A stretch of DNA of 64,000 bases from Pyruvatibacter mobilis (GTDB lineage: Bacteria > Pseudomonadota > Alphaproteobacteria > CGMCC-115125), in assembly GCF_012848855.1 (NCBI RefSeq), contig NZ_CP051630.1:537501-601500 (forward strand), given 5' to 3'. The notes beneath the pieces were generated by a model. It searched no databases. It saw only the letters and a list, made by a program, of their open reading frames with translations, and had not been told where the DNA came from. Positions 1 to 64,000 of the stretch are shown in pieces; the stretch's first letter is position 1, and the number at the start of each line of letters is the position of its first letter. A program made the translations under genes and the position numbers.

Positions 1-195
1 TTTCGGCCAGGTCGGCGCGGTCCAGCCCTTGGCGCCCATGGCATCGAGCCACTTCTTGCTGTCGGGATTCTTGAACTTGGCGTTGCGGCCGCCCCAGACC
101 ACTTCATCCTCCGGCATCGGTGTGCGCATGGAGGGGGGGCAGTTTTCTTCAAGCCAGGCTTGAACGTCTTTGCGGAAGGCTTCGAGATCGGCCAT
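1..195 (-). CDS. acyl-CoA dehydrogenase, N-terminal part (runs off the window)
   Basis: Only the first 65 codons are present; the gene continues beyond base 1. Translation from the ATG at 195 gives a hydrophilic helix (MADLEAFRKDVQAWLEEN) followed by a KNPDSKKWLDAMGAKGWTAPTWPK-type segment. This is the usual opening of bacterial acyl-CoA dehydrogenases, flavoenzymes that form the alpha-beta double bond in fatty acyl-CoA oxidation. A GGGAGACACCAA stretch just before the ATG is a plausible ribosome site. It lies downstream of an acyl-CoA synthetase gene on the same strand, which suits fatty-acid catabolism. The FAD site and catalytic base are outside the window, so substrate class cannot be judged. 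Confidence 0.75.
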   Translation of the reverse strand, partial: MADLEAFRKDVQAWLEENCPPSMRTPMPEDEVVWGGRNAKFKNPDSKKWLDAMGAKGWTAPTWPK

Positions 196-324
196 TTGGT
201 GTCTCCCTGACAGCTTCAGGTGAATTTTTCGATTTTCTGGCCGAGAATATAAAGGCTGAGGGAGACATGGCGAGTCTTGAATCGGGCACGCCGATTTGCC
301 TAGGCGCAGAACGCAAGGTCCGCC

Positions 325-1401
325 TCAGAAACGCTGCGGCGGGCGGCCGAAGCGGTCCCCGTCGCGCGGGCCGCCGGGGCGGGCAGGCCTGTTTCCGTCC
401 CGGTTTCCGTCCACCCGCCCCCCGGCGCGCGCGGGGCGCATGGCGCTGAAACTCTCGGACGGTGTGCCTGCGAAGCAGCGGGGAATGACCGGCCAGTCAC
501 GGGTGAGGAAATAGGCGTAGGTGCCTTCGGGGTGGTCTGGCGTGACGGTGAAGGTGCCGTTGCACTCATCCAGCGTGCCCTGGCCTTCGACATAGGTGTA
601 GTCGGCCACAAAGGTGCCGTCGTAATAGCCGCCGGGCGTGGGGGCGTCTGCAAAGCGGCCGCGGGCCTCCACCGGCTCGCGACGGCCCTGCTTGAGGCGG
701 TAGCCGGAGCTGTGCTCGATGATGGGCGAGGCGGGGTCCGCGCCGTCGAGATGGCCATACAGGGCATAGATGGGAAAGCCGTCCGCCGCCCAGCCGATGA
801 GAGGGGAGTGGGTGTCCCGCGAGACGCCGAGCTGCGCCATCAGCCCTTCGGGCAGGCCATGATAATGATAGGCGCCGCTGGGCTGGACATGGGCATTGTT
901 GGCGTCAAGCCCGAGGGGCACGGCGCCGGACAGCGGTTCATACTGCCAGGGGCCTGGGCGGCCCTGATACCACTCTGCGGCCCCGGGATCGAACACCACA
1001 CCGTTGAGCGCGATGCCGAAGGGGTAACCGCGCGCCGGGGTGGTGCGGCCTGCCTTCTGCGGGGTCGCATCAAGCGTGATCCGGTAATTCTGTACGCGGA
1101 TTGAATGCGGGTTGCCGCTGTTGGGGAAGCGGCCGACCGCATGGCCGGGCATGCCGCTGGCGATGATGATCCGCTGATCCCCTTCCACGGTCGCCGTGAC
1201 GCTTTGCGTGCCGGGAGCCTGGCTGGTGGCGGGCAGCCGGTCCGGTGTGCCGTCTGACTGGAGGGTGGTGTGGGCGCGGCTGCGCGGGCCCATCTGGGCG
1301 GCAGCGGTCGCGGCCATGCCGATGGCGAGAATGACTGCGATGGCGGGCATCACCCCGGCGCGGGCTGTGGTGCTGAGCGAGCGATAGGGTACATGGCGCA
1401 T
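325..1401 (-). CDS. YHYH domain protein, secreted
   Basis: A 358-residue exported protein. Residues 1-35 form a signal peptide with a hydrophobic core (AVILAIGMAATAAA) and probable cleavage after AAAQ. The centre carries the eponymous YHYH tetrapeptide at residues 178-181 in the context PSGAYHYHGLPEG, followed by GWAADGFPIYALYGH, the hallmark of the YHYH family. Members are periplasmic or extracellular and of unknown function; the clustered histidines suggest metal binding, which is inference. The last 30 residues are rich in Arg, Gly and Pro and look disordered. It is followed on the same strand by the acyl-CoA dehydrogenase start at 195 after a 129-base gap, so it may not be co-transcribed. 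Confidence 0.8.
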   Translation of the reverse strand: MRHVPYRSLSTTARAGVMPAIAVILAIGMAATAAAQMGPRSRAHTTLQSDGTPDRLPATSQAPGTQSVTATVEGDQRIIIASGMPGHAVGRFPNSGNPHSIRVQNYRITLDATPQKAGRTTPARGYPFGIALNGVVFDPGAAEWYQGRPGPWQYEPLSGAVPLGLDANNAHVQPSGAYHYHGLPEGLMAQLGVSRDTHSPLIGWAADGFPIYALYGHLDGADPASPIIEHSSGYRLKQGRREPVEARGRFADAPTPGGYYDGTFVADYTYVEGQGTLDECNGTFTVTPDHPEGTYAYFLTRDWPVIPRCFAGTPSESFSAMRPARAGGRVDGNRDGNRPARPGGPRDGDRFGRPPQRF

Positions 1402-1477
1402 GGTGGGCGCTCCACGAGATTGCTGTCCTATTGCCCTTGAACGGTGCCAGGGGCGTTGATCCGTCGCGGGGACCAGT

Positions 1478-2317
1478 CTAGCCGAAGACGAGCAGGCCGA
1501 TACCGCCTGTGACGCAGGCTGCGGCGACGATGCGGCGGCCGGCGAAGGGCTCCTTCATCAGTAGTGTCCCCGCAAGAGCTGCGAAAATGGCACTCGTCTC
1601 TCGGGTTGCGGTGACGGTGGCGAGCGGCAGCAGGGTCATGGCCCATAAGACGATGGCATAGGAGACGGTGCTGCCGATGCCAAGAACGAACCCCCGCTGG
1701 GCGGCGGGGCTTGGCAGATAGGCAACCACATGGGTGCGGCGGCGGTAGACAGCAAAGGCGATGAAGGGTGCGCAGGTGAGCAGTTCAAGCCAGGCGGCAT
1801 AGCCGATGATGGTGCCTGCCTCGCGGACGCCGATGCCGCCCAGCAGCGAATAGGATGCAATCGACAGCCCGGTCAGCAGGGCAAAGCCAATGGCGTGAAG
1901 GTTCTGCCGGAAGGCACCAGTCCCGGCGATGATGATACCCAGCGAAATGACCACGACGCCTATTAGGCCAAGGGGGGTGGGCGTTTCGCCAAGTGCGAGG
2001 TAGGCGGACAAAGCGACCAGCAAGGGCGCGGAGCCGCGGGCGATGGGGTAGACCTGGCTCAGATCACCGCGCTGATAGGACGAGATAAGGCAGCCGAAAT
2101 AGACCATATGCGCGATGGCGCTGGCGATGAGTGGCGGCCATGCGGCTGGGGCGGGCAGCGGGGCAAAGGGGATGACCACCAGGGCAAACACCAGCCCGAA
2201 GCTGCGCATGGCGGCCATGTCCAGCACCCGGTCGGAGCCAGCCTTCAGCGCCGCATTCCACGAAGCGTGGACGATGGCGGTTACAAGCAGGATTGAAATG
2301 ATGGCAGCGTCGCTCAT
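1478..2317 (-). CDS. EamA/DMT-family transporter
   Basis: A 279-residue polytopic membrane protein with about ten hydrophobic segments in two similar halves, typical of the EamA (drug/metabolite) transporter superfamily. The N-terminus (SDAAIISILLVTAIVHASWNAALKA) has the conserved H-A-x-W-N feature of first EamA helices. The second half ends with a glycine-rich helix (VTGGIGLLVFG). Substrates in this family range from amino acids to nucleotides and cannot be predicted from sequence. It is flanked on the same strand by the D-2-hydroxyacid dehydrogenase (102-base gap) and the YHYH gene (76-base gap). Start chosen at the ATG that gives a complete first helix. Confidence 0.85.
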   Translation of the reverse strand: MSDAAIISILLVTAIVHASWNAALKAGSDRVLDMAAMRSFGLVFALVVIPFAPLPAPAAWPPLIASAIAHMVYFGCLISSYQRGDLSQVYPIARGSAPLLVALSAYLALGETPTPLGLIGVVVISLGIIIAGTGAFRQNLHAIGFALLTGLSIASYSLLGGIGVREAGTIIGYAAWLELLTCAPFIAFAVYRRRTHVVAYLPSPAAQRGFVLGIGSTVSYAIVLWAMTLLPLATVTATRETSAIFAALAGTLLMKEPFAGRRIVAAACVTGGIGLLVFG

Positions 2318-2419
2318 GGCAGGCGGACGCTACACTGCCCGCGGCGGCTGCACCATGAGGCGATTGCGCAAACTGCGTGGCTGAATGGGCCTACAACCCG
2401 GCGACCTCAGGCGGTAGCG

Positions 2420-3505
2420 TCATGCCGCGGCGTCCGCCCCTTTCACCATGACCCGGTCCGGCTGCTCGCCCCGGGCGTAGCGGTCGAGATTGGCGGCGAT
2501 GGAGATCATGCGCCGATCGTCGGCTTCGTGGGAATGGGCCGAGCAATGGGGGGTAACGATGACGTTGTCGAGCTCAAGGAAGGGGAAATGCGCCGGGGAC
2601 GGATCATCGGGCTTTTCCCCCGGCGGCAGGCCACGGGCGGGGTAGAGATACCAGGTATCGATGACGGCGCCGGCGATGTCGCGGGACTTGAGGGCGGTGT
2701 AGAACGCCTCTTCCTGCACCACTTCGCCACGGGCGATGTTGATGAGGACGGCGGTATCCTTCATGGCGGCGAACTGCTCGGGGCCGATCAGGCCGCGGGT
2801 CGCGTCGTTGAGGTCGCAGGCGAGCACGACGAAATCGCTGTCACGCAACAGCGTGTCGAGGGCGTTGGGGTCGTCGGCACTGGCACCGAGCCAGTCGAGT
2901 TCCGGCGGGCAGGGAGCCTTGGAGCGCTTGAGGCCCATGGTCCGCATGCTGAAGGCCCTGGCGCGCTTTGCGATCTCGATGCCAATGCCGCCATAGCCGA
3001 CGATGCCGACGGTCTTCTTCCAGATTTCACCATGGTACGCGATGGGTGCCTTGGAGGAGCCTGAATAGGTCCAGCTTCCAGTGCGGAAGTCCGCGTCCAT
3101 CACGCGCAGGCGGATCTGCCATTCCAGCATGGCGGCCAGGGTGTATTCGGCCATGGTGACTTCATGGCCGCTGCACCCGGCGGCGATGGCGCGTGCGGGC
3201 AGAAGCTCAGGCGTCAGCCAGTCGGTGCCGGCGAAGGGGATTTGCAGGAGGCGCAGGCGGGGGCTGGCCTTGAGGCCCGCGAAGAACGCGCCGACAAACA
3301 GCGTGTCAACGCCGGGCACGACGGCGTCTGCCTCCGCCAGCAGGGAGACGAGCGCGTCGTCGCCGTCTCCGGTCATCCAGCTTCGGATGTCCCAGTCGGT
3401 TGAGAGGTGCTGCTCGATGGCCGCGCGGCCCTCACCGGCGATGGCACCGGTGAGGGCGAGGACGGGTTTTGCTTTAGGAGGCAACGCCCAGCTCCTGCTT
3501 GGCAA
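2420..3505 (-). CDS. D-2-hydroxyacid dehydrogenase family protein
   Basis: NAD(P)-dependent oxidoreductase of 361 residues. The Rossmann nucleotide loop GYGGIG is at about 170-175. Further on come the INIARGEVV segment with the substrate-binding Arg and the VTPHCSAHS segment with the catalytic His, in the family's order. Enzymes of this family reduce 2-keto acids or oxidise D-2-hydroxy acids in the cytosol (glyoxylate/hydroxypyruvate, phosphoglycerate, phosphonate or formate substrates). The substrate is not evident here. The start at 3505 overlaps the 3' end of the acyl-CoA synthetase gene by 32 bases, implying one transcript and possible coupling. A start further in cannot be excluded because the first 12 residues are not conserved-looking. 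Confidence 0.85.
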   Translation of the reverse strand: MPSRSWALPPKAKPVLALTGAIAGEGRAAIEQHLSTDWDIRSWMTGDGDDALVSLLAEADAVVPGVDTLFVGAFFAGLKASPRLRLLQIPFAGTDWLTPELLPARAIAAGCSGHEVTMAEYTLAAMLEWQIRLRVMDADFRTGSWTYSGSSKAPIAYHGEIWKKTVGIVGYGGIGIEIAKRARAFSMRTMGLKRSKAPCPPELDWLGASADDPNALDTLLRDSDFVVLACDLNDATRGLIGPEQFAAMKDTAVLINIARGEVVQEEAFYTALKSRDIAGAVIDTWYLYPARGLPPGEKPDDPSPAHFPFLELDNVIVTPHCSAHSHEADDRRMISIAANLDRYARGEQPDRVMVKGADAAA

Positions 3506-5102
3506 AGGAGGTGGCGCCCTTGTAATCCGCCTTGCCGTTGGGCGCGCGGAAGGCGTTGGCTGCCACCAGCACGCGCTTGGGGGCCTTGTAATGGGCCAGA
3601 TGGTCCTTCACATGGGCGATGAGGCTGGCTTCGTCCGGGGACTGACCATCCGCGACCTTGATGATGCCGGTGATGGCCTGGCCCCATTTCTCGTCGGGCA
3701 GGCCGACAACAAGCGCGTCTTCCACGGCCGGGTGGGTCTTCAGCGCTTCCTCGACTTCTTCCGGATAGGCCTTCTCGCCGCCGGTATTGATGCAGACGGA
3801 GCCGCGGCCCAGCAGGGTCAGCGTTCCGTCCTCTTCCACGGTGCAGAAGTCACCGGGGATCGAGTAGCGGACACCGTTGATGGTGCGGAAGGTCTTGGCG
3901 GTCTTCTCCTCGTCCTTGTAGTAGCCGAGCGGGATCGGCTGGGCCACGGCGATGACGCCGGACTTGCCGGAGCCGGGGGCCACTTCCTGGTCGTTTTCGT
4001 CAAACACCTTGCAGCGGGCACCGATCTGGAACTTGGCGGTCTTGATCTCGCCGCCGGCGGCGAAGATCGACGAGCCGAAGCCGAGACCTTCGGACGAGCC
4101 GAAGCTGTCCAGCAGCATGGCCTCGGGCATGTGCTTGATCAGTTCACGCTTCACTTCCAGCGACCACATGACGCCGGAGGAGATGATGCTGACCAGCGAG
4201 GACAGGTCGCAGTGGCCCGGCTTTTCCTCGAGCGCCCGCAGCATGGGCTTGGCGAAGGTGTCGCCGACAATGGCGATCTGCTCAACCTTGTGGTCGTTCA
4301 CCGCCTGCCAGATGGCGTGCGGGTCGAGATGCTCGTTGTCGAGGGTGACGATGCAGCCGCCATTCATCATGTTGCCGATGGCCGTGAACAGACCCGTGCC
4401 GTGCATCATCGGGCAGGCGGGGATCATCGGGCTGGCGCCGCCGGTTTCCTTGATGGCGGCCTGCACCTCCTCCAGCGTTTCCGGCACCGGGCCAAGGGCG
4501 CGCAAGGCGGCGAGCTGGGCTTCGCGCAGATCATCCGCCGGCCACATCACGCCCTTGGGCATGCCGGTGGTGCCGCCGGTATAGAGGAACAGGAGGTCGT
4601 CGCCCGAGCGCTCAATGCCGAGGTCGCCGCCATTGCCGATTGCCGTGAGGTCTTCATAGCGATCGGCGAAATCGTTCTTCGGGGTGCCGGAGGTGACTTC
4701 GAGGAAGGTGCCGACCTTGCCGAGGCGCGGCTTCAGTTCGGCGATGTTGGCGGCGAATTCGTCGCCATAGACGATGGTCTGGGCGTCGGAATTGTCGAAG
4801 ATGTAGTGCAGCTCGTCGGGCTGGTAGCGGTAGTTGACGTTGACGTGGGTGAGGCGCGCCTTGAAGCAGGCGGCCAGCATCTCCGCATATTCGGAGCGGT
4901 TGCGCATGTAGAACGCCACCTTGTCGCCGGGCTTGGCGCCGCGCTCCAGCAGCTGGCGGGCCAGGTTGTTGGTGCGGGCAGTGAACTCGCTCCATGTCTT
5001 GATGTCCGCCGTGCCGTCCTTGGCAATGTGGATGAGGGCGGGCTTGTCAGCCGGCAGCGCCGGCGCGATGGCATCCAGGATGTCGCCGAAATTCCAGGCC
5101 AT
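3474..5102 (-). CDS. acyl-CoA synthetase (AMP-forming, ANL superfamily)
   Basis: A 542-residue adenylate-forming ligase that activates a carboxylic acid with ATP and CoA. The phosphate-binding loop LFLYTGGTTGMPKGV is at about 172-185. The adenine-site region DSFGSSEGLGFGSS, the hinge region and the TGGEKAYPEEVEEAL motif near the C-terminus are all intact, and the length fits FadD-like medium/long-chain synthetases. First gene of a minus-strand group that includes the hydroxyacid dehydrogenase, and lies 3.3 kb upstream of an acyl-CoA dehydrogenase. The substrate could be a fatty acid, terpenoid acid or aromatic acid; the neighbours favour a fatty acid. Start ATG at 5102 is preceded by GGGAGACGACA. 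Confidence 0.92.
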   Translation of the reverse strand: MAWNFGDILDAIAPALPADKPALIHIAKDGTADIKTWSEFTARTNNLARQLLERGAKPGDKVAFYMRNRSEYAEMLAACFKARLTHVNVNYRYQPDELHYIFDNSDAQTIVYGDEFAANIAELKPRLGKVGTFLEVTSGTPKNDFADRYEDLTAIGNGGDLGIERSGDDLLFLYTGGTTGMPKGVMWPADDLREAQLAALRALGPVPETLEEVQAAIKETGGASPMIPACPMMHGTGLFTAIGNMMNGGCIVTLDNEHLDPHAIWQAVNDHKVEQIAIVGDTFAKPMLRALEEKPGHCDLSSLVSIISSGVMWSLEVKRELIKHMPEAMLLDSFGSSEGLGFGSSIFAAGGEIKTAKFQIGARCKVFDENDQEVAPGSGKSGVIAVAQPIPLGYYKDEEKTAKTFRTINGVRYSIPGDFCTVEEDGTLTLLGRGSVCINTGGEKAYPEEVEEALKTHPAVEDALVVGLPDEKWGQAITGIIKVADGQSPDEASLIAHVKDHLAHYKAPKRVLVAANAFRAPNGKADYKGATSFAKQELGVAS

Positions 5103-5277
5103 TGTCGTCTCCCTGACTATGTCGCTCCCGCACGGAACCGGGACCTGGTTTGGCCGGTCTCCTTTGTCCGTTTGGGGAGTTCTGTTTTTTCAGGCGCTAC
5201 TATACAGCCGGAATCCGCGGCGTCATCACCATGCTTTGCGCGATGCTCTGCGGCCTGCTCTGCGGGGGGCGGAGGGG

Positions 5278-6300
5278 CTAGCAGATTGCGCGGGCCTGGG
5301 CGGCGGGCACGAGCGTGATCTCGGCGGAGAGGACAGCCAGGGCGTCCGCGCCGCTTTCATCCGGACAGGATTCCGGAATGACTGAGAAGGCAAGGCCGTC
5401 AGCGGAGGCCGGGGTGATCCGGTTCGCGGGTGCATCATCCTCGCGCTGCTGCCAGGAGCCCGTGGCGAGGCGGGCGACGGCATCGCGGAAGGCGCCGTCG
5501 AAGCGGATCGCGGTGTTGGGGAACATGCGCGGGTGCCACGGGTCGCCGACCTTGTGGACGATGCCGTTCAGCTCCGTGGTGTTGAGGGCGACGATGTGGC
5601 GCTCGCCGCCGAGCAGCAGCACCAGCGGCCCGCCGGACCAGCCGGGGATCATGTCGCAATCATGGTTGAACTCGCCGGGGGAGAAATAGCCGTGGTGCCA
5701 GTGGCGCTTGGGCACGGGGCCGCAGCGCTCGGAAATCATCATGCGCGGGCGTTCGCCGTTCTTGCCGATGAGCACATAGCGGCCGCCGGCGCGGGTGACG
5801 GGGGCAAGGTCCTGCGGGGTGAGCGTGCGGAGCGGCAGGGCGCCGAACTCGGTGGACGGGGTGCCGGCAATGGCGGCGACGGCCCAGTCATGGTGCCAGG
5901 CCTTGCCCGGCTCCAGGGTGCCCAGGGCAATGTGGACGACATCACGGGCCTCGCTGTCGAGACCGCCCGGCAGGAAGGCGCAGCGGGCCTCCATTGAATT
6001 ATGCCGCCCCCGGAATGCGTGTGCGACGGTCACCACGAGATCGTAGTCGCGGTTTTCGGGGAGGCGGGGATGCTGGATGAGGGTGCCGATGGGGCGGCGG
6101 GACGATCCGTCGCAGACAATCTGGCCCACGGCGGCGAAACCGTCTTCGGCGGTCAGGGGGCGCCGGTCGTCCTTATCGAACACATTCGCCGCGAGGGGCA
6201 GGGGGGCAGCCGCTGTCAGGGCCAGGGCGCAGGCCGCCTTCCGGCAAAGACCATGTCTTGCTGAAAAGAAGGAACTCAGCGTGCTGAGTATTGCCGCCAA
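5278..6300 (-). CDS. secreted trypsin-like serine peptidase (S1 fold)
   Basis: A 340-residue protein with an N-terminal signal sequence (hydrophobic KAACALALTAAAPLPLAANV, residues 21-40). A chymotrypsin-like triad can be placed: His94 in TVAHAF, Asp138 in HDWAVAAI and Ser222 in IPGWSGGPLVLL. The residue before the nucleophile is Trp instead of the usual Asp or Asn, which may alter the oxyanion or activation pocket. Several cysteines (63, 107, 193, 215) could form disulfides, consistent with periplasmic or extracellular location. It stands alone; the acyl-CoA synthetase start is 175 bases beyond its stop. Substrate and biological role are unknown. Confidence 0.8.
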   Translation of the reverse strand: MAAILSTLSSFFSARHGLCRKAACALALTAAAPLPLAANVFDKDDRRPLTAEDGFAAVGQIVCDGSSRRPIGTLIQHPRLPENRDYDLVVTVAHAFRGRHNSMEARCAFLPGGLDSEARDVVHIALGTLEPGKAWHHDWAVAAIAGTPSTEFGALPLRTLTPQDLAPVTRAGGRYVLIGKNGERPRMMISERCGPVPKRHWHHGYFSPGEFNHDCDMIPGWSGGPLVLLLGGERHIVALNTTELNGIVHKVGDPWHPRMFPNTAIRFDGAFRDAVARLATGSWQQREDDAPANRITPASADGLAFSVIPESCPDESGADALAVLSAEITLVPAAQARAIC

Positions 6301-6412
6301 TTACCACCTCCGCCGAACCCTGACACCTTGATAAGACAGGCAGACGGGAAAAGTCTGTCACGGAGCCCGGTGTGGCGCAAGAATGGTTGGGGGTTTGATT
6401 TGTTTCAAGTAT

Positions 6413-6631
6413 TCACGATCCGATGATCTTCTTCTTTTCTGCTGCCGCTGCTTCCAGAGACTCGATGTGCGACATCAAACTCGAAAACTCTTCATCACCA
6501 AAAACATGCTGAATGGTTGCGAGTTTAATGCACAGGTCTTGAATGCTTTTTTCAAAAGCTGCAAAATTCTTCAGAAGAGTTTTATCGATAGACTTTTTTG
6601 TCTCGTCGCTCTGACCCTTGTTCGCGTTCAT
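6413..6631 (-). CDS. small hypothetical protein, low-GC ORF
   Basis: A 72-residue hydrophilic, mostly helical protein (MNANKGQSDETKKSIDKTLL at its start, SLEAAAAEKKKIIG near its end). It has no motif or membrane segment that I recognise. Third codon positions are AT-rich, very unlike the surrounding genes, and the whole patch 6300-6960 is low in GC, suggesting acquired DNA. Start chosen at the ATG at 6631. A GTG at 6643 in the same frame would add four residues, and neither has a well-spaced ribosome site, so expression is uncertain. The coherent amphipathic composition argues for a real protein. A dense array of palindromes lies upstream at 6718-6928. Confidence 0.45.
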   Translation of the reverse strand: MNANKGQSDETKKSIDKTLLKNFAAFEKSIQDLCIKLATIQHVFGDEEFSSLMSHIESLEAAAAEKKKIIGS

Positions 6632-6717
6632 CCTTACTGACACCCTGACTGTTTGGTAGACTTACTTACTGTAAAATCGAATAGATTCTTGTTTTACTTG
6701 GGTTTTGCATAAAGTTT

Positions 6718-6747
6718 GCCGCGGATCACTTTCTGTGACGCCGCGGC
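6718..6747. repeat. strong hairpin upstream of the small low-GC ORF
   Basis: GCCGCGG (6718-6724) pairs with CCGCGGC (6741-6747), and inside it TCAC (6726-6729) pairs with GTGA (6735-6738) around a TTTCT loop. This is an 11-pair stem with a small asymmetric internal loop. No T-tract follows on either strand, so it is more likely a regulatory or RNA structure than a terminator. Confidence 0.6.
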
Positions 6748-6844
6748 TGGCTTGTTCATCGCAGTTTGACTGTGCTTTTGAAGCTAGGCGAAATCCGTGT
6801 GCAGATCAATTCGCAACCTTAGTGCGGTTTGGTCCACGAGTCAT

Positions 6845-6928
6845 GCAACCCATGGTTAACGGTTGCGCAAGTCCGGACCTGTTCAAAATGAACAGCGGAT
6901 AAATCCGCACAATATTGCGGAATATTCC
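6845..6928. promoter_or_regulatory. cluster of five consecutive dyad symmetries
   Basis: Read directly: GCAACC-N10-GGTTGC (6845-6866), GTCCGGAC (6871-6878), CTGTTC-N5-GAACAG (6879-6895), GCGGAT-AA-ATCCGC (6895-6908) and GGAATATTCC (6919-6928). Every arm is a perfect match. The first dyad encloses ATGGTTAA (TTAACCAT on the other strand), which resembles a CtrA half-site. The function is not known; operator array, recombination site or protein-binding locus are all possible. Confidence 0.55.
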
Positions 6929-7014
6929 CGTGTAAAAATTCCAAGACAAATCAGTGAATCCGCACATGCGGGTCTTGCATGGCAGCCTTGCTGCGCTGTG
7001 GACAGGCGTCCAGC

Positions 7015-7047
7015 AAAAAGGCGGCCGCGAAATGCCGCGGCCGCCTT
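7015..7047 (-). terminator. rho-independent terminator of the diiron gene
   Basis: AAGGCGGCCGCG (7018-7029) and CGCGGCCGCCTT (7036-7047) form a perfect 12-pair stem with a 6-base loop. On the minus strand it is followed by TTTTT, 60 bases past the stop codon at 7107. Confidence 0.9.
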
Positions 7048-7106
7048 GAGGTTTGTCAGGATGCGGACAGGACCGAAGGGCCCGTCCGCAGGTGCGTATG
7101 CGGTGA

Positions 7107-8243
7107 TTACTCTGCGGCTACTGTGGCGCCCGGCGACGTGAACTTGCCGCCATTGATGCCGAGCAGGAACTTGATTCCGTCTTCGGCGATGTCGTCGCCG
7201 ACCATGCGGTCGCCTTCGGCATGCAGTTCCTTGATGTTGACGAAGGTCGCGTAGTTGCTGGCGGTGCGGTCGGTGATGATGCCGGCGTTGAGCAGGGTCT
7301 TGATCAGAACACGGAAGATGTTTTCCTGCTCCTTCATGTCCTCCTGGATGTTCTCATCCGTCATGGCTTCCATGAAGGCGCTCTGCACCCATTCCCAGTC
7401 GAGGCCGAGCTGGTCGTAGATGTGCTTTTTCTGCTCCGGCGAGCCGAGATTGTAGAGCAGGACCTGGAAGACCTCCCACGCCCAGTCCTCGATCTGGTCG
7501 CGCTCGGCGGCGGGCACGTTGGGCACCGTGCGGTCGGCCCAGATCTTGCCGAATTTATGGTGAAAGGCTTCGTCGGTCATGGTGAGCTGCATGAGCTTGA
7601 CCAGCAGCGGATCACGCCCCCAGCGATACATGGAGGCGAAGGCACCCATGGCCAGGCCTTCCACCATCATCTGCATGCCGACGATCTTCTTCCACACCAG
7701 CGGCGAGTTGACGAGCTCGATCAGCAGGTTGCGCAGGGCGGGGCCGCAAGGCACGGGCTTGCCCCAGCGGGCCTTGATGTAGTTGGAGAAGCCGGTGACG
7801 TGGCGGGCTTCCTCACGGGTCTGGTTGGCGGCGTATTCCTGCGCACCCGGGTCCTTGAGGATGTGGCAGAGGGAGGCGGAGAGCGCCAGCGCGCCTGCCT
7901 CGCCGTGGAGGATGGAGGACAGGCTCCACTGGGTGTTGAGGTTCACCAGCTTGATCTTCTGCGCTTCATCCAGCTTGTCGCCGATGGCCGTGCGCAGCTC
8001 GATGCTCTGATCCGGGTCGACCAGATAGTCCTTGTCGAGATCAAACGGCGCGGAGAAGTCGATATAGCGGGTGTCCATCGGGTCCCAGAAATGATCGTGG
8101 GTTGCCGAAATGATCTTGTCGAAGGCGTCCGACCGGCTGCCATAGCTGTCGACTTCGATCATCGCGCCGAAATCGTCCGGCGCCACGGCCTCGTAGGCCG
8201 GATCGACGGTGAAGCTTTTCTGGTCGTTGGTTGGCTGGCTCAT
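7107..8243 (-). CDS. ferritin-like diiron-carboxylate protein (putative oxygenase)
   Basis: A 378-residue soluble helical protein with the full ligand set of a diiron-carboxylate enzyme: Glu115 (HGEAGA), Glu145-xx-His148 (EEARH), Glu195 (VEGLA) and Glu225-xx-His228 (DEAFHH). The spacing fits the ferritin/ribonucleotide-reductase-like fold shared by acyl-ACP desaturases, AurF-type N-oxygenases and related oxidases. The exact reaction cannot be assigned. Start set at the ATG at 8243 because AGGAGG lies 6 bases upstream; the open frame extends further but that part is not protein-like. It is single-gene, ends in a strong terminator, and sits downstream of the HPt-like/receiver operon. Confidence 0.8.
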   Translation of the reverse strand: MSQPTNDQKSFTVDPAYEAVAPDDFGAMIEVDSYGSRSDAFDKIISATHDHFWDPMDTRYIDFSAPFDLDKDYLVDPDQSIELRTAIGDKLDEAQKIKLVNLNTQWSLSSILHGEAGALALSASLCHILKDPGAQEYAANQTREEARHVTGFSNYIKARWGKPVPCGPALRNLLIELVNSPLVWKKIVGMQMMVEGLAMGAFASMYRWGRDPLLVKLMQLTMTDEAFHHKFGKIWADRTVPNVPAAERDQIEDWAWEVFQVLLYNLGSPEQKKHIYDQLGLDWEWVQSAFMEAMTDENIQEDMKEQENIFRVLIKTLLNAGIITDRTASNYATFVNIKELHAEGDRMVGDDIAEDGIKFLLGINGGKFTSPGATVAAE

Positions 8244-8419
8244 GCCGTTTCCTCCTGAGCTCGCACGGCCAGGGGAGGCGTGAGGGTGCACGCCTGCTTC
8301 AGGCCGCAAGGGGCGCGGGCGGCGGCTTTTGTGCCGCTCTGTCACCACGCATGGCGGAAGCTTAGTGGGCGCGGGCAGATTTGTGAAGAAGATGACGAGG
8401 GCGTCATTTTCGGTGGCGG

Positions 8420-8983
8420 TCAGCTGTCCTCGTGATCCGCATCGTCCTGCGGCGGCCCGGATGCGCGGGAGGGGTGGCCGGGGCGATAGTCGCAATCGCA
8501 ATAGCCCGGACAGGCCTGGGACAATTCCTTGTGGCGCAGGGCGCAGAGGCTGTCGATCAGGTAGCGGCCCAGCGTGTCGGCGGCCTGTTTTTCCTCCGCC
8601 GCCCGCTTGAGCGACGACACATGCAGCCAGATCGTGTTGGCGCGCGGCACGAAACCCGCTTCCTTGGCGGACTCGATGTAAGTGCACAGGGCATCGGCGA
8701 TGGACCCGGCGATAGGCTGGCCGAGGGTGGGGCAGAGGCCGCGCAGGTCGTGGGCGATGAAGAAGATCCGGTCCACATCCAGCAACTGGCCGGGATCGTT
8801 GTTATCGACCAGCTGCCACAGGCGGTCGATTTCATCGCCGATGGCGATGGTGGCGCTGGTGATGGTGGCCTCGGCGATGGCCTCGGTGGCGGCCCGGTTT
8901 ATGTCGCCGGGAATCTCGGCGGGGAGGTTGTCGCCCACCATCAGCTTCAGGCGGTTGTCCGGCTTGATGAATTCTGCGGTCAT
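8420..8983 (-). CDS. HPt-like phosphotransfer domain protein
   Basis: A 187-residue helical protein. The segment IFFIAHDLRGLCPTLGQPIAGSIADALCTYIE (about 74-105) resembles histidine-phosphotransfer domains, with His78 in AHDLRG as the candidate phosphoacceptor in place of the common HxLKG. The C-terminal tail is Cys/His/Asp-rich (CPGYCDCDYRPGHP), which could bind metal. The start ATG at 8983 overlaps the receiver-gene stop as TGATG, a sign of translational coupling; a TTG at 8998 is possible but less likely. By context it would relay phosphate to or from the receiver encoded just upstream. HPt assignment is by local similarity and is not certain. Confidence 0.65.
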   Translation of the reverse strand: MTAEFIKPDNRLKLMVGDNLPAEIPGDINRAATEAIAEATITSATIAIGDEIDRLWQLVDNNDPGQLLDVDRIFFIAHDLRGLCPTLGQPIAGSIADALCTYIESAKEAGFVPRANTIWLHVSSLKRAAEEKQAADTLGRYLIDSLCALRHKELSQACPGYCDCDYRPGHPSRASGPPQDDADHEDS

Positions 8984-9636
8984 CAGATCATTCCCCAATC
9001 ATCGGCGGTGGACCCGTCGGTGCCGGTCATGTTCATGACGCCCACGGTGTTCTGGGTATCGTGCAAGAAGCCCTGCGATTTGCGGCGCAGGCGGCCATGG
9101 GCCCTTGCCTCGGCGCGGGTCGGCGGGCCGATGCGCTTGTCGCTGGCGCGGCGGAAGGGGCCGGAAAAGGCGAGGTTGGTGCGTCGGCGCCGGTTGGGCC
9201 CGAAATAGGTCGGCGTGCGGACGAAGGGCCGGGGCCGGGTGATGACCTGGTGAATGCGCGAGTAAAGCCCCGCGGGCGTCACCGGCTTGGCGAGGTACTC
9301 ATTGATGCCGACATCGCGGGCGCGCTCGACGCTGGCCCGGTTGTGGTAGCCGGTGACCATGATGATAGGCACCAGCGGGTTCGGGCTGTCGGCGGCATTG
9401 CGCACCAGCTGGGCGAAGTCGAAGCCGTCCAGCGGCTGCATGGCGGCATCGGTGATGATGATGTCCGGCGGAAAGTCGCGCATCAGTTCAAAGGCTTCCG
9501 AGCCGTCGGACGCCATGCGGATCTGCTCAAACTCCATGGCGCGCAGGATGGCGCTGTAGAGATTGCGCATGAAGAGATTGTCCTCGACGATGAGGAGATT
9601 GATGCGGCTGAAATTCAGTTCGCTGTCTTGCGCCAT
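8983..9636 (-). CDS. CheY-like response regulator with basic C-terminal tail
   Basis: Receiver domain at residues 12-132 with the acidic pair (VEDN), phosphoacceptor Asp63 (IITDAAM), Thr95 (VTG) and Lys117 (AKPV). The remaining 85 residues carry FGPNRRRR and FSGPFRRASDKR, an arginine-rich tail found on a group of alphaproteobacterial single-domain regulators, instead of a DNA-binding output domain. Start at the ATG at 9636 behind GGGGACACCA; an ATG at 9648 and a GTG at 9693 lie in frame, but the GTG overlaps a promoter-like palindrome. First gene of a two-gene operon with the HPt-like protein. A CtrA-type site lies 59-73 bases upstream. Confidence 0.85.
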   Translation of the reverse strand: MAQDSELNFSRINLLIVEDNLFMRNLYSAILRAMEFEQIRMASDGSEAFELMRDFPPDIIITDAAMQPLDGFDFAQLVRNAADSPNPLVPIIMVTGYHNRASVERARDVGINEYLAKPVTPAGLYSRIHQVITRPRPFVRTPTYFGPNRRRRTNLAFSGPFRRASDKRIGPPTRAEARAHGRLRRKSQGFLHDTQNTVGVMNMTGTDGSTADDWGMI

Positions 9637-9688
9637 TGGTGTCCCCATGAAGCTCTGCTCGCGCTTCGATGGTTCGACACTACCCAAA

Positions 9689-9709
9689 TACACGTTAAAC
9701 GTGTATTAA
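9689..9709 (-). promoter_or_regulatory. CtrA-type site overlapping a 17-base palindrome
   Basis: TTAA (9695-9698), seven bases, TTAA (9706-9709) matches the TTAA-N7-TTAA consensus of the alphaproteobacterial cell-cycle regulator CtrA. It overlaps the perfect palindrome TACACGTT-A-AACGTGTA (9689-9705). It sits between the flagellin-like gene and the receiver/HPt operon, in promoter position for the latter. Confidence 0.6.
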
Positions 9710-9717
9710 GCGCGTTT

Positions 9718-10506
9718 TCAGACAGGTTCCTTGGCGGAGTGCGCGCTATGCGAGTCCGGATCGGGCGCGTGTGCCCCCGGGTCGGGAGCCCGGCGGCGGG
9801 CCTTGCGGCGGCGTCCGGAGGTAGGCGGTTCGGGCTGGATGCGGGCGGCCAGCAGGGCTGCATCTACCTCGAAGCGGGCGGCGAAGGCTGCGGCCTGCTG
9901 GCGCGCGGCGGCAATCGCCTGGCGGATCGCGGTGCGTTCAGCGGCAGTGGCGAACGCAAGCTCGGGCGCAGGCAGGGCCAGGCCTTCCGCCTCGCTGGTG
10001 GCATTGACGCCGGGAATGGCGGCGCTGGAGCGGCCGCGGGCATCCAGCGGCACAGTCAGTTCGCCGCCGAGGCCGTCCAGCAGGTTCACCCGGCCTGCAT
10101 AGGCCGTGCGGGCAATGCGGTCGATATCCTCACGCAGCTCGTCATAGCGCTCGGCCAACAGGGCGCGGGCGGCGTCTTCGGCATCGGCGGGCAGGTCCGT
10201 GCGGTCAGCCTGTTCGGCAGCGTCCACCAGTTCATCTGCATCAGCAAGACGGTGGCCGACGCTGTCCAGCGACAGGACGGCGGCCTCCAGGGTCTCGATG
10301 GCGGCCACGGCTTCCGCCAGGTGGGGCGGCAGGGCCGGCATGTGCGGCATGGCGCGCAGGCGGTCCAGCGCTTTGCGGCCCTTGGCGAGGGCGGCCAGGC
10401 GGTCAGCCTTGCGGCGGCGATGGGCGGCCTTGGGGTTGGCAAGAGCCTCGAGGGCAAGCCATGCCTCCCGGGCGCGGCCGGAGGAGGTTGTTTCAATCGC
10501 AATCAT
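9718..10506 (-). CDS. flagellin-like hypothetical protein
   Basis: A 262-residue protein with no signal peptide. Residues 63-150 resemble part of a flagellin N-terminal helical domain: an alternating helix (AVAAIETLEAAVLSLDSVGHRL), then YDELREDIDRIARTAYAGRVNLLDG, which mirrors the flagellin YNxLLxQIDxLAxDAxYNGxNLL pattern. Residues 185-222 look like a flagellin C-terminal helix. The extreme N- and C-terminal polymerisation segments are not obvious, and the last 35 residues are basic and low-complexity. Start at the ATG at 10506; the upstream frame extension is not conserved-looking. No flagellar gene is nearby, so this may be a divergent paralogue with another role. Confidence 0.55.
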   Translation of the reverse strand: MIAIETTSSGRAREAWLALEALANPKAAHRRRKADRLAALAKGRKALDRLRAMPHMPALPPHLAEAVAAIETLEAAVLSLDSVGHRLADADELVDAAEQADRTDLPADAEDAARALLAERYDELREDIDRIARTAYAGRVNLLDGLGGELTVPLDARGRSSAAIPGVNATSEAEGLALPAPELAFATAAERTAIRQAIAAARQQAAAFAARFEVDAALLAARIQPEPPTSGRRRKARRRAPDPGAHAPDPDSHSAHSAKEPV

Positions 10507-10621
10507 GGCGCTTATGCTGCGCGTGCGCCGGTGACGGTCCGCTTTAGGCGGCCTGACGGATTCGACCGAAACATCCGGCAAGTTTGAAACAGTTTGCGCA
10601 GAATGCGGCAGGGGAGCGTGA

Positions 10622-11185
10622 ATGGCCGGGGATATGTGGGCGAGACCCAAAGGGCAGGCAGGACCCAACGGTCAGGCGGGAGACATCCCCCGGGTGCGGG
10701 GCCTCGTGCAGCCGCTGCTGTGGCGGGTTTTGCAGGTAGGCTATCGCCTCAAGCGCCTGCATGCGGCGCTGTTCCGCCCGGTGACGCTGGGGGTGCGCGC
10801 GCTGGTGCGCAATGATGAGGGACACGTCCTTTTGATCCGCCATACCTATGTGCCCGGCTGGTTCATGCCAGGCGGCGGCGTCGGCAAGGACGAAACGCTG
10901 GAGGCGGCGGTGGCCCGCGAGCTGCACGAGGAAGCGGGCATCCGCGCGCTGGGGGACATGAACCTCGTCGGTGCCTATGCCAATTTCCTGCAGCTCAAAT
11001 CCGACCACGTGCTGGTCTACGAGGTGCCGCACTGGGAGGAGGCGGGGCCTGCGCCGCATCTGGGTTTCGAGATCGCCGAGATCGGGTTCTTCCCGCCCGA
11101 CGCGCTGCCGGAGGGCACGAGCCCCGGCACGCGGCTGCGGATCGAGGAAGCCCTCACCCGGCGGCGGACCACGGTCTACTGGTAG
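10622..11185 (+). CDS. Nudix hydrolase
   Basis: A 187-residue protein with an intact Nudix box: Gly85, Glu91 and REL-HEEAGI at 99-107, fitting G-x5-E-x7-R-E-U-x-E-E-x-G-U. These residues bind Mg2+ and hydrolyse nucleoside diphosphates linked to another moiety; the substrate is not predictable. The first 55 residues contain a basic amphipathic stretch (LLWRVLQVGYRLKRLHAALFRP) also seen in other Nudix proteins of this kind. GGGGAG upstream of the ATG supports the start. It is divergent from the flagellin-like gene and convergent with the amidase, with only 21 bases between their stops. Confidence 0.88.
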   Translation: MAGDMWARPKGQAGPNGQAGDIPRVRGLVQPLLWRVLQVGYRLKRLHAALFRPVTLGVRALVRNDEGHVLLIRHTYVPGWFMPGGGVGKDETLEAAVARELHEEAGIRALGDMNLVGAYANFLQLKSDHVLVYEVPHWEEAGPAPHLGFEIAEIGFFPPDALPEGTSPGTRLRIEEALTRRRTTVYW

Positions 11186-11206
11186 GCGCCTGTCGTGTAT
11201 GCGCGT

Positions 11207-12652
11207 CTAGCCGGCTGCGTGGACCGGCGGGCGGCGGTCGCCCCAGGGCCGGGCGCGTTCAAGCTGGCCTGCGAGCTGGAACAGGGTGGCCTCGTCGCCG
11301 AAGGGGGCGGTGAACATCATGCCCACGGGGAGGCCCGCTTCCGTCCAGTGCAGGGGCACGGACATGGAGGGCTGGCCGGTCATGTTGAACAGGCCGGGGA
11401 ACGGCATGTAGCGGGCGTTGATGTCCAGATAGGCGGCAATGTCCTCGCTATCCATGTTGACCGTGCCCAGCTTCACCGGCGGCAGCGCCAGGGTGGGGGA
11501 CAGGAGCAGGTCCGCTTTCTGCTCGGTCATGAAATCGGCGACCAGGCGGCCTAGGCGGTGGATGGTCAGCGTGCCGCGGGCAAAGTCGGCGGCGGTGAGG
11601 CCGCGGCCGTTCTGGGCGATGGCCCAGGTGATGTGCTCCACATCGTTTTCGGTGACCGGACGGCCCAATGCCTCGCTGCGCATGTCGAGGGTCAGGGCGA
11701 TGTTGCTGGCGATGAGGGAAATCTGCGCAAGCGCCATGTCGGCGGGGTCAACCTTCGGGGCGGCCTCGATGACCTCGTGGCCCAGCTCGCGCAGCAGGGT
11801 GGCGGTGGCATCAAGGCCCGCCTGCACCTCCGTGTCGGCGCTGTTGCCGTTGGGGCCGGTCGCGGTGAGGGCGATGCGCAGGCGGCGCGGCTCGGTGGTT
11901 ACCTCGTCCAGATAGGGCCGCGCCGGTGCCGGGGCCGCATAGGGATCGCCCGGCGCGGGCGCGCAGGTTGCGTCCAGCAGGGCTGCGTTGTCGCGCACGG
12001 AGCGGCTGACGGCGTGGCTGATCGACATGCCGCCCCAGCCTTCGCCCCGGTCCGGCCCCATGGGGGTGCGGGCGCGGGTGGGCTTGAGGCCGAACAGGCC
12101 GCAGGCGGACGCGGGCACGCGGATGGAGCCGCCGCCGTCGGACGCATTGGCGATAGGCAGCACGCCCGCCGCAACGGCGGCTGCCGCGCCGCCGGAGGAG
12201 CCGCCGGGGGAATGCTCCGTGTTCCACGGATTGCGGGTCGGGCCGTAGAGCCGGGGTTCGGTGGTGCCCGCAAGGCCGAATTCGGGCGAGTTGGTCTTGC
12301 CGAAAATCACCATGCCCGCATCCAGGTAGCGCTGGGTGAGGGTGGAATTGTGGTCGGCCACATTGCCGGTGAAGGCACCGGAGCCATAGGTGGTGACCGT
12401 GCCGGTGAGCAGCAGGTGCAGATCCTTCAGCAGGAAGGGCACCCCGGTGAAGGGGCCGTCAGGCAGGCCGCGGCTGATCTGCGCACGGGCTTCGTCATAG
12501 TGGCGCAGGGGCACGGCGTTGAGGGTTGTGTCCACGCGCTCGAGGCGGGTGATGGCTTCGTCCAGCAGCTCTGTCGGCGTCACGTCCTTGCGGCGGACGA
12601 GGTCCGCCAGGCCAAGCGCGTCATACTGGTCATACTCACTGAAGCCGCTCAT
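11207..12652 (-). CDS. amidase (amidase signature family)
   Basis: A 481-residue cytosolic hydrolase with the amidase-signature catalytic triad: Lys76 (FLLKDL), cis-Ser152 (SPGGSSGGAAAA) and nucleophile Ser176 (GGGSIRVPAS). Length and order match the family, which cleaves carboxamides. The GatA role is unlikely because no gatB or gatC lies nearby. Start at the ATG at 12652 is supported by GGGGGAAA about 8 bases upstream; an ATG at 12670 is a less likely alternative. It is transcribed alone and is divergent from the cation antiporter gene. Substrate unknown. Confidence 0.9.
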   Translation of the reverse strand: MSGFSEYDQYDALGLADLVRRKDVTPTELLDEAITRLERVDTTLNAVPLRHYDEARAQISRGLPDGPFTGVPFLLKDLHLLLTGTVTTYGSGAFTGNVADHNSTLTQRYLDAGMVIFGKTNSPEFGLAGTTEPRLYGPTRNPWNTEHSPGGSSGGAAAAVAAGVLPIANASDGGGSIRVPASACGLFGLKPTRARTPMGPDRGEGWGGMSISHAVSRSVRDNAALLDATCAPAPGDPYAAPAPARPYLDEVTTEPRRLRIALTATGPNGNSADTEVQAGLDATATLLRELGHEVIEAAPKVDPADMALAQISLIASNIALTLDMRSEALGRPVTENDVEHITWAIAQNGRGLTAADFARGTLTIHRLGRLVADFMTEQKADLLLSPTLALPPVKLGTVNMDSEDIAAYLDINARYMPFPGLFNMTGQPSMSVPLHWTEAGLPVGMMFTAPFGDEATLFQLAGQLERARPWGDRRPPVHAAG

Positions 12653-13019
12653 GCCGCTTTCCCCCGTCATGTGTTGTGGCGCGCCGGATCTGCTGTCCGG
12701 CTTTCGATTGTCCGTTTCCGGCGGAACCTTACAGGGGCAGGCGGGGTTGCACCATCGGGTGGCGCCCTGAATGTGGCCGCCTGCCCATCTGCGGGCGCGC
12801 CCGGATAGTACCTGGACAGCGCCCGGGTGTTGCCGGGGTGCATCTGGCGCCCGCCGAATTGCGCTGCCGCGCATGGGGTGCGGGTCCGCATGGTCGGCAA
12901 AAGAGGCGTTGTGCCTTATATCTTGGCGGTCCTCCGCGTGTGACCTGTACGCGTGACTTGTGCGGAGGCCACGGGCGGTTTCAGGGCCGCTTCCGGACGC
13001 GAGCTTACAAGGACGGGCG
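12653..13019. other. divergent intergenic region, amidase / cation antiporter
   Basis: 367 bases with no credible gene. It should hold promoters for both flanking genes. The only structure noted is CCTCCGC (12931-12937) pairing with GCGGAGG (12962-12968), 52 bases before the antiporter start. A GGAAC-N18-GTT match at 12723-12748 is too far from the start to be persuasive. Confidence 0.5.
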
Positions 13020-14003
13020 ATGAGCTACTTGCTGGTACTGGGTGGTCTTCTCTTGCTGGCAGGTGGCGGTGAAGCGCTGATCCGCGGCGCGGTGGCGCTG
13101 GCGGAACGGCTCGGCATCTCGCCGGTCTTCGTCGGCCTCACGGTGGTGGCGATCGGCACCTCGACGCCGGAACTGACGGTGGCGATCAATGCGGCGATGA
13201 CGGGGACGCCGGACATCGCGGTTGGCAGCGTCATCGGCTCCAACATCTCCAACATCCTGCTGGTGCTGGCGGCAACCGCGCTGGTGCAGCCGATCATCGT
13301 TGACCCGCGCATGGTGTTCCGCGACGGGCTGTTCCTGCTCGCGGTCAGCTTCGGCGTCGCCATGGTGGCGCTTACCGGGCTCATCACGCCGGGGCAGGGC
13401 ACGGCGATGGTGGTGCTGCTGGTCTTCTATCTGGTGTTCAGCTACTGGGCGGAGATGGTGCGCAATGCGCCGTCCGCCGAGCGGCGCGAGGCGGAAGTTG
13501 CCGAATACAAAGGCATCCCGCCCAAATTCATCTATGCCATTCCCGCCATCCTGATCGGCCTTGTGGGCGTTGTTCAGGGGGCGGAATTCCTGGTGCAGGG
13601 CGCCACCGAGATCGCCCTGTCCATGGGTGTGTCGGAAGCGGTGATCGGCCTGTCGCTGGTGGCGGTGGGCACGTCGCTGCCGGAGCTTGCGGTGTCGCTG
13701 CTGGCGGCCTATCGCGGGCATGCCGGCGTGGCGGTGGGCAATATCATCGGCTCCAACATTTCCAACCTGCTGCTCATTCTCGGCGTCACCGGCTTCATCA
13801 CCGAGACGCCGGTGGCCGCGCAGATCGCCCGCTATGACGTGTGGGTGATGGTGGCGGCGACGGCGATCATGGTGCCGGTCATGGTGACGGGGCTGAGAAT
13901 CAGCCGGGCCGAGGGCGTGCTCTTCCTGACGGCCTATGTGCTGTATCTGGTGTCCATCTTCACCGGCCTGCCGGACATGGTGATGTCGGTCCTCTACGGC
14001 TGA
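13020..14003 (+). CDS. calcium/sodium antiporter, CaCA family (YrbG-like)
   Basis: A 327-residue inner-membrane protein with about ten hydrophobic helices in two inverted halves. Each half carries the alpha-repeat signature: VVAIGTSTPELTVAINAA early, and VAVGTSLPELAVSLLAA in the second half, each followed by a GNIIGSNISN-type stretch. These motifs hold the acidic and polar residues that coordinate Ca2+ and Na+. The start at 13020 (MSYLLVLGGLLLL) gives a complete first helix; the frame continues upstream but encodes no family-like sequence. A second CaCA paralogue lies at 62940-63887. Confidence 0.92.
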   Translation: MSYLLVLGGLLLLAGGGEALIRGAVALAERLGISPVFVGLTVVAIGTSTPELTVAINAAMTGTPDIAVGSVIGSNISNILLVLAATALVQPIIVDPRMVFRDGLFLLAVSFGVAMVALTGLITPGQGTAMVVLLVFYLVFSYWAEMVRNAPSAERREAEVAEYKGIPPKFIYAIPAILIGLVGVVQGAEFLVQGATEIALSMGVSEAVIGLSLVAVGTSLPELAVSLLAAYRGHAGVAVGNIIGSNISNLLLILGVTGFITETPVAAQIARYDVWVMVAATAIMVPVMVTGLRISRAEGVLFLTAYVLYLVSIFTGLPDMVMSVLYG

Positions 14004-14210
14004 CTTTTCGCGGCTGCAGGGCCGTGATCCCGACCGTTCGTGCGCGATTTCGCAGGTGCGGAATTTCGGACACAAAAACTACACAATTGAGGTTGATCCA
14101 ATTGCACGTGGAACGGTTCGGCAGGCGATGCCCCGATGCCGGCCACACCCCGGGGGCGTTGCACAGAGGGGCGCTCCCGCCGGTTTTTTTGACGAGCGAT
14201 GAGCCCAGAG

Positions 14211-14236
14211 GGAACCCACACGACCCTCCGCTTGTT
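14211..14236 (+). promoter_or_regulatory. candidate EcfG/RpoE2-type promoter
   Basis: GGAAC (14211-14215), 18 bases, GTT (14234-14236). This fits the GGAAC-N18/19-TT pattern of alphaproteobacterial general-stress promoters and lies 37 bases before the start codon of the acidic secreted protein. Confidence 0.4.
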
Positions 14237-14272
14237 TTCTCGCCGGGATCTTAAAGTTTTGGAGACAAACAC

Positions 14273-14644
14273 ATGACGAACCTCAAGACCGCCACCACGG
14301 CCGTGTCCGCCCTTGCCCTTGCCGCCGGCTTTGCCATGGCAACCCCGGCCTTCGCCGAGCACCACGAAATGGAAGCCGGCGTGGAAGCTGGTGCCACTGT
14401 CGAGACCGGTGTGATGACCGAAGCGGAAAACGACGTGGAAGCTGCTGCCGAAGCCACCGGCGAAGCTGCTGAAGAGGCCGCCGAAGCGACTGAAGAAGCC
14501 GCTGAGGACGCCGTCGAAGGCGCGGAAGAAGCTGCCGAGGAGACCGGTGAGGCTGTTGAGGAAGCCGCTGAAGAGGCTGAGGAAGCTGTCGAAGGCGACG
14601 CCGAGGCCGAGGTCAATGTCGAGGCCGAAGCTTCTGCCGAGTAA
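14273..14644 (+). CDS. secreted acidic Glu/Ala-repeat protein
   Basis: A 123-residue protein with a clear signal peptide (residues 1-28: basic start, ALALAAGFAMA core, cleavage near TPAFA-EH). The mature part is almost entirely Ala, Glu, Val, Gly and Thr in short EEAAEATEEAAED-like units, with no Cys or Trp. It is strongly acidic and probably a long single helix or disordered. GGAG lies 8 bases before the ATG and a strong terminator follows at 14670, so it is an independent, well-formed transcription unit. No family could be named; a periplasmic chaperone-like, cation-buffering or desiccation role is speculation. An EcfG-type promoter candidate precedes it. Confidence 0.75.
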   Translation: MTNLKTATTAVSALALAAGFAMATPAFAEHHEMEAGVEAGATVETGVMTEAENDVEAAAEATGEAAEEAAEATEEAAEDAVEGAEEAAEETGEAVEEAAEEAEEAVEGDAEAEVNVEAEASAE

Positions 14645-14669
14645 GCTCGCTCAGGCTAGCTGACAAGAG

Positions 14670-14699
14670 GACCCCGCCGGGTGACCGGCGGGGTCTTTT
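14670..14699 (+). terminator. rho-independent terminator
   Basis: GACCCCGCCGG (14670-14680), GTGA loop, CCGGCGGGGTC (14685-14695), then TTTT. A perfect 11-pair stem 25 bases past the stop of the acidic protein gene. Confidence 0.93.
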
Positions 14700-14726
14700 G
14701 TTTGTGGGCGGACGGATCATCTCGCG

Positions 14727-15431
14727 TCAGGCGGGCACGTCCGCCAGCAGGATTTCGGCCGCTTCACCGTCCGCTGCGGTGATCGTGATCTCCGCCACGT
14801 CCCGTATGGCAGCCCCGGCACGCGCCGGGACGACATCACCATTGACCGTGACAGCGCCGCTGGCCGGGACGAGATAGGCGTAGCGGCCTTCGCCGAGGCT
14901 GTGGGTCACGGTCTGGCCCGGCGCAAGCGTTGCCCCGAACACGGCCGCATCAGCCCGGATGGGCAGGGCAGTGTCGTGGCCCTGGCCGGAGGCAAGCGCC
15001 ACCAGCTGGCCGGACCGGTCATCCCTGGGGAAGGCCGCCTGGTCCCAGCGCGGAGTGCCGCCCGGTTTTTCCGGCGCGATCCAGATCTGGAAGATGCGCG
15101 TGTGCGCCTCCTCGCGATTGTGCTCAGCATGCATGATGCCCTTGCCGGCAGACATCACCTGCACGTCGCCGGCCTCGGTGCGGCCCTCATTGCCCAGATG
15201 GTCCTGGTGGCTGATGGCGCCCTCGCGGACATAGGTGATGATCTCCATGTCCCGGTGGCCATGCATGTCGAAGCCCGTGTGGGGATCGATGGTGTCGTCG
15301 TTCCAGACCAGCAGGCTGCCCCAGCCATTGCGGCCCACATGGCGGTGGGGGCCGAAATTGAAGTGGTGATAGGCATCAAGCCAGGGCAGGCGGGTGTGGG
15401 GATGATCGTCGAAATGGCGGATATCGACCAT
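14727..15431 (-). CDS. pirin family protein (YhhW-like bicupin)
   Basis: A 234-residue bicupin. The N-terminal cupin carries the metal-ligand set His57, His59 (DMHGHRD), His101 and Glu103 (IMHAEHN), the same positions as in YhhW-type pirins, which can act as quercetin dioxygenases. The usual PHRHVGRNGWGSLLVWNDD opening is present. The natural substrate in bacteria is normally unknown. Start set at the ATG at 15431 because AGGAGG precedes it by 6 bases; the reading frame continues 660 bases upstream but that part is not pirin-like. It is convergent with the acidic protein gene and its terminator. Confidence 0.92.
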   Translation of the reverse strand: MVDIRHFDDHPHTRLPWLDAYHHFNFGPHRHVGRNGWGSLLVWNDDTIDPHTGFDMHGHRDMEIITYVREGAISHQDHLGNEGRTEAGDVQVMSAGKGIMHAEHNREEAHTRIFQIWIAPEKPGGTPRWDQAAFPRDDRSGQLVALASGQGHDTALPIRADAAVFGATLAPGQTVTHSLGEGRYAYLVPASGAVTVNGDVVPARAGAAIRDVAEITITAADGEAAEILLADVPA

Positions 15432-15590
15432 GTCTGCCTCCTGTGAGCGGGGTGGGGGGCGCGGCACCGGCCATATGCCGGGCGTCCCGTGTTGAGGCAG
15501 ATATCGGGCCGCGGACGCCGGACATAAACAGGCGTCCTGGAACAAGGCTGTTTCCAAGGTGGAAAAAGTAAAAAAGTTTAAGCCCGCTGG

Positions 15591-15615
15591 GGAACCAGCG
15601 GCGGCCAGGCGCGTT
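15591..15615 (+). promoter_or_regulatory. candidate EcfG/SigT-type promoter
   Basis: GGAAC (15591-15595), 16 bases, CGTT (15612-15615), an exact match to the GGAAC-N16-CGTT form described for alphaproteobacterial general-stress sigma factors. It is 137 bases before the start of the small secreted protein, so the transcript would carry a leader containing the 15630-15696 inverted repeat. Confidence 0.5.
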
Positions 15616-15629
15616 TTCCTCATACGCGA

Positions 15630-15696
15630 CACGCAGGGACGGTACTTTCCCAAGCCCTGTCCCCCCCCTGGGCGATATCCCCTCCGTCCCTGCGTG
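15630..15696 (+). repeat. 13-base inverted repeat in a presumed 5' leader
   Basis: CACGCAGGGACGG (15630-15642) and CCGTCCCTGCGTG (15684-15696) are perfect complements separated by 41 pyrimidine-rich bases. In RNA this would form a stable stem ending 56 bases before the start codon at 15753. Confidence 0.65.
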
Positions 15697-15752
15697 CCGC
15701 TTAATCCCCCCGAAAGAATGACGGGGTGCCTGAGCACCCAGGAGGCGACACC

Positions 15753-16196
15753 ATGCTTGAGTTCATGCGTAAGACAATTGTGCCTGCTGCCATGGCGAGT
15801 GCGTTCGTGCTGGCGGGCGCCACCGCGGCGCAGGCTGACGGCCATGAGGGCCACATGTCGGGCGAGGCGGAAGCAACCGGTGAGACCACCGTCGTTGTTG
15901 CGCTGCTTCCCAAGGACGAGGAGGCCCTGCGCACGCTCGAACAGCGTCACCGCCGCATTATCAACACCGCGCAGCGCCAGTGCACCACTTCGCTGGGCGG
16001 CATCAACCGCAGCGACCGCGATCCGTGCGTAATCAGCGGTGTGGAAACGGGCGTCGAGATTTCCGACGACCCGGTGCTGAAGGCTTTTCACGAAGCGCTG
16101 CCGATGTCCGTGCGCTATGACGGCGACCGGCCGGACAATACCTGGCGCATCGGCCTTGATGACGAGGCACCGGACGGCATCATCACCACCGAGTAA
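15753..16196 (+). CDS. small secreted protein of unknown function
   Basis: A 147-residue exported protein. Residues 1-28 form a signal peptide (TIVPAAMASAFVLAGATAAQA, cleavage before DGHEGH). The mature chain has two cysteines (in RQCTTS and DPCVIS) that could form a disulfide, and a helix EEALRTLEQRHRRIINTAQRQC faintly like UrcA-family proteins, though not enough to assign that family. AGGAGG 8 bases upstream fixes the start at 15753. It has its own leader, an EcfG-type promoter candidate and a terminator at 16218. Stress-induced envelope function is inference. Confidence 0.75.
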   Translation: MLEFMRKTIVPAAMASAFVLAGATAAQADGHEGHMSGEAEATGETTVVVALLPKDEEALRTLEQRHRRIINTAQRQCTTSLGGINRSDRDPCVISGVETGVEISDDPVLKAFHEALPMSVRYDGDRPDNTWRIGLDDEAPDGIITTE

Positions 16197-16217
16197 GTGT
16201 GGTGCATGCAGCAGAAA

Positions 16218-16246
16218 GGGCGGCTCCTTGCGGGGCCGCCCCTTTT
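16218..16246 (+). terminator. terminator between convergent genes
   Basis: GGGCGGC (16218-16224) and GCCGCCC (16235-16241) form a stem followed by TTTT. It lies 21 bases past the secreted-protein stop and may also serve the SDR gene from the other side. Confidence 0.85.
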
Positions 16247-16286
16247 GTTTGTGTCCTGATGTCTGCGTCTTGCAGGGGTCGCCGGA

Positions 16287-17198
16287 TCAGACCGGTTCCC
16301 AGGTGAAGACGGAGCCCGTATTGCCGAGATCCGGCATGTCCGCCTTCATGGCGGGGAAGGCGTGTTCCAGGATCGAGGTCGGGTCCCAGCCTTCCATGCG
16401 GGTCATGCCGCGCAGCGGACGCGGCTGGCTCATCAGGAACAGCTCGTTGCCGCGGGCGACGAAAATCTGGCCGGAGACGTCCGACGGGGCGGAGAGGGCG
16501 ACGGCGAGCTGGGCCACCTGGTCGGCGCGCATGGCATTCTTCATGCGCTCGACGCGCTTGGCGCTTTCCTCGTCCTTCACCGGAATGGTGGCGATCATGC
16601 GCGTCCAGGCAAACGGCGCGATGATGTTGGAGCGCACGTTCTTCATGGCGCCTTCCATGGCGATGATGCGCGACAGGCCGGCAACACCCATCTTGGCGGC
16701 GGCATAGTTAGCCTGGCCGATATTGCCGATGATGCCCGAGGTGGACGTGAACATCACATAGGCGCCGTCTTCCTGGTCACGGAAGTGCTGGATGGAGGCG
16801 CGGGCGACGTTGTAGGCGCCCTGCAGATGCACGTTGATGACCGCGTCCCAGTCCTCGTCATCCATCTTGTGGAACATCTTGTCGCGCAGGATGCCGGCCG
16901 GGTTGATGACCACGTTGAGGGAGCCGAACTCGTCCATGGCCTGCTCGACCATGTGGCCCGCGCCCTTGCGGTCGGACACGCTGTCGGAATTGGCGACGGC
17001 TTCGCCGCCGGCGGCCTTGATCTCGTCAACCACTTCCTGCGCCGGGCCGGCGTCACCGGAATCGCCGCCGGACACGCCGCCGCCGAGATCGTTGACCACC
17101 ACCTTGGCGCCTTCGCGGGCTGCGAGCACGGCGCATTCCTTGCCGATGCCGCGGGCCGCGCCCGTCACCAGAACCACTTTACCGTCGAGAACACCCAT
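16287..17198 (-). CDS. SDR-family (3R)-hydroxyacyl-CoA dehydrogenase-like oxidoreductase
   Basis: A 303-residue short-chain dehydrogenase. The coenzyme loop TGAARGIG is at 12-19, and the catalytic region (TSTSGIIGNIGQANYAAAK) contains Ser154, Tyr165 and Lys169. The extended GGGVSGGDSGDAGPAQ loop after strand beta-2 is typical of multifunctional-enzyme-2-type 3-hydroxyacyl-CoA dehydrogenases acting in fatty-acid or steroid side-chain oxidation. The usual NNAG motif reads INPAGILRD here, with Pro100 replacing the second Asn. It stands alone but fits the lipid-catabolism theme of the window. The exact substrate is unknown. Confidence 0.88.
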   Translation of the reverse strand: MGVLDGKVVLVTGAARGIGKECAVLAAREGAKVVVNDLGGGVSGGDSGDAGPAQEVVDEIKAAGGEAVANSDSVSDRKGAGHMVEQAMDEFGSLNVVINPAGILRDKMFHKMDDEDWDAVINVHLQGAYNVARASIQHFRDQEDGAYVMFTSTSGIIGNIGQANYAAAKMGVAGLSRIIAMEGAMKNVRSNIIAPFAWTRMIATIPVKDEESAKRVERMKNAMRADQVAQLAVALSAPSDVSGQIFVARGNELFLMSQPRPLRGMTRMEGWDPTSILEHAFPAMKADMPDLGNTGSVFTWEPV

Positions 17199-17638
17199 TG
17201 TGCGTCATACCTCCTCGTTGTCGGTCAATCTTGCTTTTGACGTTGCGGATTGGGTGGCAAGCTAACGGCTCGGCGGGCCAGATCAAAGGCCCTTTGCGTC
17301 ATCTAGCCAATTCCGCAGCGGAATGCAGGCGGTGCCGGGGGCGGTCGCGTGCAGGCTTTACGGGGGGCACGGGCGCGTGTAAAAGCGCGGCTTCCATGAA
17401 GGCGCTCCGATTGACCGGCGCGCGGCAGAGGATTTCAGACGCGATGTTTCCGCGCTGCGAACGACGACGACAGATGTTGCGCCTCACCGGTGCCCGGCGA
17501 CGGGCGATGCCGGTGATGGACGCTGCATGTCTTCGGCTTCCTGCAGCCGCCGCGTAATCACCGGCCCGACGCGGCGCAACCGGATCAAGGCATGCGATAT
17601 CTCTTTCGTCTGCCGGCCGGTTGACCTGGACTTCCCAA
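17199..17638. other. 440-base divergent intergenic region
   Basis: It lies between the SDR and the acetyltransferase gene and should contain their promoters. Open frames here are arginine/proline-rich readings without ribosome sites. I see no RNA gene, terminator or clear operator. The only oddity is a loosely repeated GCGCTCCGATTGACCGG / GCGCCTCACCGG-type segment near 17403 and 17479. Confidence 0.5.
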
Positions 17639-18175
17639 ATGTCTTCATCCGTATCCCCCGCATCCTTCGCGGTGCGGCCGCAAATCGCTGCTGACAAACC
17701 TGCCATCTCCGCCCTGCAGAACCGCGTGTTTGGCCCCGGCCGGTATGCCAAGGCGTCCTACCGCCTGCGTGAGGGCGTGGAGCCCATCGATGCCCTGTCG
17801 CTGGTCGCAATGCGTGAGGGGGACACCACCATCATCGGCAGCATCCGCTACTGGCCGGTGATGATCGGCCCCAACGCGTCATCACAGATGGATGCGGCGC
17901 TGCTGCTCGGCCCGCTGGCGGTGGCGCCGGAAGTGCAGGGCAAGGGGGCGGGCCTTGCGCTGATGAAGGAGAGCTTGCGTCTTGCCGCCGAGATGGGCCA
18001 CCGGCTGGTGCTGCTGGTGGGTGATCTTCCCTATTATGCGCGGGTGGGCTTCAGCCAGGTGCCGCGCGGGCGGGTGGTGATGCCGCAGCCTTATGACCCG
18101 GACCGGCTCCTGTGGCTGCCGCTCGTTCCGGGTGCTGAGGAAGATGTGGCCGGAGCGATGCTCAAGGCCCGCTGA
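17639..18175 (+). CDS. GNAT-family N-acetyltransferase (YhbS-like)
   Basis: A 178-residue protein with the GNAT acetyl-CoA site LGPLAVAPEVQGKGAGLALM (Q-x-x-G-x-A loop, about 97-116) and the fold's closing segment YYARVGFSQVP. Small proteins of this group acetylate amino groups of metabolites or proteins; the target is unknown. The start at the ATG at 17639 is chosen over a TTG at 17621. No strong ribosome site is visible for either, which leaves the start uncertain. It is convergent with the amidotransferase-like gene, 20 bases away. Confidence 0.88.
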   Translation: MSSSVSPASFAVRPQIAADKPAISALQNRVFGPGRYAKASYRLREGVEPIDALSLVAMREGDTTIIGSIRYWPVMIGPNASSQMDAALLLGPLAVAPEVQGKGAGLALMKESLRLAAEMGHRLVLLVGDLPYYARVGFSQVPRGRVVMPQPYDPDRLLWLPLVPGAEEDVAGAMLKAR

Positions 18176-18195
18176 GGCGGCGTAGCGTGCGGGGC

Positions 18196-20307
18196 TCAGC
18201 GGCCCTCGCGGCGCCAGGCCAGCATGAAGGCCCCCAGGGCGATCAGCAAGGCCAGTTCCGGGCGGATGAGGGTGTGTTCGCTCACCGCGCGCACCGCATA
18301 TTCCTCATTGGCATTGAGGCCGATCCAGCCGGAGCCCGACGCCGTGCGGCCGGGGCGGATGCGGCGGATGTCCGGCGCTGTCTCGTCCTCGATGAAACGC
18401 GCGCTGCCGCCGGTCTCGTCCACGAGGCCGCCCACCTGGGTGCGTGTCACCCGCACGTCGGCAAATTCCTTGGGGTTGAGCGGGCCTGCTGCGGTGATCG
18501 CGGTTTCGATGCCGTCGCTCAGCCGGTAAAGGCCCGTCTGGTCGATCTCCATGCGCCCGGTGAAGCGGCCGGGGCTGTCCTCGCTCAGGGTCAGGCTTTC
18601 GGTGGTGCCGTCGGGGCGTGTGACGGTCACGGGCGGGGTTTCCGTTGCCATGGTCTGGCGGGTCACCGTCAGGGTGCCGCCCTGGGCCGAAGCGCGGAGT
18701 TTTTCCTCCTCGAGGTCCGGCTCCTTCATCAGCCAGTGGGCGAGGCGGCGCAGCATCTCGGCCTGCGGGCCGCCGCCTTCATAGCCGCGGGTCCACAGCC
18801 AGGCATGGTCCGACAGGAGCTGGGCCACGCGGCCTTCCTTCACCCGGTCGAGCACCATCAGCGGCTTGCCGCCGGGGCCTTCCATCAGGTTCTCGCCGGT
18901 GGCCATTTCCGCGTCGATCAGGCGGAACCAGCGGCCCCAGCGCGGCGGCGACTGGTCCGCGCCCGGAAGACCGGCGGTCACCGGGTGGCGGCGGCCGAGA
19001 TCGGTCACGGTCGGGTGGTAGCCGCCGGTGATGACCTCGCCGGTGGGCGCGGCCGGCAGCACGCCTGCCAGCGGCGTGCGGAAGATGGAGAAGGGGGAGG
19101 CGAAATCCGGTCCAGCTGCCATCAGCAGCGCGCCGCCATTGTCCACGTAGTCGGCGATGTTCTTGAGATAAGCGACCGGCAGCACGCCGCGGCGGCGATA
19201 GCGGTCGAAGATCACGAGGTCGAACTCGTTGAGCTTGACCGAGAACAGCTCGCGGGTGGGGAAGGCGATCAGCGACAGTTCGTTGATCGGCGTGCCGTCC
19301 TGCTTTTCCGGCGGCCGCAGGATGGTGAAGTGGACGAGATCAACGGCGGGGTCGGCCTTGAGGAGATTGCGCCAGGTGCGCTCGCCCGCATGGGGCTCAC
19401 CGGACACCAGCAGCACGCGCAGGCGGTCGCGGATGCCGTTGGCGATGACCACGGCGCGGTTGTTTTCGAGCGTCAGTTCGCCGGGGCCCGGCGCGGCCTC
19501 GATCTCGATCACGTTCTCGCCGCCATGCTCCAGCTCGATCTCGATTTCCTCGGTGCGGCCGGTGGTGACGGTGACAGGCGGCAGCGCTTCACCGTCGATG
19601 CGGATCTCGAGCTGGGCGATGCGGGTCGTATCTTCCGCGCCTGCATCATCCACCCGCAGCTTGAGGGTCATGGTTTCCCCGACGATGGAGAAGCGCGGGG
19701 CGTCCTCGATGGTCAGGGTGCGGTCGATTTCGTCGTCGGGACCGGTGAGCAGCGCGTGGAAGGGCGCGCCCGTGGTCGCCAGCGCGCGCGGGGCCAGATC
19801 GTGGATCTGCCCGTCGGTGATCGCGACAATGCCCGCGATGCGCTCCGGCGGCACATCGGCAATGGCGTCCTCGATGGCGGAGAACAGGCGCGTGCCGCCG
19901 GCAGTGCTGCCTGAAGCGTCATCGGTGCCGAGGCCGAGGCTGTCGGTCACGTCCACTTCGCGGAGCTCAAGGCCCGGCTGCGCGTCCATCCGGTCGCGCA
20001 TGGCGGCGGCCAGGGCCTCGGTGCGGTCGCCGCGGTCGGCAAGGCGGTTGGACTGGGAGCGGTCGATGGCCAGCACCGCCACATCCGTGACGGGTTCGCG
20101 TTCTTCGCGCAGGGCGGAGGGGTTGAGCAGGGCCACGAGCAGGGCTGCATAGGCGATGCTGCGCCACCACACGCCGGGGCCGCGGCGGATCAGCGCCAGT
20201 ACCAGCAGCAGCACGACGGCAATGGTGCCCGCGGTGAGCAGCCAGTCCGGCACCAGCGGGGCGAAGCCGAGCTGCCAGCTTTCCATGTTCGCAAGGGACG
20301 CGTTCAT
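18196..20307 (-). CDS. membrane protein with glutamine-amidotransferase-like domain (BatA/DUF4159 cluster)
   Basis: A 703-residue protein with two N-terminal helices (about 22-40 and 49-63), a von Willebrand-like region (VTDVAVLAIDRSQSNRLADR), a long beta-rich middle, a class-I amidotransferase-like segment (YVDNGGALLMAAGPDF, then HPVTAGLPG) and a C-terminal helix (LLIALGAFMLAW). The amidotransferase-like fold probably lacks catalytic activity because no clear nucleophilic Cys is seen. It is the last gene of a four-gene minus-strand operon and overlaps the DUF4159 gene by 4 bases (ATGA). In alphaproteobacteria this cluster recurs, and an envelope-stability role is suspected but not established. 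Confidence 0.82.
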   Translation of the reverse strand: MNASLANMESWQLGFAPLVPDWLLTAGTIAVVLLLVLALIRRGPGVWWRSIAYAALLVALLNPSALREEREPVTDVAVLAIDRSQSNRLADRGDRTEALAAAMRDRMDAQPGLELREVDVTDSLGLGTDDASGSTAGGTRLFSAIEDAIADVPPERIAGIVAITDGQIHDLAPRALATTGAPFHALLTGPDDEIDRTLTIEDAPRFSIVGETMTLKLRVDDAGAEDTTRIAQLEIRIDGEALPPVTVTTGRTEEIEIELEHGGENVIEIEAAPGPGELTLENNRAVVIANGIRDRLRVLLVSGEPHAGERTWRNLLKADPAVDLVHFTILRPPEKQDGTPINELSLIAFPTRELFSVKLNEFDLVIFDRYRRRGVLPVAYLKNIADYVDNGGALLMAAGPDFASPFSIFRTPLAGVLPAAPTGEVITGGYHPTVTDLGRRHPVTAGLPGADQSPPRWGRWFRLIDAEMATGENLMEGPGGKPLMVLDRVKEGRVAQLLSDHAWLWTRGYEGGGPQAEMLRRLAHWLMKEPDLEEEKLRASAQGGTLTVTRQTMATETPPVTVTRPDGTTESLTLSEDSPGRFTGRMEIDQTGLYRLSDGIETAITAAGPLNPKEFADVRVTRTQVGGLVDETGGSARFIEDETAPDIRRIRPGRTASGSGWIGLNANEEYAVRAVSEHTLIRPELALLIALGAFMLAWRREGR

Positions 20308-23114
20308 TGGCCCAGCCTTTCCAGCAGGGCCGGCACGTGCACCTGGTCTGCCTTGTAATTGCCGGTCAGCGCATACATCACGAGATTGACGCCGAAGCGG
20401 CGGGCCATCTCGCGCTGGCGCTCGCCGCCGGGCACGGGCTTGGCCATGGGCAGGCCGCGTGCATCCACGGCCCAGGCGGCGGCGTAGTCATTGGCGCCGA
20501 TCAGCAGCGGCGTCACGCCATCCTGGTTGAGGGTGCCGGGCGTCTCGCCCGCATCGCCCTGCGCCTGCGCCCACAAGTCGCCACCGGCCCAGCGGCCGGG
20601 GAAGGTCTGCAGCAGGTAGAAGGCCTTGGTCAGCACATGGCCTTCGCTGACCGGCTCAAGGGGCGGCACGTCGAGATTGCCGAGCAGGCGGCGCAGGGCC
20701 TCGTTCCCCGGTGACGCGCCGATGGCCTCGATGCGCTGATGGTCCATGGTGTCGAACAGGATGGTGCCGCCGCGCTTCATGTAGTTGTCCACCCGCGCCA
20801 GCGCTTCCGGCGACAGGTCCTTCTGCTCCGGCAGCACGGGCCAGTAGAGCAGCGGGTAAAAGGCAAGTTCATCGCGCTCCACATCGACGCCCAGCGGGTC
20901 CGCCGGTTCGATGGCGGTGCGGCTGCGCAGCACCTGGCTGAGGCCGGTGAGGCCCGCACGGCTCATCTCATCGACGCGGCTGTTGCCGGTGATGACATAG
21001 GCAAGGCGTGTGTCGAGGGTGGCGAGAAGGGCAATCTCGTCCTCGGCGCTGGCCTGCTGCGCCATGGCGGGTGTTGCGCCCATGGCGATTGCGGCGACGG
21101 GGAGCGCGAGCAGGGCTGTCAGGGCGGCTGCCGTGGTGCTGCTGCGCAGGCGGGCCATGAGGGCCGGCGGCAGGCGCAGGCGGCCGGACAGGATCAGCGC
21201 GATCACGCCGTCGGCCAGCAGCAGGAGCAGGGCGAGTGTCAGCAGGGCAGGCTTGAGCGCGGTTTCGCTGCTGCCCGCATAGGCCTCGGTTGATGCCGCG
21301 AAACCCGTTTCAAGCGGGGCGAGGCGGGTGGAGCCGTCCATCACGTTGAGGGCGCGGAAGCCGTCCTGGGTGCCGTAGAGGCCCGGCGGATGGGTGGGGC
21401 CGGGGCGCGTGTCGGCCACGGCGAGAAGTGCAAGGGGTTCAGCGAGGGCTGGCGGGGCGACAAGGCGGCCATTGCCGTCCAGGGCGCGGTAGGGCTGCAG
21501 CAGGCGCTGGGCATCCTGCTCGCCCGCCCCGGTGCCGCGGCTCAGATCCAAGACGCGGCGGAGCATTTCAACGTAAAGGCCCGAGATGGGCAGGTTCGAC
21601 CAGTCGGTGTCGGCGGAGACATGGAACAGCACCAGCCAGCCGTCGCCCCGCCGGGTCGCGGTTACGAGCGGTGTGCCGTCGGTGAGGCGTGCCCAGGTGT
21701 GGCTCGACAGGTCCGCGGTCGGGTCGGCCAGCACCTGGCGGTGCACCTGGACATCCTCGGGGATGGCAAGGCCTGCAAAGGGGCTTTTTTCCTCGAAGGG
21801 GGCAAGGCCCTGGGGCGTGGCCCAGGTGAGCGCGCCGCCCAGCGCCCGGCCGCCGCCGCGCAGGGGCACGGGCATCAGCTCATCCGTCTGCGCGGCAAGG
21901 CGCGGCCCTGCGAAGCGCACCAGGTTGCCGCCATCCTCCACCCACTGGCGCACGCGCTCGGCATCATCGCCGACGAGTTGGCCGACATCGGCGGTGATGA
22001 GCATGGAGAGCGGGCGCGACAGCAGGTCTTCGATCTCTGACGTGTCACTCCCCGCATGGGCCTCGCGGATTTCTGCGAAGGGGCCGACGGCGCGGCGCAG
22101 GTAATAGAGGTCCGACAGCAGCGGCTGGGCGTCCTCGGTGCTGGTGCCCGCCACGAGGCCAACGGTGCGGCGCTGCCAGCGGTCATCCAGCAGGGTGACG
22201 GCTCCGGCTGAGTTCTCGCCGCTGATTTCCAGCCGTGTCACCGCATTGCGCAGCTCCAGCGGCATGTCGAGGGTGATGGTGGTTTCCGTCTCGCCCTCGG
22301 CAAAGGTAAAGGGCGCTTCGGTGAGCTGGCGGCCCGGCTTGCCGATGGCGGCGACGGTGCCGTTCCGCGTGCCGCTCCCGGTGGCGCGCAGCACTGTCAC
22401 TTCCATGGACTGGCCCAGCTGCGCGGGCGGAAGCAGCGCCAGGGCTGTTTCATCCGCGGACGGTGCAATGAGGGTGAGCGGGCCGTGGCGGGCGAGGTCC
22501 TCGGCGAAGGCATCCGCGTTGTCGCCGGTGAGCCCGTCGCTCAGCCAGATCACCTGCCAGCTACCCTGGTCCGGCAGGGCGGCTTCGGTGAGGCGGGTGG
22601 CGGTGGCGGCATAATCCGGCGCCAGCGCGCTCGGGGTCAGGGCTGTGGCGCGGGCGGTGGCGTCATCGGCGGTCAGCACGTCAAGACCCGTGGCGACGGC
22701 GCGCGGGGTGGTGGTGAGCAGGGCGACATCACGGCCGGCGCGTCTTGCGGTGGCAAGGATGCCGTCGAGCGTTGCCTGGCGGCGCGACCAGCCGGGGGCT
22801 GAGGCCCAGCCGTCATCCACCACCAGCAGCAGCGGGCCCGTGCCCGCGTCCTGCCGGGCCGGGTTGGCCACGGGTTCGGCGAAAGCGAGGATCAGCAGGG
22901 TGGCCGCCAGCAGGCGCAGGGCCATCAGCCACCAGGGCGTGGCGGCGGGGGTCTCTTCCTCGTCATGCAGGCCGCGCAGCAGCCTGAGGGCGGGAAAGCG
23001 CACCCGGTGAGGCGCTGGCGGGGTGACGCGCAACAGCCACCAGATCACCGGTAGGGCGATGAGGCCTGCCAGCGCAAGGGGGGCTGCGAAGCCGATGGGA
23101 CCAAGGGCGAGCAT
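20304..23114 (-). CDS. BatA/DUF4159 domain membrane protein
   Basis: A 936-residue protein. Residues 1-80 form a BatA-type N-terminal domain with two helices around PHRVRFPALRLLRGL. A vWA-like region follows (LLLVVDDGWASAPGWSRRQ), then a long periplasmic-type middle, paired helices around 630-690, and a DUF4159 domain from about 700 (LDTRLAYVITGNSRVDEMS ... MKRGGTILFDTMDHQ). DUF4159 has a class-I amidotransferase-like fold of unknown activity. It overlaps its downstream neighbour by 4 bases, and is 6 bases from the DUF58 gene. With MoxR and DUF58 it likely forms a membrane-anchored, AAA+-remodelled complex; this is inference from related Bat/MoxR systems. Confidence 0.88.
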   Translation of the reverse strand: MLALGPIGFAAPLALAGLIALPVIWWLLRVTPPAPHRVRFPALRLLRGLHDEEETPAATPWWLMALRLLAATLLILAFAEPVANPARQDAGTGPLLLVVDDGWASAPGWSRRQATLDGILATARRAGRDVALLTTTPRAVATGLDVLTADDATARATALTPSALAPDYAATATRLTEAALPDQGSWQVIWLSDGLTGDNADAFAEDLARHGPLTLIAPSADETALALLPPAQLGQSMEVTVLRATGSGTRNGTVAAIGKPGRQLTEAPFTFAEGETETTITLDMPLELRNAVTRLEISGENSAGAVTLLDDRWQRRTVGLVAGTSTEDAQPLLSDLYYLRRAVGPFAEIREAHAGSDTSEIEDLLSRPLSMLITADVGQLVGDDAERVRQWVEDGGNLVRFAGPRLAAQTDELMPVPLRGGGRALGGALTWATPQGLAPFEEKSPFAGLAIPEDVQVHRQVLADPTADLSSHTWARLTDGTPLVTATRRGDGWLVLFHVSADTDWSNLPISGLYVEMLRRVLDLSRGTGAGEQDAQRLLQPYRALDGNGRLVAPPALAEPLALLAVADTRPGPTHPPGLYGTQDGFRALNVMDGSTRLAPLETGFAASTEAYAGSSETALKPALLTLALLLLLADGVIALILSGRLRLPPALMARLRSSTTAAALTALLALPVAAIAMGATPAMAQQASAEDEIALLATLDTRLAYVITGNSRVDEMSRAGLTGLSQVLRSRTAIEPADPLGVDVERDELAFYPLLYWPVLPEQKDLSPEALARVDNYMKRGGTILFDTMDHQRIEAIGASPGNEALRRLLGNLDVPPLEPVSEGHVLTKAFYLLQTFPGRWAGGDLWAQAQGDAGETPGTLNQDGVTPLLIGANDYAAAWAVDARGLPMAKPVPGGERQREMARRFGVNLVMYALTGNYKADQVHVPALLERLGQ

Positions 23115-23120
23115 GCTGCG

Positions 23121-24065
23121 TCAGCGCTCCATGGGAATGGGCGCGCCGGACAGGGCGGCGTGCAGGGCCAGGACGGCGGTCTGCGGCGGGCGGTCCGTGC
23201 GGTGGGTGGTGAAAGTCCAGCCGAAACGGCGGGTGGCGGCGCGCAGGGCATCGCGGTGGGTGGCCAGGCGCGCCTGATAGGCATCGCGAATGGTTTCCGC
23301 GCGGCCAAAGGTGAGGCTTGCATCCTCCTCGATGCCCGCGAACTCCGTGCGGCCATGGAAGGGTAAATCTTCTTCGGCGGGGTCCAGCACCTGCAGGAGA
23401 TGCCCGCGGACACCGGCTGTGGCGTGGCTCTGGATGCGCGCAGCGATCGCTTCCGGGTCGGACAGGAAGTCACTCACCATGACGGCGCGGGAGAACCGCG
23501 GCAGCGCGTCAGCGGGGATATCGCTGTCCGCATACGGATTTTCAGAGGCGTAGTGGCTTGCAAGCCGGCGCAGGGCGGTGCGGCCGGCTGCCGGCGGCAG
23601 CGGCGTGCCGAGACCCGCGATGCGTTCGCCGCCGCGCATCAGCATGGTGGCAACCGCAAGGGTGATGACGGTGGCGCGGTGCTTCTTGGTGGGCAGGTCG
23701 CGGCCGGAGGCAAAATCCATGGAGGGCGACAGGTCGGGCCACAGCCACACGGTCTCGGCGGCTTCCCATTCATGCTCGCGCACATAAAGCCTGTCGCTGC
23801 GGGCGGACTGGCGCCAGTCCACCAGGTGGGCGCTGTCGCCCTGTTCGTAGCGGCGGTACTGCCAGAAGGTCTCGCCCGGGCCTGTGCGCTTGCGGCCATG
23901 AATGCCGGGGGCGACGGTGGCGGCGATGCGCTCTGCTTCCACCAGCAGGGGCGGCAGGGCGTCGGCCAGCTCTTCAGCTTCGCGGCGCTCCGGCGTGCGG
24001 CCATAGGCCAGCCCGTCCCGCGTGGCGCGGGCCTGGGATTCTCTGTCTGCTGACTGTCTGGCCAT
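23121..24065 (-). CDS. DUF58 domain protein
   Basis: A 314-residue soluble protein with the DUF58 signature RRYEQGDSAHLVDWRQSARS followed by DRLYVREHE, and a vWA-like acidic motif DLSPSMDFAS (a DxSxS metal site). DUF58 proteins are encoded beside MoxR ATPases and are thought to be their partners or substrates. Start chosen at the ATG at 24065, with GGAGCC upstream; the frame is open further but unlike the family. It is 28 bases downstream of moxR and 6 bases upstream of the DUF4159 gene, so it is in the same operon. Confidence 0.9.
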   Translation of the reverse strand: MARQSADRESQARATRDGLAYGRTPERREAEELADALPPLLVEAERIAATVAPGIHGRKRTGPGETFWQYRRYEQGDSAHLVDWRQSARSDRLYVREHEWEAAETVWLWPDLSPSMDFASGRDLPTKKHRATVITLAVATMLMRGGERIAGLGTPLPPAAGRTALRRLASHYASENPYADSDIPADALPRFSRAVMVSDFLSDPEAIAARIQSHATAGVRGHLLQVLDPAEEDLPFHGRTEFAGIEEDASLTFGRAETIRDAYQARLATHRDALRAATRRFGWTFTTHRTDRPPQTAVLALHAALSGAPIPMER

Positions 24066-24093
24066 GCTGGGGTGGGGCTCCCGTGGCGTCAGA

Positions 24094-25092
<999 letters not shown>

Positions 25093-25251
25093 GACCCTAC
25101 ATATAGTCCTGAGGCGGCGCCCGTTAAGGCGGCTTTCAGGCTGCGCGGCACCGTTTGCGGCGAGGGCGCGGCCCTTTCGTGAATCCGGCGTTCCGGCTTC
25201 TTGTCCGGGACGGCTGTGTTCAGATTATGACCCTACTTCGAAGCGAAGGCC

Positions 25252-25860
25252 ATGAGCGACGTGACTGCAAAAGAAGCTGTTGAAAATGCCGTGAAGGGGC
25301 TCAAGGAGGCGGAGCTTGCCTCCCGGTCCGGCCTGCCGCCGGTGGACACGTGGGAGCCGAAGCACAAGCACAGCATCGACATGCGAATCGCCAGGGATGG
25401 CGGCTGGCATTACCAGGGCAGCGAGATAAAGCGCGACCGGCTGGTGAAGCTGTTCGCCTCGATCCTGCGGCGTGACGCGGACGGGTCCTATCACCTGGTG
25501 ACGCCGGTGGAGCAGGCGGGCATCGAGGTGGAGGACGTGCCCTTCATAGCCGTGTCGATGGAGCGTGCGGGCGAGGGGCGCGATCAGGTGCTGGCCTTTA
25601 CCACCAATGTGGGTGACGTGGCCGTGGCGGGCGAGGAGCACGGGCTGCGCTTCGAGATCGATCCGCAGACGGAGGAACCGTCGCCATACGTGCATGTGCG
25701 CGGTGACGGGGCGCGGGCGCTGGAGGCGCGGCTGGCGCGTCCGGTGTTCTATGAGCTTGTGGAGCTCGGCGAGACGCATGATGTGGACGGCGAAAGCTGG
25801 TTCGGCGTGCGGAGCGGCGGGGTCTTCTTCAGGATGCAGCGGGCCGCCGAGCTGGGCTAG
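25252..25860 (+). CDS. DUF1285 domain protein
   Basis: A 202-residue cytosolic protein matching the DUF1285 pattern: VDTWEPKHKHSIDMRIARDGGWHYQGSEI at 38-66, LVKLFASILRRDADGSYHLVTPVE following, and a late WFGVRSGGVFFRM. The function is unknown. The family recurs in proteobacteria directly upstream of a CoA pyrophosphatase and the CCA-adding enzyme, as here. First gene of a plus-strand operon. Confidence 0.88.
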   Translation: MSDVTAKEAVENAVKGLKEAELASRSGLPPVDTWEPKHKHSIDMRIARDGGWHYQGSEIKRDRLVKLFASILRRDADGSYHLVTPVEQAGIEVEDVPFIAVSMERAGEGRDQVLAFTTNVGDVAVAGEEHGLRFEIDPQTEEPSPYVHVRGDGARALEARLARPVFYELVELGETHDVDGESWFGVRSGGVFFRMQRAAELG

Positions 25861-25917
25861 ACTGGCCGCGACACCGCTTTTCGCCATCGGATATTGTTTT
25901 CAGAGACTTTCTGCCTC

Positions 25918-26571
25918 ATGCGCCCAAGCGAGACATTCAGAACCAGGCTGATGGCCGGCCTCAGGCGACAGCCGCCGGCGCTTGACCGCACGGACGCAGC
26001 GCTGAACGGTGATTTCCGTCTCAACGACCCCAATGACATCGACGTGGACAAGGCAATCCGCGAGGCGGCGGTGCTGGTGCCGCTGGTGGAGCATGAAAAC
26101 GGCATCCATGTGCTGCTCACCGAGCGCTCCGGTGATCTGTCGAGCCATGCGGGGCAGGTGGCGTTTCCCGGCGGGCGGATCGACCCGGAGGATGACGGGC
26201 CGGTGGACGCGGCGCTGCGGGAAGCGGAAGAGGAAGTGGGCCTCGACCGGGCGCATGTGGATGTGGTCGGGTTCCTCGATCCCTATGAGACGGGCACGCG
26301 CTTCCGCGTGGTGCCGGTCGTCGGGTTCGTGCGGCCGGGGTTTGAGCTGACGCTGAACCCGGCGGAAGTGGATGAAGCCTTCGAGGTGCCGCTGGCCTTT
26401 CTGATGGACCCGGACAACCATGAGCGCCATTCGGCCACCTGGCAGGGCAAGCGGCGGCACTTTTTTGCCATGCCCTATGACGGCCATTACATCTGGGGGG
26501 CGACGGCGGGGATGATCGTCAATCTCTACGAGCGCTGCTTTGCCGCGGCACCCGAGACCGAAGACGCCTGA
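25918..26571 (+). CDS. CoA pyrophosphatase (Nudix)
   Basis: A 217-residue Nudix hydrolase with the CoA-pyrophosphatase signature LSSHAGQVAFPGGRID (75-90) directly before the Nudix box, whose second half is AALREAEEEVGLD (98-110). The family splits CoA, acyl-CoA or oxidised CoA into phosphopantetheine and 3',5'-ADP. Start taken at the ATG at 25918; a TTG at 25894 and a later ATG (MAGLRRQ) are alternatives, and no strong ribosome site decides. It lies 57 bases after DUF1285 and 15 bases before the DUF6111 gene. Confidence 0.9.
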   Translation: MRPSETFRTRLMAGLRRQPPALDRTDAALNGDFRLNDPNDIDVDKAIREAAVLVPLVEHENGIHVLLTERSGDLSSHAGQVAFPGGRIDPEDDGPVDAALREAEEEVGLDRAHVDVVGFLDPYETGTRFRVVPVVGFVRPGFELTLNPAEVDEAFEVPLAFLMDPDNHERHSATWQGKRRHFFAMPYDGHYIWGATAGMIVNLYERCFAAAPETEDA

Positions 26572-26586
26572 GGGAGGCCTCTACCC

Positions 26587-26883
26587 ATGCTGCGCATCAT
26601 CCTGATCCAGCTTCTGCTGTTTGCCATACCCTTCGTGGTCTGGGCGCTGTACACGCTATTGATGCGGCGCAAGGCGGCGATCAAGGGACCCATGTTCAAT
26701 GATGCCCCCTATGCCTGGCTGATCGTGGCCGGGGTGGGGTGCATGGCGGCAGGGCTCGTATGGCTTGCGGTCTTCTCCGGCACGCCGGGGGAGGGCACCT
26801 ATGTGCCGCCGCGCTATGAAGACGGACGGATCATTCCCGGCCATGTGGTGCCGGCGGATGAGCCGGTGCCGCCGCAGGAATAA
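26587..26883 (+). CDS. DUF6111 family small membrane protein
   Basis: A 98-residue protein with two membrane helices (LRIILIQLLLFAIPFVVWALYTLL, about 2-25, and WLIVAGVGCMAAGLVWLAVF, about 44-63) and a hydrophilic tail ending YVPPRYEDGRIIPGHVVP, which matches DUF6111. The function is unknown. The family is found between the CoA pyrophosphatase and cca genes in alphaproteobacteria. AGGGAGGCC upstream is a good ribosome site. Confidence 0.85.
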   Translation: MLRIILIQLLLFAIPFVVWALYTLLMRRKAAIKGPMFNDAPYAWLIVAGVGCMAAGLVWLAVFSGTPGEGTYVPPRYEDGRIIPGHVVPADEPVPPQE

Positions 26884-26947
26884 CAAGACAAGCACCCGCC
26901 GCAAGTACCGGCCCGGGGGCGCAGCGTATCTGAGGGGAGTAAGGCCA

Positions 26948-28198
26948 ATGGCCAGCGAGATTCCATCGATCGGCATGCAGATGTGGCTCAAGGACGCGGA
27001 GACGCAGGCGCTGATGGCCGCGCTGAACGCGGACGGCGCCGTGGCGCGCTTTGTCGGCGGCTGTGTGCGCAACGCGCTGATGGGCGAACCGGTGACGGAT
27101 GTAGACATCGCCACGACCGATGCCCCGGACGCAACCGCCAGGAAGATCGAGGCGGAGGGATTCAAGATGGTGCCCCTGGGCGTGGACCACGGCACGGTGA
27201 TGGCCGTGGGCGCCGCCGGGCGGACCTATGAGGTGACGACCCTGCGGGTGGATGTCGAGACCGATGGCCGCCGCGCGGAAGTGGCGTTTACCGGTGACTG
27301 GCAGGGGGATGCGGAGCGCCGCGACTTCACCATGAACGCGCTTTATGCGGACGCGGACGGCACGGTGCATGACCCGCTGGGCGGCTATGACGATCTGAAG
27401 GCGCGCAAGGTGCGCTTTATCGGCGACGCGGCCACGCGCATCGAAGAAGACTATTTGCGCATCCTGCGCTTCTTCCGGTTCTCCGCGTCCTATGGGGGCG
27501 GGTTGCTGGATGAGACCAGCCTCAAGGCGTGCGCCGACAACAAGGCGGGCCTTGCGCAGCTCTCCGCCGAGCGGGTGCAGACCGAATTGCTGAAGCTCGT
27601 GGGCGCTGACCATTCGGTGCCGGTGCTGCGGGCGATGGCGGCTGCGGGCATTCTGGCAGATGTGCTGCCGGAGGCTTCGCGGCTTGACCGGTTCGAGAAG
27701 GCGGTGGACATCGAGACGACGCAGCTGTTCTCGAGCGATCCCGTGCTGCGGCTCGGCATGCTGGTGGACAGCGCCGAGGCGGCGGAGAGTGCGGCCAGGC
27801 GCCTCAAGCTCTCCAATGCCGACCGCGACCGCATCATCGCCATGCACAGGGATAGCACCAAGATCGTCTGTTACCTCTCCATGCGCGAGGTGCGCCGGGC
27901 GCTCTACCTGATGGGGCTTCAGCTGTTCAAGGACCGGGTGATGCTGGGCTGGGCGGAAGACGGCAAGTCCACCAACGCCTTCCAGTGGCGGGCGCTGCTG
28001 GCCATGGGCGACAGCTGGGAAAAGCCCGAGCTGCCGCTGACCGGCTCGATGATGAAGGCCGCCGGTGTGCCCGAAGGCCCGGAGATGGGCCGCGTCCACC
28101 GGGAGGTGGAGGAATGGTGGATCGACAGCGATTTCACCGATGACGAGTTCTCGATCATCGAGCGGCTGAAGGCCGTGGTGCAGGCGACGGTTTACTAG
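26948..28198 (+). CDS. cca: CCA tRNA nucleotidyltransferase
   Basis: A 416-residue class-II nucleotidyltransferase that adds or repairs the 3'-CCA end of tRNAs. The head domain has GGCVRN (37-42) and the DVD catalytic pair (51-53). The R-R-D-F-T-M-N-A motif (GDAERRDFTMNALYAD) and the neck motif EEDYLRILRFFRFSASYG are intact. No HD phosphatase domain is appended. The start at 26948 has GAGGGGAG upstream. Last gene of the DUF1285-Nudix-DUF6111-cca group, convergent with the hybrid kinase, with only 11 bases between their stops. Confidence 0.95.
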   Translation: MASEIPSIGMQMWLKDAETQALMAALNADGAVARFVGGCVRNALMGEPVTDVDIATTDAPDATARKIEAEGFKMVPLGVDHGTVMAVGAAGRTYEVTTLRVDVETDGRRAEVAFTGDWQGDAERRDFTMNALYADADGTVHDPLGGYDDLKARKVRFIGDAATRIEEDYLRILRFFRFSASYGGGLLDETSLKACADNKAGLAQLSAERVQTELLKLVGADHSVPVLRAMAAAGILADVLPEASRLDRFEKAVDIETTQLFSSDPVLRLGMLVDSAEAAESAARRLKLSNADRDRIIAMHRDSTKIVCYLSMREVRRALYLMGLQLFKDRVMLGWAEDGKSTNAFQWRALLAMGDSWEKPELPLTGSMMKAAGVPEGPEMGRVHREVEEWWIDSDFTDDEFSIIERLKAVVQATVY

Positions 28199-28209
28199 AG
28201 GAGCAGCCG

Positions 28210-30675
28210 CTATTCGGCGGCGGCCGTCTTTGTATCCGTGCCTTCGAGGGCTGTGTTCACAGCGGCCTGCAGGCCGGTGATGGTCAGCGGCTTGGCGAGG
28301 TAGTCGTCCATGCCGGCATCAAGGCAGCGCTGGCGGTCGCCGGGCATGGCGTGGGCCGTGGTGCCGATGATGGGCGTGCGGGGCAGGCTCTTGCGCTGCT
28401 CGATGGCACGGATGGCGCCGGTGGCTTCGTAGCCGTTCATCAGCGGCATCGAGATATCCATCAGCATCACGCGCGGGCTCAGTTCCTCGAACATCCTGAC
28501 GGCTTCCTCGCCGTTCTCTGCCGTGGCAAGGGTGAGGTTCATGTCGCCGAGCATGTGGCGGGCGAGCATGCCGTTGACGGCGTTGTCTTCCACCACCAGC
28601 ACATCCACCTGCGTGCCGGCGCTTGCAGCTTCCGGCGCGGCGGTACCAGCGGGCCGGGCGGCGGCGCGGTCGGGTGTGGGTGTGTCTGATGCGGTGGGAG
28701 ACAGAGTGGCGGGGGGCGGTGCGGCGGCGGTGTCCGCCGAGGCCGAAGACAGCACATCCATGATCTTGTCGAGCAGGTCAGACGCCCCAGCGGGCTTGGC
28801 CATGAAGCCGTTGAGCCCGAGATCAGTGGTGCAGCGGGCCAGCGAGCTGCTTTCGAGAATGGAGGTCAGCAGGATCACGGGCAGATCCGCGTAGTCAGGC
28901 GAGCTGCGCAAATCGCGCAGCACATCTTCGCCGTCCTTGCCCGGCATGTGGTGATCCAGCAGGACAAGGCTGAAGGGGCGGCCCAGGGCGGCAGCGCGTT
29001 CAGCCTTCCGCACCGCTTCCGCGCCGCTGGGCACCAGCGTGGTCTCGAAGCCCCAGGAGGCCATCAGCTCGTCAAGGATGAAGCGGTTGGTGGCGTTGTC
29101 GTCGACGATGAGCACCGGCAGGCCGCGGATTGTCACCGGCGGCTGGGGCGGCAGGTCTTCGTCGGCGGCCCTGGCCAGCGGCACCATGAACCAGAAGGTG
29201 GAGCCCGCGCCGGGCGTGGAGACAAGACCGATGCGGCCGCCCATCTGGTGGACGAGGCCCCGGCTGATGGCGAGGCCCAGCCCGGTGCCTTCGTGGTGGC
29301 GGGTGGTTGAGGAATCCACCTGCGAGAAGCGATCGAAGATCCGTGCCTGGTCGCTCAGCGGAATGCCCGGGCCGGTGTCGCGCACGCTGACCCAGATATT
29401 GGCCGTGCCGGTATCCTCCGCGGCGCCGGTGGTCGCGTCCTGCATGGCGGTGAGTTCTTCAGCCGGGAGGATGGCGGGCGGGGTGGTTGAAATCTCGATG
29501 ATGACCTCGCCGCGTTCGGTGAACTTGACGGCATTGCCCACGAGGTTGGCCACGATCTGGCGCAGCCTGTCCGCATCGCCCACCACCCGGCGCGGTGTGC
29601 CGGGAGCGACGCGGATGGCAAGCTCGATGCCCTTGGTGGCGGCGGCCTCGGTGACCATGCGGGCGGGTTCCTGGGCGATCCGCTTGAGCTTGAACGGCTC
29701 TTCGACCAGCGGTACCTGACCGGCCTCGATCTTCGAGAAATCCAGAATGTCGTTGATGATGTCGAGCAGCGCCCGCGACGATGACTGGATGATGTCGATG
29801 AAGGTGCGCTGGCGGGGGTCAAGGTCGGTGCCGGCCATGAGGTCGGCGGTGCCGATGACGCCGTTCATCGGCGTCCGGATTTCGTGGCTCATGGTGGCGA
29901 GGAACTCTGACTTTGCCTTTTCCGCCGCCAGGGCTTCATCGCGCGCCTGCTTCAAGTCGGCATTCGTCGCGCGCAGATGCAGGACCATGATCACGAGAAT
30001 GGCGCCGGGGATGGCCAGCGCCGCCAGCAGCAGCAGGATCGACATGATCTGGAAATGCAGGAAGTCGCTGAAGACAGCCGCCGAATCCGCTGTCTGGTCC
30101 ACATAGACCTCGGCCACGCCGATGATCCGGCCGTTGCGCAGGATCGGCACGTAGCTTTCCACATACACATCCGGCCGGTCCGCCTTGGCGGTACCGTCCT
30201 CATAGGCGGTGTAGGGGCTCCCGCTCTGGATGACCTGGTTGGCCTTCGGGTTGTGCTGGCCGAGGGACTGGGTCTCCGGCGGCAGGTCGATGGCGTCCGA
30301 CACCAGCATGAGATTGCCGCTCGCGTCGAACAGCTTGAAGCGGAACAGGTCCGGGAAGGCAGTGAGACGGTCAACGACCTTGCGCTGCTTATCCGAGACG
30401 GGTTTACCCGCCAGCACTTCTTCGATGCCCGGAAGATTGCCGGACAGATAAGTCGCCCAGCTCAAGGAGAGGCGTTCGGCGTTGCGGACTGCAATGGTTT
30501 CAGCGTGCCGCTGGATCTCGAAATACTCGATGACCGCAACGATGACGAGGCCGGCCAGCGCAGCCACAATCATAAGGAGAATGCCGGGGCGGGTACCGGG
30601 CAGGCCGGTTTTCAGGGTCCGTGCGGCGTTCAGCTCGTTTCGGGTGCTCGTCTCGGCCATCGCATCCGGGTCCAT
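28210..30675 (-). CDS. hybrid sensor histidine kinase with two receiver domains
   Basis: An 821-residue membrane kinase. Helices at about 31-51 and 208-233 enclose a periplasmic sensor domain (52-207) that ends [13 protein letters not shown], a double-Cache-like feature. Then come a dimerisation domain with His264 ([11 protein letters not shown]), an ATPase domain (NLVGNAVKF 377-385, DTGPGIP 433-439, GTGLGLAI 463-470), receiver 1 with Asp574 and receiver 2 with Asp740. A Pro/Ala-rich linker (650-688) separates the receivers. No HPt domain is fused, so it should signal through a separate phosphotransfer protein; the HPt-like gene at 8420 is one candidate in this window. A second ATG at 30660 is possible. 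Confidence 0.92.
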
Positions 30676-30742
30676 GCTGAGTCAAAGTTGTATAATTCGA
30701 AGTAGAATGAACTGATTAAGGTTTCGCTACTTCAGGCCCGTC

Positions 30743-30775
30743 GGGCGCGGCACCGGCCTGCTGGTGGCCGCGCCC
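30743..30775. repeat. GC-rich hairpin in the kinase upstream region
   Basis: GGGCGCGG-CACC (30743-30754) pairs with GGTG-GCCGCGCCC (30763-30775) around GGCCTGCT, giving about 12 pairs with one bulged base. No T-tract follows, so it is not a standard terminator. Confidence 0.55.
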
Positions 30776-30870
30776 GCCGGACCAGTTCAGGGGCGGGGGA
30801 CAGGGCAGCACCTCGATTGGGCAAAGAAGCGCGCGGGCTGTTTTTTAGGCGAACAGATCAAATTGTGGGC

Positions 30871-30885
30871 GCTCAACTTTTGAGC
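30871..30885. promoter_or_regulatory. perfect palindrome GCTCAA-CTT-TTGAGC
   Basis: A 6+3+6 dyad in the low-GC part of the kinase upstream region, with AATTG/CAATT outside it extending the symmetry imperfectly. Operator-like; no regulator is identified. Confidence 0.4.
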
Positions 30886-30962
30886 AATTCATCAATGCTT
30901 GCCCAATGTATGAACATGACCAGGTTTGGCGCAAATAAAGCCGATGAATACTGAATTTTTCG

Positions 30963-30989
30963 GTTGCCAACGTGGTTAATGCTGGCAAC
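30963..30989. promoter_or_regulatory. inverted repeat GTTGCCA-N13-TGGCAAC
   Basis: Seven-base perfect arms at 30963-30969 and 30983-30989, a spacing compatible with a dimeric transcription factor. It lies 288 bases from the kinase start and 229 bases from the YRG gene. Confidence 0.4.
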
Positions 30990-31217
30990 ATCACTCGTGC
31001 GGATTTCAGGAGTTCAGCTTGTGAGCCGCCGCATCGGGCATGCGTCAAAAGCTCAAGCCGGCGGAGGGCCTGTTTGGGCCCGTCCGGCCGATTTGCAGCA
31101 ACCGGGACGAGGTGTCTGGTGTCCGCCAGGCGGCAAATGTCTCCGCCGGTCCCTCGCAGGCGGGGCCACACCTCATGGCTGACGCGCCATGACGTCCCTC
31201 GATGATGGAGTGACCAA

Positions 31218-31400
31218 ATGTCTGAGAAAGAAATCTATCGCGGCACGGAAGTGAAGAAGGGCAACAAGGACGTTGATGCCCACCACGAATACAAGGAGGG
31301 CGAGAAGGTGAATTACCGCGGCTCCTCCTACAAGGCCCATCACGAAGATCCCAAGCACGGCCACGACATGAAGTATCGCGGCACCGACTACAAGGACTGA
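31218..31400 (+). CDS. 60-residue protein with three YRG repeats (DUF4278-like)
   Basis: A very small, highly charged protein with three copies of a YRG-x-x-[YV]-K unit: YRGTEVK, YRGSSYK and YRGTDYK, separated by His/Lys/Asp-rich linkers (VDAHHEYKEGEK, AHHEDPKHGHDM). Paired YRGxxY units are the hallmark of DUF4278, best known from cyanobacteria; the match is by motif only. There is no signal or membrane segment. GATGGAG 7 bases upstream of the ATG and a strong terminator at 31513 support a real gene. The function is unknown; the His-rich linkers could bind metal. Confidence 0.7.
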   Translation: MSEKEIYRGTEVKKGNKDVDAHHEYKEGEKVNYRGSSYKAHHEDPKHGHDMKYRGTDYKD

Positions 31401-31512
31401 GGCCGCCTTGCCGGCCACGCGTGATGCTGCCGGGGTGTGGTCCCCGCACCTGCCTCCTGCACCCCTTCGGATGCGCATGTGCGCCACCCCTGGACCGGGC
31501 CCCGGCACATAA

Positions 31513-31546
31513 AAGAGGGGACGGCTCTTGCTGAGCCGTCCCCTTT
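31513..31546. terminator. bidirectional terminator
   Basis: GGGGACGGCTC (31517-31527), TTGCT loop, GAGCCGTCCCC (31533-31543), with TTT after it on plus and TCTTTT after it on minus. It separates the convergent YRG and hemF genes. Confidence 0.92.
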
Positions 31547-31579
31547 GTCTTTTGTCCTCTGTCCGCGTGCTGGCAGCGC

Positions 31580-32488
31580 TTACGGCCACTTCACCTCGGG
31601 CGGCATGGAGGAGAGGATCGAATCCACATTGCCGCCGGTCTTGAGGCCGAAGGTGGTGCCGCGGTCATAGAGCAGGTTGAACTCCACATAGCGGCCACGG
31701 CGGACGAGCTGTTCGTCGCGCTCTTCTTCCGTCCACGGATCATTCATCCGCTTGCGGACGAGCCCGGGATAGATGTCGCGGAAGGCGCGGCCCACATCCT
31801 GGGTGAAGGCGAAGTCCGCGTCCCAGTCGCCGGTGTTGTGGCGGTCATAGAAGATGCCGCCGATGCCGCGCGGCTCGTTGCGGTGGGGCAGGAAGAAATA
31901 TTCGTCGCACCACTGCTTGAAGCGGTCGTGATAATCGGCGCCATGCGGGTCGCAGGCAGCCTTCATGGCAGCGTGGAATTCGACGGAATCCTCAAAGTCC
32001 TGGGTGCGGTAGCGGTTGAGCACCGGCGTCAGGTCGGCGCCGCCGCCGAACCAGCCCTTGGTTGTGACCACGTGGCGGGTGTTCATGTGCACGGCGGGCA
32101 CGTGGGGGTTCCACATATGGGCGATCAGGGAAATGCCCGAGGCCCAGAAACGCGGGTCTTCCTCGGCGCCGGGGATCTGCTGGCGGAACTCCTCGGAGAA
32201 CTCTCCATAGACGGTGGAGATGTGAACGCCGACCTTTTCAAAGACGCGGCCCTTCATGATCGACATTTCGCCGCCGCCCTTGTCCTCGCCTGCCTCGCCG
32301 CGCTGCCACGGCGTGCACTCGAAGCGTCCGGCGGGCTTGTCGGCATTGGTGCCGGTGAGCTCGTCCTCCAGCTTCTCGAAGCTTGCGCAGATCTCGTCGC
32401 GCAGCTGGCGGAACCAGGCGGCTGCCCGGGCCTTGTGGTCTTCGCTGACATAGTCGGCCGGGGCCGGGGAGAGGGCTGCATCACTCAC
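31580..32488 (-). CDS. hemF: oxygen-dependent coproporphyrinogen III oxidase
   Basis: A 302-residue enzyme that oxidatively decarboxylates coproporphyrinogen III to protoporphyrinogen IX in heme synthesis. Conserved blocks are present: [21 protein letters not shown], the FGGGADLTP segment, [21 protein letters not shown] and the C-terminal [22 protein letters not shown]. The length is normal. It is followed by no gene on its strand (terminator at 31513) and preceded 6 bases upstream by trmL, so the two are co-transcribed. Heme from this pathway serves the adjacent bc1 complex. Confidence 0.96.
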
Positions 32489-32494
32489 GGGGGG

Positions 32495-33031
32495 TTACTC
32501 CACTTCTTCGATTGTCTTCATGCCGGCGGGGCTGTTCAGGCCGGAGCCGGATGCGTTTGCCGGGGCAAGCGGCGGGTAGCCGCCCGTCTGGCGCAGTGCC
32601 TCGCCGAGTACCATGGCGGCTGCGACAGCAACATTGAGCGAGCGCAAACCGGGCACGTCCAGCATGGGTATTTTGACGCAGGCATCCGCCGTTGCGTGCA
32701 CGTGATCGGGCACCCCGGCGCTCTCGCGGCCCAGCAGCAGGGTGTCGCCGGGGACAAAGGCATGATCCGTGTGGGCGGTCCCGGCCCGCGTGGTGAGCAG
32801 GATCAGCCGGCCGTCATGGCGCGGCGGGGCGGCGCTGAAAGCGTCCCAGGCGGGATGAACCGTGAGGTCCAGGTGATCGAGATAGTCCATGCCCGCGCGG
32901 CGGAAGCGGCGGTCGGACAGGGTAAAGCCGCAGGGCTCGATGATCTCCACCGGAACGCCCATGCAGGCGGCCAGCCGCATGATGGTGCCGGCATTTTGAG
33001 GGATATCGGGCTCATAGAGCGCAAGGCGCAT
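32495..33031 (-). CDS. trmL: tRNA (cytidine(34)-2'-O)-methyltransferase
   Basis: A 178-residue SPOUT methyltransferase that 2'-O-methylates the wobble base of tRNA-Leu. Conserved features: N-terminal LYEPDIPQNAGTIMRLA, LLLGRESAGVP (the knot region) and the C-terminal PGLRSLNVAVAAAMVL. All define the TrmL/YibK subfamily. It is divergent from petA, with a 324-base gap, and co-directional with hemF. Confidence 0.94.
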   Translation of the reverse strand: MRLALYEPDIPQNAGTIMRLAACMGVPVEIIEPCGFTLSDRRFRRAGMDYLDHLDLTVHPAWDAFSAAPPRHDGRLILLTTRAGTAHTDHAFVPGDTLLLGRESAGVPDHVHATADACVKIPMLDVPGLRSLNVAVAAAMVLGEALRQTGGYPPLAPANASGSGLNSPAGMKTIEEVE

Positions 33032-33355
33032 CGGGTGACTCGCGGAATACTGCCGATTTCAGGCGGCCGGGAAACCGTGCCCGGGCCGGGTGCCGGGGCG
33101 CTTTTTCCTGACTTATCAGTGGCTTGGCGGAAAAAACTTGCGGCATCGTGACACATAACCGGCCGGGGGTGGACAATTTAGCTTTCGCGGTGGCAAAAGA
33201 ACGACGCGACGCGCCTGCTTTTTCTACGAAGCGCATGAGTTGAGTCCCGGCACTCGGTTATTCGCCGCGTCGTATTCGTTGCTGGCATCTATCGCCGTGC
33301 CTGTCCATTGGGGGAGGGGTGCGGCCTACGACTATTAGTCCGGAGGACATTTCCG
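33032..33355. other. 324-base divergent region, trmL / petA
   Basis: It must hold the petABC promoter. There is an AT-richer stretch around 33120-33230, but no convincing -35/-10 pair, operator palindrome or terminator. No gene is supported in it. Confidence 0.5.
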
Positions 33356-33934
33356 TTGGCAGACGCGACTCCAGCCCAGACCGCAGGTGGCGAAGAGCCC
33401 ACCCGCCGCGATTTTCTGTATGTGGCCACCGGCGCTTTCGCGGCCGTGGGCGGCGCCTTCGCCGTCTGGCCGCTGATCGACCAGATGAACCCCGACGCCT
33501 CGACCCGGGCACTTGCCTCCATCGAGGTGGACATCAGCAATATTGCTGAAGGCCAGGTGGTGACGGTCATGTGGCGCGGCAAGCCGATTTTCATCCGTCA
33601 CCGGACCCCGGCCGAGATCGAGGAAGCCAAGTCGGTTTCCATGGACGAGCTGCCGGACCCGTTCGCGCGTAACGCCAATGTGCCGGACGATGCAGGGGCC
33701 GAAGACATCAACCGTGCCGCCTCCGACACCGAGAAGTGGCTCGTGCTGGTCGGCGTGTGCACGCATCTGGGCTGTGTGCCGCTGTCCAACCAGGGTGACT
33801 TCGGCGGCTGGTTCTGCCCGTGCCACGGCTCGCATTACGACGTGGCCGGCCGTATCCGCCGTGGCCCGGCACCGGAGAACCTCCCGGTCCCGCCGCTCGC
33901 CTTCCTGACCGATACGCGTATCCGCATCGGCTGA
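33356..33934 (+). CDS. petA: ubiquinol-cytochrome c reductase iron-sulfur (Rieske) subunit
   Basis: A 192-residue Rieske protein of the bc1 complex. The N-terminus has a twin-arginine motif ([14 protein letters not shown]) in an uncleaved membrane anchor. The cluster ligands are Cys135 and His137 (CTHLGC) plus Cys154 and His157 (CPCHGSH); Cys140 and Cys156 form the usual disulfide. No ATG gives this product. The TTG at 33356 is chosen because CGGAGGA lies 9 bases upstream and the protein length is then normal. First gene of petABC, 33 bases before petB. Confidence 0.94.
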
Positions 33935-33967
33935 TCCCGCTTAGCACGCAAATAGACGAGGCATTTC

Positions 33968-35275
33968 ATGGCTCACGAATCGACATATCAGCCGTCCAAC
34001 GGCTTTGCGCGCTGGATGGATGAGCGACTGCCGCTCATGCGGGTTGCGCACGACACCGCCATCAACTTCCCGACCCCGAAGAACCTGAACTACTGGTACA
34101 CCTTCGGCGGCATCCTCACCTTCTGCCTCGCTGTGCAGATCGTGACCGGCATCATTCTCGCCATGCATTACACCGCGCATGTCGACATGGCATTCGCCAG
34201 CGTCGAGAAGATCATGCGTGACGTGAACTATGGCTGGCTGCTGCGCTATGTGCATGCCAACGGCGCGTCGATGTTCTTCCTCGCCGTTTACCTGCACATC
34301 TTCCGTGGCCTCTATTACGGCTCCTACAAGGCACCGCGCGAGGTTCTCTGGATCCTCGGCGTCATCATCTACCTGCTGATGATGGGCACTGCCTTCCTCG
34401 GCTACCTGCTGCCGTGGGGCCAGATGAGCCTGTGGGGCGCTAACGTCATCACCAGCCTGTTCGGCGCCATCCCGCTTGTGGGTGAGGGCCTGCAGACCTG
34501 GCTCGTCGGCGGCTTCGCCATCGACAATGCGACGCTCAACCGCTTCTTCTCGCTGCACTACCTGCTGCCCTTCATGATCGCGGGCGTGGTGTTCCTTCAC
34601 ATCTGGGCGCTGCACGTGCCGGGCAACAACAACCCGACCGGCGTTGAAGTGAAGGACGCGCAGGACACGGTGCCGTTCCACCCGTACTACACGATGAAGG
34701 ACGCCTTCGCGCTGACCATCTTCGCGATCCTGTTCGCCTACTTCGTGTTCTACGACCCGAACGTGCTTGGCCACGCGGTGAACTACGTGGAAGCCAATCC
34801 GCTGGTGACCCCGGCGCATATCGTTCCGGAATGGTACCTGCTGCCGTTCTACGCGATCCTGCGTGCCATCACCTTCAACATCGGCCCGATCGACGCGAAG
34901 CTCGGTGGCGTGATTGCCATGTTCGGCTCCATCGCCATCCTGTTCTTCCTGCCGTGGCTCGACACCTCCAAGGTGAAGTCGGCCCGGTACCGTCCGATCT
35001 ACAAGCAGTTCTTCTGGATCTTCGTCCTCGTGTGCCTCGGCCTCGGCTGGCTCGGTGCGCAGCCGGCGGAAGGCGGCTACGTGCTCGCGGCCCAGATCCT
35101 CACTGCTTACTACTTCGCGCATTTCATCATCATCCTGCCCGTGCTCGGGCTGGTTGAGACCCCGCGCGAGGTGCCGACGAGCATTTCCGACGCTGTCCTG
35201 GCTGAGAGCAAGGCCCATTCGGGTGGCGGTTCCGCCCCCGCCGGTGCCGCTGCCGCGCCTGACCGCAACGCCTAA
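33968..35275 (+). CDS. petB: cytochrome b subunit of the bc1 complex
   Basis: A 435-residue polytopic membrane protein carrying hemes bL and bH. The bis-His ligands are His96/His110 and His197/His211 in helices B and D. The quinol-oxidation site motif PEWY is at 287-290 ([13 protein letters not shown]). The length matches bacterial PetB with the C-terminal helices fused. It is in the petABC operon, and its stop lies 18 bases before the petC start. The C-terminus has a short Gly/Ala/Pro-rich tail. Confidence 0.97.
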
Positions 35276-35293
35276 TTGATGGAAGGGACGCAG

Positions 35294-36106
35294 ATGCGCC
35301 GTACTTCATTTTCGAAGCCTTCATCCACCCTGCGCCGGACGGCCTTTGCCCTTGTGGGCGCTGCCGCCCTGGCACTCGGCGGGGCCAGCGCTGCGGTCGC
35401 AGCGGGTGATAGTGTTGCTCCCAAGGACGTGTCCTGGAGCTGGGAAGGGCCGTTCGGCACCTTCGACCGGGCTGCCCTGCAGCGCGGCTTCCAGGTCTAC
35501 AAGGAAGTCTGTGCCGCCTGTCACAGCCTGAAATACGTCAAGTACCGCAACCTCGGCGATGCGGGCGGCCCCGGCTTCTCCGAGGCCGAGGTCAAGGCGA
35601 TTGCGGCGGGCTACCAGATCACCGACGGCCCGAATGACGAGGGCGACATGTTCGAGCGTCCCGGCCTGCCGAAGGATGCCTTCAAGTCGCCGTTCGAGAA
35701 CGAGCAGCTGGCCAAGCTGGCCAATGGCGGCGCACTGCCGCCGGACCTGTCGCTGATGACCAAGGCGCGTGACGGGGGTGCCGACTATCTCTATTCCCTG
35801 CTGACGGGCTACGAAGACGCCCCGGCCGGTTTCGAGGTGGGGCCGGGTCTGAACTACAACGTCTATTTCCCGGGTCATCAGATCGCCATGGCACAGCCGA
35901 TCTACGAGGACTCCGTGTCCTATGCGGATGGCACGCCGGCCACGGTCGAGCAGATGTCCAAGGACGTGACGGCCTTCCTGCACTGGGCAGCCGAGCCGAA
36001 GCTCGAAGCCCGCAAGCAGACGGGCTTCATGGTGATGACCTTCCTGGTCATCCTGGCGGGCCTGCTCTACTTCACCCAGCGCAAGATCTGGTCTGACCAG
36101 CACTAA
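35294..36106 (+). CDS. petC: cytochrome c1 of the bc1 complex
   Basis: A 270-residue protein with a cleavable signal peptide (cleavage near VAA-GDS, residue 37), heme attachment CAACH at 73-77, a periplasmic body containing the methionine-ligand region, and a single C-terminal anchor (GFMVMTFLVILAGLLYFTQRK). GGAAGGG 6 bases upstream favours the ATG at 35294 over the ATG at 35279. Last gene of petABC; a strong terminator follows at 36151. Confidence 0.95.
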   Translation: MRRTSFSKPSSTLRRTAFALVGAAALALGGASAAVAAGDSVAPKDVSWSWEGPFGTFDRAALQRGFQVYKEVCAACHSLKYVKYRNLGDAGGPGFSEAEVKAIAAGYQITDGPNDEGDMFERPGLPKDAFKSPFENEQLAKLANGGALPPDLSLMTKARDGGADYLYSLLTGYEDAPAGFEVGPGLNYNVYFPGHQIAMAQPIYEDSVSYADGTPATVEQMSKDVTAFLHWAAEPKLEARKQTGFMVMTFLVILAGLLYFTQRKIWSDQH

Positions 36107-36150
36107 GGTCAGCATCATTCGACACGCAGTTCCGTATCGGGATTGAATTT

Positions 36151-36185
36151 AAAAGGCCGTCCGCTAAAACCGGACGGCCTTTTTG
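36151..36185 (+). terminator. rho-independent terminator of petABC
   Basis: AAAAGGCCGTCCG (36151-36163), 7-base loop, CGGACGGCCTTTT (36171-36183): a perfect 13-pair stem with a T-tract, 45 bases past the petC stop. Confidence 0.95.
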
Positions 36186-36234
36186 CTGAGACAGCACATG
36201 TGGCGGGGCGGGGGCCCTGCCGGGGAGAGATTGC

Positions 36235-37113
36235 ATGGAAACCGTTCTGGGGATCATCGGCGGCTCGGGGGTCTATGACCATCCGGGGCTGAAGAATGCC
36301 GCGTGGACCGCGTTCGACAGCCCGTGGGGCACACCGTCCGACGCGCTCAATATCGGTGAGCTGGAAGGGCAGAAGGTGGTGTTCCTGCCGCGCCACGGGC
36401 GCGGGCACCGGCTGTCGCCGTCGGGTATCAATTACCGCGCCAATATCGACATCATGAAGCGGGCCGGGGTGACGGACATCATCTCGATTTCCGCCTGCGG
36501 ATCATTCCGCGAGGATCTGCCGCCGGGCGCCTTCGTGCTAGTGGACCAGTTCATCGACCGGACCTTTGCCCGCGAGAAGAGCTTCTTCGGCAACGGGCTG
36601 GTGGCCCATGTCTCCATGGCGCACCCGGTGGCTTCGCGCCTGCAGGACCATGCGGAAGAGGCGGCGAAGGCTGCGGGCATCAAGGTAGTGTCACGCGGCG
36701 GCACCTATCTGTGCATGGAGGGGCCACAATTCTCGTCCCTCGCCGAGAGCAACCTGTACCGCCAGTGGGGGTGTGACGTGATCGGCATGACCAACATGCC
36801 GGAGGCCAAGCTGGCGCGGGAAGCCGAGATTCCCTATGCGACGGTGGCCATGGTGACGGATTTCGACTGCTGGCACCCGGAGCATGACAATGTGGAGGTC
36901 ACCGACATCCTCGAGGTGATGCACGGCAATGCCGCCAACGCAGTGGAGCTGGTGACGCATCTGGCGCGCAACTTCCCGCGGGAGCGCGGCGCGTGCTCGT
37001 CGGGTGCCGACACGACGCTGGACACGGCGCTGATCACGGCCCCCGAGGCGCGCGACCCCGCGCTTATCGCCAAGCTCGACGCGGTGGCGGGCCGCGTGCT
37101 TTCCTCTTCCTGA
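36235..37113 (+). CDS. mtnP: S-methyl-5'-thioadenosine phosphorylase
   Basis: A 292-residue enzyme that phosphorolyses methylthioadenosine to adenine and methylthioribose-1-phosphate. Conserved segments are IIGGSGVYDHPGL at the start, the phosphate loop PRHGRGHRLSPSGINYRANI, and GGTYLCMEGPQFSSLAES followed by IGMTNMPEAKLAREAEI. It is followed by apt and mtnA, which take its two products, so this is a compact salvage operon. GGGAGAGATTGC upstream of the ATG supports the start. Confidence 0.96.
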   Translation: METVLGIIGGSGVYDHPGLKNAAWTAFDSPWGTPSDALNIGELEGQKVVFLPRHGRGHRLSPSGINYRANIDIMKRAGVTDIISISACGSFREDLPPGAFVLVDQFIDRTFAREKSFFGNGLVAHVSMAHPVASRLQDHAEEAAKAAGIKVVSRGGTYLCMEGPQFSSLAESNLYRQWGCDVIGMTNMPEAKLAREAEIPYATVAMVTDFDCWHPEHDNVEVTDILEVMHGNAANAVELVTHLARNFPRERGACSSGADTTLDTALITAPEARDPALIAKLDAVAGRVLSSS

Positions 37114-37143
37114 TTTCACATTTCAGATTTCGAGACCGATCCC

Positions 37144-37671
37144 ATGGATATCAAAGACCTCATCCGGACCATTCCCGATTATCCCAAGCCGGGCATCATG
37201 TTCCGGGATGTGACGACGCTCTTGAACGATGCGCGCGGTTTCCGCTGCACGATCGATGATCTGGTGCAGCTGCATGTGGTGAACCAGGTGGACGTGGTGG
37301 CGGGCATCGAGGCGCGCGGCTTCATCCTGGGCGGTGCGGTGGCGCACCAGCTGGGCAAGCCCTTCGTGCCGATCCGCAAGAAGGGCAAGCTGCCGGCGGA
37401 GACCATCGGCGTCGAATACGCGCTCGAATACGGCACCGACATGGTGGAGATGCATATCGACGCGGTAACGCCCGGCCAGCGCGTGCTGGTGGTGGATGAT
37501 CTGATTGCCACCGGCGGTACCGCCGAGGCGGCGATCAAGCTGATCCGCCAGGCCGAGGGCGAGGTGATTGCGGCGAGCTTCGTTATCGACCTGCCGGATC
37601 TCGGCGGCCGCAAGCGCATCGAGGCGCTGGGCGTGGAAGTGCAGACCCTGTGTGAATTTGAAGGCGAATAA
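37144..37671 (+). CDS. apt: adenine phosphoribosyltransferase
   Basis: A 175-residue enzyme forming AMP from adenine and PRPP. The PRPP-binding motif [13 protein letters not shown] is at 114-126. The N-terminal [18 protein letters not shown] and [18 protein letters not shown] segments are typical. It is placed between mtnP, which releases adenine, and mtnA, 30 and 23 bases away. Confidence 0.97.
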
Positions 37672-37694
37672 GCCTCCGGCTGAAAGGCGTTCCC

Positions 37695-38786
37695 ATGCAG
37701 ATCAACGGCACCGCCTACCGCACCATCTGGCCCGGTGAGGACGGGGCCTCGGTCGAGATCATCGACCAGACCCTTTTGCCCCATGTCTTCGAGGCGGCCG
37801 TGCTGCGCACGCTTGATGATGCGGCGCGGGCGATCGTCACCATGCAGGTGCGCGGTGCCCCGCTGATCGGGGCGACGGCAGCCTATGGGCTGTGGCTGGC
37901 GCTGCTGGCAGATCCGTCCGACGAGGCGCTGGACAGGGCCGCAGAGGTGCTGCTGGCGACACGGCCGACAGCCGTCAACCTGCGCTGGGCGATCAACGAC
38001 ATGCTTGCCCGGCTGCGGCCCGCGGCGCCGGATACGCGGGTGGCCATGGCGAAGGCGCGGGCCGGGGAGATCTGCGACGAGGATGTGGAAACCTGCCGGT
38101 CCATCGGCAGTCACGGGCTTGCGCTGATCGAGAAGATTGCCGCTGGCAAACAGGGCGGGCCGGTCAATATCCTGACCCATTGCAATGCGGGCTGGCTGGC
38201 GACGGTGGACTGGGGCACGGCGCTTGCCCCTATCTACATGGCCTTCAACAAGGGCATCGACGTGCATGTGTGGGTGGATGAGACGCGGCCGCGCAACCAG
38301 GGTGCTGCGCTGACGGCCTATGAGCTGGGCGCGCATGGCGTGCCGCACCGGATCATCGTCGACAATGCGGGCGGGCATCTGATGCAGCGCGGGCAGGTGG
38401 ATATGTGCATCGTCGGCACGGACCGCACCACGGCGTCAGGCGATGTGGCCAACAAGATCGGCACCTATCTCAAGGCGCTGGCAGCGCATGACAATGACGT
38501 GCCGTTCTATGTGGCCCTGCCGGGCACGACCATCGACTGGACCCTGCATGATGGCCGCGACATCCCCATCGAGGAGCGCGGCGCCGAGGAAGTGACGCGC
38601 ATGGCGGGCCGAGACGGCAGGGGCGGGGTGGTGCATGTGGATATAGCCGCCCCCGGGTCGCCTGCGGGCAACCCGGCCTTTGACGTCACGCCCGCGCGGC
38701 TGGTGACGGGGCTGATCACCGAGCGCGGCGTGTGCGCCGCAAGCGCTGAGGGGCTCTCGGGGCTTTATCCGGAGCAGGGGCGATGA
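37695..38786 (+). CDS. mtnA: S-methyl-5-thioribose-1-phosphate isomerase
   Basis: A 363-residue eIF2B-like isomerase converting methylthioribose-1-phosphate to methylthioribulose-1-phosphate. Conserved blocks are [33 protein letters not shown] (catalytic Cys), [18 protein letters not shown] and [19 protein letters not shown] (catalytic Asp). It follows mtnP and apt. Its last codons overlap the HIT gene start (ATGA). The rest of the methionine salvage pathway is not in the window. Confidence 0.96.
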
Positions 38787-39190
38787 GCGATCCGTTCCGG
38801 CTCGACCCGCGGCTGGCGGATGAAGGGGTGCTGATTGCCTCCCTGCCGCTGTGCGACCTGCTCCTGCGCGATGACGCGCGCACCCTGTGGCTGATCCTGG
38901 TGCCGCGGGTGGCCCATGCGGTGGAGCTGCATGATCTCGGCCCGCATCAGCAGCAGCAATTGATGGCGGAGATGGTTGGTGCCTCGCGCGCGGTGGCGCA
39001 GGTGGCACAGCCCACCAAGGTGAATACCGGTGCGCTGGGCAACATCGTCCGTCAGCTGCACATTCACGTGGTGGCGCGCCACGAGGGCGACTTCGCATGG
39101 CCCGGCCCCGTATGGGGCATCGGCGAGCGTGAGCCGATGACGGCGGAGCGCAAGGCGGACCTGATCGGACAGCTGAAGCCGCTGCTCTAG
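38783..39190 (+). CDS. HIT family protein
   Basis: A 135-residue histidine-triad hydrolase/transferase-fold protein. The active-site region reads [13 protein letters not shown], two of the His positions of the H-x-H-x-H triad followed by VVAR, as in a divergent HIT subgroup of alphaproteobacteria. An upstream [17 protein letters not shown] segment is also family-like. It overlaps mtnA by 4 bases, so it is translationally coupled to the salvage operon. A nucleotidyl-hydrolase role is likely; the substrate is unknown. Confidence 0.87.
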
Positions 39191-39197
39191 GGCGGGG

Positions 39198-39279
39198 GTG
39201 ACGGGCAGAGTTTTCGACCCCTCACCCTCCCACGTGCTGACGCACGCGGGCCCCTCCCTCTCCCGCAAGGGGAGAGGGG
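39198..39279 (+). repeat. 82-base direct repeat, copy 1 (module C)
   Basis: It starts GTGACGGGCAGAG and contains the CCCCTCACCCTCCCACG ... CCTCTCCCGCAAGGGGAGAGGGG module. It is identical to copy 2 at 39507-39588 except at 4 positions. The last part is a hairpin (CCCCTC...GAGGGG). Confidence 0.9.
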
Positions 39280-39350
39280 TTTTGGGGAAGGCCGTTGCTC
39301 TGATGGGTCCAGCGGTTCTCCAAAGCAATCCGTCCCTCCGATCCCGCTCA

Positions 39351-39471
39351 CCCTCCGGCTTGACCGGAGGGTCTCTGTCCCCGTGCCTGAGCAGGTGTTT
39401 CTTCCCTGTCGCCGGAGCCAGTCACCTCTCCCCTTGCGGGAGAGGTCGGTGCGTGAGCACCGGGTGAGGGG
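39351..39471 (+). repeat. intergenic repeat modules A and B, locus 1
   Basis: Module A is the palindrome CCCTCCGGCTTGACCGGAGGG at 39351-39371. Module B is the CACCTCTCCCCTTGCGGGAG / AGGTCGGTGCGTGAGCACCG / GGTGAGGGG block at 39422-39471, which has two hairpins. Both recur near 50465-50586 and 53609-53730 in the same order and orientation. The rest of 39191-39613 holds no gene. Confidence 0.85.
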
Positions 39472-39506
39472 TACAGCGGCGGCTTGTTAAACGGTCTTGG
39501 TGTTGC

Positions 39507-39588
39507 GTGACGGGCAAAGTTTTTGACCCCTCACCCTCCCACGTGCTGACGCACGCGGGCCCCTCTCTCTCCCGCGAGGGGAGAGGGG
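39507..39588 (+). repeat. 82-base direct repeat, copy 2 (module C)
   Basis: It matches copy 1 at 39198-39279 at 78 of 82 positions by direct reading. It ends 25 bases before the stop of the dienelactone hydrolase gene, so its hairpin may also act as that gene's transcript end. Confidence 0.9.
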
Positions 39589-39613
39589 TATTTGGGGGAC
39601 AGCAGATGTGTTT

Positions 39614-40321
39614 TTACAAATCCGCCATCTCGAACAGTTCGAGCGTGCGTTCGCGGGCCTGGGCGGTGGCGTCTTCGTCGTAATTCTTGCGGCGGTCGGA
39701 GTTGAAGCCGTGGTCGGCGTCATAGACATAGACGCGGACTTCCGGGTGCTCGGCCTCGATCTCGCGGACCCAGTCCATGGGGATGGTCTGATCCTGCTCG
39801 CCGAAATGCAGGATCGTCTCGCATTTGGGCTCTTCGCCGATGAAGTCGATGACGTGGCGGCCGTAATAGCCGGCGGCGGATGTCAGCCCCTTGCAGCGGC
39901 AGGCCGCCAGCCAGGCGACCGAGCCGCCATAGCAATAGCCGGTGATATGGACGCGCAGATTGTTCCGGGTGTGGAGGAAATCGATCGCCGCCTGAATGTC
40001 GCCCTTTGTGTGGGTGAAGCCTGCGGCGTCACGCAGCTTCATGGCGCGGGCGATATCTTCATCGGAGTAGGAAGCCTCGAAGCCCGGCTCCTCGCGATCA
40101 TAGAGAGAGGGGGCGACGACCTCGTAGCCGTCGGCGGCAAAGCCGTCGCACAGATCGCGGATATGGTCGGTGACGCCGAAGATTTCCTGCACCAGCACCA
40201 GGCCGCCCTTGCGGTCGATACTGGGGGGCGGGGTTGCATGATAGGCGGCGAGTTCCGCCCCGTCGCTGCGGCTCTTGAGGGTAATCGTCCGGCCCTTGCG
40301 GCCGTTCTGCGTCTGCGCCAT
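39614..40321 (-). CDS. dienelactone hydrolase family protein
   Basis: A 235-residue alpha/beta hydrolase. The catalytic triad is Cys130 (GYCYGG), Asp177 (FGEQDQTIP) and His204 (DADHGF), with Glu46 (QEIFG) in the position that activates the Cys nucleophile in carboxymethylenebutenolidases. True substrates of chromosomal members are often unknown. Start at the ATG at 40321 (MAQTQNGRKG), with GGAG upstream; the frame extends 78 bases further but without family similarity. It has no aromatic-degradation neighbours; the MaoC pair lies immediately upstream. Confidence 0.9.
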   Translation of the reverse strand: MAQTQNGRKGRTITLKSRSDGAELAAYHATPPPSIDRKGGLVLVQEIFGVTDHIRDLCDGFAADGYEVVAPSLYDREEPGFEASYSDEDIARAMKLRDAAGFTHTKGDIQAAIDFLHTRNNLRVHITGYCYGGSVAWLAACRCKGLTSAAGYYGRHVIDFIGEEPKCETILHFGEQDQTIPMDWVREIEAEHPEVRVYVYDADHGFNSDRRKNYDEDATAQARERTLELFEMADL

Positions 40322-40385
40322 CCGTCGGTGCTCCGGTTCCCTTCCGTGTGTCACGTCGGCGATCCGGCAGCATCGGATAGAGAGG

Positions 40386-40862
40386 CTAGAGGTCCTCACC
40401 CGGATCGCGGCGGGGCATCAGGCCCTGCCCGATGAAATGGAACACCATTTTACCGTCCTGATTAAAGCCCTCATTGCGATGGCGCACGATGCCCCATTCG
40501 GGGCGCGACTTGAGGGGGACGAGTTCCACGCATTCAGCGGAATAGGTGATGGTGTCGCCTGCGCGGACGGGATTGGGCCAGCGCATGTCGAAAAAGCCGG
40601 GGGAGGGGCCGCCCTGCGGGCTGTCGTCTTCAGCCGGGCGCGGGGTGGACTGGCGCAGGGCGATCATCAGTTTCATCCAGGTGGCGCTGGTATGCCATCC
40701 GGAGGCGATGAGACCGCCATAGGGGCCGTTCTTGGCGGCTTCGGGGTCTACGTGGAAGGGCTGGGGATCATATTTCCTGGCGAAACGGATGATCTCTTCT
40801 TCCGTGAAGGTGTAGGAGCCAAGCTCCATCTTCGAGCCGATCTTGAAATCTTCAAACCACAT
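40386..40862 (-). CDS. MaoC family dehydratase (second of a tandem pair)
   Basis: A 158-residue hot-dog-fold hydratase. The catalytic Asp/His region appears as RKYDPQPFHVDPEAAK (about 29-44), followed by YGGLIASGWHT. The family hydrates enoyl-CoA thioesters. The start at 40862 has GGAGG upstream. It lies 5 bases after the homologous gene at 40868-41341, and the two probably arose by duplication and may form a heterodimer; the pairing is inference. Confidence 0.9.
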   Translation of the reverse strand: MWFEDFKIGSKMELGSYTFTEEEIIRFARKYDPQPFHVDPEAAKNGPYGGLIASGWHTSATWMKLMIALRQSTPRPAEDDSPQGGPSPGFFDMRWPNPVRAGDTITYSAECVELVPLKSRPEWGIVRHRNEGFNQDGKMVFHFIGQGLMPRRDPGEDL

Positions 40863-40867
40863 GGAAC

Positions 40868-41341
40868 CTAGGCCTCCGCAGCTTCTTTTGTGCGGCACTC
40901 GAACATGGCCCAGCCTTCCATGGTCATCTTGAGTTCGCCGTTCTGGTTGTACATCTCCCACATGAAGCGGACGAGGCCCATGCCCGGGCGCGACTTGGAG
41001 CGGCGGCTTTCGAGCGTCTTGCGCGTCATGGAGAGCACGTCGCCCGCATAGACCGGCTTGCGCCAGCGCACTTCTTCCACGCCGGGGGCGCCCATGGAGG
41101 CGGATTTGTGCAGATAGCCGTCCCACATGATGCGCATGGCGATGGCGCAGTTCTGCCAGCCGGAGGTGGCGAGGCCGCCGAGCAGGGACGTCTTGGCGAT
41201 CTCTTCGTTGAGATGGAAAGGCTGCGGATCGAACTCGCTGGCGAAGTCGATCATCTCTTCCTTCTGAACGAGGTAGGAGCCGAATGTGACTTCCTCCCCA
41301 ACCGGGAAATCCTCCCAGTAAAGCTCCGGTGTGGTTGTCAT
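40868..41341 (-). CDS. MaoC family dehydratase (first of a tandem pair)
   Basis: A 157-residue hot-dog-fold protein homologous to its downstream neighbour: ASEFDPQPFHLNEEIAK (about 34-50), then LGGLATSGWQ and EEVRWRKPVYAGDVLSM. Both DPQPFH motifs retain the residues expected for hydratase activity. It is encoded 54 bases downstream of ychF on the same strand. Likely in enoyl-CoA hydration with the lipid genes elsewhere in the window; not proven. Confidence 0.9.
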   Translation of the reverse strand: MTTTPELYWEDFPVGEEVTFGSYLVQKEEMIDFASEFDPQPFHLNEEIAKTSLLGGLATSGWQNCAIAMRIMWDGYLHKSASMGAPGVEEVRWRKPVYAGDVLSMTRKTLESRRSKSRPGMGLVRFMWEMYNQNGELKMTMEGWAMFECRTKEAAEA

Positions 41342-41395
41342 CTTTTTGCTTATCCCGACTCTCTGCTGAGTTGGCCTGCTGAAACGGCGCTCTGA

Positions 41396-42493
41396 CTAAT
41401 TGGCGAACCTGAAATGAAGCACGTCGCCGTCCTGGACAATGTAGTCCTTGCCCTCAAGACGCATCTTGCCTGCTTCACGGGCCTGAGTCTCGCCGCCGAG
41501 GGATACGTAATCTTCGTATCCTATCGTCTCGGCACGGATAAAGCCCTTCTCGAAATCGGTGTGGATCACGCCGGCGGCCTGGGGCGCGCGGGTGCCGGCG
41601 CGGATCGTCCAGGCGCGGGCCTCCTTGGGCCCGGCGGTGAAATAGGTGCACAGGCCCAGAAGCCCGTAGCCGGAGCGGATGAGGCGGTTGAGGCCGGGCT
41701 CTTCCAGCTCCAGGGATTCAAGATATTCGGCCGCTTCCTCGTCATCGAGCTGGGCCAGTTCGGCCTCGATCTTGGCGGAGATGACGACGAAGGCCGCCCC
41801 TTCCGCTTCGGCGCGGGCGGCAACGGCCTTGGAGAAGTCGTTGCCGGTGGCGGCTGAGGCCTCGTCCACGTTGCAGACGTACAGAACCGGCTTGGAGGTG
41901 AGCAGCTGGAGCTTCTTCCACTCCTGCTCTTCGTCCTCGGAGATGTCGGCGAGGCGGGCGGGCTTGCCGTCGCGCAGCAGCACCAGCGCCTTTTCCATCA
42001 GCGCCACCTGCGCCTTGGCTTCCTTCTCGCCGGACTTGGCTTTCTTTTCGAGGGGGGCGATGCGGCGCTCAAGGCTGTCGAGATCGGCCAGCATCAGTTC
42101 GGTTTCCACCACGTCGGCATCGGCTGTGGGGTCGATGCGGCCTTCCACATGGGTGATGTCGTCATCCTCGAAGCAGCGCAGCACATAGGCGATGGCGTCC
42201 ACTTCGCGGATATTGGCGAGGAACTGGTTGCCGAGGCCTTCGCCCTGGCTTGCGCCCTTCACCAGACCGGCAATGTCCACGAAAGTGAGGCGGGCGGGGA
42301 TCACTTCCTTGGAGGTGGCAATGTCCGCCAGCTTGAACAGGCGCGGCTCGGGGACCGCGACCTCACCCACATTCGGCTCGATGGTGCAGAAGGGGTAGTT
42401 GGCCGCCTGGGCTGCCGCCGTCTTGGTCAACGCATTGAACAGCGTCGACTTGCCCACATTGGGAAGCCCCACAATGCCGCACTTGAACCCCAT
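41396..42493 (-). CDS. ychF: redox-regulated ATPase YchF (OLA1/Obg family)
   Basis: A 365-residue P-loop protein with G1 GLPNVGKSTLFNALT (8-22), the switch region PARLTFVDIAGLVKGASQGEGLGNQFL, a coiled-coil insert and a C-terminal TGS-like domain (GTRAPQAAGVIHTDFEKGFIRAE). YchF prefers ATP, binds ribosomes and modulates stress responses. Its start codon overlaps the pth stop by one base, the conserved pth-ychF arrangement. Confidence 0.97.
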   Translation of the reverse strand: MGFKCGIVGLPNVGKSTLFNALTKTAAAQAANYPFCTIEPNVGEVAVPEPRLFKLADIATSKEVIPARLTFVDIAGLVKGASQGEGLGNQFLANIREVDAIAYVLRCFEDDDITHVEGRIDPTADADVVETELMLADLDSLERRIAPLEKKAKSGEKEAKAQVALMEKALVLLRDGKPARLADISEDEEQEWKKLQLLTSKPVLYVCNVDEASAATGNDFSKAVAARAEAEGAAFVVISAKIEAELAQLDDEEAAEYLESLELEEPGLNRLIRSGYGLLGLCTYFTAGPKEARAWTIRAGTRAPQAAGVIHTDFEKGFIRAETIGYEDYVSLGGETQAREAGKMRLEGKDYIVQDGDVLHFRFAN

Positions 42494-43149
42494 CAGGTAT
42501 CGTCTCCGGATTTGCTGCCAGGCACTGCCGCGGCAGCCTTGGTGTCAGTCTTTTTCTTCGCGGGCTTTTCGGCAAAGCCCTGCTCACGCATGTCGAGCGC
42601 TACCCTGTTCATGAACTCGGAATCGCGCGCCTGCACAAGGTCCGGAAGTGCATTGCTGACCGCGCGGATCAGCGCGTCTACCCAGGGAAGCTCCGCTTTG
42701 GCGAAGTCATGCAGCACATAGCCGGGCACGCGGTTCTTGTCGCCGGGGTGGCCGACGCCGAGACGGACGCGTATGAAGTCCTTGCCATAGTGCGCTGCAA
42801 TAGAGCGGATGCCGTTGTGTCCTGCGGCGCCGCCGCCGGCCTTCACGCGGATCTTCGCAGGTGCGAGATCAATCTCGTCATAGATGACGTACACCTCGTT
42901 GGGGCCGAGCTTGTAGAAATTGGCGGCTTCGGAAACGGCAACGCCGCTTTCATTCATGAAGGTTGCCGGCTTGAGCAGCAGGATTTTTTCGCTGCCGATG
43001 CGCCCCTCGGCGACCTCGCCATGGAAGCGGGCGCGCCACGGGCCGAAGCCGTGCGCGCGGGCGATCTCGTCCACGGCCATGAAGCCGATATTGTGTCGGT
43101 GGTTCTGGTATTTCGGCCCGGGATTGCCGAGCCCGGCAATGAGGATCAT
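42493..43149 (-). CDS. pth: peptidyl-tRNA hydrolase
   Basis: A 218-residue enzyme that recycles peptidyl-tRNA. Catalytic His19 sits in [10 protein letters not shown], substrate-binding Asn10 in GLGNPG, and [39 protein letters not shown] and VRLGVGHPG follow. The C-terminal 30 residues are a Lys/Ala-rich extension ([19 protein letters not shown]) longer than in E. coli. It lies between rplY and ychF on one strand, all translation-linked. Confidence 0.97.
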
Positions 43150-43253
43150 CGGGGCCTGTCCTCTTCAGGGTGCGGGTCTTTGGCCGGTCTTGAGCCGGTC
43201 TTGCGTCAGTCCGGAGCGCGCTGTCGGCGTCCGCTGCCTGAAACCGGCGGGGC

Positions 43254-43286
43254 GGGCGGGCATCTGATAGGGGCAGATGCCCGCCC
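43254..43286 (-). terminator. hairpin between rplY and pth
   Basis: GGGCGGGCATCTG (43254-43266) and CAGATGCCCGCCC (43274-43286) form a perfect 13-pair stem with a 7-base loop, 31 bases past the rplY stop. There is no T-tract, so it may be a transcript-end or mRNA-stability structure and not a full terminator. Confidence 0.6.
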
Positions 43287-43316
43287 GGCCGTGTCGCTGG
43301 TGCGGGGAGGGGAGGA

Positions 43317-43967
43317 TTACTCCTCGCCGCCTTCCTCCGCTGCGGCTTCCTCGCCGCTGTCCTCGCCTTCGGCGTCGCCTTCGTCATCCGCAACCGCGAT
43401 GGTCGGGGCGGCGATGGTGGCGATGGTGAAGTCGCGGTCGGTGATGGTCGGCTTGGCACCGGCGGGCAGGTCCACATGGGAAATGTGGATCGAGTCGCCG
43501 ATTTCCTTGCCGGTGAGGTCGATCACCAGTTCTTCCGGAATGTCGGAAGCGGGAACCTTCAGCTCGACTTCGTGACGCACCACGTTGAGCACGCCCTTCT
43601 TCTTGTCGATGCCGGGGCTCTGGTCTTCATTGATGAAGTGGACCGGGATCATCACGTTGATCCGCGAGCCCTTGCCGAGGCGCAGGAAGTCCACGTGGAT
43701 CACCCAGTCACGCACAGGGTCAAGCTGCACGTCGCGGGCGATAACGCGGGTCTTTTCGCCTTCCACGTCCAGCTCCAGGAGCGTGGACATGAAGTTGCCC
43801 GTGTTCCAGAGCTTGGTAACTTCGCGCTTCTCGACCTTGATCAGGGTCGGTTCTTTCTTGTCGCCGTAAATGACCGCAGGAACCTTGTCCTCACGCCGTG
43901 TTGCCCGTGCGGCCCCCTTGCCGGCACGGTCGCGGCGCTCAGCGGTCAACGCCATGGTCTGTGCCAT
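43317..43967 (-). CDS. rplY: 50S ribosomal protein L25 / general stress protein Ctc
   Basis: A 216-residue CTC-type L25 that binds 5S rRNA. N-terminal L25 domain (ALTAERRDRAGKGAARATRREDKVPAVIYG, about 5-35), C-terminal TL5-like domain, and an acidic Asp/Glu tail (EGDAEGEDSGEEAAAEEGGEE). Start at the ATG at 43967, preceded by GGAGACGACCA. The leader immediately upstream contains a terminator-like hairpin at 43999-44044 that could attenuate expression. Confidence 0.95.
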   Translation of the reverse strand: MAQTMALTAERRDRAGKGAARATRREDKVPAVIYGDKKEPTLIKVEKREVTKLWNTGNFMSTLLELDVEGEKTRVIARDVQLDPVRDWVIHVDFLRLGKGSRINVMIPVHFINEDQSPGIDKKKGVLNVVRHEVELKVPASDIPEELVIDLTGKEIGDSIHISHVDLPAGAKPTITDRDFTIATIAAPTIAVADDEGDAEGEDSGEEAAAEEGGEE

Positions 43968-43998
43968 TGGTCGTCTCCATTGAATGAGCGTCAAAACA

Positions 43999-44044
43999 AA
44001 AGGACGGCGTCTGGGCCCGAACGATGCGGGACCCGCCGTCCTTT
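43999..44044 (-). terminator. terminator or attenuator hairpin upstream of rplY
   Basis: AAAGGACGGCG (43999-44009) pairs with CGCCGTCCTTT (44034-44044). The loop contains a second CCCG/CGGG stem. On the minus strand it is followed by TTGTTTT, then the rplY ribosome site 32 bases before its ATG. It could end the mscS transcript or act as an rplY attenuator. Confidence 0.8.
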
Positions 44045-44152
44045 CCATCCACCTTCTCCCCTCCAGGGGTGCGGAAAAGGCTTTGGTGGCGGGGTTTTAG
44101 GGGAAAATGACCGGCAGGGCAAGCGGGGGATGCGTTCGCGCGACGGCTGGTC

Positions 44153-45211
44153 TCACTGGGCGGAGGATGGCGGCCGCGCAGCGGCTTTTTGCCTGTTTTC
44201 CAGCGTGTCGTCCGGTGGATCGGCCACGGTTACGGTTTCCATGGTGGCTTTCCAGCGCGGTTTGGGCTTGTCGGTGTCGCGGGGGGCAGGCCAGCCTTCG
44301 CGCTGGGCGTCACGGTCACCATCGGTTTCTTCGGTCTGGTCATGGAACAGCATGACATTGGTCTCGTAAGGCATATCGATGCCTGCCTCGTCCAGCGCAT
44401 GCTTGACTGCCGTCACCACCTGGCCGCGCACCTGCACCACGTCCGCGCGGCGGCTGTCGGTCCACCAGCGGGCGCGGATGGTGACCCAGCTTGCGGCCAG
44501 ATCCCACACCAGCGCCTCCGGGGCGGGGTCGGTCTTGATCTCCGGGATGGTCCTGAGGGCTTCAAGCACCACATCACGGGCCTGCTCGACGCCGTCGCCA
44601 TAGCCGATGCCGATATCGTACTGGCTGCGGCGCAGGTCATGGGCTGTCTTTACCAGGACCGCGCTTGTGTAAATGTCGCTGTTGGGAATGACAGCCCGCA
44701 GGCCGTCATAGGTCCTGATGAGGGTCGACCGGGTGAGGATGCGCTCGACCGTGCCCTCATAGCCGTTGACGACGATCTGGTCGTTTATCTCGAAGGGCTG
44801 GCGCAACAGGATCAGCATGCCGGCAAGCCAGTTTTGCAGGATATCCTTGAAGGCAAAGCCGATGGCGACGGAGCCGATGCCGAGGCCCGCGATCAAATCG
44901 CCGGGGTTGAGTGTCGGCATGACGATAGTCGCGGCCACCAGCACGCCGACCACGATGATTGTCCACCGGGCCAGGCCGCCGAGCATCATGCCCAGATCGC
45001 GGCGGCCACGCTTGTTGGCACGGCGGATGATGACGCTGCGGATGGCGCCGGACGTGAAGAACGCGCCGATGATGAGCACAATGGCGACGAGGAGATTGGG
45101 CGCAATGAAGATCAGCCCGTCGACCCAGCCATCCACCTTTTCCACCATGGAGGCGGGGTTGAGGTCGATGCGGCCGGGGAGGTCGGACGCTGGGTCTGTC
45201 GGCTGAAACAT
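44153..45211 (-). CDS. MscS-type mechanosensitive ion channel
   Basis: A 352-residue channel with an N-terminal helix pair (LIFIAPNLLVAIVLIIGAFF and ARWTIIVVGVLVAATIVM), then the pore-lining helix and MscS signature LGIGSVAIGFAFKDILQNWLAGMLILLRQPFEINDQIVV, then the cytoplasmic beta and alpha/beta domains. The 60-residue C-terminal tail is charged and probably disordered. MscS channels release solutes on osmotic downshift. An EcfG-like promoter candidate (45247-45272) lies 36 bases upstream, consistent with stress control. Confidence 0.93.
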   Translation of the reverse strand: MFQPTDPASDLPGRIDLNPASMVEKVDGWVDGLIFIAPNLLVAIVLIIGAFFTSGAIRSVIIRRANKRGRRDLGMMLGGLARWTIIVVGVLVAATIVMPTLNPGDLIAGLGIGSVAIGFAFKDILQNWLAGMLILLRQPFEINDQIVVNGYEGTVERILTRSTLIRTYDGLRAVIPNSDIYTSAVLVKTAHDLRRSQYDIGIGYGDGVEQARDVVLEALRTIPEIKTDPAPEALVWDLAASWVTIRARWWTDSRRADVVQVRGQVVTAVKHALDEAGIDMPYETNVMLFHDQTEETDGDRDAQREGWPAPRDTDKPKPRWKATMETVTVADPPDDTLENRQKAAARPPSSAQ

Positions 45212-45246
45212 GAAAGCGCCCGCGCAGGTTCTGACGTAACCGTCAA

Positions 45247-45272
45247 AACAGGTGAGGCGAGGGCTTTGTTCC
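45247..45272 (-). promoter_or_regulatory. candidate EcfG/RpoE2-type promoter for mscS
   Basis: On the minus strand, GGAAC (45272-45268), 18 bases, GTT (45249-45247), a GGAAC-N19-TT fit. The -10 element ends 36 bases before the mscS ATG, a normal promoter distance. Confidence 0.45.
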
Positions 45273-45301
45273 CTGCGGGGACAGAAATCAGGCGCTGCTG
45301 C

Positions 45302-46234
45302 CTAGTCGAACAGGCTCGAGACCGAGCGTTCCTCGGCGATGCGGTGCATGGCTTCGCCGATCAGCGGGGCGATGGAGACCACGCGGATATTGTGGGCCAC
45401 GCGCACGGCTTCGGTCGCCTGGATGGTGTCGGTGATGACCAGGTTCTTGAGCTTGGACGACGACACGCGGGCAACGGCGCCGCCGGACAGGACGCCGTGG
45501 GTCACATAGGCGGACACTTCCGTGGCGCCCTTGTCGAGCAGGGCCTGGGCGGCGTTGCACAGGGTGCCGGCGCTGTCGACGATGTCGTCGACCAGGATGC
45601 AGGAGCGGCCGTCCACGTCACCGATGATGTTCATCACTTCGCTTTCGCCGGCGCGCTCGCGGCGCTTGTCGACGATGGCGAGGTCCGCGTCGATGCGCTT
45701 GGCGATGGCGCGGGCGCGCACCACGCCGCCCACATCGGGGGAGACGACCATCAGCGGTTTGCCGTTGAGGTTGTCCTGGATGTCCTTGGTGAGGACGGGG
45801 GCGGCAAAGAGGTTATCGGTCGGGATATCGAAGAAGCCCTGGATCTGCCCGGCGTGCAGGTCAACCGTCAGCACCCGGTCAGCCCCGGCATGGGTCACCA
45901 GATTGGCGACGAGCTTGGCGGAGATGGGCGTGCGGGGCCCGGGTTTCCGGTCCTGGCGGGCATAGCCGAAATAGGGGATCACCGCGGTGATGCGCCGGGC
46001 GCTGGCGCGCTTCAGTGCATCGATGCAGATCAGCAGCTCCATCAGGTGGTCGTTGGCCGGATAGGAGGTCGACTGGATGACGAAGGCATCCTCGCCGCGC
46101 ACATTCTCCTGGATCTCGACGAAGACCTCCATGTCGGCAAAGCGGCGGACAACGGCCTTGGTGAGCGGCACGTTGAGATAGGCGGCGATGGCTTCGCTCA
46201 GCGCCCGGTTGGAGTTGCCGGCAAGAAGCTTCAT
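45302..46234 (-). CDS. prs: ribose-phosphate pyrophosphokinase
   Basis: A 310-residue PRPP synthase. The ATP/ribose-5-phosphate segments [21 protein letters not shown] (88-108) and [12 protein letters not shown] (125-136), the flexible loop DKRRERAG, and the PRPP motif [14 protein letters not shown] (212-225) are intact. It supplies PRPP for nucleotide, His and Trp synthesis and for apt in this window. A 9-pair hairpin (46302-46331) lies in its upstream region. Confidence 0.97.
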
Positions 46235-46301
46235 TCGGATCCCGTATCCCGCGCTTTTGTCGCGGGCCCCTTCAGGCGAGCGATGGAGTGCTATGAGGCC
46301 A

Positions 46302-46331
46302 ACAGGCCGTGACAGTTACGTGACGGCCTGT
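46302..46331. repeat. hairpin upstream of prs
   Basis: ACAGGCCGT (46302-46310) and ACGGCCTGT (46323-46331) are perfect complements with a 12-base loop. It lies between the prs start and the lipoprotein stop. No T-tract follows on the minus strand. Confidence 0.55.
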
Positions 46332-46347
46332 CAGCGCGCGCGTTGTA

Positions 46348-47364
46348 TCAATTCGTATCCGGCGATGTAAACCCGCGAAGCTCCTTTAGGGCAGCGGCTG
46401 TTGCCCTTGTGTCGCGGCCGCTGGTGTCGTGGGTGGGGCTGACCAGCGCATAGACGGCGCGCACGGCGTCGGCGGCGGCCTCCGGCCCTGCGGCAGCCCA
46501 GCCGGTTTCAAGCTCGCCGGGGCCGAACAGGCGCTCCTGCATGACGGAGCCGACGGGCGCGCCACCGGAGCGGGTGATGTCCCATTGCAGGGTCACCATG
46601 TCACCACCGGCGGAGGACGGGCGCACCACCATGGAGCCGGTCACCAGCAGTACACCGGGCTCGGGCGCGGCCACGAGGTTGGCACCCTTGTCGAGGAAGG
46701 CGCGGCGCAGGGCGGGGGCCAGCACGGCGGGGGCGGATCGCGGTTCCCCGGCAACGCTGCGCAGATGCAGGGTGACGGGGGCTGTCAGTTCAACCGGCGC
46801 GGGCGGGGTGGGTGTGGCAGCTGCGGCGTCCGGCAGGGCGGCGGTGGTAATGGGGGACGCGCCGGTGAGGGCGGCCTGCTGCGCATAGAAGCCTGCCAGC
46901 TCGTTGGCGACGGCGGAAGCGACCTGGGTCAGCGAGGCTTCCCCGGCAGCGCTCCAGGCCACGTCCGGCGAGCGGGTGGGGACGAGCTGCGTATCGATAA
47001 AGCGGTGGCGGCGGATGCCGTCGGCGTCGGTTAGGTCCCAGGCGAAGGCAAGCACGGTGCCCTGGTCCGTCTGCCGGGCCGACGCCGTGCCCTCGAGCAC
47101 ATAGTCGAAGCCCGCAGCCCGGTTGTCCGTCGCCATGGGCACGCCGCGGGAGGCGGCGGCATTGGTGATGCGGTCCGTCAGCCGGGCGGAGGCATCGATC
47201 GGCACACCGATGATGGGGGCCACGGCAAGGCCGGGGCGGGCGATCTCCAGCGCCGTCGTGTCCACCGGGTTCTCCGCCTCATCGCTCCAGCTGTCCCAGC
47301 TGCCGCAACTGGCGGTGGCCAGCAGCAGCGCGGTAGCGGTGAGAAGGGACCGGAGCGGGGTCAT
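46348..47364 (-). CDS. putative lipoprotein of unknown function
   Basis: A 338-residue protein with a lipoprotein-type signal (LRSLLTATALLLATASCGSW, Cys at about residue 20). The body contains two similar segments that each mention a Val/Ala-rich domain ending in a Trp-containing strand (FAWDLTDADG and LQWDITRSGG), suggesting a duplicated beta domain. The central linker is Ala/Pro/Thr-rich. I do not recognise the family. It is encoded between pgeF and prs on the same strand. Start set at the ATG at 47364, which gives a proper signal; the frame extends 66 bases further. Confidence 0.7.
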   Translation of the reverse strand: MTPLRSLLTATALLLATASCGSWDSWSDEAENPVDTTALEIARPGLAVAPIIGVPIDASARLTDRITNAAASRGVPMATDNRAAGFDYVLEGTASARQTDQGTVLAFAWDLTDADGIRRHRFIDTQLVPTRSPDVAWSAAGEASLTQVASAVANELAGFYAQQAALTGASPITTAALPDAAAATPTPPAPVELTAPVTLHLRSVAGEPRSAPAVLAPALRRAFLDKGANLVAAPEPGVLLVTGSMVVRPSSAGGDMVTLQWDITRSGGAPVGSVMQERLFGPGELETGWAAAGPEAAADAVRAVYALVSPTHDTSGRDTRATAAALKELRGFTSPDTN

Positions 47365-47481
47365 CGGGCGGCGGGGTCCTGCGTCAGGGTCTGGGTTGCG
47401 GCATGCACCAGGGACCGGGAATCGAATCACGTTTCCCGGCGGCTGGCAAAGTATAGGGGATTGGCGGGGCGGCGGAGAGGG

Positions 47482-48267
47482 TCAGGCCAGGGTGATGACC
47501 GAAATCTGCCGACCATAATCCTTTTCCCCGCGATGGGTGGTGCGGCGGAAGCTGAAGAAGCGGTGGTCGTCCGCATAGGTGCATTCGCCCAGCCCGCCGA
47601 TGGTGCCCACATCTGCCGCGCGCAGGCGGGCCAGCACATAGGCCTCAAGGTCAAAGCGCCAGTGGCCGTCCCGGTCCGACGGCACGAAGAAGCGCTCATT
47701 GGCGGCATCAAGCGCCATCACCTCGTCGCGCAGGTCCGGGCCGACCTCGTAATTCTCCTGGCTGATGGCCGGGCCGACCACGGCGATGGTGTCGGCGCGC
47801 CGGGCCCCCAGGCCCTCCATCTGCGCAAGCGTTGCCTCGACGATGCCGCCTGCCGCGCCGCGCCAGCCCGCATGGGCCGCGCCGATGACCTTTGCCTTGG
47901 GGTCGGCGAACAGCACGGGCGCGCAATCAGCGGTAAGGATGCCGAGGGCGAGGCCGCGCGTGGCGGTCGCCATGCCGTCCGCCTGCGGACGGTTCTCCGC
48001 GTCCCACGGTTTGGTGACGGTGACGGCCTTGCCCGAGTGGATCTGGTAGAGCGACAGCAGGTTCTCCGGGGCCACCTGAAGGTGAATGGCGACGCGGGTG
48101 CGGTTCAGTTCAACGGCGGAAGGGTCGTCATTGGAGCCGGGGCCGCAATTGAGACCATGATAGATGCCGGTGGACACACCGCCGGCACGGGTGAAGAAGC
48201 CGTGGCGGATGCCCTTGAGGCCGTCGAGTTCCATGGCGTGGAGGGGGTGGACAGACATGAGGCTCAC
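47482..48267 (-). CDS. pgeF: peptidoglycan editing factor PgeF / polyphenol oxidase family
   Basis: A 261-residue YfiH/laccase-domain protein. The Zn/Cu-site segments are LTADCAPVLFADP and VIGAAHAGWRGAAGGIVEATL, with a late GLGECTYADDHRFFSFRR. The PgeF role is removal of wrongly incorporated Ser from muropeptides; other members act on nucleosides. The GTG at 48267 overlaps the upstream stop (GTGA), favouring coupling; the ATG at 48258 is an alternative. It follows lgt and a MidA-like gene, an arrangement common in alphaproteobacteria. Confidence 0.92.
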   Translation of the reverse strand: MSLMSVHPLHAMELDGLKGIRHGFFTRAGGVSTGIYHGLNCGPGSNDDPSAVELNRTRVAIHLQVAPENLLSLYQIHSGKAVTVTKPWDAENRPQADGMATATRGLALGILTADCAPVLFADPKAKVIGAAHAGWRGAAGGIVEATLAQMEGLGARRADTIAVVGPAISQENYEVGPDLRDEVMALDAANERFFVPSDRDGHWRFDLEAYVLARLRAADVGTIGGLGECTYADDHRFFSFRRTTHRGEKDYGRQISVITLA

Positions 48268-49349
48268 AATCCTGCGGGCGTGAGGCCGTGCGAGGTGACG
48301 GCCATGACCTTGAACAGAGTTCCCATTGCATCGGCATGGGTCAAGCGGCTGAGGGCTGCCTCAATGGCCTTGGCCTGATCGGGCGTTGCGTGCTGTGCCA
48401 GCATGGCGGCGCGCTGGGCGATGCCGAGCGCCAGCAGGAACTGGCCCTGGGTGGCGGGGCCATGGATGGCGGCGGCAGGTGCAGCGGAGGCCGCCAGCGC
48501 CTCGAAATCCACATGGGCTGTGATGTCCGCCGTGCCGGGCGCCTCCAGCACCGGCGCATAGGCGCCCTCGTGCATGGCCTGCAGCGTGTCGCCGGGCTGG
48601 CTGCGCGTATAGCCGTAATCGATAAACAGCGCCGCCCCGCCACGGGCCTTGAGGCGGCGGGCGATGTCGGCGGTGATGGCGGTGCCGGCGGGGCAGATTT
48701 CGGCGATAGCCCCCGGCGGGGCTGTGTGGACGGCCTCCGGCAGGATGGAGATGTTCGGCAGCGGTGCGGGCGCGGCAGTGAAGACTAGGTTGCCCTGGAA
48801 CTCCACCACGCAGCGCTCGCGCCAGCCGTCATCAGTGGCGATGAACTGGCGGATCGGCAGGGCGTCGATGAATTCGTTGGCGATGACGATCAGCGGCATG
48901 TCCGGCAGGGTGGCGGTGCTGTCCAGCCAGCGCGGCTGACGGTAGCCGCCCTGTTCGAGGATCGGGCGCAGGGTCTCGTGCTGCGTGCGGCGCAGGACGG
49001 GGCTGGTCTCGACGAGGCATATCTGCGCGGCTGCGGCAAAGCCGGGCACGGCTTTCGTGGCGCGCAGAGCATCGGCCATCAGCGTCCCGCGTCCCGGTCC
49101 GAGTTCCACCAGGGCAAAGGGGGAGGGCGCGCCGAGCTTCGCCCAGCAATCCGCCGCCCAGGCACCGATCAGTTCACCGAACATCTGCGAGATTTCGGGT
49201 GAGGTGGTGAAATCCGTGCCCAGCGGGTCGCGGGTGATGTAGTAGCCGTGTTTCGGGTGGCCGAGCGCCAGCGCCATGAAGCGGCTGACCGGCATGGGGC
49301 CTGCTTCACGGATTTCCGCACGGATGATGTCGGCGAGGGGGGACGTCAT
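48264..49349 (-). CDS. class I SAM-dependent methyltransferase, MidA/NDUFAF7 family
   Basis: A 361-residue protein with the family opening GPMPVSRFMALALGHPKHGYYITRDPLGTDFTTSPEISQMFGELIGAW and the SAM loop VELGPGRGTLMADAL (about 83-97). Mitochondrial NDUFAF7 dimethylates an Arg of a complex I subunit, and bacterial members may do likewise. Its ATG follows directly after the lgt stop (TGAATG), and its stop overlaps pgeF, so the three genes are coupled. Confidence 0.92.
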   Translation of the reverse strand: MTSPLADIIRAEIREAGPMPVSRFMALALGHPKHGYYITRDPLGTDFTTSPEISQMFGELIGAWAADCWAKLGAPSPFALVELGPGRGTLMADALRATKAVPGFAAAAQICLVETSPVLRRTQHETLRPILEQGGYRQPRWLDSTATLPDMPLIVIANEFIDALPIRQFIATDDGWRERCVVEFQGNLVFTAAPAPLPNISILPEAVHTAPPGAIAEICPAGTAITADIARRLKARGGAALFIDYGYTRSQPGDTLQAMHEGAYAPVLEAPGTADITAHVDFEALAASAAPAAAIHGPATQGQFLLALGIAQRAAMLAQHATPDQAKAIEAALSRLTHADAMGTLFKVMAVTSHGLTPAGL

Positions 49350-50252
49350 TCAGCCCTGTTTCGCGGGGGCCTTGTCGACGGCGCGGGTGCCCAGCGGCGG
49401 TTCCGCATTGGCGCGCCAGATGAACCAGATGCCGGCCACGATCATCGGCAGGGACAGGGTCATGCCCATGGTCAGCCAGTTGCCAATGAGATAGCCGAGC
49501 TGCGGGTCAGGCTCGCGGAAGTTCTCCGTAAAAAAGCGCGCGCAGCCATAGCCGGTGAGGAAGATGCCGATGGTGAGGCCGGGGCGCCGCAAGGTCTGGA
49601 AGCGGTAGACGGCAACAAGCACGATGGTGAAGAGAAGCGCCCCGTCGATCGCGGCCTGGTAGAGCTGGCTCGGGTGGCGGGCGATGCCGAGTTCGTCGCG
49701 CGGGAACACCATCGCCCATGGCACGTCTGCCGCGCGGCCCCAGAGCTCGCCGTTGATGAAGTTGGCGAGGCGGCCGAAGAAATAGCCCAGCGGGGCAACG
49801 GTGGCGATGAGGTCGCCCAGCGAGAACATGTTGATGCCGCGCGAGCGGGCGAACAGCACGATGGCGATGACCATGCCCGCCAGCCCGCCATGAAACGCCA
49901 TGCCGCCCTGCCACACATAGAAGATCTCGATGGGGTTCGAGAGGTAGTAGGGCAGGTTGTAGAACAGCACGAAGCCGATGCGGCCGCCGAGGATGATGCC
50001 CAGCGTGGCCCAGACGAGGAAATCGTCGATGTGCTCGGGCAGGATGGGCGCCTGGGGCTTGGCGTGTTTCCGCTTCTGCGCCGCTGCCGGGTAGGGGTAG
50101 CCCTCCCACAGGCGTGGCGTCTGCACCATGCGCAGGGCCAGCCGCCAGCCGCCGATGATGCCCGCGATATAGGCCAGCGCATACCAGCGGATGACCAGCG
50201 GGCCGATTTCGACCAGCACCGGATCGAACTGCGGATAGGTGATTTCATACAT
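49350..50252 (-). CDS. lgt: prolipoprotein diacylglyceryl transferase
   Basis: A 300-residue inner-membrane enzyme that transfers diacylglycerol from phosphatidylglycerol to the lipobox Cys of prolipoproteins. The signature GRLANFINGELWGR is present, with the essential His in GMAFHGGLAGMV, and about seven hydrophobic helices can be counted. First gene of the lgt-midA-pgeF group. The downstream lipoprotein gene may use it. Confidence 0.96.
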   Translation of the reverse strand: MYEITYPQFDPVLVEIGPLVIRWYALAYIAGIIGGWRLALRMVQTPRLWEGYPYPAAAQKRKHAKPQAPILPEHIDDFLVWATLGIILGGRIGFVLFYNLPYYLSNPIEIFYVWQGGMAFHGGLAGMVIAIVLFARSRGINMFSLGDLIATVAPLGYFFGRLANFINGELWGRAADVPWAMVFPRDELGIARHPSQLYQAAIDGALLFTIVLVAVYRFQTLRRPGLTIGIFLTGYGCARFFTENFREPDPQLGYLIGNWLTMGMTLSLPMIVAGIWFIWRANAEPPLGTRAVDKAPAKQG

Positions 50253-50805
50253 GGCAGCTTGCCTGTCCGGGGGTGGGGGCGGATGTCTGGCGGAGGGTTC
50301 TTTGCGGGCGGCGCAAAGTCAAGGAACTCCGGGGGATTGCGGGCGTAAATGTGGGTCCGTGGATGCCTTCGCCGGCCTGAGACCGCCTGCACCTCCCATG
50401 GGCCCTCCGGTCAAGCCGGAGGGAGAGCGGTTTTTTGACTGATGGGTCACACCATTTCCGCCATCCCTCCGGCTCGACCGGAGGGTCTCTCACCCCCTGC
50501 CTGAGCCATAGTGGATTGCATGGCGCAAGTGCCAGTCACCTCTCCCCTTGCGGGAGAGGTCGGTGCGCAGCACCGGGTGAGGGGGGCAGCGCCGAACTCT
50601 TGTGCAGGGCGTGAGTTCCACCCCCTCACCCTCCCACCCCTCGCGCGGCGGGCCCCTCCCTCTCCCGCACTTTGTCCGCTTCCGGCGGACAAGCCGCCGA
50701 AAGGGGGAGAGGGGATTTTGGGCCGCGTGTATTGTGCCGATCTGCCGCGCTTGCACGAGGCGGGGCGGGCGCGCGATAGTGCGGGCGCCCACAGGAGTTG
50801 AGCCG
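50253..50805. other. 553-base intergenic region, lgt / ubiK, holding repeat locus 2
   Basis: Divergent region. Most of it is repeat modules (50403-50714). Bases 50253-50402 and 50715-50805 should contain the lgt and ubiK promoters. No gene is supported. Confidence 0.7.
50403..50714 (+). repeat. mosaic intergenic repeat, locus 2 (A'-A-B-C)
   Basis: Inverted module A at 50403-50423 (CCCTCCGGTCAAGCCGGAGGG), module A at 50465-50485, module B at 50537-50586 and module C at 50619-50714. The stem of C carries an extra 34-base insert (CTTTGTCCGCTTCCGGCGGA and onward) that is itself partly palindromic. Spacer text such as CTCTCACC...GCCTGAGC between A and B is shared with locus 3. Confidence 0.9.
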
Positions 50806-51072
50806 ATGACCCAGTACGAAAACCGTTTCCTTGATGACGTCGCCAAGCTGATGACCAGTGCCGCCGGTGCGGCACAGGGTATGCGCAGCGAGGTGGAGAC
50901 CGTGATCCGGTCGCAGGCGGAGCGGCTGGTGGCGGATCTCGACCTGGTGCCGCGGGAGGATTTCGAGGCCATGCGCGAGCTGGCGGTGGCCGCGCGCACG
51001 GAAGCCGAAGAGCTGAAGGAGCGTCTTGAGGCGCTGGAAGCCCGCGTGGCAAAGCTCGAGGCTGGCGCCTGA
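50806..51072 (+). CDS. ubiK: accessory factor UbiK family protein
   Basis: An 88-residue helical protein of the UbiK/BMFP (membrane fusogenic) family. An amphipathic N-terminal half (MTSAAGAAQGMRSEVETVIRSQAERLV) is followed by a C-terminal coiled coil (LKERLEALEARVAKLEAGA). UbiK assists the UbiJ-dependent ubiquinone-synthesis complex. AGGAG 6 bases upstream fixes the ATG at 50806; the frame upstream lies in repeat sequence. A COQ9-like gene lies 1.7 kb downstream on the same strand. Confidence 0.9.
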   Translation: MTQYENRFLDDVAKLMTSAAGAAQGMRSEVETVIRSQAERLVADLDLVPREDFEAMRELAVAARTEAEELKERLEALEARVAKLEAGA

Positions 51073-51388
51073 CGCGCCCACTATCCGGGGCAGTTTTCTG
51101 GCGTCGGCCTTGTCTTCCAAGATTCATGAAAGAGCGCTTGCACCGACTCAGTTACACGGGCACGGTGCGATAGTGTGTCGCGCTGCTCCGGCCACAAGAT
51201 GTTGCCTCTTCGCGCAATATCTGGGGGAGCGTCCAGCGCTGGAGCGGACGACATGCAAACAGTGTCACCGGGGGGTGATGCCGGTTTGCTGAGACACATG
51301 CCGCCAGCCCGTCCGGAGCGTTTCCGGGCAGACCGGCGGACACCCAGCCAGCGGGCATCGGGCCCCCGACAACCGGGAAGGCTACCCC
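51073..51388. other. 316-base intergenic region, ubiK / ybjN-like
   Basis: It holds GCACCG-N17-CGGTGC (51140-51168) and the 12-base palindrome TCCAGCGCTGGA (51232-51243). No gene, terminator or clear promoter. The YbjN gene promoter is presumably here. Confidence 0.5.
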
Positions 51389-51889
51389 ATGTCGTTGACC
51401 GTTGCTGATACCGCCCATCTCCTTGAAAACCCCATCGACGTTCTGGAAACGATCGCCACCAAGCAGGACTGGCCGTTTGACCGGTCTGCGGAGGACGAGC
51501 TTTCCGTGGCGGTGAAGGGGTCGTGGTGCGATTACGACCTGTCGTTCAGCTGGCGCGACGACCTGCACGGGCTGCATCTGGCCTGCGCCTTCGATCTCAA
51601 GATCAATGCGGGCAAGGTGCCCGACATCCACGCGCTGCTGGCGAAGATCAATGAGCAGCTTTGGCTGGGGCATTTCGACATCTGGAAGGAGGAGGGCTTT
51701 GTCCTGTTCCGTCACGGGCTGCTGCTGGGCAGCGGCCAGGACATGGTGGAGCAGTGCGAGGTGCTTTTATCGCTGGCGGTGGAAGCGTGTGAGCGCTACT
51801 ACCCGGCATTCCAGTTTGTGCTGTGGGCCGGCCAGTCGGCGGAGGATGCAATGGCGGCCTGCATGTTTGAAACCCAAGGTTCCGCCTGA
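51389..51889 (+). CDS. YbjN domain protein
   Basis: A 166-residue cytosolic protein with the YbjN pattern: an N-terminal helix (NPIDVLETIATKQDWPF), alternating strands around WCDYDLSFSWRDDLHGLHLACAFDLK, then VPDIHALLAKINEQLWLGHFDIWKEEGFVLFRHGLLL. The fold resembles type III secretion chaperones; its function in alphaproteobacteria is unknown. Its stop is 5 bases before proC, a conserved pairing. Confidence 0.9.
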   Translation: MSLTVADTAHLLENPIDVLETIATKQDWPFDRSAEDELSVAVKGSWCDYDLSFSWRDDLHGLHLACAFDLKINAGKVPDIHALLAKINEQLWLGHFDIWKEEGFVLFRHGLLLGSGQDMVEQCEVLLSLAVEACERYYPAFQFVLWAGQSAEDAMAACMFETQGSA

Positions 51890-51894
51890 CATCC

Positions 51895-52731
51895 ATGACA
51901 TCATCTACCGCGCCGTCCTCACCGCTGGCCTTGCCCGGCACACTTGTTCTGGCGGGCGCGGGCAAGATGGGCGGCGCCATGCTGCGCGGCTGGCTCGAGG
52001 CGGGAGCCGATGCATCCCTGATCACGGTCATCGACCCCAAGCCGTCTGATGAGCTTCAGGCACTTGCAGCCAAGAAGGGATTTTCCGTTCGTCCGGATGC
52101 GGATGGTGTGCGCGATGCCGCCGTGCTGGTGCTGGCGGTGAAGCCGCAGATGCTGGCGGAGGCGGCGCACACGCTCGCACCGGTGATGGCTTCTTCACCG
52201 CTTGTCGTTTCCATTCTCGCGGGCAAGACCGTGGGTGATCTCTCCGGGGCGCTGGGGGCGGCGCCCATCGTGCGGTCCATGCCCAACACCCCGTCGGCAG
52301 TGGGGCGGGGCATCACGGCGGGCTTCGCCGGGCCGGGCGTGTCGCCTGCACAGGTGGCGCTTACCACGTCGCTGCTGCAGGCCGTGGGTGAGGTCGTGTG
52401 GCTTGATGACGAAGAGCTGATGGATGCGGTGACGGCTGTGTCCGGCAGCGGGCCGGCTTATGTCTTCTGGCTTACCGAATGCATGGCGGCGGCGGGCGAG
52501 AAACTCGGCCTGCCGGCGGAGCTTGCCGCGTCCCTGGCGCGGGCGACGGTGAGCGGGGCGGGCGAATTAATGCACCAGGCCAGCGAGACACCCGCCACCC
52601 TGCGGCAGAACGTGACATCGCCCGGCGGCACCACGGCGGCAGCGCTTGAGGTGCTGATGGCGGAGGGAGGCCTTGCCCCCCTGATGGCTGAGGCCCTCAC
52701 GGCGGCGCGGGACCGGGCGCGCGAGCTTTAA
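51895..52731 (+). CDS. proC: pyrroline-5-carboxylate reductase
   Basis: A 278-residue NAD(P)H enzyme making proline. The coenzyme loop is GAGKMGGAMLRGWLEAG (about 19-35). The C-terminal signature ATVSGAGELMHQASETPATLRQNVTSPGGTTAAALEVL is complete. It lies 5 bases after the YbjN gene and 76 bases before the COQ9/TetR-like gene. Confidence 0.96.
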   Translation: MTSSTAPSSPLALPGTLVLAGAGKMGGAMLRGWLEAGADASLITVIDPKPSDELQALAAKKGFSVRPDADGVRDAAVLVLAVKPQMLAEAAHTLAPVMASSPLVVSILAGKTVGDLSGALGAAPIVRSMPNTPSAVGRGITAGFAGPGVSPAQVALTTSLLQAVGEVVWLDDEELMDAVTAVSGSGPAYVFWLTECMAAAGEKLGLPAELAASLARATVSGAGELMHQASETPATLRQNVTSPGGTTAAALEVLMAEGGLAPLMAEALTAARDRAREL

Positions 52732-52807
52732 GCATAAGAGGATCCGGGCCCGGGTTGTCTGCCGCCATGGGTGGCAGAGGGGCTGCCTGTCGCCTATCTT
52801 TCCTCCC

Positions 52808-53515
52808 ATGAGCGATGACATCGACAGCAAGGCGCGCAAGCCGCGCAAGAAACCCGGCAAGGTGAAGCAGAAGGCGCATCTGGTGAAGGCGGCGCTGACG
52901 CTGGCGCAGAGCCGGGGCTGGCGTGACCTGTCCATGGCGGAGATTGCTGCCAAGGCCAAGGTGCCGCTGGCGGATGCGCTGGAGATCACCCCCAACAAGA
53001 CCGCGATCCTGCGGGCCTTCTCGCAGCATATCGACGTTCAGGTGCTGAACGAGATGGAGGGCGAGACCGGCGACGAGCCGGCCCGCGACCGGCTGTTTGA
53101 CGTGCTGATGAGCCGCTACGACGCGCTGTGGCCGCACCGCCCGGCGCTGCGAGCGATCCTCGGCGACCTGCCCAGTGATCCGGGTGCGCTGCTGGCGGCG
53201 CTGTCGCCAGCGCTTGAAAGCGTGAAGTGGATGCTGGAAGCCGCGGACCTCGATACATCCGGCGTGCGCGGGGCACTGCGGGTGCGGGCCGTGGGGCTGA
53301 TCTATGCCGCCAATCTGCGCGTCTGGCTGCAGGAAGACAGCGAGGACATGGCCAAGACCATGGCCGATCTCGACCGCCGCCTGCGGCGCGCGGAATCGCT
53401 GATGGAGCAGGCCGCAGGCTCCGTTGAAACCGCCTCCGGCCTGATGCGCTCGGCCCTGGGCGCCCTGGCCAATCTCGGCACCTCACGGCAGGCCGCCGCC
53501 GAGTCGGACGAGTAG
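52808..53515 (+). CDS. COQ9/TetR-like helical protein
   Basis: A 235-residue protein. A Lys/Arg-rich N-terminus (KARKPRKKPGKVKQK) precedes a TetR-like helix-turn-helix (LVKAALTLAQSRGWRDLSMAEIAAKAKVPLADALEITPNKTAILRAF). The C-terminal half (LIYAANLRVWLQEDSEDMAKTMADLDRRLRRAE) resembles the lipid-binding end of COQ9, which shares the TetR fold but assists ubiquinone synthesis. Whether it binds DNA or a quinone precursor cannot be decided from sequence; ubiK upstream slightly favours the quinone link. A long Ala/Ser tail follows. Confidence 0.72.
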   Translation: MSDDIDSKARKPRKKPGKVKQKAHLVKAALTLAQSRGWRDLSMAEIAAKAKVPLADALEITPNKTAILRAFSQHIDVQVLNEMEGETGDEPARDRLFDVLMSRYDALWPHRPALRAILGDLPSDPGALLAALSPALESVKWMLEAADLDTSGVRGALRVRAVGLIYAANLRVWLQEDSEDMAKTMADLDRRLRRAESLMEQAAGSVETASGLMRSALGALANLGTSRQAAAESDE

Positions 53516-53929
53516 GCCGGGCTGCCGCCGTTAAGGCATGCCGCAGCTCCCATTGGCCCTCCGGTCAAGCCGGAGGGACAACGGGGTTGTTTCAAACTTT
53601 GCCGTCATCCCTCCGGCTTGACCGGAGGGTCTCTCTCACCATGCCTGAGCTTGGAAGGCGTGCGCGGTGCCAAAGCCGGTCACCTCTCCCCTTGCGGGAG
53701 AGGTCGGTGCGCAGCACCGGGTGAGGGGGGCAGTGGTTGCGATGATGCGGGGGCTTAGTGCGAGGCGTGAAGTCCACCCCCTCACCCTCCCACCGCTTGC
53801 GCGGCGGGCCCCTCCCTCTCCCGCGAGGGGAGAGGGGGACTTTATGTTTGCTTCTTATCTCCGCTTTCCCTCCGGCTTGACCGGAGGGTCCATCTGACTT
53901 GCGGCGTGTTTCAAGGATCTGCCGGGGCC
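53516..53929. other. 414-base convergent region holding repeat locus 3
   Basis: It lies between the COQ9/TetR-like gene and the histidine kinase. Almost all of it is repeat modules. No gene is supported. The module hairpins may end both transcripts. Confidence 0.75.
53557..53888 (+). repeat. mosaic intergenic repeat, locus 3 (A'-A-B-C-A)
   Basis: Inverted module A at 53557-53577, A at 53609-53629, B at 53680-53730, C at 53776-53838 and a further A at 53868-53888. Module order and the spacer between A and B (CTCTCACCATGCCTGAGC) agree with locus 2. Each module folds as one or two GC-rich hairpins. Confidence 0.92.
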
Positions 53930-55303
53930 TCAGACCGGGATCTGCACCAGGGCGCGGAGGCCGCCGAGGGGGCTTTCGAGGAGCAGGATGTCGCCGCCAT
54001 GGCCGCGGGCGACGTCGCGGGCGATGGCGAGGCCGAGGCCGGAGCCGGAGCGGTTCTGGTTGCGGGATTCATCGAGGCGGTGGAAGGGGCGGAAGGCGTC
54101 TTCCATCTGGTCGGCGGGAATGCCGGGGCCGTCATCATCGACGGTGATTTCCACCATGGCACCGCGCCGCAAGGCGGCCAGGCGCACATGGTCCGCGTGG
54201 CCGGCGGCATTTTCAACCAGGTTGGTGATGCAGCGCTTGAGGGCGTGAGGCCGGGCGCGGATGGGCATGGGGCCGTCGATCACCAGTTCGATGTCGGTGC
54301 CCTTGCGCGCGGCGTTGACGCGGACGTCCTCGAGGAAATCCTCAAGCTCCACCTCGCGCGCCGTCTCGCCGCCCTGGCCGCGGGCAAAGTCGAGATATTC
54401 ATCGAGCAGGCGCTGCATCTCCACCACGTCGTCCTGCAGTTCCTTGATGTCCGGGTCGTCGCCCATCATGGCGAGCTGCAGCTTGAAGCGGGTCAGCGGG
54501 GTCTTCAGGTCATGGCTGACCCCGGCCAGCATGGCAGTGCGCTGCTGGATCTGGCGGGCCAGCCGGTCGCGCATGACTATCAGGGCCTGGGCGGCGCGGC
54601 GCACTTCGGTGGCGCCTGAGGGCTTGAAGTTGGGCATGTCGCGGCCGAGGCCGAAGGCTTCCGCCGCCTGGGCCAGCCGCTGGATGGGGCGCACCTGCCC
54701 GCGCAGGAACAGGATCGCCACCACCAGCAGGATCAGCGAGGTGCCGGCCATCCAGGACAGGAAGATGTGGCTGTTGGTGGCGGAGACGCGGCTGCGCAGG
54801 AACAGGGCGCGGACGACGCCTTCCGGCACCTGCACGCGGACATCGACATATTTTTCGTAGGTCACGGTATCCACCCAGACCGGGCGGTCGAAGCGGCTCT
54901 GCATTTCCGTTTCCAGCGTGTCGTGCAGGAAGGGGAACCAGCCGGGCTCGACCTTGGGGGGCAGGCTCTCGCCCGGCCAGATGGCGATCTGCACTTCGAT
55001 GGTGGAGCCGATGCGGTCCACGAAGTCGGCATAGTCCGCGTCGTCGGAGATGTCGTCATACAGGCGCATGATCAGCGCCATGTCGTTGGCGGCCATATAG
55101 GCAAGGCCGCGGGTCACCTTCTCCCAGTGGCGGTCGAGGAAGACCGAGGTGGCGACGATCTGCAGCAGCAGCATGGGGGCGACGACGATGATCAGCGATC
55201 GCCCGAACAGGCCGCGCGGCGTCCAGTCCTTGATCAGGATCGACGGATCAATCGCGGCGAGGAACCGGCGGGCGGGCGTGCGGTGGATCGTGGTGTCAGC
55301 CAT
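53930..55303 (-). CDS. sensor histidine kinase (EnvZ-like)
   Basis: A 457-residue kinase. Helices at about 36-55 and 180-200 enclose a periplasmic domain, and a HAMP linker (RGQVRPIQRLAQAAEAFGLG) follows. The dimerisation domain carries phosphoacceptor His264 (GVSHDLKTPLTRFKL), and an ATPase domain ends with DDDGPGIPADQ and SGSGLGLAIARDVARGHGG. It pairs with the OmpR-type regulator 78 bases upstream in the same operon. The cognate signal is unknown. Confidence 0.94.
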   Translation of the reverse strand: MADTTIHRTPARRFLAAIDPSILIKDWTPRGLFGRSLIIVVAPMLLLQIVATSVFLDRHWEKVTRGLAYMAANDMALIMRLYDDISDDADYADFVDRIGSTIEVQIAIWPGESLPPKVEPGWFPFLHDTLETEMQSRFDRPVWVDTVTYEKYVDVRVQVPEGVVRALFLRSRVSATNSHIFLSWMAGTSLILLVVAILFLRGQVRPIQRLAQAAEAFGLGRDMPNFKPSGATEVRRAAQALIVMRDRLARQIQQRTAMLAGVSHDLKTPLTRFKLQLAMMGDDPDIKELQDDVVEMQRLLDEYLDFARGQGGETAREVELEDFLEDVRVNAARKGTDIELVIDGPMPIRARPHALKRCITNLVENAAGHADHVRLAALRRGAMVEITVDDDGPGIPADQMEDAFRPFHRLDESRNQNRSGSGLGLAIARDVARGHGGDILLLESPLGGLRALVQIPV

Positions 55304-55381
55304 GGAGAAGCGTTCCTAACGGGGCCTGCGGTGCGCCTGCGGCGGTTTTTTCGGCGCACCTCCACTGTAGATGGGGTTGGA

Positions 55382-56137
55382 TCAGTCGGGGACAAACATG
55401 TAGCCGGCGCCGCGGATGGTGCGCAGGTAGCGCGGCTCCCTCGGGTCCGGCTCGATCTTGCGGCGGAGGCGGTTGATCTGCACGTCCACGGCGCGGTCGG
55501 AGATGGTGTCATCGCCGCCGGTCAGCTCCTCGCGCGGCAGGGCCCGGCCGACGGCACGGCAGAACAGCTTCATCAGTTCGATCTCGCGGGTGGTGAGGCG
55601 CACCGGCTGGCCGTTGCGGGCAAGCGCGCCGCGTTCCACGTCGAATTCAAGCTCTCCGAACTCCACCGAGCGGGCCGCCTGCGGGCGGCTCTGGGTGCGG
55701 CGGAGGATGGTCTGGATGCGCAGCAGCAATTCGCGCGGCTCGAACGGCTTGGGCAGGTAATCATCGACGCCGGCCTCCAGCCCCTCGATGCGGTCGTCCG
55801 CCTCGGTGCGCGCGGTGAGCATGAGGATGGGGACATCTGAGGTGGTGCGCAGGGACTTGGCGAAGGTGATGCCGCTTTCGCCGGGCATCATCACGTCGAG
55901 CACGATGAGGTCGAAGGCAAGGCCCTCCATGCGTTCGCGCGCCTGGGCGGCGTGTTCGGCCGCTGTGACGCGGAAGCCGTTGTCGCTGAGATATTTGCGC
56001 AGCAGCTCGCGGATGCGGCGGTCGTCATCGACGATCAGCAGGTGCGGGGCGTCATCGGGCAGGGGGGCGGTGCGGCCCGCGGAGCGCTGTGCGGGCGGGC
56101 TTCCGGCTGCGGGCATATCATCGGCGGGGTCACTCAC
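55382..56137 (-). CDS. OmpR-family response regulator (PetR-like)
   Basis: A 251-residue regulator. Receiver with DDD (37-39), phosphoacceptor Asp81 (LIVLDVMMP) and the KPF motif, then a winged-helix DNA-binding domain (REIELMKLFCRAVGRALPREEL ... VDVQINRLRRKIEPDPREPRYLRTIRGAGYMF). The GTG at 56137 overlaps the MarR stop (GTGA), so it is translationally coupled and starts upstream of the first ATG (56116). A MarR-OmpR pair of this kind is petP-petR in Rhodobacter capsulatus, needed for bc1 expression; orthology is inferred from architecture. Confidence 0.92.
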   Translation of the reverse strand: MSDPADDMPAAGSPPAQRSAGRTAPLPDDAPHLLIVDDDRRIRELLRKYLSDNGFRVTAAEHAAQARERMEGLAFDLIVLDVMMPGESGITFAKSLRTTSDVPILMLTARTEADDRIEGLEAGVDDYLPKPFEPRELLLRIQTILRRTQSRPQAARSVEFGELEFDVERGALARNGQPVRLTTREIELMKLFCRAVGRALPREELTGGDDTISDRAVDVQINRLRRKIEPDPREPRYLRTIRGAGYMFVPD

Positions 56138-56685
56138 TGGCCCGCATCCTTCTCCTGGGCAGGTAAATGATCCGCCCCCGGATGAAGCTCGTTGCGGCTG
56201 GCCCGGTCCAGCATCGCCTCCATCACCTTGCGCCAGGCCTCTTCGGCGTCGGGACCGGCTGCCTCGAAGGCGCGCAGCAGGCGGGCGCGCTGGGGGGCGC
56301 GGAGCTGATCCCACAGGTCGATGCCCTTCTGGGTCAGGTGCAGGTGCCGTTCGCGCCGGTCCTGGGCGCCGGTGCGCTGTTCCACCTGGCCGTCCTCTAC
56401 AAGCTGGCGCAGCACGCGGGCGAGGCTTTGCTTGGTGATGCCGAGGATCGCCAGCAGGTTCTGCACGGTGATGCCGGGATTGCGGCCGACAAAGTGCAGC
56501 ACCCGGTGATGGGCGCGGCCGAAGCCCTGGCGTTCGAGGATGGCGTCCGGGTCACCGACGAAATCCCTGTAGGCGAAGAACAGCAGTTCCATGGCCTCGA
56601 TCACGCGCGCTTCGGTCTCCTCGTCCGGGCAGGGGGCGGACGGCGACTCGGCGGGCGGGGCGGTGAAAGAATTTATGTCAGCCAT
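56134..56685 (-). CDS. MarR-family transcriptional regulator (PetP-like)
   Basis: A 183-residue winged-helix protein. The recognition region is GRNPGITVQNLLAILGITKQSLARVLRQLVEDGQVEQRTGAQDRRERHLHLTQKG (about 90-145). The N-terminus is Pro/Ser-rich. First gene of the operon MarR-OmpR-kinase and divergent from ilvE. ATTGGTTA and ATTGTTA (56696-56703, 56705-56711) close to its start could be an autoregulatory site. It ends with a GTGA overlap into the regulator gene. Confidence 0.92.
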   Translation of the reverse strand: MADINSFTAPPAESPSAPCPDEETEARVIEAMELLFFAYRDFVGDPDAILERQGFGRAHHRVLHFVGRNPGITVQNLLAILGITKQSLARVLRQLVEDGQVEQRTGAQDRRERHLHLTQKGIDLWDQLRAPQRARLLRAFEAAGPDAEEAWRKVMEAMLDRASRNELHPGADHLPAQEKDAGQ

Positions 56686-56980
56686 GTTGACTTATATTGG
56701 TTAGATTGTTACCTGTTAGCGCGTTGAGAAGACAGGATCAGTCGCGACGGGGCCAAAACCGCCTGAATTCGGGTGGAATCGGGTGGCAAATGACGTCCAA
56801 GCGGTCACGATACGCTGGTCTTCAGGATATTGCGCGCTGGCCGCTCTCACAATTGCCCGCACTCTGTTACGTCCGCCCCGGCCTGCCGGGCCCGCGAGAC
56901 GGCAGGGATTGCGGCACCCCCGTGTGACGGGCCTTAACGGCGCACCGAGGCAACAAGACTGAACAAGGGAGTGGCTCGCC

Positions 56981-57877
56981 ATGGCCTCCATACCGTTTGA
57001 CGACCGTGATGGGTTTATCTGGATGAACGGCAGCCTGCGCCCCTGGCGCGATGCCAACATCCACATCCTCAGCCATGCCCTGCATTATGCGAGCTGCGTG
57101 TTCGAAGGCGAGCGCGTCTATTCGGGCGAGATCTTCAAGCTGCGCGAGCACACCGACCGGCTGATCGCCTCGGCGAAGATCCTCGGCTTCGACATTCCGT
57201 ATACGGCGGATGAGATCGACGCGGCCTGCAAGGAGACGGTTGCGGCGCAGGGCTTCAAGGACGCCTATGTGCGCCCGGTGGCGTGGCGCGGCAGCGAGAT
57301 GATGGGCGTGTCGGCGCAGGCAACGAAGATCAACCTTGCCGTCGCCGTGTGGGAGTGGCCGTCCTATTTCGACCCGGAAGAGCGCCTGAAGGGCATCCGC
57401 CTCGATATGGCGCAGTATCGCCGTCCCGCACCGGAGACCGCGCCGTGCAAGAGCAAGGCAGCGGGCCTCTACATGATCTGCACGATTTCCAAGCATGCAG
57501 CTGAAGGCAAGGGCTATGCGGACGCCATGATGCTGGACTATCGCGGCTATGTGGCCGAGGCGACCGGCGCCAATGTCTTCTTCGAGAAGGACGGCAAGCT
57601 GCACACGCCGACGCCGGACTGCTTCCTCGACGGGATCACACGCCGCACGGTGATTGACCTTGCCAAGGCGCGGGGCGTGGAGGTGATCGAGCGGCACATC
57701 AAGCCGGAGGAGATGGCTGAGTTCAACCAGTGCTTCATCACCGGTACGGCGGCGGAAGTGACGCCGGTGTCGGAGATCGGCGAATACCGCTTCACGCCGG
57801 GCGAGATCACCAAGCAGCTAATGGATGACTACACGGCGCTGGTGAACCGGGCGGGAACGTCTGCCGCCGCTGAATAA
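56981..57877 (+). CDS. ilvE: branched-chain amino acid aminotransferase
   Basis: A 298-residue class-IV PLP aminotransferase for Leu, Ile and Val. Features: the opening FIWMNGSLRPWRDANIHILSHALHYASCVFEGERVY, candidate PLP-lysine Lys159 (CKSKAAGLYM), and ATGANVFFEKDGKLHTP followed by FLDGITRRTVIDLAKARG. AAGGGAG upstream supports the ATG. It is divergent from the MarR gene, a conserved adjacency with petP-petR-like genes. Confidence 0.95.
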   Translation: MASIPFDDRDGFIWMNGSLRPWRDANIHILSHALHYASCVFEGERVYSGEIFKLREHTDRLIASAKILGFDIPYTADEIDAACKETVAAQGFKDAYVRPVAWRGSEMMGVSAQATKINLAVAVWEWPSYFDPEERLKGIRLDMAQYRRPAPETAPCKSKAAGLYMICTISKHAAEGKGYADAMMLDYRGYVAEATGANVFFEKDGKLHTPTPDCFLDGITRRTVIDLAKARGVEVIERHIKPEEMAEFNQCFITGTAAEVTPVSEIGEYRFTPGEITKQLMDDYTALVNRAGTSAAAE

Positions 57878-57903
57878 TCAGCAGGCATCCAGTTTTGGAC
57901 GAG

Positions 57904-58359
57904 CTAGCGGCGCTGCCACTTTTCAGTGGCGGCGTCGTCGCTTTTCCGGGCCTCCACCCAGTGGCCGCTGTCCTCGCCATGCTCCTTCTTCCAGAAGGGG
58001 GCGTTGGTCTTGAGGAAGTCCATGACGAAATTGGCCGCGTCGAAGGCCGGCTGCCGTGAGGCGGAGGTGGCGATCACCAGCACGATGGGGTCGCCGGGGG
58101 TGAGATCACCAAAGCGGTGGATGATCTCGATGTCCTGCACGTCAAAACGCGTGCGGGCTTCCGCCTCGATGCGCTCAAGCTCGGCCTGCGCCATGGCGGG
58201 GTAGTGCTCCAGCGTCATGGTGTGGAGCTTCTCGCCGCCCGACAGATCCCGCACCTGGCCGACGAATGTCACGCTGGCGCCGATATCGGCACGGCCTGAC
58301 GTCAGCGCCATCAATTCGGCACCGGCATCAAACGGTTCTGGCTGGATGCGCACGGGCAT
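57904..58359 (-). CDS. moaE: molybdopterin synthase catalytic subunit
   Basis: A 151-residue MoaE. Conserved blocks: GASVTFVGQVRDLSGGEKLHTMTLEHYPAMAQAEL, the IHRFGDLTPGDPIVLVIATSASRQPAFDAANFVMD core and the catalytic lysine region TNAPFWKKEHG. It transfers sulfur from MoaD to precursor Z. It lies 4 bases downstream of moaD. Confidence 0.95.
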   Translation of the reverse strand: MPVRIQPEPFDAGAELMALTSGRADIGASVTFVGQVRDLSGGEKLHTMTLEHYPAMAQAELERIEAEARTRFDVQDIEIIHRFGDLTPGDPIVLVIATSASRQPAFDAANFVMDFLKTNAPFWKKEHGEDSGHWVEARKSDDAATEKWQRR

Positions 58360-58363
58360 GGGG

Positions 58364-58624
58364 TCAGCCGCCCGTCACCGGCGGGAACAGGGCAATCTCG
58401 TCTCCGGGGCGGATGGGTGTATCCGCGTCCGCCTGCTCCTGGTTGACCGCGAATTTGAGATCCATCCCGTCGAAGGCGAAGCGCTTGTCTTCATCCGTGT
58501 CCGCCAGATGTGCCACCAGTGCGCCGACGGTCGCGATGCCGTCCGGCAGGCTCAGCTGCTCTTCCGGTGTGCCGACGGCTTCACGCAGGCGGGCGAAGTA
58601 GAGAATGGTGACGGGCGCGCTCAT
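58364..58624 (-). CDS. moaD: molybdopterin synthase sulfur-carrier subunit
   Basis: An 86-residue ubiquitin-fold protein ending in the essential double glycine (EIALFPPVTGG), which is thiocarboxylated to donate sulfur. The N-terminal VTILYFARLREAVGTPEEQL is typical. It overlaps the pgsA stop by 4 bases (ATGA) and precedes moaE by 4 bases, a pgsA-moaD-moaE operon common in alphaproteobacteria. Confidence 0.95.
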   Translation of the reverse strand: MSAPVTILYFARLREAVGTPEEQLSLPDGIATVGALVAHLADTDEDKRFAFDGMDLKFAVNQEQADADTPIRPGDEIALFPPVTGG

Positions 58625-59259
58625 GCGTCGTCCCCGTCGCGCGACGCATTGCGGTCATCGGCGGCGATGACGTGGTGCATGCCGGCGCGGAAATAGTCAT
58701 AGCCTGTGTAGAGCGTCAGCAGGGCGGCGACCCACAGCAGCGTGATGCCGAGTTCGCTGGTGAAAGGATAAAGCTCACGGCCTTCCGGCCCGCAGAGCAG
58801 GAAGGTGACGGCCAGCATCTGGATCGCGGTCTTCCACTTGGCGAGCTGGGTGACCGGCACGCTGACCTGCAGGGACGCGAGATATTCGCGCAGGCCGGAG
58901 ACGAGGATTTCGCGGGACAGGATGATGACCGCTGCAAACAGGCTGATGCCGGCAATGGTTTCGTCGGCGGCGAGCAGCAGCAGGGCGGCTGCCACCAGCA
59001 GCTTGTCGGCGATCGGGTCCAGCATGGTGCCGAGGCTTGATTGCTGCTTCAGCGCGCGGGCGATGTAGCCGTCCACATAGTCGGTGATGCTGGCGGCAAC
59101 GAAGATGCCCACGGCGATCCAGCGACCGATATTCCCCTCGATGAAGAATGTCAGCACAAGGACGGGCACCAGTGCGATACGCGCATAGGTGAGGATGTTG
59201 GGCAGGGTCCAGGCCACGGAGGTGGCGGCGGCGGACGATACGCGGGGCTCACTCGACAT
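58621..59259 (-). CDS. pgsA: CDP-diacylglycerol-glycerol-3-phosphate 3-phosphatidyltransferase
   Basis: A 212-residue membrane enzyme making phosphatidylglycerol phosphate. The CDP-alcohol phosphotransferase motif DGYIARALKQQSSLGTMLDPIADK (D-G-x2-A-R-x8-G-x3-D-x3-D) is intact, and about five helices follow WTLPNILTYARIALVPVLVL. It lies 94 bases downstream of uvrC, the usual neighbour in many proteobacteria. Confidence 0.95.
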   Translation of the reverse strand: MSSEPRVSSAAATSVAWTLPNILTYARIALVPVLVLTFFIEGNIGRWIAVGIFVAASITDYVDGYIARALKQQSSLGTMLDPIADKLLVAAALLLLAADETIAGISLFAAVIILSREILVSGLREYLASLQVSVPVTQLAKWKTAIQMLAVTFLLCGPEGRELYPFTSELGITLLWVAALLTLYTGYDYFRAGMHHVIAADDRNASRDGDDA

Positions 59260-59353
59260 GGCGGGATCATATACGAGGCCGGACAGGGCGGGGAGGGGCG
59301 GGACAACAAATCTTGATGACGTGGTCTCGCAATGCCGTGGGTGCCTTCAGGCC

Positions 59354-61270
59354 CTATTTCGCGCCCTCGTGGAAGTGATCGTAGATGCTGCGGGCGACAG
59401 CGGTTGAAATGCCTTCCACGGCTTCAAGGTCGGCGAGGCCTGCCGCGGCGACGGCGCGGGCAGAGCCGAAATGGTTAAGCAATGCGCGCTTGCGCTTGGG
59501 GCCGATGGAGGCGATCCCGTCCAGCAGCGACTTGCCCATGGCCTTCTTGCGCCGGGTGCGGTGGCTGCCGATGGCAAAGCGGTGGGCTTCATCGCGCAGG
59601 CGCTGGAGATAATAGAGCACGGGGCTTTTCGGCTCCATCATGAAGGGCTGGCGGCCGGTCATGAAGAAGCGCTCACGGCCCGCGTCACGCTCAGGGCCCT
59701 TGGCGATGCCCACCAGCGTTACCCGGTCGATGCCCAGTTCGTTGAACACCTCCTGGACGACGGAAAGCTGCCCGGCGCCGCCGTCGATCAGCACGAGGTC
59801 TGGCCAGTCGGGGACGGGCAGATCAGCGCGGGCCTCATCCTCAGCGGTATCAAGGGCTTCCTGCTCCTTCACCAGGCGGGCGAAGCGGCGGGTCAGTACC
59901 TCGCGCATCATGGCGTAGTCATCGCCGGGCTCGGTGTCCGGGTTCTTGATGTTGAACTTGCGGTACTGGTTCTTGCGGAAGCCTTCAGGCCCCGCGACGA
60001 TCATGCCGCCGACAGCATTGGTGCCGGAGATGTGACTGTTGTCATAGACCTCGATGCGCTCGGGCGCCGTGTCCATGCCGAAAGCCTCGGCGAGGCCCGC
60101 CAGCAGTTTCGTCTGGGTCGAGCTTTCAGCCATGCGGCGGGCTAGGGCCTCGCGGGCATTGTCGAAGGCGTACTGCACCAGCTCGCGCTTTTCGCCCCGG
60201 TGCGGACGGCCGACGGCCACCTTGCGGCCGCGCTTGACGGTCAGCGCTTCGGCCAGCAGGTCGCCATTTTCGATGTCCTGATTGAGCAGCACGAGGCGCG
60301 GGGCCGGGCGTTCCTCGTAGAACTGGGCGAGGAAGCCATCGAGGATTTCGGCCGGTTCCATGTCCTTGTCGTGCTTGGGGAAGTAGGCGCGGTTGCCCCA
60401 GTTCTGCCCGGCGCGGAAGAAGAAGACCTGCACACAGGCCTGGCCGCCTTCGGCGTGGATGGCGAAGACATCCGCCTCTTCGACGGTCTGCGGGTTGATG
60501 CCCTGGCGCTGCTGGATGTGGCTCAGGGCGCGCAGGCGGTCGCGGTAGATGGCGGCCTTCTCGAAATCCAGCTCGCCTGCGGCTGTTTCCATCTGGGCGG
60601 CCATCCGTTCACGGATCTTGCGGCTCTTGCCGGTGAGGAAGGCGTCGGCTTCCGCCACAAGGCTTGCGTAATCATCATGACTGATTTCGCCGGTGCAGGG
60701 GGCGGAGCAGCGCTTGATCTGGAACAGCAGGCAGGGGCGGGTGCGGGCGTCATAGACCGTGTCGGAGCACGAGCGCAGCAGGAAGGCCTTCTGCAGGGCG
60801 TTCAGCGTGCGGTTGACCGCGCCGGCCGAGGCGAAGGGGCCGAAATAGTCGCCCTTGCGGCTGCGCGCGCCGCGATGCTTGAGGATCTGCGGCACCTCGT
60901 GGTCGCGGGCGATGAGGATATAGGGGAAGGACTTGTCGTCGCGCAGCTGCACATTGTAGCGCGGGCGCAGCTGCTTGATGAGGTTGGCTTCGAGCAGCAG
61001 GGCCGCCGTCTCGCTTTCCGTCACCACGAATTCCATGGCGCGGGTGGCGGCGATCATCCGCGCGATGCGGTTGGTGTGGCCCATGAGGCGGGTGTAGCTG
61101 GTGACGCGCTTCTTGAGGTTGCGCGCCTTGCCCACATAGAGCACCTCGCCATCCTCGCCGAACATGCGGTAGACGCCCGGCGCGTGGGGCAGCCGGGTGA
61201 CGTAATCCGCGATCAGGTCCGCGCCGATGAGGGGGGTGTCAGCGGATGGAGGAGGAGGGGCGTCGCTCAT
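59354..61270 (-). CDS. uvrC: excinuclease ABC subunit C
   Basis: A 638-residue UvrC of nucleotide excision repair. N-terminal GIY-YIG nuclease domain ([29 protein letters not shown], about 31-59), a Cys-rich region, the UVR motif ([16 protein letters not shown]), the RNase-H-like C-terminal nuclease ([31 protein letters not shown]) and helix-hairpin-helix repeats at the end ([22 protein letters not shown]). Its upstream region has a DnaA-box match and several palindromes. Confidence 0.97.
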
Positions 61271-61337
61271 GATCCTGAATATGCATGCGCCGGAGGCAAA
61301 TTGAACCTTGCCGCGCGGTCAATCAGTCGTTCCAGCC

Positions 61338-61346
61338 TGTGGATAA
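61338..61346 (-). promoter_or_regulatory. consensus DnaA-box match
   Basis: TGTGGATAA on plus is TTATCCACA on minus, the exact DnaA-box consensus, 68 bases upstream of the uvrC start. A single copy, so more likely a regulatory or chance site than an origin. Confidence 0.35.
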
Positions 61347-61476
61347 GTCTGTTGGAAACACCTGCACCACCACGTCCGGCGCGGAAAAGAGGAAATGCGG
61401 GGCCGAAACGGGCCTTGTGGCGTGCGGCGCCGTAACTGACTGATTATTCATCCGAATTATCGATCTTCAAACTATG

Positions 61477-61484
61477 TTAACCAT
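61477..61484 (+). promoter_or_regulatory. CtrA half-site-like TTAACCAT
   Basis: TTAACCAT is the half-site form seen in CtrA-controlled promoters of Caulobacter and relatives. It is one short match in an AT-richer stretch and could be chance. Confidence 0.3.
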
Positions 61485-61502
61485 GAATCAGATGGGCAAA
61501 GG

Positions 61503-61519
61503 GGTAAGGCTGCCTTACC
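61503..61519. promoter_or_regulatory. palindrome GGTAAGGC-T-GCCTTACC
   Basis: A perfect 8+1+8 inverted repeat upstream of uvrC and downstream of folB, with the geometry of a dimeric repressor operator. No T-tract flanks it. Confidence 0.45.
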
Positions 61520-61631
61520 AACCCGCACCTCGTGCGTATGTGCACAACGGCGCTCAACCATGGGGTTCTGCTGACAATCGGGGTGCTGAAGAAATGGGCC
61601 CGCAGGCGCTGATTTGTCAGCCAGGTTGACA

Positions 61632-61648
61632 GATTCCGGCCCGGAATC
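61632..61648. promoter_or_regulatory. palindrome GATTCCGG-C-CCGGAATC
   Basis: A perfect 8+1+8 inverted repeat 33 bases beyond the folB stop. It could be an operator or the stem of an RNA end; without a T-tract the terminator reading is weak. Confidence 0.45.
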
Positions 61649-61681
61649 GGCCGGGGTGCGGAATTGTCCGCCTGCCGAAAG

Positions 61682-62167
61682 TCAGGATGCGGGCAGTGGG
61701 CGGAGGCGCTCGATCTCGATGCCGACGGAATGGGCTTCCTCGATGGCTTCGAGCTTTTCCACCCGCACGCGGGCGGCGAGCACGCGGGGGTCTTCAAGGC
61801 AATCCGACGCGATGCGCTCGGCCAGGGTTTCCACCAGCCGCACATGGCCCTCATCGACCAGGGCTTTGATGTTGGTGACGACGCTGCGGTAGCAGACGAC
61901 ATTGTCGATGTTATCGCCGATCTCCACGTCGCCCTCGGTGACCGTCAGGTCCACATTGATGAGGATCGGCTGGGTGCGGCCTTCCTCGTGGCGGTAAACG
62001 CCGATATGGGCGTCGAGACGCAGGTCGCGGACGAAGACATGACGGGTGAGGCGGGCGGCATCGGCGATGCGCAGGGGCGTCACATTGCCAGTAGAGGCCG
62101 TTCCTGTGGCTGACTTGCTCATGGTGCGCTCGTTGCCGTTCTGGGTGGCCCCGGTCATGCGGGACAC
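61682..62167 (-). CDS. folB: dihydroneopterin aldolase
   Basis: A 161-residue FolB-type protein of folate synthesis. Conserved VFVRDLRLDAHIGVYRHEEGRTQPILINVDL (about 44-74), then NVVCYRSVVTNIKALVDEGHVRLVETLAERIASDCL with the catalytic Glu/Tyr region and a late VRVEKLEAI. The first 35 residues are not conserved; a start at the ATG at 62122 or 62158 is possible. It is 8 bases downstream of the pteridine-reductase-like SDR gene. Confidence 0.88.
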   Translation of the reverse strand: MSRMTGATQNGNERTMSKSATGTASTGNVTPLRIADAARLTRHVFVRDLRLDAHIGVYRHEEGRTQPILINVDLTVTEGDVEIGDNIDNVVCYRSVVTNIKALVDEGHVRLVETLAERIASDCLEDPRVLAARVRVEKLEAIEEAHSVGIEIERLRPLPAS

Positions 62168-62175
62168 GGATCGCG

Positions 62176-62943
62176 TTACTCGTTGCCGGTGGCGTCGGGG
62201 GTTTCCCAGGCCAGGTGCTGGCCGCCATCGAGGGCAAGCATTTGACCCGTCAGGGACGGGGTTTCAAGAATAAAGCGCACCGCGTGCTGAAACTCTGCCA
62301 TGCGCGGGCCGTGGCCCAGCGGCACGGCGCGGGCCTGGGCGGCGAAATCCTCCGCCGCCTGGCGCTCATTCGCCAGGGCCGGGCCGGGGCCGATGCCGTT
62401 GACGCGGATGCGAGGCGCGAGGGCCTGGGCGAGGGTCCGGGTGACGGTCCACAGGCCGGCCTTGGAGGCCGTGTAGGACATGAAGCGCGGGTTCAGCCGC
62501 CAGACGCGCTGGTCGATCATGTTGATGATGCAGCCCTCGCCGGTGCCGGGCAGCTGATCAGCGAAATGGCGGGCCAGCAGCAGCGGGCTGCGCAGATTGA
62601 CGGCCATATGGGCGTCAAAGCTCTCGGCGGTGAGGCTGCGGGCATCGTCCTCCTCAAAGAGGGAGGCGCTGTTGACCAGAAGGCCGAGGGGGCCGAGGGC
62701 CGCGTTGGCTTCGCTAATCATCCGGGCCGGGGCGTCCGGGGCGGCCAGATCCGCCTGCACGGTGACGGCGGTGCCGCCGTTTCCGGTGATGGCTGCGGCC
62801 AGCGCTTCTGCTTCGTCAGCCGAGGTGCCGTAATGGATGGCGACGGCCCAGCCGTCCTCCGCCAGCCCTTCCACGATCACGCGGCCGAGGCGCTTGGCCC
62901 CGCCCGTGACGAGCGCTGCTTTCGGGGTGCCGCTGCCGGTCAT
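62176..62943 (-). CDS. SDR oxidoreductase, pteridine-reductase / FolM-like
   Basis: A 255-residue short-chain dehydrogenase. The coenzyme loop TGGAKRLG (13-20) has the Arg/Leu form of pteridine reductases. The catalytic Ser position is Asp144 (NMIDQ), with Tyr157 and Lys161 (SYTASK), as in PTR1- and FolM-type enzymes that reduce dihydropterins. Adjacent folB strengthens a pterin or folate role. It overlaps the antiporter gene upstream by 4 bases. A general SDR role remains possible. Confidence 0.85.
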   Translation of the reverse strand: MTGSGTPKAALVTGGAKRLGRVIVEGLAEDGWAVAIHYGTSADEAEALAAAITGNGGTAVTVQADLAAPDAPARMISEANAALGPLGLLVNSASLFEEDDARSLTAESFDAHMAVNLRSPLLLARHFADQLPGTGEGCIINMIDQRVWRLNPRFMSYTASKAGLWTVTRTLAQALAPRIRVNGIGPGPALANERQAAEDFAAQARAVPLGHGPRMAEFQHAVRFILETPSLTGQMLALDGGQHLAWETPDATGNE

Positions 62944-63887
62944 GACATGTGGAACACGGTGACGAGGAAGCTGACATAGAGCACCGTGAACACCGCCCCG
63001 GCGAAGCGGGTGATGGTGGTGCGCAGGAAGGCGAAGGGCACCACCAGCAGGGCCGAGGCCAGCATCACCCAGAGGTCGAACTTGAGGAACGCTTCCGAGA
63101 CGGGCAGGGGCACCACCATGGCGGTGATGCCGCCGATGGCGAGGATGTTGAACAGGTTGGAGCCGATGACATTGCCGACGGCCACGTCAGCCTGGCGGCG
63201 GAAGGCGGCGACCAGCGTGGTGGCCAGCTCCGGCAGGGAGGTGCCCAGGGAGATGACCGTGAGGCCGATGGTGGCCTCGGAAACGCCGAAGCGGCGGGCG
63301 ATCTCGGTGGCGCCCTCCACCACGAGTTCAGCGCCCAGGGGCAGGCCGAGCAGGCCGATGGCGAGGAAGGCGCAGATGGCCCAGACGCGCTCAGGCAGGC
63401 CGGAGATATCGTCCAGCTCGTCCTCCAGCCCCGCATCAGCGGGGGAGGTGCGGGCGCGGTGGGCGGAATAAAGCAGGAAGGCGATCACCAGCAGGAACAG
63501 GATCAGCCCGTCCCAGAAGGTGAGCATGCCGGTCATGCACAGGGCCACGAACAGGATGGTGGAGCCCACCATCATGGAGGTGTTGCGGCGGATCGAGGCC
63601 TGGTTGCAGACGGTGGGGTAGATGATGGCGGGCAGGCCGAGCACCAGCAGCACATTGGCCACGTTGGAGCCGACGATATTGCCCAGCGAGATGCCGGGCG
63701 AGCCTTCAAGCGCCGCCTTGACCGACACCATGAGCTCGGGTGCCGAGGTGCCGAAGGCGACGACGGTAAGCCCGATGATCAGCGGGTGGACGCCGAAGCG
63801 GCTGGCCAGCGCCACGGCGCCGCGGACCAGGAGGTCGCCGCAGAACAGGAGAATGATCAGGCCGCCGGCAAGCGCGAGATACATCAT
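62940..63887 (-). CDS. calcium/sodium antiporter, CaCA family (second copy)
   Basis: A 315-residue membrane antiporter with two alpha-repeats: VVAFGTSAPELMVSVKAAL with GNIVGSNVANVLL, and VISLGTSLPELATTLVAAF with GNVIGSNLFNILA. It is homologous to the protein at 13020-14003. First gene of the group antiporter-SDR-folB; its stop overlaps the SDR start by 4 bases, an unexpected pairing of cation transport and pterin genes. Confidence 0.92.
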   Translation of the reverse strand: MMYLALAGGLIILLFCGDLLVRGAVALASRFGVHPLIIGLTVVAFGTSAPELMVSVKAALEGSPGISLGNIVGSNVANVLLVLGLPAIIYPTVCNQASIRRNTSMMVGSTILFVALCMTGMLTFWDGLILFLLVIAFLLYSAHRARTSPADAGLEDELDDISGLPERVWAICAFLAIGLLGLPLGAELVVEGATEIARRFGVSEATIGLTVISLGTSLPELATTLVAAFRRQADVAVGNVIGSNLFNILAIGGITAMVVPLPVSEAFLKFDLWVMLASALLVVPFAFLRTTITRFAGAVFTVLYVSFLVTVFHMS

Positions 63888-64000
63888 GGGCGCGTCAGGC
63901 TCCGGCGCGGCAGGGAATCATGGTTACGGAAGAAATGGCTGCTGCCCCATTCTGACCCGGACCCCGCAGGCGGTGTGTGCCGCTGCCTGCGGCCTTTGGC

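What the first reader, a model, noticed from the sequence alone, without database searches (positions are those of the whole stretch)
6718..6928. Palindrome-dense low-GC patch beside an orphan small ORF
Six perfect dyads or hairpins lie within 211 bases (6718-6747, 6845-6866, 6871-6878, 6879-6895, 6895-6908, 6919-6928), five of them nearly end to end. The surroundings are much lower in GC than the genome and hold one 72-residue protein of foreign codon use. This packing is not typical of an ordinary promoter. It could be a multi-operator control region, a recombination or partition site, or the remains of an acquired element.
Basis: seen in the sequence. Interest (0 to 1): 0.62.

Follow-up and report, generated by a model that had tools for sequence, protein, structure and literature searches.

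The report
Palindrome-rich leader of orphan gene
A stretch unusually rich in short DNA palindromes sits in front of a small protein gene found so far only in this bacterial genus; it looks like that gene's control region, but the palindromes themselves are not shared by related species, so it is mostly ordinary.

Summary
The dyads are real and exceed shuffles of the patch. Their intergenic region has the strongest short-loop dyad excess of 121 scored in 464 kb of this genome. GC is low (0.48; sample 0.635). Recent acquisition fails: the order AurF-like gene, terminator hairpin, low-GC leader, small ORF, trypsin-like gene occurs in 4 of 4 held genus genomes, and the ORF shows purifying selection. 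Four more distant loci have the flanking genes 103-216 bp apart without the ORF, so ORF plus leader is a genus-level gain or a loss elsewhere. No second copy, no Rfam match, little sign of a repeated motif; RNA folding, terminator excluded, ranks only 17 and 23 of 107. Best reading: promoter and leader of a genus-specific orphan small gene, with species-specific dyads. One known element recurs: a CtrA half-site-like TTAACC[A/T]T on the sense strand in 4 of 4 leaders, noticed after looking.

The parts
6413..6643 (-). Genus-restricted orphan small ORF, 76 aa from GTG (72 aa from the in-frame ATG at 6629-6631); predicted two-helix hairpin
6644..7014 (-). Low-GC leader and presumed promoter region of the small ORF (GC 0.48)
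6718..6747 (.). Hairpin with 7-bp arms GCCGCGG/CCGCGGC and an inner stem after a bulge
   Evidence: 6712-6753 folds with z -4.6 on +, -5.0 on - strand
6845..6866 (.). Dyad, 6-bp arms, 10-nt spacer; contains TTAACCAT
6852..6859 (-). TTAACCAT, matches the CtrA half-site; TTAACC[AT]T is on the sense strand of all four leaders
6863..6870 (.). Perfect palindrome TTGCGCAA
6871..6878 (.). Perfect palindrome GTCCGGAC
6879..6895 (.). Perfect dyad CTGTTCA-3 nt-TGAACAG
6895..6908 (.). Perfect dyad GCGGAT-2 nt-ATCCGC
6904..6921 (.). Perfect dyad TCCGCA-6 nt-TGCGGA
6919..6928 (.). Perfect palindrome GGAATATTCC
6960..7012 (.). Further short dyads at 6960-6971, 6982-6994, 6999-7012
6909..6936 (-). Only sigma-70-like promoter match in 6290-7130 (TTTACA-16-TATTGT); not above chance (1 found, 0.6 expected)
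7018..7047 (-). Terminator-like hairpin after the upstream AurF-like gene (12-bp arms, T-run on the - strand)
7107..8393 (-). Upstream neighbour, AurF-like gene (Pfam match below the curated cut-off)
5278..6300 (-). Downstream neighbour, trypsin-like (Trypsin_2) gene (Pfam match just below the curated cut-off)

Best explanation
The patch is the intergenic leader and promoter region, on the - strand, of a small gene (6413-6643) known only from this genus, which lies between two conserved genes. Shown: gene order, terminator hairpin, low GC and ORF are shared by the four held genus genomes; the ORF is under purifying selection between the two closest congeners; the dyad excess is real but seen only in this species. 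Inferred: transcription starts inside the dyad cluster and runs leftwards into the small ORF; the dyads act, if at all, as DNA binding sites for dimeric regulators rather than as RNA hairpins (several have no loop, and folding of 6838-6935 is modest, z about -2.6). Speculative: CtrA, the alphaproteobacterial cell-cycle and motility regulator, binds the TTAACCAT site at 6859-6852 and controls the small two-helix protein.
For: Same gene order and low-GC leader in 3 of 3 congeners; AurF-like gene 84-91% identical in them; 22 invariant columns in 4 small-ORF sequences; dN 0.043, dS 0.528 (NG86; 0.053 and 0.304 by YN00) between the two closest congeners, the other pairs saturated. A hairpin with 10- to 12-bp arms and T-run ahead of the leader in all four. 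Dyad excess by shuffles and background. TTAACC[AT]T on the sense strand in 4 of 4 leaders, chance 1.3-2.3% each; three TTAACCAT in the window against 0.17 expected; the best 30-base block shared with the L007 leader lies at this site (7 of 100 shuffles as good); a CtrA-family match at 427.8 bits, cut-off 350, in this genome.
Against: No dyad excess in 3 of 3 congeners. The only promoter-like match is no better than chance, and the scans of L007 and L005 show none that lies at a matching place. The terminator scan did not list the L005 hairpin. The CtrA half-site was picked after looking; TTAACCTT in two congeners is one base off and these two are close relatives; three-way leader blocks are no better than shuffles; no TTAA-N7-TTAA site in this leader; one of the three window copies of TTAACCAT lies in a gene (59471); the 10-mer GTTAACCATG is enriched in this genome (9 v 3 control) but not in the congeners (2 v 2, 2 v 1, 1 v 2); genes beside four other TTAACCAT sites, judged by eye, show no cell-cycle theme. 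No expression data.
Confidence: 0.6

Rival explanations
1. The dyads have no function: they are a chance or mutational product (for example template switching that perfects inverted repeats) in a weakly constrained AT-rich spacer of this species.
For: No dyad excess in 3 of 3 congeners; little sign of a repeated motif; weak significance under some dyad definitions; coding stretches reach the same raw coverage; the patch was picked by eye.
Against: 1st of 121 intergenic regions for short-loop dyads, z 4.4 against 3.3 for the next other region; 0 of 1000 shuffles as high for that class.
Confidence: 0.3
2. A structured RNA (small RNA or regulatory 5' leader) is encoded in 6644-7014.
For: The segment folds better than shuffles: z -4.0 on the - strand, -2.9 on the + strand; the hairpin stretch 6712-6753 has z about -5. 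With its terminator included the region ranks 3rd and 6th of 107 for folding.
Against: Without the terminator it ranks only 17 and 23 of 107 (20 shuffles each; the others keep whatever terminators they hold); no Rfam family at gathering score in the window and only far-below-threshold hits here; congener leaders fold with z -2.3 to -0.3; several dyads have no loop and cannot form as written in RNA.
Confidence: 0.08
3. A remnant of an acquired element, gained in the ancestor of the genus between the AurF-like and trypsin-like genes.
For: Four loci outside the genus (L011, L045, L027, L028) have the trypsin-like gene opening 216, 215, 103 and 104 bp after the AurF-like stop (657-737 bp in the congeners), and no small ORF; small-ORF GC3 0.43-0.55 in the genus; a profile finds it in 4 of 385 class genomes, all of the genus.
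Against: No plasmid or phage relative; none of five neighbouring proteins scanned looks mobile, though mobile genes and target-site repeats were not searched systematically; low GC alone does not show foreign origin, and loss elsewhere is possible. In six further loci the two genes lie 1.5-2.0 kb apart.
Confidence: 0.15
4. A partition, replication or recombination site.
For: Cluster of palindromes in a low-GC stretch.
Against: No clear iteron-like repeats, single copy, no ParB-site match in the window, no dyad conservation.
Confidence: 0.02

Closest known systems
Promoter/leader region of a lineage-specific (orphan) small gene (recalled category)
   Same: AT-rich leader after the terminator of the upstream gene; small ORF found only in one genus and under purifying selection
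   Different: Unusual density of short dyads, seen only in this species
CtrA-controlled promoters of Alphaproteobacteria (half-site TTAACCAT, full site TTAA-N7-TTAAC; passages of PMC3692519 seen)
   Same: Exact half-site in this leader and in one congener; CtrA-family gene present
   Different: No full site here; two congeners carry TTAACCTT; no binding or expression evidence
REP/MITE-type palindromic repeats (recalled)
   Same: Short palindromes in an intergenic region
   Different: Single copy in the genome

Membership tests
CtrA regulon promoter | CtrA orthologue in the genome | tested here: met
   427.8 bits against a 350-bit cut-off; over the cut-off in 3 of 4 genus genomes, not in the 81%-complete draft G002
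CtrA regulon promoter | TTAA-N7-TTAA full site or TTAACCAT half-site upstream | tested here: inconclusive
   Half-site exact in 2 of 4 leaders, one mismatch in the other 2; no full site in this leader
CtrA regulon promoter | CtrA binding and CtrA-dependent expression | not testable with these tools
   needs ChIP or EMSA and expression data
Multi-operator region of one regulator | Several copies of one operator | tested here: not met
   Best repeated word not above shuffles at 5% in 9 of 10 settings; one setting 3%
REP/MITE palindromic element | Many copies in the genome | tested here: not met
   Only self at E below 0.03 in four genomes
Structured non-coding RNA of a known family | Rfam match at gathering score | tested here: not met
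   0 matches in the window
Recently acquired element | Absent from close relatives at the same site | tested here: not met
   Present at the same place in 4 of 4 genus genomes
parS partition site | ParB-site consensus (recalled) | tested here: not met
   0 matches in the window with up to 3 mismatches

The most novel reading that the evidence does not exclude
A species-specific array of unlike, abutting palindromes forms a compact multi-regulator switch around a CtrA-type site and controls a genus-specific two-helix protein of unknown function: an example of rapid rewiring of the cell-cycle/motility circuit onto an orphan gene.
Probability: 0.07. Interest if true: 0.45.

Novelty: new member of a known kind. 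Interest (0 to 1): 0.2.

Why it matters
The small gene is a genus-specific orphan with evidence of selection and with four outgroup loci where its place is empty, useful for studying how such genes and their promoters arise. The palindrome cluster itself would matter only if shown to bind regulators.

Tried and rejected
Tried without result: Pfam, NCBIfam and PHROGs scans of the small protein (best: PHROG of unknown function, E 0.0088, in 1 of 4 members; Pfam Med28 0.016 and NCBIfam PRK14065 0.052, each in 1 of 4; taken as chance); Foldseek of its model (mean pLDDT 76.5, pTM 0.48, 4-row alignment) against PDB, best E 1.4 (two-helix hairpins such as EsxB); plasmid and phage tblastn; conserved three-way blocks among leaders; repeated half-sites; the CTGTTCA dyad as a genome-wide motif. 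The genome-contig scan with the trypsin-like protein found no relative, although tblastn later found homologues in loci fetched with the AurF-like gene, so that scan was insensitive. Gene calls for the background were a simple GC-by-codon-position rule, so some intergenic limits are rough. Dropped rows: of 125 intergenic regions of 150 bases or more, 4 with N or over 800 bases were left out (121 kept, plus the trimmed patch); those over 480 bases were left out (106 kept, plus the trimmed patch). One search looked at 22 of the 80 loci; one search measured the gap between the two flanking genes in 13 loci (3 congeners, 10 others); L031 could not be used because it is masked there.

Full report
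What was checked. The window lies in a 3.33-Mb single-contig genome with three held congeners. One record that matches congener G002's contig in length and match position is titled 'Candidatus Phaeomarinobacter sp.' (L007), so this is an alphaproteobacterium of that genus or its GTDB equivalent. The six dyads were read directly and listed mechanically. They are there, and the cluster extends further right than reported, to about 7012.

Is it more than chance? Against 1000 dinucleotide shuffles of 6718-6928, short-loop dyad coverage (arms of 4 or more, loops of 4 or less) is 106 against 37.5 +- 18.0, none as high; other definitions are reached by 0.1 to 21 percent of shuffles. Because the patch was picked by eye, I compared it with other places. 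Within the window it gives a peak that is 1st to 4th in each of 18 measures. In a 464-kb sample (the window plus 20 stretches of 20 kb) a number of coding stretches and a few noncoding ones have equal or higher raw coverage. Among 121 intergenic regions scored against 100 of their own shuffles, the region 6644-7106 ranks 1st for short-loop dyads (z 4.4; trimmed patch 4.9; next other region 3.3) and 4th for a looser definition.

What is there. The segment lies between a terminator-like hairpin (7018-7047) that follows an AurF-like gene (7107-8393, - strand) and a small ORF on the same strand (6413-6643), followed by a trypsin-like gene (5278-6300). The three congeners have the same order: AurF-like gene 84-91% identical, a hairpin with 10- or 11-bp arms and a T-run (the scan listed the one of L007, not that of L005), a low-GC leader of 343, 236 and 234 bases (GC 0.37-0.43; here 370 bases and 0.48), the small ORF and the trypsin-like gene. 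The small protein has 22 invariant columns in four sequences; between the two closest congeners dN is 0.043 and dS 0.528 by NG86 (0.053 and 0.304 by YN00), the other pairs being saturated, so it is a real, selected gene. Its GC3 is low in all four (0.43-0.55). A profile finds it in 4 of 385 class genomes, all of the genus, and in none of the loci from other genera among the 100 then held. In four loci outside the genus (L011, L045, L027, L028) the trypsin-like gene opens 216, 215, 103 and 104 bp after the AurF-like stop, against 657-737 bp in the congeners; in six others it lies 1.5-2.0 kb away. The ORF is thus a genus-level gain or a loss elsewhere, not a recent insertion in this species. Its model is a two-helix hairpin of middling confidence without a significant structural match.

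Conservation of the dyads. None of the three congener leaders shows a dyad excess (short-loop coverage reached by 33-91 percent of shuffles), and the individual dyads are not among those listed in them. No second strain of the species was held.

Mechanism. RNA: the leader folds better than shuffles, but so do many other intergenic regions: without its terminator it ranks 17 and 23 of 107, with it 3 and 6; there is no Rfam family. Several dyads lack a loop, which suits DNA-binding dimers better than RNA (inference). Little sign of a common half-site, the block is single-copy, and the longest perfect dyad is not over-represented in this genome (12 v 12), though its pattern exceeds the control in the congeners. 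One candidate regulator site stands out: TTAACCAT, described as the CtrA half-site (passages of PMC3692519), lies on the sense strand inside the dyad 6845-6866 and recurs exactly in the L007 leader, while the other two leaders have TTAACCTT. Chance for TTAACC[AT]T on the sense strand is 1.3-2.3 percent per leader, but the motif was chosen after looking, and the last two leaders come from close relatives. The genome has a CtrA-family protein over the curated cut-off, and TTAACCAT is commoner than chance in the window (3 v 0.17, one of them inside a gene). Against it: no full site here, three-way blocks no better than shuffles, enrichment of the longer word in this genome only, and no clear theme, by eye, in the genes beside other copies.

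Verdict. An ordinary kind of object, the control region of an orphan small gene, with a statistically real but species-specific crowding of palindromes whose function is unproved.

Noticed in passing
window 6413-6643: Genus-restricted orphan small protein (72-76 aa), predicted two-helix hairpin, best conserved in its C-terminal half; found in 4 of 385 class genomes, all in the genus.
   Followed up: partly
window 6852-6859, 59471-59478, 61477-61484: TTAACCAT occurs three times in the window against 0.17 expected (the one at 59471 is inside a gene); in noncoding sequence of the 464-kb sample it is listed 2nd of 385 words of the same composition, tied with the 1st at 5 copies.
   Followed up: partly
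window 14949-15180: A second stretch as rich in short-loop dyads as the patch, but coding by the simple gene rule.
   Followed up: no
L119 3265-3556: Intergenic region with the strongest RNA-folding excess of those tested (z about -12 on both strands with 20 shuffles).
   Followed up: no
L114 13406-14133: Lowest-GC intergenic region of the sample (0.481 over 728 bases by the simple gene rule).
   Followed up: no
L011, L045, L027, L028 and L008-L010, L013, L014, L016: The AurF-like and trypsin-like genes are neighbours outside the genus too: 103-216 bp apart in four loci and 1.5-2.0 kb apart in six, which suggests a conserved pair.
   Followed up: partly
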